From an uncultured Pelagibacteraceae bacterium (lineage in GTDB: Bacteria > Pseudomonadota > Alphaproteobacteria > Pelagibacterales > Pelagibacteraceae): a stretch of DNA of 32,677 nt. This document shows, in pieces, positions 1 through 32,677 of the stretch (position 1 is the first letter of the stretch; every line of letters begins with the position of its first letter). The notes below the pieces were generated by a model. It was not told where the DNA came from. It did not search any database and was given only the letters and a program-made list of their open reading frames with translations. The stretch spans positions 1 to 32,677 of the forward strand of contig CACGKR010000009.1 of assembly GCA_902573705.1 (NCBI GenBank), written 5' to 3'. The position numbers were made by a program, and so were the translations under genes.

Positions 1-34
1 GGATAGTGACAGGTTGGTTATTTCTAAAAAATAG
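1..34 (+). CDS. possible 3' tail of an upstream CDS (ends ...DSDRLVISKK*)
   Basis: Open frame 2-34 ending in TAG at the window edge; too short to identify. Confidence 0.25.
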   Translation, partial: DSDRLVISKK

Positions 35-187
35 TATAAAAAATTTTTTTAGTAAAATATTTTCAAAAAAAAGAAAAAAAAATACCGAAGAATGAAGAAT
101 GTGGCTTCACACTTATTGAGGGTGAGAAAGAATTTATGATAGGAGACTTATTTGAACGCGATTATTAATATTATAAAAGAATTTGTA

Positions 188-264
188 ATAAATATATGCA
201 TAAACACTCATGAAATTCATTAATGCCCTCGTGGTGAAATTGGTAGACACAAAGGACTTAAAAT
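188..264. repeat. left copy of a ~77-bp direct repeat (tRNA-Leu 5' flank plus 5' half)
   Basis: Aligns to 5394-5470; 40/40 identical in the tRNA part, a few mismatches in the upstream part. Confidence 0.85.
225..264 (+). pseudogene. truncated tRNA-Leu, 5' half only (breaks in the anticodon arm)
   Basis: 40 nt identical to nt 1-40 of the intact tRNA-Leu at 5431, then sequence diverges. Confidence 0.9.
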
Positions 265-387
265 AGTTTGAGTTGAGAAATTTTAGAGTCTCTAATAGTC
301 CCTAATAGTCTAAATCCCTTATAATCCCAAAAGTTTTAAAATAATTGGATTATTTTTATTGGAAAATATGAATTATAAATTCCTTTA

Positions 388-419
388 AACTAGTAGCAAA
401 CTAGTAGTGAGAGAGATAA
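388..419. repeat. left 32-bp direct repeat (aactagtagcaaactagtagtgagagagataa)
   Basis: 29/32 identical to 5327-5358; contains two tandem 11-mers ACTAGTAGCAA/ACTAGTAGTGA. Confidence 0.85.
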
Positions 420-425
420 ATTTGA

Positions 426-3400
426 TTACATCATGAAGTTAGATGTCGTTCTTCCAACTAATGTGTATGGCGCCCAATAAATTGGATGATTTGTTTCTGG
501 ATTTTTTAACATTTTAATTTTTGATTTCATTAAGGCAGCAGATAAATCTCCTTCACTTTCTTTGAGAAAATCAAATGTATCAACCATTAAATCTACCGAT
601 GTTTTTGAGATAACAGACCAATGGGTTACTATTAAACTTTTGGCACCGGAATAAAAAAATGAGTTAGCTAAACCAGATAAAGCTTCGCTATTTGCGTTTC
701 CATCTGATGAAGCTGTATTGCAGGCTGACAGTATTACTAGATCTGAGTTTATATTTAGATTTATAATTTCTGATGCAGTTAAAAGACCATCATCATTATC
801 TGTAATTTTTTTTGGTAAGCTTAAAACAATTGATGGCTCTGACAATCCATCTATTTCACCAACAACTAGAGCATGTGAAGCAAAACTAACCACTTTATAA
901 TTATCAAAATTTATAGAAGTTATGTTATTTTCATTAAAATCATCCCTTAAATATAATTTTGAATTTTGATCAAATTTTTTTGAAATTCTTTTTAATTCAT
1001 CTGCAGTTTCAGGGAGTTCAGGAAACATTTTCAGATATTTTAAATCAATGTTACCACCTCTTGTAAATACTTTTGAAAATTCTAATTCTAAAATATCTTC
1101 AAAATCTGATGATTCTGCTTTTTTTGTGCCTTTTATATTTGGGTCACCAAATCCTATGAAGCTGTTACCAGTATTAAATTTTAAATTATCTTCGAGGTTT
1201 AAAGCAACATAACTATAAGCACTTGGACTTATTGATATTGCATTTTTTTCAATTAACCATTGTTGATTTTTTTTATCATACAAAAGTTCAAAAGGAATAC
1301 TGTAAAGTGGACCATCAGGGATTATTATAATTTTTCTCTTATCTTTTATTATATCTGTAAAACTAGTTATTAAAATGTCATGAAGTTCTTGTGATTCTGA
1401 TAAGGCAAATTCAATAGGTTTTCCATTTTTTAACTCAAGACTATTTCTTACCTCCTTGATGAGCTTAGATAGCTTATCTTTATTTACGCCAATTCTTTGA
1501 ACTGTATAATCTTCAGATGTAATTATAGTTGCAAAGGTGTGAAAATTTCCAACTGTGTATTGAATAATAACTTCATCTTTAGGCATACCTTGATGAAGTA
1601 GTTCACCATTTACAACTTGATTAGCAAAATTCTTTTTAAGATCAGGATATTTCTTCAATATATCCTTTAATAAATTTTCTAATTCTCTATTTAACTTACT
1701 AATTTTTTGATTTCTTTTTTTAATTTTATCTGGATCAATAGTATCTAATTTTAATATTTCTCTTTTTTTTTCTAAAAGAGATGTATATTTTTTTAATTCA
1801 GCTGCAACTCTATCATCCTTTGAAATTTGTCTTGTTATAGATTCTGATAGTTTTGCAGTTAATTTATTAGATTTAACAACTTGCTGCAACGCAAACACAA
1901 GATCAATAAATCTTATATCTTTATATTTATCAAAAATTTCAATATTTTTATGTGAGTTTTTTAAAACCTCAAAAATGAAACTATGTACTTGGTCTTTATA
2001 CATACTGATTGATTGATAATCTGAGTTAAATTTTAAATCAAAATTTTGTTGATCAAACTTATTAAGTATTACAAACATTGTTTTGAGTGATACATCAAAG
2101 GCTTCATCCATTTTTTTTTCTTTATAATAACAAGCATATAAAAGAGAATAATTATTAATAAGTCTTTCATCTTTAGGATCAACTTCTTCGATACTTTTTG
2201 CTGTAGCGCTTTGATACTTTATACAACCATCATTATTATTATCTAATAAAGCTAATAAATCTGAATAATTGTATAAATATTGATAATATGGAAAAATGTT
2301 TTTAACCATTTCTTTTTCAACATATTCAATAGCTTCATCGTAATACTTTTTTGCAATAGTATAATATTTTTTTTTCTTTATATTGTCTTTTTCTCGGTGT
2401 CCTTTTGTTAAATAATATCCTCCTAGAAAATTAATTGTGTTAACAAACGTGATAGAATTTTTGTTAACAGTTTTGGATGTATTGAATAACTCATAAGACT
2501 TCATTGAAAATTTCAAAACATCCTCCTCAACCATAGCTAAAGCTGCTCTATTATTGTAGTTTGTTATTAAAGAGAAATCGTCTTGGTTTGCTTTTTCTTC
2601 TCTTTGAGTAGCTAATTTTATATATTTATCTGCTAATTCAGTCTCGCCAATACTACTATAGGCCAATGCTAAATTATTTAAGATTGTATTTTCACTTTCT
2701 AAATCTTTTTCAAATGATTTGTTTAATATATCTAATGCTAATAAATAACTATCAATCGCGTTTTGATATTTTTTTTGACCAGAATAAATTCGGCCAAAAA
2801 GATTTTGTAAATCTACCTTTTTTTTAACTTCTGATATTCCCGTATCAATAGTTTCGTAATTTTTTAACTCGTTTGCAATTTTAAGAGCATTATTAAAGTT
2901 TTCTAGGTCAATATCATTCCAAGCTTCATCAAACAGTAAATTTCTTTTATCATTGATAAAAAATTTTAATAACCAACTATCTATTTTTTTGGCTTCTTTA
3001 ATTTGCTTCTCTACTAGTTCTTTAGCATTATTTAAATTTATCTTTCTTTGCTCATAGTCATTTATCAAACCGTAATAAGTATCCAAGATCGTATATGCAG
3101 TTGTGCTTTTATCTAAAAGCTCTAACTCATCATTCATTGATAACATTATTGAATAAACTTTTTTATATTGATTTAAATCTTGTTTGATAGACTGCTCTGC
3201 ATCTAATTTTCCAAGCAATGCCATTTCTTTATCAGCAAATAATTTTTTTTTATTACTATAACTGCTATTATTCTCAAGACTTTTTTTTACATAACCAAGC
3301 GTTAAATCAAAATGAGTAATTGCTTTATCATATTGATTTGTAGATTGGTAATGAAATCCAATTTGTCTATTAATTTTTGCTTGTAAATTTAGATTTGATT

Positions 3401-4136
3401 TATTGTATTGTTGAATTATTTCATATCTTAATTTTAAATACTTATATTCATTTTTTGTATCACCTCTGGTTGAGTAAATAGATTCAACTTCAGATAATGC
3501 ATTTAAATAATCATCTGATGCCAACTCATTTGTATTTTTTATTGAAATTATTTTTATATATTGTTCATAATCTTTTATAGATTCCTCGTATCTAAAAAGA
3601 TCTTTGTATACTCTTGCTCTATGAACTAGTTGATAAGCAAATTCTTTTGAACCCGCATATTCATCTATTTCATAATTATTATTTTTAAATTCATTGAATA
3701 TGTTGATTGCTTTAGTTGAAATATTCAGACTTTTTTCCAGAAAATTATTATCTTTTAACAAACTACTTAGAAAGTAATAGCATTGAATAAGATTACGCTT
3801 TTTTTGATTAATTTTAACTTTTTTAAAATCCTTTTTTTGTTCTTCACAAGATTTACTTTGATATTCTAATGCTAATTTTTTATTACCTTCCATATCAAAA
3901 AAATGTGCTTTATCTGAGTAGGCCCAACCTAGCCACGGGAAATCCTTATTTGGTTTTTTAATATAATGCTCAATTGTTTCATCTATTAATTCGTGAGCTT
4001 TACTAGGGTTTGAAGGGTAAATTTTTCGGGCTTCTTCTAGATTATTGAATTTAAAAAATTTTGCATGTACATTAATAATTTGAAAATTAAATATAATGAT
4101 CCAAAAAATTAAATATTTAACAATATTCTTAGTCAT
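426..4136 (-). CDS. secreted TPR-repeat CHAT-domain (caspase-like) protease
   Basis: 1236 aa; hydrophobic N-terminal signal; TPR-like helices; C-terminal CHAT motifs FASHA (His codon 873-875) and LSACNTA (Cys codon 720-722). Confidence 0.9.
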   Translation of the reverse strand: MTKNIVKYLIFWIIIFNFQIINVHAKFFKFNNLEEARKIYPSNPSKAHELIDETIEHYIKKPNKDFPWLGWAYSDKAHFFDMEGNKKLALEYQSKSCEEQKKDFKKVKINQKKRNLIQCYYFLSSLLKDNNFLEKSLNISTKAINIFNEFKNNNYEIDEYAGSKEFAYQLVHRARVYKDLFRYEESIKDYEQYIKIISIKNTNELASDDYLNALSEVESIYSTRGDTKNEYKYLKLRYEIIQQYNKSNLNLQAKINRQIGFHYQSTNQYDKAITHFDLTLGYVKKSLENNSSYSNKKKLFADKEMALLGKLDAEQSIKQDLNQYKKVYSIMLSMNDELELLDKSTTAYTILDTYYGLINDYEQRKINLNNAKELVEKQIKEAKKIDSWLLKFFINDKRNLLFDEAWNDIDLENFNNALKIANELKNYETIDTGISEVKKKVDLQNLFGRIYSGQKKYQNAIDSYLLALDILNKSFEKDLESENTILNNLALAYSSIGETELADKYIKLATQREEKANQDDFSLITNYNNRAALAMVEEDVLKFSMKSYELFNTSKTVNKNSITFVNTINFLGGYYLTKGHREKDNIKKKKYYTIAKKYYDEAIEYVEKEMVKNIFPYYQYLYNYSDLLALLDNNNDGCIKYQSATAKSIEEVDPKDERLINNYSLLYACYYKEKKMDEAFDVSLKTMFVILNKFDQQNFDLKFNSDYQSISMYKDQVHSFIFEVLKNSHKNIEIFDKYKDIRFIDLVFALQQVVKSNKLTAKLSESITRQISKDDRVAAELKKYTSLLEKKREILKLDTIDPDKIKKRNQKISKLNRELENLLKDILKKYPDLKKNFANQVVNGELLHQGMPKDEVIIQYTVGNFHTFATIITSEDYTVQRIGVNKDKLSKLIKEVRNSLELKNGKPIEFALSESQELHDILITSFTDIIKDKRKIIIIPDGPLYSIPFELLYDKKNQQWLIEKNAISISPSAYSYVALNLEDNLKFNTGNSFIGFGDPNIKGTKKAESSDFEDILELEFSKVFTRGGNIDLKYLKMFPELPETADELKRISKKFDQNSKLYLRDDFNENNITSINFDNYKVVSFASHALVVGEIDGLSEPSIVLSLPKKITDNDDGLLTASEIINLNINSDLVILSACNTASSDGNANSEALSGLANSFFYSGAKSLIVTHWSVISKTSVDLMVDTFDFLKESEGDLSAALMKSKIKMLKNPETNHPIYWAPYTLVGRTTSNFMM

Positions 4137-5295
4137 CTTATTTTTTTTACCTAAATCTGTAACTTATAGTAATGAAGATATTACCTCAATTTTAAGTGAA
4201 AATATAAATGAAAATATAACAAGAGGTGGCGCAACTATTGGGGATTTTTCAATAAGCGAAAATTTTACAAAAGTAAGTGAAAAGGACATTCCTTTTGGAA
4301 CTTTAAATATTTTAGACAAGTTAAAGAATGAAAAAAATAAGACCAGAGGTACAACTGGACAAAATATTTATGGTAAGTATTCAAGAAGTGTTGTTTTAAT
4401 TTATAACAATGATATCAAAGGTACTGGTTCTGGCTCTGTTATAATGAAAGATATTGGTGCAATAATTACTAATTGGCATGTTATACAAAACGCCAAAGTT
4501 GTTGGCGTTATATTTAAAAAAGATGGTGAGATAGAAAAAAGTGATGTGATGGTTGCTGATGTTATAGGTTATGATGCTACCAAAGATTTAGCAGTGTTAA
4601 GGCTTAATGGAAAAGTTCCAAATGATGTAAATGAATTAAAATTGTCCAATAAGTTGCCAGACGTTGGTTCGGATGTTCATGCTATAGGTCATCCTGGATC
4701 ACTTTCTTGGACATATACAAAAGGCTATGTCAGTCAGATAAGAAATAATTACAAGTGGAACTATGAAAAAACGCAACATGAAGCTTCAATAATTCAAACA
4801 CAAACTCCTATAAGCCCAGGAAACTCAGGTGGACCACTAATTAGTTCTGAAGGAGAATTACTTGGAGTCAACTCTTTTAAAGCACAAGGAGAAAATTTAA
4901 ATTTTGCTGTTACTTCTTTAGAAGTGATTAATTTTTTGAAAAATATAAAAAAAATTGGAAAAAAAGAAGCGAAAAAAAAAGAAAATAAAAAAATTGATAA
5001 AGTTGTAAAAAAAATAGATTCCGATAATGACGGAAAGCCAGATACATTTTATTATGACGATGATGGGGATGGAATAATAGATACTGTCATTAAAGATAAA
5101 AATCAAAATGGTAAACCTGAATTAATCGGTATAGATACAAATAAAGATGGTAGACCAGATCTAATTGGTGATGACAAAAATGAAGATGGTGAAATAGATG
5201 CTTGGATTGTAGATAAAGATTTTGATGGTAAACCAGATTTAATAGGTACTGATACAGATGGAGATGGTAAACCTGATAAATTTACTAAGATATAA
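4096..5295 (+). CDS. secreted trypsin-like (S1/HtrA-type) serine protease with C-terminal Ca-binding-type repeats
   Basis: Signal peptide; triad motifs NWHV (His 4477-4479), KDLAVL (Asp 4585-4587), GNSGGP (Ser 4825-4827); C-terminal DxDxDGxxD repeats. Confidence 0.92.
   Translation: MIQKIKYLTIFLVILFFLPKSVTYSNEDITSILSENINENITRGGATIGDFSISENFTKVSEKDIPFGTLNILDKLKNEKNKTRGTTGQNIYGKYSRSVVLIYNNDIKGTGSGSVIMKDIGAIITNWHVIQNAKVVGVIFKKDGEIEKSDVMVADVIGYDATKDLAVLRLNGKVPNDVNELKLSNKLPDVGSDVHAIGHPGSLSWTYTKGYVSQIRNNYKWNYEKTQHEASIIQTQTPISPGNSGGPLISSEGELLGVNSFKAQGENLNFAVTSLEVINFLKNIKKIGKKEAKKKENKKIDKVVKKIDSDNDGKPDTFYYDDDGDGIIDTVIKDKNQNGKPELIGIDTNKDGRPDLIGDDKNEDGEIDAWIVDKDFDGKPDLIGTDTDGDGKPDKFTKI
5017..5292 (+). 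repeat. protein-level tandem repeats, about seven DxDxDGxxD-like units
   Basis: SDNDGKPD, DDDGDGIID, DKNQNGKPE, DTNKDGRPD, DKNEDGEID, DKDFDGKPD, DTDGDGKPD with ~13-15 aa spacing. Confidence 0.85.
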
Positions 5296-5326
5296 CTATT
5301 TTAATATATATAGAATTTTATAGGAT

Positions 5327-5358
5327 AACTAGTAGCAGACTAGTAGCTAGAGAGATAA
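5327..5358. repeat. right 32-bp direct repeat (aactagtagcagactagtagctagagagataa)
   Basis: 29/32 identical to 388-419, same orientation. Confidence 0.85.
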
Positions 5359-5393
5359 GATAAAAAAAATTTACTTATTCATCTTGTTCAATT

Positions 5394-5470
5394 ATAAATA
5401 TTAGCATAAATACTCATGAAATTCACAAATGCCCTCGTGGTGAAATTGGTAGACACAAAGGACTTAAAAT
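5394..5470. repeat. right copy of the ~77-bp tRNA-Leu-associated direct repeat
   Basis: Matches 188-264. Confidence 0.85.
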
Positions 5471-5516
5471 CCTTGCCGCTTGCGGAGTGCCAGTTCGAGT
5501 CTGGCCGAGGGCACCA
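5431..5516 (+). tRNA. tRNA-Leu(TAA), CCA encoded
   Basis: GCCCTCG/CGAGGGC acceptor stem, anticodon loop CTTAAAA, long variable arm, GTTCGAG T-loop. Confidence 0.96.
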
Positions 5517-5525
5517 TTTAGTAAA

Positions 5526-6296
5526 ATGAAAAAATTGCAAATTATTTCTGACAACAACACTAAATCAAAAAGAATAAAAAGTACTTTATTAAAAAAAATA
5601 AATAAATCTAAATTAAACAAATCAAATATTATTATTGTCGTTGGTGGTGATGGATTTATGCTTAAAACCTTAAAAAAAAATAAAAAAAAGAGTAACTCAT
5701 TTTATGGAATTAATTCAGGTAACTATGGTTTTTTAATGAACAGATTTAATAAAAAAAATATTTTAAATGATTTGAACAAGTCTAAAATGATTAGCATATC
5801 ACCATTTTTAATGACAGTAATTAATAGAAATAATGACATCAAAAAGTCATTAGCAATTAATGAAGTTTCAATATTAAGACAAAGTAGACAAGCAGCAAAA
5901 ATAGAGGTTAGAATAAATAAAAAAATCTTAATAAAAAAGTTAATTTCGGATGGAGTTCTTGTTACTACACCAGCAGGAAGCACAGCATATAATTTGTCAG
6001 TACATGGTCCAATACTTAACTTAAATTCAAACAAGATTGCAGTTACACCAATTAGTCCATTTAGACCTCGAAGATGGAAAAGTAGAATTTTATCAAATAA
6101 ATCTAAAGTTATAATTAAAAATCTGGATATTTCAAAAAGACCAATAAGTGCTGTAGCAGATAATACTGAGTTTAGAAATGCAAAAAGTGTTACTGTTAAA
6201 ATAGATAATACAACAAAATTTAATTTGTTGTATAATTCAAATTCAACTCTTGAAAAAAAAATTAAGATTGAACAGTCTAAAAAAGAAAAAAATTAA
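5526..6296 (+). CDS. nadK: NAD kinase
   Basis: VVGGDGFML, NEVSILR and SDGVLVTTPAGSTAYNLSVHGPI motifs; ATG at 5526 preferred because the track start at 5487 lies inside the tRNA. Confidence 0.92.
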   Translation: MKKLQIISDNNTKSKRIKSTLLKKINKSKLNKSNIIIVVGGDGFMLKTLKKNKKKSNSFYGINSGNYGFLMNRFNKKNILNDLNKSKMISISPFLMTVINRNNDIKKSLAINEVSILRQSRQAAKIEVRINKKILIKKLISDGVLVTTPAGSTAYNLSVHGPILNLNSNKIAVTPISPFRPRRWKSRILSNKSKVIIKNLDISKRPISAVADNTEFRNAKSVTVKIDNTTKFNLLYNSNSTLEKKIKIEQSKKEKN

Positions 6297-6311
6297 AAGA
6301 ATAAATATATT

Positions 6312-7463
6312 TTGATTAAAGATAACCAAAATGAAAGATATTATCTACTAGATATTTTTAGAGGTATAGCAGCTATATGTGTTGTATTGCAGCACTACCA
6401 ACATTTTTTTTTTATTAAACCTGGAACTGTTGCATCAAACTTTGTTTATACAGATCAGCCTTTTTTTTATGTTATCTCCCCTTTTTATAAATTTGGTTCT
6501 GTAGCAGTTCAATTTTTTTTTATTTTATCTGGATTTATCTTTTTTGCTATTTATAGAGATAAAATTTTCAACAATGAAATAAACTTTAAAAGATTTTTTA
6601 TCTTAAGAATTTCAAGATTATATCCTTTGCATTTACTTACTTTAATTTTGATACTTATTTTGCAAAAAATATTTCTTTTTCTTTATTCAGAATATTATGT
6701 ATATCCAGATAACTCATTAACAAATTTTATTTTACATTTTTTTTTAATTCAAGAGTGGGGTATTAATAATTTTTTTAACTTTGAAATTTCAGCAGGTTTT
6801 AATCATCCTTCATGGTCAATTTCAGTAGAAATTTTCGCCTATGTTAGTTTTTTTGTGATCTGCTTATTTTATTTAAAAGATTTCATTCAAACCTCTGTTA
6901 TATTAATCTTAATTTTTTTTATTTATATTTTTTTCCATGAAATATTAAGTACATCATTCCTTTTAGGAATTTTTTTATTTTACCTAGGTGGTTTAACTTA
7001 TTTTTTATCGCAAAAAATTATTGAGATTTTAAAAAAAAAAAAATTTATGGTTATTAGTATTATGACTCTCTTTAATATTTTAGTATTTGGAAGGTTTTTA
7101 AATGATTTTTTTTTTGATTTTCAGAAATCAATATCTTTTTTGATTGGTGATAGATTTATGATTTTATTGTTTTTGGTTAAGTTTCCTTTGTTAATTATTA
7201 ATTTAAGTATAATTCAACATTTTTTTAGAAATTTAGGAAAAAAGCTCTTAATTGTTGGTGAACTTTCCTACACTATTTATCTAATTCACTTTCCTATTCA
7301 AATTATTCTCATAATCATTAGTAAAGAATTAATAAACTTAAACTTCAATAGTGAATATTTTTTCATATTTTATTTTATTTTAGTTTTTATTACATCTTTC
7401 ATAGTACACAAATTCTACGAACTTCCATTGAAAATTTTAGTACGAAATGTATATAAGAATTAG
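6312..7463 (+). CDS. acyltransferase 3 family membrane protein (OafA-like)
   Basis: LLDIFRGIAAICVVLQHY N-terminus, SVEIFAY motif, multiple TM segments; TTG start. Confidence 0.88.
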   Translation: MIKDNQNERYYLLDIFRGIAAICVVLQHYQHFFFIKPGTVASNFVYTDQPFFYVISPFYKFGSVAVQFFFILSGFIFFAIYRDKIFNNEINFKRFFILRISRLYPLHLLTLILILILQKIFLFLYSEYYVYPDNSLTNFILHFFLIQEWGINNFFNFEISAGFNHPSWSISVEIFAYVSFFVICLFYLKDFIQTSVILILIFFIYIFFHEILSTSFLLGIFLFYLGGLTYFLSQKIIEILKKKKFMVISIMTLFNILVFGRFLNDFFFDFQKSISFLIGDRFMILLFLVKFPLLIINLSIIQHFFRNLGKKLLIVGELSYTIYLIHFPIQIILIIISKELINLNFNSEYFFIFYFILVFITSFIVHKFYELPLKILVRNVYKN

Positions 7464-7471
7464 TTTAATCT

Positions 7472-8701
7472 ATGAATTTCTTTTTAAAAAAAAATTTATA
7501 TAAATTTATTTTTGTTTTTTCTGCTTGTTTATTATTTATAGGTTTCTATTTTAATGAAGATGGTACAGGCGGTGGGGCAAGAGGTGATTTCGAAGTTACA
7601 TATGGTTTTATTTTAGCTTTGCAAGAAAACATATTATCTGATCCTAAAAATTGGACTTTAGTTCATACCCCTTTACATTTTATTATCCTTTCTTTTGTTA
7701 CTAGAATAATTACTGATACTGATATTTTGAGATTAATTTTTTGTATCTTTTCATTATCAATACCTTTTCTTTTTTACTCATCAATATTGATACAAAATAC
7801 AAATAGTATTTTAAGAAATAATATTCTCTTTATTTCTTCGGTAATTTTTTTTATTCCATCTTTTAGATATACATCGATCTGGGCAAACGATCTAATCACT
7901 TCTTTATTTTTTTTTATTTTATCTATCTATTTTTTTAAAAAATGGGAAATGAATAAGAGAGATTATTTAGATAAAAATTCTTTCTTCCAAATACTTTTTT
8001 TAGTTTTGGCTACGTATACGAGACAATATTTTGCTGTATTTTTTATTTATTTTTTATTTAAATATTTTCAATATTTTACTATTAAAAATTTTATTAAATT
8101 GTTTATAATTTGTGTAATTTCATCAATACCAGTTTTTTATTATACTTATCTATTTCCAGAATTATTAACAGGTCAACTTATTACTCTTAAAGCCATTAAT
8201 TATTTTTTATTAGGAAATTCATCAATAATGTCAATCACATTAATTCCGATAATTTTTTTGAATTTAATTTTCGGACAAATGAAAATTAATAGATTATTTA
8301 TCGCATCAATCGTTTCCTTAATTTTTGTAATCATTTTATCAATTAATTTTAATCCAATTAGCTGGCAGGGTGGAGGAGTAAATTATTTGATCTCTCAAAA
8401 ATTATTTGAAAATAATCTCTTTTTTTATTTTACATCTTTTTTAACTCTAGCAATCTTTATTTACATTTCCTTGGAAAATAAAGAGAATATCTTGATATTC
8501 TTAATTCTAGTTTTTATGTTTTTCTCAATGCAAGTTTATCAAAGATATTATGAGCCAATGTTATTTATAATTTTTTTTACTTTAGTTAAGACAGATTTAC
8601 TAAGAATTTTTTATCAAAATAAAACAATCCCACTATATTTGATGTCATATTTTATATTATACTATTTAATTTCGGCTTCAGATATAATTTATAGAATTTA
8701 A
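7472..8701 (+). CDS. polytopic membrane protein, possible GT-C glycosyltransferase
   Basis: Many TM helices; N-terminal acidic loop (RGDFEVTYGF) and context in a polysaccharide cluster. Confidence 0.55.
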   Translation: MNFFLKKNLYKFIFVFSACLLFIGFYFNEDGTGGGARGDFEVTYGFILALQENILSDPKNWTLVHTPLHFIILSFVTRIITDTDILRLIFCIFSLSIPFLFYSSILIQNTNSILRNNILFISSVIFFIPSFRYTSIWANDLITSLFFFILSIYFFKKWEMNKRDYLDKNSFFQILFLVLATYTRQYFAVFFIYFLFKYFQYFTIKNFIKLFIICVISSIPVFYYTYLFPELLTGQLITLKAINYFLLGNSSIMSITLIPIIFLNLIFGQMKINRLFIASIVSLIFVIILSINFNPISWQGGGVNYLISQKLFENNLFFYFTSFLTLAIFIYISLENKENILIFLILVFMFFSMQVYQRYYEPMLFIIFFTLVKTDLLRIFYQNKTIPLYLMSYFILYYLISASDIIYRI

Positions 8702-8714
8702 ATTGAAATTATTC

Positions 8715-9428
8715 TTATTTTAACCAAACTTTCCAAGCTCTCTTTTTACTCTTCCAAATTTTGTTAAGTTCATTCTTTTCTCTCATTGTATCCATGCAGC
8801 CCCAAAATCCATCATGTTTATATGCCATTAATTGTTTTTTTTTTACTAATTGTGGCAAACAATCTTTCTCAAAAATAGTTTGATCATTTTTTAAAAATTT
8901 GAAAACATTTTTAGATACAACAAAAAAACCACCATTAATATATTCTATTGGTTTTTCTTTAATTGCTGAAATTTTTAAATTAGTCTTAATTTCTAAAATT
9001 CCTTTAGGATTTTTATATTTTACAGCAGTCAAAGTAACTATTTTATTATTTTTTTTATGAAATTTAATTAGTTTGTTGATGTTAACATCTGATAATCCAT
9101 CTCCGTATGATAAACAAAAGATATTATCATTTTTGCTTAAATATTTTTTAACTCTTTTTATTCTTCCACCAGTCATTGTATTTAAACCAGTATTTACATA
9201 CTCAATATTCCAATTTTTATTATGATTAAGATAATTAACTTCTTTTTTAAGTAATTCACCTTTATAACCTAAGCAAATTATAAAATCTTTTATTCCAAAA
9301 TGAGAATATATTTTCATTAAATGCCAAATGATTGGTTTAGATCCAATCTTAACTAGAGGTTTTGGTTTAAGTTTGGTTTCTTCTGCAAGTCGTGTGCCGT
9401 AACCTCCAGCTAAAATTATACATTTCAT
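8715..9428 (-). CDS. rfbF: glucose-1-phosphate cytidylyltransferase
   Basis: MKCIILAGGYGTRLAEETKLKPKPLVKIGSKPIIWHLMKIYSHFG nucleotidyltransferase motif and WGCMDTMRE C-terminus. Confidence 0.9.
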   Translation of the reverse strand: MKCIILAGGYGTRLAEETKLKPKPLVKIGSKPIIWHLMKIYSHFGIKDFIICLGYKGELLKKEVNYLNHNKNWNIEYVNTGLNTMTGGRIKRVKKYLSKNDNIFCLSYGDGLSDVNINKLIKFHKKNNKIVTLTAVKYKNPKGILEIKTNLKISAIKEKPIEYINGGFFVVSKNVFKFLKNDQTIFEKDCLPQLVKKKQLMAYKHDGFWGCMDTMREKNELNKIWKSKKRAWKVWLK

Positions 9429-10276
9429 TTAGTTATATCCAAATGTTTATATGGCCATGTTTTATATTTACAATATTTAGAGATCCAAAATGAAAAATAT
9501 CTTTCAGCTAAAAAATCAAATATTCGAACTTCACCATAATTTCGAAGTTTATTTTTATTAAATATTTTTTCACACTTCTTTAACCATTTAAAAGTATCGT
9601 TACAAAGTTTAGCAAAAATTTTTTTTTTAACTATAAATATACTCAATGGGAAATATTCAGTTTCGGTTTTAACATATTTTAGAAAATCATCTTTATCATT
9701 AATATTAAGTAATTTACATGAATTAATTAAACCATTGTAAATATGGAACATATTAAAGTGAAGATTAATCGTGTGTTTTTTTTTGTTATACATAATTGAT
9801 GGATCCTTAATCAAACTTCTTTTAGCTTTTTTAAATAATTTACTTAACTTATATCCTTTTAGATTTATTGGACTACAAACAAAAGCATCATATTTACTAT
9901 ATTTAACAGGTATACCTGTTAATAAATTTTTTTTTAAATTTTTTGAGTTGACAAATTTATTATAATTTTCTTTAAGCCAAAAACGTCTATAATGAGATAT
10001 TGCAATATAATCATTTGATTTTATAAATTTTATATCGTTTTTCCAAATCCAGTAAATTGAAGTTAATGATCCATAATTATAATTTTTCTTAGATATATTT
10101 TTTTTACCTTTGGCATCATTTAACCAATGAGATGGAAATTTTTTATTAAAAGCGCCACTGCCTATTAATTTTAAGTTAAGTTTATCTAATTTTTTGTCGT
10201 ATTTGTGCGAAATGCAATATGTGGTTAAATTTTTATTACTTTTTTTCATAAACTTAATAATTTCTTTGATAGACAC
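9425..10276 (-). CDS. DUF4422-type putative glycosyltransferase
   Basis: SLTSIYWIWKN...YIAISHYRRFW motif typical of DUF4422; overlaps rfbF by 4 nt. Confidence 0.75.
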   Translation of the reverse strand: MSIKEIIKFMKKSNKNLTTYCISHKYDKKLDKLNLKLIGSGAFNKKFPSHWLNDAKGKKNISKKNYNYGSLTSIYWIWKNDIKFIKSNDYIAISHYRRFWLKENYNKFVNSKNLKKNLLTGIPVKYSKYDAFVCSPINLKGYKLSKLFKKAKRSLIKDPSIMYNKKKHTINLHFNMFHIYNGLINSCKLLNINDKDDFLKYVKTETEYFPLSIFIVKKKIFAKLCNDTFKWLKKCEKIFNKNKLRNYGEVRIFDFLAERYFSFWISKYCKYKTWPYKHLDITK

Positions 10277-10307
10277 ATTTAGTAAACATTAATACAAATA
10301 TAAATTA

Positions 10308-10838
10308 ATGAAAATTAATTCAACACAATTTAAAGATTTGAAGTTAATAAAATTGAAAAAATTTAATGATTTAAGGGGCGATGTAATAAAAATTTTTAAT
10401 AAAAAAAATAAATCACTCAAATTTGGATGTTTTGAGAGTTACATAAGCATATCAAAAAAAGGCACTGTAAGAGGTTTGCATGGGCAAATAGGAAAATTTT
10501 CACAAGCAAAATTAATTATATGTGTTAAAGGAAAAATACTAGATATTGCAATAGATTTAAGAAAAAAATCTAAAACATACGGTAAAGTTTTCAAAAAGAT
10601 TATTAATTCTAAAAATTTATTAGCTGTCTATATACCAAAAGGTTTCGCTCACGGTGTTGTAGTTTTAGAAAATAATACAACAATAATTAATCTATGTTCC
10701 TCTGGTTACAATCCTAAAAAAGAATTTGGAATAAATGTAAAATCAATTAACTTAAATATTCCTAAAATGAAAATGTACTTTTCAAAAAAAGACAAAAATT
10801 TAACAGAGTTAAAAGACTATATTAAAAAATCAAAATGA
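10308..10838 (+). CDS. dTDP-4-dehydrorhamnose 3,5-epimerase-like sugar epimerase
   Basis: DLRGDVIKIF, VRGLHGQ, IPKGFAHGVVVLE cupin-epimerase motifs. Confidence 0.85.
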   Translation: MKINSTQFKDLKLIKLKKFNDLRGDVIKIFNKKNKSLKFGCFESYISISKKGTVRGLHGQIGKFSQAKLIICVKGKILDIAIDLRKKSKTYGKVFKKIINSKNLLAVYIPKGFAHGVVVLENNTTIINLCSSGYNPKKEFGINVKSINLNIPKMKMYFSKKDKNLTELKDYIKKSK

Positions 10839-11689
10839 AAATTGGTGTAATTGGATCGACTGGATTTATTGGGGGTAATATATCTTTATTTTTGAAAAAA
10901 AATACTAATTATCAAATTTTTTCTTTTTCTTCATACAAACAAAATAAAAAAAACTGGATCAATAAAATTATTAGTGAAATTAAAACAAAAAAACCAAACA
11001 TTATTATTAATTGTTCAGCAAATCAAAATCTTGTTATATCAAAAAAAAATATACCAAATATTGTTAATTCAAATCTTTTATCAAATATTTTATTTATTAA
11101 TGAAGCTTTACAACACAAAAATTTTAAGGGTTTTATTTCATTTGGAAGTAAATGGGAATTGGGTGATAAAAAAAATAAGAAACCACTTAATTTTTATGCA
11201 GCAACAAAAAAAGCCAATGACATTTTTTTTAAATTTTATGAAAACAATCAATCAGCTTTAATATCTTTAAAAATCTTTGACACTTATGGAGCTAATGATA
11301 GGAGAAAAAAATTTTTAAATGATTTACTTAGAACTTATAAGAAAAATAAATCATTAAATATAACAGCAGGTAAACAATATTTGGATTATGTACATATTAA
11401 TGACTTATTAATATTGATATTGATGATAATTAAAGACATAAAATTAAATAAATTAAAAGGATTTAAATCCTTCACAGTTAGCTCTAGAAAACCTATTAGA
11501 TTGATCAATTTTGTCAAAAAATTAAAAAAGATTTTAAGTAAAAATTTAAAAATGAATATTGGAAAAAAAAAATACCGTATAAATGAGTCAATAAACCCAA
11601 CTTTAAAAATATTTAATTATCCTGGCTGGAAACCTAGGTACAAATTATTTAGTGAACTAAAAGAAATATTTGATGGGAGATTTAAATGA
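10835..11689 (+). CDS. NAD-dependent epimerase/dehydratase (SDR)
   Basis: KIGVIGSTGFIGGNIS Rossmann motif; YAATKKAND active-site region; 4-nt overlaps with both neighbours. Confidence 0.85.
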   Translation: MKIGVIGSTGFIGGNISLFLKKNTNYQIFSFSSYKQNKKNWINKIISEIKTKKPNIIINCSANQNLVISKKNIPNIVNSNLLSNILFINEALQHKNFKGFISFGSKWELGDKKNKKPLNFYAATKKANDIFFKFYENNQSALISLKIFDTYGANDRRKKFLNDLLRTYKKNKSLNITAGKQYLDYVHINDLLILILMIIKDIKLNKLKGFKSFTVSSRKPIRLINFVKKLKKILSKNLKMNIGKKKYRINESINPTLKIFNYPGWKPRYKLFSELKEIFDGRFK

Positions 11690-12747
11690 CATTTAATAAA
11701 TATAAAAAGTTTTTTAAAAATAAAAGAATTTTAATAACAGGTAATACAGGGTTTGTGGGATCCTATTTATCTTTAACATTAAATCTTATGGACTCAAAAA
11801 TATTAGGATATTCTTTTAAAAAGAAAGATAAAAGATATTTGTCTAATAATTCTGAATATAAAAAAAAAATAAAAACTATTTATGATGATTTAATCAACCT
11901 TGATAAATATAAAAATATTATTAAAAGATTCAAACCACAAATATTGATACATTTGGCTTCTCAACCACTTGTTTCTGAGTCTTATGTAAATTCTTTAAAA
12001 AATTATGAAACTAATGTCATGGGTACAGTTAAATTGTTAGAGTTATCTAAAGAACTTAGACATTTAAAAAATATTTTAATATTTACTTCTGATAAAGTTT
12101 ATAAAAATCTAGAAAAAAATAAATTAAATGAAAAATCACCATTGGGTGGTGAAGACCCATATAGTGCAAGTAAATCCTCACAGGATTTGATTTCAAATAG
12201 TTATAAAGATTCATTCTTTAAGTATAGTAAAAATATTTTTATTGTAAGAGCAGGAAATATTATCGGCGGTGGTGACTGGGAAAAATCAAGATTGATACCA
12301 GATTTATTTTTATCAAATTTAAAAAAAAAAAATATCAAATTAAGAAACGCAAATGCCACAAGACCATGGCAACATATACTTGATGTGACCGAGGGCATCT
12401 TGAAATTACTTTTAGTTAAAGGAGATAAAATATTTGATAAATCACATATATATAATATAGGCCCTAAATCAGATTTAAATTTACCTGTCAAATCCCTAAT
12501 AAAAAAGTTTATAGAAAAATCGGATTATATAAAGATTTCATATAAAACAGGTAAGATAAATTTTGTTGAAAAAAAGTATCTTAAATTATCAAGCAAATTA
12601 ATAATGAAAAATATTAAATGGTCTTCAAAATTAAATATTAATGAAATAATTAAATTAACTTCAGAATGGTATATGAATTTTTTTAGAAATAATAAAAAGA
12701 TTTATAAATTTACCGAAATGCAAATTAAGTTATTTTATAATAAGTGA
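11686..12747 (+). CDS. rfbG: CDP-glucose 4,6-dehydratase
   Basis: ILITGNTGFVGSYLS, FTSDKVYKN, DPYSASKSSQDL, RAGNIIGGGDWEKSRLIPD, RPWQHILD motifs. Confidence 0.92.
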   Translation: MTFNKYKKFFKNKRILITGNTGFVGSYLSLTLNLMDSKILGYSFKKKDKRYLSNNSEYKKKIKTIYDDLINLDKYKNIIKRFKPQILIHLASQPLVSESYVNSLKNYETNVMGTVKLLELSKELRHLKNILIFTSDKVYKNLEKNKLNEKSPLGGEDPYSASKSSQDLISNSYKDSFFKYSKNIFIVRAGNIIGGGDWEKSRLIPDLFLSNLKKKNIKLRNANATRPWQHILDVTEGILKLLLVKGDKIFDKSHIYNIGPKSDLNLPVKSLIKKFIEKSDYIKISYKTGKINFVEKKYLKLSSKLIMKNIKWSSKLNINEIIKLTSEWYMNFFRNNKKIYKFTEMQIKLFYNK

Positions 12748-12791
12748 AATTTTAAATTACAAAATTTAAAAAGATCTGCTATCCTAATTTC

Positions 12792-13451
12792 ATGTATAAT
12801 TTAAATTTAGTAAAACAAAAAGAAGCTAATAGATATTTTTCAAGAAATAAAAAAGAATTGCAAAAAAATTTAATTGATAAAAAAATAAATAATTTAATAA
12901 AAGAGAATAATTTAAAAGCAGATAGTATTTTAGAAATTGGATGTACCAATGGTAATAAACTTAATCAATATGCTCAATTGTGTAATTCTAAAGAAAATTT
13001 TGGAGTCGATTTATCAAAACAAGCTATTAAAGATGGAAAGAAAAGATATAAAAAATTAAAATTACTTAATATTTCAAGCCTTGAAATTGATAAAATAAAA
13101 ATAAATTTTAATTTAATTATATGCGGTTTCTTTTTATATAATCTTGATAGAGAATTAATTTTTAAACAATTTGATCTAATACATAAAAAATTATCAGAAG
13201 GTGGTTACTTATTAATCTGGGATTTTGACCCTTTATTCAAACATTCTAATAAAGATTTTCATTCAAAAAAATTAACATCTTTTAAAATGAGTTATGACAA
13301 TTTTTTAATTGAAAGTGGTTTATTTGAAATTGTCTATAAGGTGAAATATAGAACTAAAACTAATGAAAAAAAAATTTTTAAATCAGACAGTGTTTCATTA
13401 ACACTTTTTAAAAAAATAAATTTTAAAGATAAGTACCCAGAAAATATCTAA
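12792..13451 (+). CDS. class I SAM-dependent methyltransferase
   Basis: SILEIGCTNGNKL motif I; GGYLLIWDFD post-motif. Confidence 0.8.
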   Translation: MYNLNLVKQKEANRYFSRNKKELQKNLIDKKINNLIKENNLKADSILEIGCTNGNKLNQYAQLCNSKENFGVDLSKQAIKDGKKRYKKLKLLNISSLEIDKIKINFNLIICGFFLYNLDRELIFKQFDLIHKKLSEGGYLLIWDFDPLFKHSNKDFHSKKLTSFKMSYDNFLIESGLFEIVYKVKYRTKTNEKKIFKSDSVSLTLFKKINFKDKYPENI

Positions 13452-13551
13452 TCGATAAATTTTTATGAAAAAAAAAATATCTAATAATTTTAGTTTAATA
13501 ATTGAGACTTTATAGGTATGAATTAATTAATGAAACCGTTGGAGATAATTT

Positions 13552-14814
13552 GTGGGTAATACAGTTATTGTTGGTGCTGGTTTAACAGGTTCATTATTAG
13601 CAATTAAAATCGCAAAGAAATATCATAATGAAAATATTTATTTATTAGATAATTCAAATAATATTTTATCATCTTTTAAACCTATTAATTTAGATGGTAA
13701 AAAAGTAAATAATGGATTTCATGGTCTAGAAATAAACAGATCAAAAAAATTATTTTTTTTTCTTAAAAATGAAATAAAAGTTAAATTTAGAAAATTTTTA
13801 ATAAAGAGATCACTTTTAATTAATCAGTATTTTATACAAAATACTAGTTATGATAAATTTCCACTAGAGTTAAAAAAAAATCTAAAAAAGAAAAAATTTA
13901 AATCAAAATCTTTAAATCTACTTTTTAAACAGTTAACTGGTAATTATAAAAAAACCTTAGAAATAGTTTCAAAAAAATATTACTCAAAAATAAATAACAG
14001 TTTGCAACTTTTAGTACCCTGGTTTTTACCAAAAGAATTTCATTATATTTCTGATGATGAAGGAGATAAATTTAGACAAATGACAAAACAAAAAATTAAT
14101 TTTTTTGCAATACCCAAAAAGAATAATTTATTTTTTGATATATCGAATCAATTTGAAAATAAGCTTAAAAGTTATAATAATATAATTATCTTAAAGAACT
14201 CCACACTGTCTATTGAGTCAAATAATGTTTCTATCCAAACTAAAAAAAGAACAAAAAAAATTTTTACAAATCAAATTTTTATAACAACAATGCCAACTTT
14301 TTTTTTTAAATTTTTTAATAATAGGGAAAAAATAAATATTAAAAGACTTACTAGAAATAAAAGATATTTTTTTCTTGCAAAGATAAAACTCAAAAAAAAA
14401 CTAAATATATATTTTTCTGAAATTTTATGTGCATTAAAAAATTTTATTGAATTATCAAGAATTAGTAAAATATCATATAAAAAAAGTAATAATGAATTAT
14501 TGTTTGAATTAAGTTATTCTGAAAAGAAAATTGATAATAAAATTTTTAAACATAAAGTTTCTCATTCATTAAAACCAATTATCAAAGATAATAAAATTAT
14601 AAAGATAAGAAAAAAACTAAGCAGAACAATTTTTATGCCAAATAATAACGACATAATGGAATGTTTAAAGGTTATCGATAAAAAAGTTAATCATTTTAGA
14701 AATAAAGGTTTTGACATCACATATAACAGAAATTTTGCACCTTTAAATATGGCTAAAGCCTGGTTATTATCAGAAAAGTTTTATGAAAAAGCAGATAAAA
14801 ATTTATCAAGATAA
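13552..14814 (+). CDS. FAD-dependent UDP-galactopyranose mutase / amine-oxidase-like protein
   Basis: GTG start; VIVGAGLTGSLLAIKIAKK dinucleotide-binding motif near the N-terminus; polysaccharide context. Confidence 0.6.
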   Translation: MGNTVIVGAGLTGSLLAIKIAKKYHNENIYLLDNSNNILSSFKPINLDGKKVNNGFHGLEINRSKKLFFFLKNEIKVKFRKFLIKRSLLINQYFIQNTSYDKFPLELKKNLKKKKFKSKSLNLLFKQLTGNYKKTLEIVSKKYYSKINNSLQLLVPWFLPKEFHYISDDEGDKFRQMTKQKINFFAIPKKNNLFFDISNQFENKLKSYNNIIILKNSTLSIESNNVSIQTKKRTKKIFTNQIFITTMPTFFFKFFNNREKINIKRLTRNKRYFFLAKIKLKKKLNIYFSEILCALKNFIELSRISKISYKKSNNELLFELSYSEKKIDNKIFKHKVSHSLKPIIKDNKIIKIRKKLSRTIFMPNNNDIMECLKVIDKKVNHFRNKGFDITYNRNFAPLNMAKAWLLSEKFYEKADKNLSR

Positions 14815-15511
14815 CTTTTATTTTAAAAAAGAGTCTAATTTTTTTTTTAAAAGGAATTCATTAAATTTACCTAAAACCTATGAAATCAGAAAAAACAAGA
14901 TTGAAATATTAGATTTCATTTTAAAATATATTAAAATAAAAAATAGATCAAAAATCTTGGAAATAGGTTGCTTTATTGGAGATTTGTTATTTTATTTAAA
15001 GAATAAATATAAGGCTAATGTTTATGGAGTTGAGCCCTCTAAACATGCATGCAATTATTCAAAAAGATATTTTAAACTTAAACTTGAAAACAAAACATTT
15101 TTAAATTCAAAATTTTTTCCCTGCTCGAAAAAAAATTATCAAAAATTTGATCTAATAATAATAGATGATGTTTTGTCGTGGGTTGATAGAGATGTTATAC
15201 TAAGTATGATTGGATCCCTCGACTGGTGTTTAAAAAAAGGCGGTCATATTTTTCTAAGAGATTTTTCTCCAAATTATTCATTTGCTGTTAAAAATCATCA
15301 TTGGAAATTTGAAAAAATTTATAATTTTAAAGTGATGAATGGCCATAAAACTTTTTTTATAAATTCTGGTAAATACGATATCGTAAAATCCAAAATTTAT
15401 TACTCAGAAAAATCTAATAAAAAAAAAAGTAATAACAGGCAAAGCAGTATGTGGAATAATGTAATTTTAAAAAAAAAAAGTGGTTTTTCATATAAGATTG
15501 ATAAATTTTAA
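14783..15511 (+). CDS. class I SAM-dependent methyltransferase
   Basis: KILEIGCFIGDLLFYLKNKYKANVYGVEPSK; 32-nt overlap with the upstream gene. Confidence 0.8.
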   Translation: MKKQIKIYQDNFYFKKESNFFFKRNSLNLPKTYEIRKNKIEILDFILKYIKIKNRSKILEIGCFIGDLLFYLKNKYKANVYGVEPSKHACNYSKRYFKLKLENKTFLNSKFFPCSKKNYQKFDLIIIDDVLSWVDRDVILSMIGSLDWCLKKGGHIFLRDFSPNYSFAVKNHHWKFEKIYNFKVMNGHKTFFINSGKYDIVKSKIYYSEKSNKKKSNNRQSSMWNNVILKKKSGFSYKIDKF

Positions 15512-15525
15512 TAAAGAAATAATAA

Positions 15526-15690
15526 TTGACGTCACTCAATAAAAAAGCCTTCACCCTAATAGAACTTTTAGTCGTAGTAGCAATCATTGGCATCCTCGCT
15601 GCTGTAGGTGTAGTTGCTTATAATGGATATACAAATAGTGCTAAAAAGAATGCCACTAAGGCAAATCACAAAATCATTATAAAACTTTAA
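15526..15690 (+). pseudogene. truncated type IV pilin (prepilin N-terminus, 54 aa)
   Basis: TTG-initiated frame (M)TSLNKKAFTLIELLVVVAIIGILAAVGVVAYNGYTNSAKKNATKANHKIIIKL*; canonical class III prepilin segment; below the ORF-track length cutoff. Confidence 0.85.
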
Positions 15691-15732
15691 ATTGATATTT
15701 GTTTCCAACGAATTTTGAAGTTTAACTTTGAT

Positions 15733-15754
15733 ATAGTCACACTAGCGTCACAGT
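15733..15754. repeat. left pair of 11-bp tandem units (ATAGTCACACT AGCGTCACAGT)
   Basis: Shares 17-nt perfect GTCACACTAGCGTCACA (15736-15752) with 17315-17331. Confidence 0.75.
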
Positions 15755-15768
15755 GATAGTATTTTTCA

Positions 15769-16332
15769 ATGAAAGATCTCCAGAAAAAATTTGATGAATA
15801 TAAAAAGAAAGTTCATTCAAAGGAGGGGATAGGGGAATTCTACGAAAGACAGATAAGATTTCTTTATGAAAAGAATGGTTGGAGAGTCGAGCCTTATGGT
15901 ATTATAAAAGGGAAAAGTGATTTAGGCAGGGATTTAATTTGTACAAAGAAAAAACAAGTTCTAATTATTCAAGCTAAAAATTGGTCAAAAAGAAAAACTA
16001 TTCACGAAAAGCATTTGATGCAATTAGCAGGCACTATCCTTTATTATATTTATAATAAGAACAATTTCCCAAAAGGTGTATTTGTGACAACAGCAAAACT
16101 TTCAGATAGAGCTAAAGATGTTGCAAAAAAATTAAACATTCAACATAGAAACATTAAATTAGATAAAAATTTTCCAATGATCAAATGCAATATAAATAAA
16201 AGAGGAAAAAAATTATTCTTTTTCCCTTTTGATAAATTTTATGACAAGGTTCATATTGATATCAAAAGTGGTGAGTTTTATACTAACAGTATAAAGGAAT
16301 GTATAAGAAAAGGATTTAAACATGTCGGATAA
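15769..16332 (+). CDS. Mrr-like / PD-(D/E)XK restriction-endonuclease-family protein
   Basis: GIGEFYERQIRFLYEKNGWRVE...DLGRDLICTKKKQVLIIQAKNWS: D-x(n)-QxK nuclease signature. Confidence 0.8.
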   Translation: MKDLQKKFDEYKKKVHSKEGIGEFYERQIRFLYEKNGWRVEPYGIIKGKSDLGRDLICTKKKQVLIIQAKNWSKRKTIHEKHLMQLAGTILYYIYNKNNFPKGVFVTTAKLSDRAKDVAKKLNIQHRNIKLDKNFPMIKCNINKRGKKLFFFPFDKFYDKVHIDIKSGEFYTNSIKECIRKGFKHVG

Positions 16333-16660
16333 GATCAACTCTTTGAATTTATGTGTATGCATGGCATTAGCTGATCATGGTTTAGGAAAAGACGAGACTG
16401 CTGAAATACTAAGGATTGCAAAAGAGATTAAAGTTGATTTTAACGTACATAATGCATCAGATGAAATAAACGAAAAATTTTCAGGTGATATTGATGTTGC
16501 TCAAGATTTTTATTTAGGAAATATCACAAAAGATAATGCAAAATTCCAAGCAAAAGACTTTGTTAAAAGAGTTGCCTTATCTGATGGTGAATTAAAAGAT
16601 AAAGAGGTCAGATTTCTTGTTAGAATGAAACAAGCTTGGGGTTATCAATATTTTGATTAG
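16322..16660 (+). CDS. small TerB-like protein
   Basis: KDFVKRVALSDGELKDKEVRFLVRMKQAWG resembles the TerB/DjlA-N helical repeat; 11-nt overlap with the nuclease ORF. Confidence 0.5.
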   Translation: MSDKINSLNLCVCMALADHGLGKDETAEILRIAKEIKVDFNVHNASDEINEKFSGDIDVAQDFYLGNITKDNAKFQAKDFVKRVALSDGELKDKEVRFLVRMKQAWGYQYFD

Positions 16661-16957
16661 ATGACAGATAAAAATAAAAGATTATCAATAATCGTTTTTG
16701 GAATAATAATTTATATTTTAATTTTTCTATATGATTATGATAGCGGTCAAATTCGTTTAAACATAATGGAAAGTTCATTTTTTTATACTTTAGAAAATTT
16801 AATTGAAAGAGAAGTTACGAGAGGACCGGATGAAATTTTTACGTGGATTATTTGGCTTGTATTAAGTTATTTATATATATTTAATTTGTGGACTAAACGA
16901 GTGCTAATAACAACTAAGATATTTGATATAATATCTAAATTTATTAAATCAGTTTAA
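16661..16957 (+). CDS. small membrane protein (about two TM helices)
   Basis: Hydrophobic segments LSIIVFGIIIYILIFLY and FTWIIWLVLSYLYIF; starts directly after the TerB-like stop. Confidence 0.7.
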   Translation: MTDKNKRLSIIVFGIIIYILIFLYDYDSGQIRLNIMESSFFYTLENLIEREVTRGPDEIFTWIIWLVLSYLYIFNLWTKRVLITTKIFDIISKFIKSV

Positions 16958-16998
16958 ATGAAAAAACTTTTAGGGATCGTGTTTCTAGGCATGTTTGT

Positions 16999-17160
16999 AT
17001 GACTTTAAGAAGGTTATTTAAGGAGTTAATAATTAGGTCTTGTGAAATAATGAACCAATTATTAGACCTTGAATTAAAAAAATTGTTTTCTTTTAAAACA
17101 ATTTTAGTCTTATCAATTCTGTTTTTTTGTCTTTGGTTCTTGTACCACTTATTCTCATAG
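16999..17160 (+). CDS. candidate 53-aa single-TM small protein
   Basis: MTLRRLFKELIIRSCEIMNQLLDLELKKLFSFKTILVLSILFFCLWFLYHLFS*; below track cutoff; internal ATG at 17050. Confidence 0.35.
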   Translation: MTLRRLFKELIIRSCEIMNQLLDLELKKLFSFKTILVLSILFFCLWFLYHLFS

Positions 17161-17300
17161 AGTTATTTTTAATTTTAATTAAAATTTTTCTTAATTTTCT
17201 AAAAATTTTAAGTGGTATGTAGCCTAAAAGAATTATTTCTCCTAACATAGCTAATTATAATATAAGATTATGTTTTTAATTTGACTTAACGACTACTGAT

Positions 17301-17333
17301 CACATCACATTCACGTCACACTAGCGTCACACT
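17301..17333. repeat. three contiguous 11-bp tandem units (CACATCACATT CACGTCACACT AGCGTCACACT)
   Basis: Direct reading; same unit family as 15733-15754. Confidence 0.8.
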
Positions 17334-17398
17334 CACCAAAGAAATTTGATTAAAACTAAAATTCTAAATAAAAATTTAACGCTGATTTTATTGGATGA

Positions 17399-17474
17399 TG
17401 GTGCCCCCGCACGGATTCGAACCGCGGACCTATTGATTACAAATCAATTGCTCTACCAGCTGAGCTACAAGGGC
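17399..17474 (-). tRNA. tRNA-Thr(TGT), CCA encoded
   Basis: Reverse complement GCCCTTG...TTTGTAA...GGTTCGAATCC...GGGGGCACCA. Confidence 0.95.
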
Positions 17475-17503
17475 ATCCGCAATAATTATTAAGTATTTCT
17501 AAA

Positions 17504-18259
17504 TTAATCAACTCTTTTTTTCAAATAGCTTAAATGATGAAATACAATAGCTGCGCTATTTGATATATTTAAGCTTTCTATATTTTTATCAATATCAATT
17601 CTAACTAAAAAATCTGCATATTTTGATGTATGTTGATGCATACCCAAACCTTCTGATCCAAATAAAAGAACTTTATTTCCTTTCCAATCAATATTAGTAA
17701 ATTTTTTTTCTGCACTACCATCAAAACCATATACCCAAAAATTTTTTTCTTTTAAATTCTTTAGAGTTGAGTTTATATTTGATACCTCAAATATGTTTAT
17801 GTATTCTAAAGCACCGCTTGCTGCTTTAAATAAAAGTTTACTTTCACTTGGAAAAGATCTTTCTTTAACTATTATTCCATCTATATTGAATGAAGCTGCA
17901 CTTCTTATCAAAGATCCAATATTTCTTGGATCTGTTACTCCATCTAAACATGCAAAAGTAATATCATTTCTATCCTTAATAAAATCTTTTAAAACTGATT
18001 TATCTAAGTGTTCTATTTCAGCGACATAGCCTTGATGTAATAAATTTTCTTTATTACCATATTTATCAAGCTCCTTTTTTGTTTTAAAATAAACTTTTAC
18101 ATTGTTAAGAAGATTTTGATTTGGGCTTTTTCTATGTATATTCTTTTTACTTTCCTCAGTTAAAAAAACTTTTAAAACCTTTCGTCTTGGATTCTTTAAA
18201 GCTTCTATAACAGCATGTTGTCCAATTATAAAAAAAGAGGATTTATTCATAAATTTCAT
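17504..18259 (-). CDS. rlmB: 23S rRNA (guanosine-2'-O)-methyltransferase, TrmH family
   Basis: GQHAVIEALKN, CLDGVTDPRNIGSLIRSAASF, LLFGSEGLGM, LNISNSAAIVFHH motifs. Confidence 0.92.
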   Translation of the reverse strand: MKFMNKSSFFIIGQHAVIEALKNPRRKVLKVFLTEESKKNIHRKSPNQNLLNNVKVYFKTKKELDKYGNKENLLHQGYVAEIEHLDKSVLKDFIKDRNDITFACLDGVTDPRNIGSLIRSAASFNIDGIIVKERSFPSESKLLFKAASGALEYINIFEVSNINSTLKNLKEKNFWVYGFDGSAEKKFTNIDWKGNKVLLFGSEGLGMHQHTSKYADFLVRIDIDKNIESLNISNSAAIVFHHLSYLKKRVD

Positions 18260-18379
18260 ACATTTTTACACGTTTTTTTGAATATTTTCTCACTAAATCA
18301 CGTGTTGCATTTATACAAATAAAATATATAAAACGCATGTTGTTTGAAGCTTATTGAACAAGGGGACACTTCCCCTAAG

Positions 18380-18465
18380 GGAGGGGTTCCAGAGCGGTCA
18401 AATGGGGCGGGCTGTAAACCCGTTGACTTCGGTCTTCGAAAGTTCGAATCTTTCCCCCTCCACCA
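18380..18465 (+). tRNA. tRNA-Tyr(GTA), CCA encoded
   Basis: GGAGGGG/CCCCTCC acceptor, CTGTAAA anticodon loop, long variable arm. Confidence 0.95.
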
Positions 18466-18510
18466 TTCAATGAACTTTAAGTAATACTGGAGTGATACTC
18501 TTGGGGTTGT

Positions 18511-18584
18511 GCGGGTGTAGTTCAATGGTAGAACGCTAGCCTTCCAAGCTGGATGTAAGGGTTCGATTCCCTTTACCCGCTCCA
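18511..18584 (+). tRNA. tRNA-Gly(TCC), CCA encoded
   Basis: GCGGGTG acceptor, CTTCCAA anticodon loop, GGTTCGATTCC T-arm. Confidence 0.95.
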
Positions 18585-18625
18585 AGAATAAAAATTATTA
18601 AAAAGAAATGTGAGGAATATAAGTA

Positions 18626-19816
18626 ATGTCAAAAGAAAAATTTGTAAGAAACAAACCACATTGTAACATTGGTACAATTGGCCATGTAGACCACGGTAAA
18701 ACAACATTAACAGCAGCTATCACAAAAGTTTTATCTGAAACTGGTGGAGCTAAAGCTGTTGCGTATGATCAAATTGATAAAGCTCCAGAAGAAAAAGAGA
18801 GAGGTATTACAATTTCAACTGCGCATGTTGAATATGAAACTGAAAAAAGACACTACGCTCATGTAGACTGTCCAGGCCACGCTGACTATGTTAAGAACAT
18901 GATTACTGGTGCAGCCCAGATGGATGGAGCAATTCTAGTTGTAAATGCTGCTGACGGACCTATGCCACAAACAAGAGAACATATTCTTTTGGCAAGACAA
19001 GTTGGCGTTCCTGCAATTTGCGTATATCTAAATAAAGTTGACCAAGTAGATGATAAAGAGATGATTGATCTAGTTGAAGAAGAAATTAAAGAACTTTTAA
19101 CTTCATACAAATTTCCAGGTGACAAAACTCCAATTGCTAAGGGTTCTGCATTGGCTGCTGTTGAGGGAAGAGACGATGAAATTGGAAAGAACTCAATTTT
19201 AGAATTAATGAAGAATGTTGATGAATTTATTCCACAACCTGACAGACCGAAAGATAAAGATTTTTTGATGCCTGTTGAGGATGTCTTTTCAATTTCAGGA
19301 AGAGGTACAGTTGCTACTGGAAGAGTAGAATCTGGTGTACTTAAAACAGGAGATGAAATTGAAATAGTAGGAATTAGAGAAACTAAAAAATCAGTTTGTA
19401 CTGGAGTTGAAATGTTTAGAAAACTTTTAGATTCTGGTGAAGCAGGAGATAACGTTGGTGTACTATTAAGAGGTGTAGAGAGAACGGATATAGAAAGAGG
19501 ACAAGTTCTTTGTAAACCTGGTTCTGTAACACCACACACTAAATTTGAAGCTCAAGCTTATGTTCTTAAAAAAGAAGAGGGGGGCAGACATACTCCTTTC
19601 TTCACTAAGTATAGGCCTCAGTTTTACTTTAGAACAACAGACGTTACTGGAGAGGTAGAATTACCATCTGGAACTGAAATGGTTATGCCAGGTGATGACG
19701 CTAAATTTACAGTTAAACTAATTACACCGATTGCGATGTCAGAAAAATTAAATTTTGCAATTCGTGAAGGTGGAAGAACTGTTGGAGCAGGAGTAGTAAC
19801 TAAAATTATAGAGTAA
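18626..19816 (+). CDS. tuf: elongation factor Tu
   Basis: [44 protein letters not shown]. Confidence 0.99.
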
Positions 19817-19825
19817 GCTCTATAT

Positions 19826-19901
19826 AGGAGTGTAGCTCAATTGGTAGAGCGCCGGTCTCCAAAACCGGAGGCTGAGGGTTCGAGTCCCTCCGCTCCTGCC
19901 A
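19826..19901 (+). tRNA. tRNA-Trp(CCA)
   Basis: AGGAGTG...TCTCCAAAACCGG...CGCTCCTGCCA. Confidence 0.95.
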
Positions 19902-19924
19902 ATTAGAAATTGTAAATATTATTT

Positions 19925-20116
19925 ATGAAAAACCCGATTAAATTTATTCAAGAGGTCAAACAAGAGGCGTTTAAAGTTACATGGCCGACTGGTAAAGAGA
20001 CCTTACAAGGTGCTTTGATGGTCTTTTTAATGGCGCTGGTTATGTCATTATTTTTTCTTTTATTAGATCAAGTTTTAAAGTTTTTATTAGAATTATTATT
20101 AAAGGTAAGTATCTAA
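19925..20116 (+). CDS. secE: preprotein translocase subunit SecE
   Basis: FIQEVKQEAFKVTWPTGKET plus one TM; between tRNA-Trp and nusG. Confidence 0.95.
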   Translation: MKNPIKFIQEVKQEAFKVTWPTGKETLQGALMVFLMALVMSLFFLLLDQVLKFLLELLLKVSI

Positions 20117-20646
20117 TGAAAAACTGGTATATTGTTCAATCACATTCTAGCTTTGAAAATAAAGTAGCTGCATTGATAAAAGAAGAAGCAGATAAAGCAA
20201 AAATATCTGAAAAATTCGAGGAGATAATAGTACCCACTCATGACGTAACAGAGGTTAAAAGAGGAAAAAGAGTTCAAAGAAAAAAGAAATATTTTCCAGG
20301 GTATGTATTAATAAAAAGTGAGATGGATAATGGTATTTATCATATGATTAAAAACATTAAAAGAGTGAGTGGCTTTTTAGGCTCTAAAGGTATACCGGTA
20401 CCAGTCTCTGATAAAGAAATAGAGAAAATTTTAGGTCAAATAAAAGATGGTGTAGCTCAGCCAAAATCTGGTATAGAGTACAGCGTTGGTGAAAAAGTTC
20501 AGGTTGTTGATGGACCTTTTGCATCTTTTAGTGGAATGGTAGAGGATGTTGATGAAGAGAAATCTAGACTAAAGGTTTCAGTGTCTATTTTTGGGCGACC
20601 AACACCTGTTGATTTGGAGTATAATCAAGTTGAGAAAGCAAGTTAA
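20116..20646 (+). CDS. nusG: transcription antitermination factor NusG
   Basis: KNWYIVQSHSSFENKV, KYFPGYVLIK, VVDGPFASFSGMVE KOW motif. Confidence 0.97.
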   Translation: MKNWYIVQSHSSFENKVAALIKEEADKAKISEKFEEIIVPTHDVTEVKRGKRVQRKKKYFPGYVLIKSEMDNGIYHMIKNIKRVSGFLGSKGIPVPVSDKEIEKILGQIKDGVAQPKSGIEYSVGEKVQVVDGPFASFSGMVEDVDEEKSRLKVSVSIFGRPTPVDLEYNQVEKAS

Positions 20647-20649
20647 TAT

Positions 20650-21081
20650 ATGGCAGTAAAAAAAGAAATAAGTGGATTTATAAAATTACAGATAAAAGGG
20701 GGTCAGGCTAATCCTGCACCACCAGTTGGACCTGCCTTGGGACAAAGAGGTGTAAATATAATGGAATTTTGTAAAGCATTTAATGATAAAACAAAATCAT
20801 TAGCTGGGAAACCAGTTCCAGTAGAAATTACAGTTTATAAGGATAAAAAGTTTGATTTTAAGATTAAATCTCCACCTGCTTCTTTTTTTATTCGTGAGGC
20901 AGCAAAATTAAAAAGTGGGTCTAAAGAACCTGGCAGAAATATAGTAGCATCGATAACAAAAAAGCAAGCTGAAGAAATAGCAAAACAAAAAATGAATGAT
21001 TTAAATGCAATAGACTTAGATCAAGCAGTAAAAATTATTGCTGGTTCTGCAAGATCCATGGGTATTGAGGTAAAAGAATAA
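20650..21081 (+). CDS. rplK: 50S ribosomal protein L11
   Basis: [37 protein letters not shown]. Confidence 0.98.
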
Positions 21082-21770
21082 TGGCATCAAAAAGATTTAA
21101 AAAATTACTTGAAAAAACTTCAGAAAAATCCGTTGAAGGAATTGAAAAATTACTTCTTGATGTAAAAAAAAATTGTACATCAAAATTTGATGAGTCTATC
21201 GATTTGAGCTTTCAAATAAATAATAAACAAAAGAAAAATGAAATTAACATTAGAACAGTTGTAAATCTACCTGGTGGCACTGGAAAAAAAGTGAAAGTTG
21301 CTGTCGTTTGTGAGGATGCAAAAGCTCAAGATGCTAAAGCTGCAGGGGCAGATATAGTTGGTGGGGATGAGTTTATAGAGAAGATTAAAAATGGAGAAAT
21401 GAATTTCGAAAAATTAATTTGTACACCTTCAATGATGATAAAATTATCTAAGCTTGGAAAAGTTTTGGGTCCAAAAGGATTAATGCCAAATCCAAAATTA
21501 GGCTCTGTAACTGAAAATCTTAAAACGGCTGTTTCAGATGCTAAATCTGGTCAAGTAGAAATTAGGAATGATAAAGATGGAAATATTGGGGTGAGTATTG
21601 GAAAAAAATCTTTCAAAGATGATCAATTAATTAAAAATTACAATGCAATATTAGATACATTAGAAAAAGAAAAATCGAATAATACTTTAAAAGGTGACTT
21701 AATAAAATCGACTTTTTTAACATCTACAATGGGCATTTCTTATAAACTCAAATTAGAAAAAAATATTTAA
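21081..21770 (+). CDS. rplA: 50S ribosomal protein L1
   Basis: NLPGGTGK, LGPKGLMPNPKLGSV. Confidence 0.98.
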   Translation: MASKRFKKLLEKTSEKSVEGIEKLLLDVKKNCTSKFDESIDLSFQINNKQKKNEINIRTVVNLPGGTGKKVKVAVVCEDAKAQDAKAAGADIVGGDEFIEKIKNGEMNFEKLICTPSMMIKLSKLGKVLGPKGLMPNPKLGSVTENLKTAVSDAKSGQVEIRNDKDGNIGVSIGKKSFKDDQLIKNYNAILDTLEKEKSNNTLKGDLIKSTFLTSTMGISYKLKLEKNI

Positions 21771-21774
21771 TAAT

Positions 21775-22296
21775 ATGATGAACAAAGAACAAAAAAAAAC
21801 TTATATTACTGAAATGACTTCGCAATTTGAAAATAGTAAAGCAGTCATGGTTACTCATTATCAGGGATTAACAATGCCTCAATTAGATGAATTAAGATCA
21901 AAAATGAGAGAACATGGAATTGTCTTTAAGATTACAAAAAATAGAATCACAAAATTAGCATTGGAAAAAACTAAATGTAAAGATTTATCAAATCTTTTCA
22001 CTGGACCAACAGCAGTCGCTTTTGGTGAGGACGCAATAATGTCAGCTCGAATCTTATCAAAATTTGCTAAAGATAATGAAAATCTTAAATTAATTGGTGG
22101 AATAATGGATGATGAAGTTTTAGATCAAGCTGGAGTAATGAATGTAGCTAATTTACCTACTTTAGATGAAGCAAGAGCTAATATTGTAGGTATTTTGAAC
22201 GCTTCTGCTTCAAAATTGGTTAGTATTTTACTTGCACGATCGGAAAAAATGAGTAATTTACCCCCAGAAAATTCTGAAACCCAACCCAAAGAGTAA
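21775..22296 (+). CDS. rplJ: 50S ribosomal protein L10
   Basis: [34 protein letters not shown]; gene order. Confidence 0.97.
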
Positions 22297-22301
22297 AAAG
22301 T

Positions 22302-22667
22302 ATGTCTGATCTAAATAAAATTATAGAAGATTTATCAAAACTGACTGTAGCAGAAGCTGCAGATCTTTCAAAACAATTAGAAGAGAAATGGGGTGTCACA
22401 CCTATGGCAGCAGCAGCTCCTGCAGCAGCAGGCGGAGCAGCAGCAGCTGAAGAAAAAGATGACTTTACAATTATGCTTGTATCAGCTGGTGACAAAAAAA
22501 TTAATGTCATAAAAGAAGTAAGAGCAGCTACTTCACTAGGATTAAAAGAAGCAAAAGACCTAGTTGAGGGGGCGCCAAAAGAAGTCAAAGCTGGCGTACC
22601 TAAAAAAGAAGCAGAAGAGATTAAAACTAAGTTAGAAGCTGCGGGCGCTAAAGTAGAACTTAAATAA
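22302..22667 (+). CDS. rplL: 50S ribosomal protein L7/L12
   Basis: Ala-rich hinge and [31 protein letters not shown]. Confidence 0.98.
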
Positions 22668-22688
22668 GTTAATAAGGATTTTTAGTTG

Positions 22689-22707
22689 CTGATTAATTTT
22701 TAATCAG
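22689..22707 (+). promoter_or_regulatory. 8-bp perfect hairpin in the rplL-rpoB gap (CTGATTAA-TTT-TTAATCAG)
   Basis: Exact inverted repeat 10-13 nt before the rpoB start; no clean following U-tract. Confidence 0.55.
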
Positions 22708-22719
22708 TGATTTACATTG

Positions 22720-25700
22720 ATGCAAATATCTTTTACGGAAAAGAAAAATATTAGAAGAAATTTTGGTAAGCTTAAAGAAAGCTTATCAATTCCAAATCTT
22801 ATAGAAGTTCAAAAAAATTCTTATAAAGAGTTAACAGATTTTAATAATGAAACTGAAAATCTTATTAAAGGGTTTGATAGAGTTTTTAAAAGTATTTTTC
22901 CAATAGAAGATTTGAATGATAAAGCAACTTTAGAGTATGTTTCATATAGATTAGAAAAACCAAAATTCGATGTCGAGGAATGTATAGCAAGAGGTTTAAC
23001 TTATTCATCTGCTTTAAAGTGTACTTTGAGACTTGTAGTTTATGAAATAGACCAAGAAAATAGTTCAAAAGATATTTTATCTGCTAAAGAGCAAGAAGTG
23101 TATATGGGAGAAGTTCCAATGATGACAAATAGTGGAACATTTATTACTAACGGAGTTCAAAGAGTTGTTGTAAACCAAATGCATAGAAGTCCAGGTGTTT
23201 TTTTTGATCATGACAAAGGCAAAACTCATGCTAGTGGAAAACTTCTTTTTAATTGTAGAGTAATACCAAATAGAGGTTCTTGGCTTGATTTTGAATATGA
23301 TGTTAAAGATTTCCTATATTTTAAGATTGACAGAAAGAAAAAAATTTTTGCTTCCTCGCTTTTATTAGCTCTAGGTTTCACAAAGTCTGAAATTGCTGAT
23401 GAATTTTACGATAATGAAAAATACGATTTTGATACAAAAACTCAAAAATGGAAAACAAAATTTAATCCTGAAAATTATAAAGCTAAGAATTTTTCAGAAG
23501 AAGTTATAGATGCTAAGACAGGAAAAGTTATAATAAGCATTGGAGATAAAATAAATTATCTTAATGCAAAAAAATTAGCAGATAATGGTTTAAAAGATAT
23601 TCTTATTTCTAATGAATCGTTATTTGGTAAATTTTTACATAAAGAAATAAAGATTAGTGAAGAAGAAGGCGGCACTTTTAAGATTGGGACTGAACTAAAC
23701 GAGACAGTTATAAAACAAATTTTAGAAGCAAATATTAGTTCAATAAAAATATCAGTAACAAATTCAATTAATAAAGGTCCATATTTATTAACTACTTTAA
23801 ACAATGATAAAAATAATACCAAAGATGAAGCTATAACTGAAATTTATAAAATGTTAAGACCCGGTGAACCCCCTACAATAGAAATAGCAACTCAAATTTT
23901 TAATAATCTATTCTTTAGTTCAGAAAGATATGACTTATCAGACGTAGGAAGGGTTAAAATGAATTCTAGATTAAATTTAGAGTGTTCAGATAAAGTAACT
24001 ATTTTAAGAAATGACGATATAATTGCAATTATTCATAAAATGCTTGATCTAAGAGATGGAAAAGATGAGGTTGATGATATTGATCACCTTGGAAATAGAA
24101 GAGTAAGGTCAGTAGGTGAACTTGTTGAAAATCAAGCAAGAATTGGTGTTTATAGAATGGAAAGAGCAATTAAAGAAAAAATGACAACACTAGATGTGGA
24201 GTCTGCTATGCCTCAAGATTTAATTAACGCTAAACCATTAACCGTATCTTTAAAAGATTTTTTTGCCAGCTCGCAATTATCTCAATTCATGGACCAAACA
24301 AATCCACTTTCCGAAATTACTCATAAGAGAAGAGTTTCAGCTTTAGGTCCAGGAGGGTTAACTAGAGAAAGAGCAGGTTTTGAAGTTAGAGATGTTCACC
24401 CAACTCATTATGGAAGAATTTGTCCAATTGAAACACCAGAAGGTCCAAACATTGGATTAATTAATAGTCTATCCACATATGCAAAAATAAATAAATATGG
24501 ATTTATTGAAAGTCCTTACAAAAGGGTAAAAAATGGTGTGGTTCAAGATAATGTTGAATATTTATCAGCCATGGAAGAAACAAAATTCACAATAGCTCAG
24601 GCCAATACAAAAATTGACAAAAATGGAAAAATTACTGAGGAACTAGTTTCATGTAGAGAAAATTTAAATTTCTTATTAGCTAAACCTGAAACAATTGATT
24701 ATATCGATGTATCACCAAAACAGTTAGTTTCAGTTGCAGCATCATTAATTCCATTCCTAGAAAATGATGATGCAAACAGAGCTCTTATGGGATCAAATAT
24801 GATGAGACAAGCAGTTCCATTACTAAAACCAGAAGCTCCACTAGTGGGAACTGGCATTGAAAGTGACGTTGCTTTAGACTCTGGTGTAACTATAGTAGCT
24901 AGAAGAGACGGTGTTGTAGACAAAATAGATGGAAAGCGAATAGTAATTAAAGTTACTGAGGAAACAGATTTTACTAAATCAGGTGTTGATATCTATAACT
25001 TACAAAAATTTAAAAGATCTAATCAAAATACATGTATTAACCAAAGACCTTTAGTTAGAGTTGGAGATAAAGTTAAAACAGGTGATATTATTGCAGATGG
25101 TCCATCAACAAAACTTGGAGAATTGGCTTTAGGAAAAAACGTAACAGTAGCATTCATGCCATGGCAAGGTTATAATTTTGAAGACTCTATATTAATCTCA
25201 GAAAGATGTGTAACAGATGACGTTTTTACGTCAGTTCACATAGTTGAGTACGAAATAATGGCAAGAGATACCAAATTAGGAGAGGAAGAAATTACTCGAG
25301 ATATACCAAATGTGAATGAAGAAGCTCTTAAAAACTTAGATGAGTCTGGAATAGTTTATATTGGTGCTGAGGTTAATGCAGGGGATATTCTAGTGGGCAA
25401 AGTAACACCAAAAGGAGACTCAGCTTCGGGACCAGAAGAAAAATTATTAAGATCAATATTTGGTGAAAAAGCTATAGATGTTACTGATACCTCATTAAGA
25501 ATGTCAAGAGGAAGCAGTGGAACAGTTGTTGATGTAAGAGTTTTTAATAGACATGGTATAGAAAAGGATGAAAGATCTATCACTATAGAAAGAGCAGAAA
25601 TTGAACAAGTTCAGCAAGATAAGATTGTGGAAGAAGAAATTTTAGAGAGAAGTATAAAGCAAAGAGCTGCTCAAATATTATCAAATTCATCATTATCAAA

Positions 25701-26808
25701 AAAAATAAAAGAAATTGAAGCTGGAACAAAACTAGATTTCGAGACTATAAATAAACTTACTATAAATGATGTATTTAAAATAACTGTAGATAATTCAAAG
25801 AATGATACTGCATTAGAACAGCTTAGAGACCAGTATGATAAAGCAAAACAAGATATAATTGAAAGATTCGAAGATAAAGTTTTAAAAATTAGAAGTGGTG
25901 ATGATCTGTTACCAAGTGTTATGAAGATGGTTAAAGTTTTTGTGGCAATTAAAAGAAGACTAAGACCAGGTGATAAGATGTCAGGAAGACATGGTAATAA
26001 AGGAGTTGTAAGTAAAATAGTGCCAGTTGAAGACATGCCTTATAGGGAAGATGGAAGACCAGTGGATATAGTTTTAAATCCATTAGGAGTTCCTAGCAGA
26101 ATGAATGTAGGACAAATTTTAGAAACACATTTAGGCTGGGCGTGTAAGGAATTTGGTGAAGAGGTAAAAAGATTAGTTAACGAAAATAATAAAAAAATTG
26201 AAAAAACTATTAAAATTTCAAATTTTTTAAAATCAGTTTATGGAGAAGAAATATTTCAAGATAAAGTTGACAAACTTAATAAAACTGAATTCAAGGATTT
26301 ATGCGAAAATTTACAGAACGGAATCGCTATATCTACTCCTGTATTTGATGGAGCGAAGGAAAAAAATGTTACAGAAATGTTAGAATTGGCAAAACTACCT
26401 GGATCTGGTCAAACTTATCTTTGGGATGGTAGAACAGGTGAGAAATTTGATAGACCAGTAACTGTAGGAATAATATACATGCTAAAACTTCATCACTTAG
26501 TTGAGGACAAAATACACGCTAGATCGACTGGGCCATACAGTTTAGTTACTCAACAACCTTTAGGTGGAAAAGCTCAATTAGGAGGACAAAGATTTGGTGA
26601 AATGGAAGTTTGGGCTCTAGAAGCTTATGGAGCTTCGTATACATTACAAGAAATTTTAACTGTTAAATCAGATGATGTAGCTGGAAGAGTAAAAGTTTAT
26701 GAAACAATAGTAAAAGGTGAAGAAAATTTTGAATCAGGAATTCCAGAGTCATTTAATGTCTTGGTAAAAGAAATTAAATCTCTAGCATTAAACGTTGAGC
26801 TTAATTAA
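22720..26808 (+). CDS. rpoB: RNA polymerase subunit beta
   Basis: Full-length RpoB motifs; ATG at 22720 preferred over the track TTG at 22717. Confidence 0.98.
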
Positions 26809-26810
26809 TT

Positions 26811-29800
26811 ATGAAAAAAGATATAACCGATATATTTAAAAATTCTGAAATATCAGAAGCGCAAAATTTCAATAGTATTAAAATTTCATTAGCAAGTCCG
26901 GAAAAAATTAAATCATGGACTTTCGGCGAAATAAAAAAACCTGAGACGATAAATTATAGAACATTTAGACCTGAGAAAGACGGTTTATTCTGCGCAAGAA
27001 TTTTTGGACCAATTAAAGATTACGAATGTTTATGTGGTAAATATAAAAGAATGAAATTTAGAGGTATTATTTGTGAAAAGTGTGGAGTAGAGGTCACAAA
27101 ATCAAATGTAAGAAGAGAAAGAATGGGTCATATTAACTTAGCTACACCTGTTGCTCATATATGGTTTTTAAAATCATTACCTAGCAGAATAGCTTTAGCA
27201 GTCGATATGAAATTAAAGGATATTGAACGAGTTCTTTATTTTGAAAATTTTATAGTCGTAGAGCCAGGGTTAACAGGGTTACAAAAAAACCAACTTTTAA
27301 ATGAGGAGGAATTAGCAAAATATCAAGAAGAATTTGGTGAGGAAGCTTTTACCTCAGGTATAGGGGCTGAAGCAGTTCTTGAGATGTTAAAAAATTTAGA
27401 TTTAGACTTAGAGAGAAAAAATCTAGTAAATTATATAAAAGAAACAAAATCAAAAGTTAATGAAGAAAGAGCTATTAAAAGATTGAAATTAATAGAGTCT
27501 TTTATTGAAACAGGTCAAAAACCAGAATGGATGATTATGACAGTAGTGCCTGTCATACCACCAGAGTTGAGGCCGTTAGTGCCATTAGATGGCGGTAGAT
27601 TTGCTACATCTGATTTAAATGATCTTTATAGAAGAGTAATCAATAGAAATAATCGTTTAAAAAGATTGATGGATCTAAAAGCTCCAGACATTATTGTTAG
27701 AAACGAAAAAAGAATGCTTCAAGAGTCAGTCGATGCATTATTTGATAATGGAAGACGAGGTAGAGTAATTACCGGAACTGGTAAAAGACCATTAAAATCT
27801 TTAGCTGAAATGTTAAAGGGAAAACAAGGAAGATTTAGACAAAATTTACTTGGTAAACGTGTTGACTATTCAGGAAGATCAGTGATTGTGGTTGGTCCAG
27901 ATCTAAAGCTTCATGAATGTGGATTGCCAAAAAAAATGGCTTTAGAATTATTTAAACCATTTTTATATGCTCGACTAAATAAATTAGGCTTAGCATCTAC
28001 AATTAAACAAGCAAAAAAAATTGTTGAAAAAGAAACTAATGCAGTTTGGGATGCGCTTGAACTAATTGTTAGAGAACACCCTGTATTACTAAATAGAGCA
28101 CCCACACTCCATAGACTTGGTGTACAAGCTTTTGAACCAAAATTAATTGAAGGAGATGCTATTGAATTACATCCTTTAACTTGTGCAGCTTTTAATGCTG
28201 ATTTTGATGGTGACCAAATGGCAGTGCACGTTCCATTAAGTTTAGAGGCGCAACTAGAAGCAAGAATTTTAATGCTTTCGACAAATAATATTTTATCACC
28301 TTCAAACGGTAAACCAATTATTGTTCCAAGTCAGGATATGATTTTGGGAATTTATTATTTATCTCAAGAACCACTAACTGATAAGTCAGCTGGATATTTT
28401 GTTGATGCAGATCAAATAGAGTTTGCGTTATCGTCAGGTCAAATTAAAGTTCATAGTACAATAATTTCAAGGTTCGAAACTATTGATGAAAAAGGTAATA
28501 AGAAATATGAAAAATACACTTCAACAGCTGGAAGATTTTTATTAGCAAACCTTTTACCAAAAAATAAAGATATAAAATTTTCATTAGTTGATAGATTATT
28601 ACCTAAAAAAGTTGTGTCAGAAGTAATTGATATTGTATTTAGATTTTGTGGTCAGAAAACAACAGTAATTTTCTGTGATAAGTTAAAAGATTTAGGTTTT
28701 AAACATGCATTTAAGGCTGGTATTTCATTTGGTAAAGATGATTTAGTAATCCCAGAGAGTAAAACACAATTAATTGACGACACAAAAAAATTAATTGCAG
28801 ATTATGAAACACAATATGCAGAAGGATTAATCACTAGAGGCGAAAAATACAATAAGGTAGTTGATGCTTGGTCTAAGTGTACAGATAAAGTAGCTGGTGA
28901 AATGATGAAAGGTATATCTGCTACAGAGAAAACATCTGAAGGATTAAAGATTAATTCAGTATTTATGATGGCTGATAGTGGTGCAAGAGGTTCTGCAGCA
29001 CAGATGAAGCAATTAGCTGGTATGAGAGGTTTGATAGCTAAACCATCTGGAGAAATTATAGAAAGCCCAATAACTTCAAATTTTAAAGAAGGATTGACTG
29101 CTCTTGAGTATTTTAACTCTACTCACGGAGCTAGAAAAGGTTTAGCAGATACAGCCCTTAAGACTGCAAGTTCTGGATATTTAACAAGAAGACTTTGTGA
29201 TGTTGCCCAAGATTTAACAATAACAAAAAAAGAGTGTGATTGTAAAAATCCTGGGTTTATTGAACTATCAGAGATATTAGAAGGTGGAAATGTTGTCGTA
29301 AGTTTATCTGAAAGAGCTTTAGGAAGAATTACATTTGATGATGTGAAAAATCCAATAACAGGGGACATTGTGATTAAAAAATCTACAATGATTGATGAGG
29401 CAGGATGTGATCTAATAGATGCTGCAGGAGTAAAATCAATAAAAGTTTATTCTGTAATGACTTGTGGCAGCAAAGAAGGTGTTTGTGCAACTTCTTATGG
29501 AAGAGATTTATCAAGAGGTAAAATGGTTCATGTTGGAGAAGCAATTGGTATGATTTCTGCTCAATCAATTGGAGAACCAGGAACTCAATTAACTATGAGA
29601 ACATTCCACGTTGGTGGAACAGCATCTGTAAAACAGGACTCTCAAATAGTAACCAAAAATGATGGTATTTTAAAAATTATTAATTCAAATATCCTAGAGG
29701 ATTCAAAGAAAAATTTAATTGTTATGGGTAGAAACACTCAGCTATCAATAGAAGATGATAATGGAGTACAGATAGCAGTCTATAAAGTTGCTTATGGATC

Positions 29801-30980
29801 TAAATTATTTTTTAATAATGGTGACAAAGTTAAAGCAAATACTAAAATTTGCGAGTGGGACCCTTACACAACTCCAGTGATCGCAGAAAAAAGTGGTACA
29901 GCTAGTTTTGTTGATCTAATTGATGGTGTTTCAATACAGGAAACTACTGATGATGCAACAGGTATTTCTTCTAAATCAGTTGTTGATTGGAGAGCACAAT
30001 CAAAAAGTTCTGATTTAAAACCTAGAATTACTTTAAGAGATGAAAAGGGAAATGTAATTAAAAAGGCTGATGATAACGAGGCCAGATATTATTTAGTCCC
30101 AGACTCAATCTTATCAATTAAAGATGGTCAAAAAGTTTACGCAGGTGATGTAATTGCAAGATTACCTAAGGAAACAACTAAAACAAAAGACATTACTGGA
30201 GGATTACCAAGAGTTGCTGAATTATTTGAAGCAAGAAAAGCTAAGGATAGTGCAATCATTGCCGAAAATGATGGACAAGTAGTTTTTGGAAAAGAAGTAA
30301 GAGGCAAACAAAGAGTTTCTATAGTACCAGAGGATGGATCAGAACCATCAAATTACTTAATTCCAAAAGGAAAACATATAAATTTCAATCAAGGAGAAAA
30401 AATACAAAAAGGTGAATATCTCCTAGATGGTCAACCATTACCCCATGATATTTTAAGGATTATGGGAATTAAAGATCTTACTGAATATTTTGTTAATCAA
30501 GTTCAAGAAGTTTATAGACTTCAAGGTGTAATTATTAACGATAAGCATATTGAAACAATTTTAAGACAAATGCTTAAAAAAGTTGAAGTTAAAACAACTG
30601 GAGATTCATCTTATTTACCAGGTGAAATAATTGATAGAATTAAATTTGAGAATGTTAATGAAAAACTTAAATCTGAGGGAAAAACCCCAGCAAGTGGTGA
30701 AAGAGTTTTGATGGGAATAACAAAAGCTTCTTTACAGACAGAATCTTTTATTTCTGCTGCTTCCTTCCAAGAAACTACAAGAGTTTTAACAGATGCGGCT
30801 ATAAAAGGTAAGGTTGACCCTTTAAATGGATTAAAAGAAAATGTTATTGTTGGGAGATTGGTACCTGCCGGAACTGGTAATATTAAAAATAAATGGAACA
30901 AAAAAGCTCTTGAGGATGACAATAAATTCTTATCTGAGCAAGAGAAGATTGAACCGGCCGAAACCCAAGTAAATCAATAG
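26811..30980 (+). CDS. rpoC: RNA polymerase subunit beta'
   Basis: [37 protein letters not shown]. Confidence 0.99.
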
Positions 30981-31008
30981 AAAAAACATACTTATATCTT
31001 AGTTTTAG

Positions 31009-31111
31009 TTTGACAAAGTCAAATTATTAAGTAATTTGGCGATATTTTTTGGTTGGAATGTAGTACCAAGTTAAGTACTAAACGCTGCCACAAATAACCT
31101 GTCAGTTATTT
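31009..31111 (+). promoter_or_regulatory. rpoC-rpsL intergenic leader with serial inverted repeats and a possible -35 (TTGACA 31010-31015)
   Basis: Perfect dyads TTTGAC/GTCAAA, AAATTA/TAATTT, TAGTAC/GTACTA, AAATAAC/GTTATTT. Confidence 0.5.
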
Positions 31112-31147
31112 CACTCAAAAATATTTATTAATTAATTATTAAAATTT

Positions 31148-31519
31148 ATGCCAACTATAAACCAGTTGTTGAAAAAAAAGAGAGTTAAACAAATTACAAG
31201 GAACAAAGTTCCGGCTTTAGAAAAACAACCTTTAAAAAGAGGCGTGTGTGTTAAAGTTTATACAACTACACCAAAGAAGCCAAATTCAGCTTTAAGAAAA
31301 GTTGCAAGAGTAAGGTTATCAAATGGCTTTGAAGTGACTGCTTATATACCAGGTGAGGGACATAATTTACAAGAACACTCAGTCGTTTTAATAAGAGGTG
31401 GAAGAGTAAAAGATTTACCAGGTGTTAGATACCATATCTTAAGAGGTAATTTAGATACCCAAGGGGTTGCTAATAGAAAAAAAAGAAGATCTCTATACGG
31501 AACAAAAAAAGGTAAATAA
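31148..31519 (+). CDS. rpsL: 30S ribosomal protein S12
   Basis: [32 protein letters not shown]. Confidence 0.99.
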
Positions 31520-31521
31520 AG

Positions 31522-31992
31522 ATGTCTCGAAAAAAAACTCAACCTAAAAAAAATATTGTTCCTGATCCAAAATTTAATTCAACAATTATTCCAAAACTCA
31601 TAAATAATATAATGTATGACGGCAAAAGAGGTGTAGCCGCTAAAATTGTTTATGATGCAATAGATAAAATCAAAACAAAATCAAAAGATGAACCAATCAA
31701 TATTTTTAATGAAGCTATCAATAATATAAAACCTACAGTAGAAGTAAGATCTAGGAGGGTTGGTGGAGCAACTTACCAAGTTCCAGTTGAAGTAAAAAGT
31801 AAAAGAGCACAAGCACTCGCAATAAGATGGTTAGTAGACTCAGCCAGGAAGAGAAAAGATAAACATATGTCAGATAAAATTTTTAATGAAGTTTATGATG
31901 CTTATGAAAAAAAAGGAGCAGCAGTAAAAAAAAGAGAGGATGTGCACAAGATGGCAGAGTCTAATAAAGCATTTGCACATTTTAGGTGGTAA
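31522..31992 (+). CDS. rpsG: 30S ribosomal protein S7
   Basis: [27 protein letters not shown]-terminus. Confidence 0.99.
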
Positions 31993-31997
31993 AAATT

Positions 31998-32677
31998 ATG
32001 GCCAGAACTCACACATTAGATAAATATAGGAACATTGGGATAATGGCTCACATAGATGCTGGTAAAACTACAACAACTGAAAGAGTTTTATATTATACAG
32101 GTAAGAGTCACAAGATTGGTGAGGTTCATGATGGTGCAGCAACAATGGATTGGATGGAACAAGAACAAGAACGCGGTATAACAATTACTTCAGCAGCAAC
32201 AACGTGTTTTTGGCAAGATCATAGAATTAATATTATTGATACACCAGGCCACGTAGATTTCACAATTGAAGTTGAAAGATCTCTAAAAGTTTTAGATGGA
32301 GCTGTAGCAGTATTTGATGGCGTTGCTGGTGTTGAACCTCAATCAGAAACAGTTTGGAGACAAGCAGACAAATACAAAGTCCCAAGAATTTGCTTTGTTA
32401 ATAAATTAGATAGAACTGGTGCTGATTTTTTTAGATGTGTAGATATGATTAAAGATAGATTAGGTGCTAAACCTCTAGTTATTCAAGTTCCGATTGGTGC
32501 TGAAGCCTCATTAACTGGTGTTGTAGACTTAGTTAAAATGAAAGCTCAAGTTTGGAAAAATGAAGCGCTTGGTGCAGAGTGGGAATACAAAGAAATTCCA
32601 GATGATTTAAAGGAAATATCTGAAAAGTATAGAACTGAATTAATTGAAACGGCCGTTGAGCAAGACGAAAAACTAAT
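31998..32677 (+). CDS. fusA: elongation factor G, N-terminal part (runs off window)
   Basis: [52 protein letters not shown]. Confidence 0.97.

Follow-up and report, generated by a model that had tools for sequence, protein, structure and literature searches.

Bacterial caspase-superfamily and trypsin-like proteases act as cytoplasmic immune effectors. The locus described here raises the question whether such enzymes can also form a functional unit in the cell envelope, and what that unit would do. The window analysed is the whole 32,677-nt stretch of contig CACGKR010000009.1 from an uncultured Pelagibacteraceae bacterium. A reading of its sequence alone had proposed that two divergent genes, bracketed by direct repeats, encode a periplasmic or exported protease cascade.

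The two protease genes

The two genes and their features are as follows (positions in the window).

426-4136, minus strand: TPR-CHAT clan-CD cysteine protease, 1236 aa, export-type N-terminus
450-1394, minus strand: CHAT domain, residues 915-1229 (Pfam)
873-875 and 720-722: codons of the CHAT dyad, His1088 and Cys1139, respectively (codons checked)
4096-4136: overlap (41 bp) between the divergent gene starts, each encoding an export-type signal
4096-5295, plus strand: DegS-like predicted-secreted serine protease, 399 aa
4345-4350, plus strand: Arg84-Gly85, candidate activation cleavage site at the boundary of pro-region and protease domain
4426-4869, plus strand: Trypsin_2 domain, residues 111-258, triad H128/D164/S244 (Pfam)
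5017-5295, plus strand: seven 13-residue DxDxDGxxD-type repeats, one strand per repeat

Pfam searches of the larger protein found CHAT (2.4e-49) and TPR_12 (1.3e-13). The dyad His1088/Cys1139 was kept in 12/12 aligned CHAT homologues; with its CHAT domain and His/Cys dyad, the protein is a CHAT protease. Its nearest solved structure by sequence, kinesin light chain, covered the TPR part only, and PADLOC gave no match. The smaller protein matched Trypsin_2 (6.2e-25) and has the chymotrypsin fold and His-Asp-Ser triad of HtrA/DegS proteases; the triad was invariant in 22 aligned trypsins. The solved structures nearest to its fold were those of DegS without its PDZ domain, and the nearest by sequence were plant and bacterial HtrA proteins. 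PADLOC models matched this trypsin in their protease part only. The ORFs, Pfam matches and conserved residues thus bear out the earlier description of two genes with intact catalytic motifs.

The trypsin, a putative precursor, consists of a predicted signal sequence, a disordered pro-region, the protease domain and a solenoid of 13-residue repeats. No PDZ match was obtained in the C-terminus, where the solenoid stands in that place (AF2 model, pLDDT about 82). The invariant Asp of the repeats is at residues 308, 321, 334, 347, 360, 373 and 386. These repeats resemble calcium-binding repeats, and calcium binding is putative. Like DegS and DegP (HtrA), the window trypsin has a chymotrypsin-type domain and predicted export; however, it lacks a PDZ domain and differs in its seven-repeat solenoid, its long pro-region with a basic-Gly boundary and its constant linkage to a clan-CD protease.

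The two genes share 41 bp at their divergent 5′ ends in the window, and 38 bp in the related loci L056 and G181; the window pair therefore has no intergenic promoter region. Relative to L056, dN/dS was 0.17 for the CHAT gene and 0.09 for the trypsin gene, both rough values because dS is high. Both genes are under purifying selection. Both N-termini are charged-hydrophobic and of export type, and are kept so across homologues. The assessment used visual inspection, conservation and a rough signal heuristic that also flags 39% of other ORFs and adds little. The N-termini are compatible with the signal sequences previously proposed for both proteins, and export of both proteases to the cell envelope is predicted.

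A cassette hotspot in tRNA-Leu(TAA)

The pair is bracketed by two sets of direct repeats.

188-264, plus strand: left outer repeat, the 5′ half of tRNA-Leu, cut off at the anticodon loop, together with the region upstream of it
222-264, plus strand: 43-bp core, 100% blastn identity to a site of Pelagibacter phage HTVC105P, presumably its attachment site
388-419, plus strand: left 32-bp cassette-end repeat, two 8-mers with a spacing of 11 bp
5327-5358, plus strand: right 32-bp cassette-end repeat, 91% identical to 388-419
5394-5470, plus strand: right outer repeat, 77 bp, 94% identical to 188-264
5431-5516, plus strand: intact tRNA-Leu(TAA), the integration target (tRNA call)

The bracket first noticed, a pair of 32-bp direct repeats around the genes, is real. 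However, it is nested inside the 77-bp tRNA-Leu repeat pair, so that the outer bracket is larger than had been claimed. The partial copy at 188-264 was not called as a tRNA in tRNA calling of the window. The ORF list held no integrase between the repeats of the window cassette, and the next gene beyond its tRNA-Leu(TAA) encodes NAD kinase. In HTVC105P the 43-bp core lies just after the phage integrase gene (blastn). The twin repeats of the cassette were not evident by eye in the attP flanks of this phage, itself a possible agent of the cassette's mobilisation.

The tRNA-Leu core was present in 110 of 161 genomes of the genus (core search), 41 of which had at least two copies, counted among the matches listed. 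We surveyed 40 hotspots together with L056 and L149. Twin octamers spaced by 11 bp were found at both ends in 40 of 48 cassettes, and the left and right octamers matched better within one cassette than between cassettes (0/10,000 permutations). Where measured, the left cassette-end repeat lies ~164-166 bp after the core start and the right one ~102-103 bp before the tRNA; the window, with 164 bp on the left and 103 bp on the right, has the geometry of the other cassettes. Few end repeats matched a strict 31-bp pattern because their sequence varies between cassettes; aligning the ends on their distance from the tRNA core worked where the strict pattern did not. The relatives L218 and L219 have a single core copy without twin repeats. 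An att core duplicated in a tRNA gene, with single-copy sites in relatives, identifies a site-specific integrative cassette. The bracket in the window is a site-specific cassette hotspot in Pelagibacter tRNA-Leu.

The cargo of this hotspot includes restriction genes (type I, IIG and IV, and McrBC) as well as pilins, metabolic genes and unknown secreted genes. A purely defence hotspot was rejected because the cargo is mixed, and guilt by association with defence is therefore weak.

At the Pelagibacter tRNA-Leu(TAA)/NAD-kinase site, L149 and L182-L217 form arrays of small cassettes, in most of which no integrase was recognised. Their paired, sequence-variable twin-octamer ends lie at near-fixed distances from the tRNA-Leu core. 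The L199 cassette (G494 hotspot) spans ~8.8 kb between core copies and has many short genes, giving it a phage- or satellite-like appearance. The L186 and L195 cassettes are filled with tandem pilin-like genes that have a near-identical N-terminus (FTLIELLVVVAIIGILAAVG). Elsewhere on the contig of the window, positions 15769-16332 encode an Mrr-type restriction endonuclease (Pfam Mrr_cat, 2.2e-12).

Recurrence of the pair and change of partner

Searches of 397 genomes of the family gave 23 trypsin matches at 1e-20, one of which (G326) was a generic DegP-type protein; the trypsin subfamily is sporadic, being present in about 22 of the 397. CHAT matches were found in 6 of these genomes, and in 5 of the 6 the trypsin was at the same locus, the reverse of homologues nearly always occurring alone. 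The divergent CHAT-trypsin pair is present at three SAR11 loci (the window, L056 and G181) and in a betaproteobacterium (Rhodocyclaceae, L066). The L056 pair also lies beside tRNA-Leu; the G181 pair is at another locus. A second betaproteobacterial genome (L238) has the arrangement CHAT-trypsin-CHAT. Five weaker DegS-like matches of the same order as L238 had no CHAT.

Linkage was counted over evaluable, non-duplicate loci with a clan-CD protease within the fetched flanks. Such a protease was near the trypsin in 29 of 30 subfamily loci, versus 1 of 74 generic HtrA-type loci. The p-value of 3e-22 (Fisher test) was computed from counts that differ a little from these (28/29 and 1/69); because related genomes are non-independent, it is a guide only. 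The pairing of trypsin and clan-CD protease is not due to chance. It recurs across loci and in a second class, at a frequency far above the generic-HtrA background, in accord with the two-protease system that the sequence-only reading had proposed. The lone subfamily exception (L058) has no clan-CD neighbour; its neighbours include an OmpA-type gene. The sole generic locus with such a neighbour (L093, from a planctomycete) has a divergent CHAT gene and a DegP with PDZ. It was rejected as a family member, having neither the basic-Gly site nor the repeats. A phage origin of the pair was also rejected: the trypsin scan of viral_contigs gave weak generic matches only and the CHAT scan gave none. 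The phages and plasmids searched yielded generic HtrA matches only.

The clan-CD partner is not constant. CHAT is the partner in 8 loci, and a C14 caspase replaces it in most SAR11 relatives (label confirmed by Pfam in L034, L036 and L044, and assigned in the others with an HMM that we built from loci of this type). The trypsin tree requires two partner changes; the starred branches force only one.

A third gene is often added. A pentameric ligand-gated ion channel gene (~490 aa) was close by in 18 of the 22 trypsin family genomes; the assignment is based on a profile match to DeCLIC (8e-25) and an AF2 model that matches pLGIC folds. This gene resembles DeCLIC, ELIC and GLIC in profile and fold, but it is linked to two proteases and is sometimes PDZ-fused. 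No channel gene is in the window cassette and none was found in G000, the assembly that contains the window and is 62.6% complete, so that a channel elsewhere in this genome is possible. Some related loci add a PrsW intramembrane protease, a Sigma70_r4 gene or a small regulator, the last without a family match above the cut-off. The statement that the locus comprises two divergent genes only thus holds for the window cassette and fails for most related loci.

In L044, L063 and L065, a separate C14 subtype was observed, where the trypsin is accompanied by a Sigma70_r4-like gene (Pfam check in L044 and L063) and by a neighbour of ~250 aa.

A candidate activation site and possible functions

The boundary between pro-region and protease domain carries a basic residue followed by Gly ([R/K]G) in 30 of 32 subfamily trypsins, versus 5 of 70 generic HtrA proteins; the first count excludes L093, which is not a subfamily member (30 of 33 with it included), one of the five generic cases is the subfamily member L066 itself, and the [R/K]G count is inflated by relatedness of the sequences. 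The basic residue is Arg in all 8 CHAT-partnered trypsins. In the AF2 model, confidence is low for residues 78-88 and better for the protease domain and the 13-residue repeats. The site could alternatively be structural or autocatalytic. This near-invariant boundary site makes a protease cascade more plausible.

A second motif, [WY]I[TQKE]KK, is common to trypsins and their C14 partners, occurring in 18 of 34 and 16 of 25, respectively. It is almost absent elsewhere (one of 467 other ORFs, and none of 11 CHAT proteins or 21 channels). It sits in the N-terminus of the C14 caspase and in the linker of the trypsin (L034, L036, L050, L052 and related loci).

In the reading we prefer, the mobile tRNA-Leu(TAA) cassette encodes an envelope two-protease unit for a conditional response, in which a clan-CD enzyme activates a DegS-like precursor. 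We put its probability at roughly 0.4. The constant part would be the DegS-like serine protease, made as a precursor, and the variable part an exported clan-CD cysteine protease, TPR-CHAT in the window. Regulation would act on the clan-CD enzyme, whose TPR or N-terminal region would serve as the sensor. This enzyme would cut the serine protease after Arg84 and before Gly85 and so activate it; a specificity of CHAT for Arg is putative. The active pair would then cleave envelope targets. The most likely purpose would be a response triggered by envelope injury or phage attack, possibly ending in cell death. A role in defence is weakly favoured because the hotspot also carries restriction systems, yet much of its cargo is non-defence.

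Parts of such a cascade have precedents. Csx29 of type III-E CRISPR is likewise a TPR protein with a CHAT His/Cys protease in a multi-gene unit, and it cuts Csx30 between residues 427 and 429; as described, however, it is cytoplasmic and RNA-guided, whereas the window CHAT bears an export-type signal (PMC10028731). No Cas7-11, Csx30 or CRISPR genes are within the two-gene window cassette. In nuclease-protease pairs and caspase-nuclease systems, as presented in PMC12799240, a trypsin- or caspase-type protease cleaves a partner proenzyme to activate it, and protease types swap between loci. There the partner is an MBL-fold nuclease, whereas in the window it is CHAT and the cassette contains no nuclease; the main text of that paper makes no mention of a signal peptide, the periplasm or CHAT. 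In CARD-NLR systems (PMC13236601 and reference 27 therein), trypsin-like peptidases belong to a cascade leading to membrane damage or death, with gasdermin or other death effectors. These systems, by that account, need an NLR-like ATPase and a CARD; neither is in the window cassette. No gasdermin gene stands beside the proteases: the cassette has two genes and its neighbour encodes NAD kinase. In the available text of the three papers (PMC10028731, PMC12799240 and PMC13236601), the systems are described as intracellular or export is unmentioned. The open literature searched contained no description of a combined exported CHAT/caspase-trypsin system, which is in line with its having been called undescribed and is not proof of absence.

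On a wider view, which we hold tentatively and consider rather unlikely in full, the window would be the minimal form of undescribed envelope cascades. These would comprise a constant DegS-like zymogen, interchangeable caspase-superfamily activators and, in fuller forms, a Cys-loop-receptor-like ion channel that the cascade gates or by which it is gated. They may form a periplasmic death or stress circuit, comparable with the caspase-gasdermin systems of the cytoplasm but distinct from them.

Envelope-stress signalling, to which we assign a limited likelihood, is the main rival in view of the DegS fold and of the sigma-factor and PrsW genes that adjoin the trypsin in some relatives. The trypsin would cut a membrane anti-sigma factor or similar protein and the clan-CD protease would tune this step, with a transcriptional outcome and not death. 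DegS is the nearest fold of the trypsin. In L044 and L063 a Sigma70_r4_2 gene next to a ~250-aa gene lies between the trypsin and C14 genes, and PrsW intramembrane proteases are found in L033, L048 and L051. Csx29 is also described as cleaving a sigma-factor inhibitor (PMC10028731). However, genes for a sigma factor, an anti-sigma factor or PrsW are missing from the window cassette, none was recognised beside the pair in L056, G181 and L066, where neighbours were part-searched by family, and no family matched the small regulator of other loci above the cut-off.

HtrA proteases are common quality-control enzymes and SAR11 feeds on dissolved organic matter, so two degradative exported proteases might serve ordinary proteostasis or nutrient proteolysis and be co-inherited by coincidence. 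The single clan-CD neighbour among 74 generic HtrA loci, the sporadic presence in about 22/397 family genomes, and the specific [R/K]G site and shared [WY]I[TQKE]KK motif make this improbable. Still less probable is that the pair is selfish or incidental cargo, captured by one integration event without functional coupling. The hotspot does hold many unrelated cargo types; however, the same pairing is present at non-tRNA loci and in Betaproteobacteria, and partners are swapped within one trypsin subfamily. A secreted weapon against neighbouring cells or grazers would fit the export signals and the mobile cassette, but is the least probable reading, as the cassette has no secretion system or immunity gene and the channel found in relatives belongs to the producer's own membrane.

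The proposed envelope protease system may act in stress response, cell death or phage defence. A conserved exported version, if true, would add a new compartment for bacterial protease cascades, in a very abundant group of ocean bacteria. Thanks to the basic-Gly boundary site, purified proteins would allow a direct test of the cascade idea. To our knowledge, the natural roles of bacterial Cys-loop channels are mostly unknown. An exported version with swappable caspase/CHAT partners and a linked pentameric ligand-gated channel, if true, would give these channels a genomic context. In L033, L034, L036, L048, L051 and others, the channel (in some cases with a PDZ domain) is linked to exported-type trypsin and caspase/CHAT genes. 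Where the channel occurs without the proteases, a small regulator is present and often PrsW as well.
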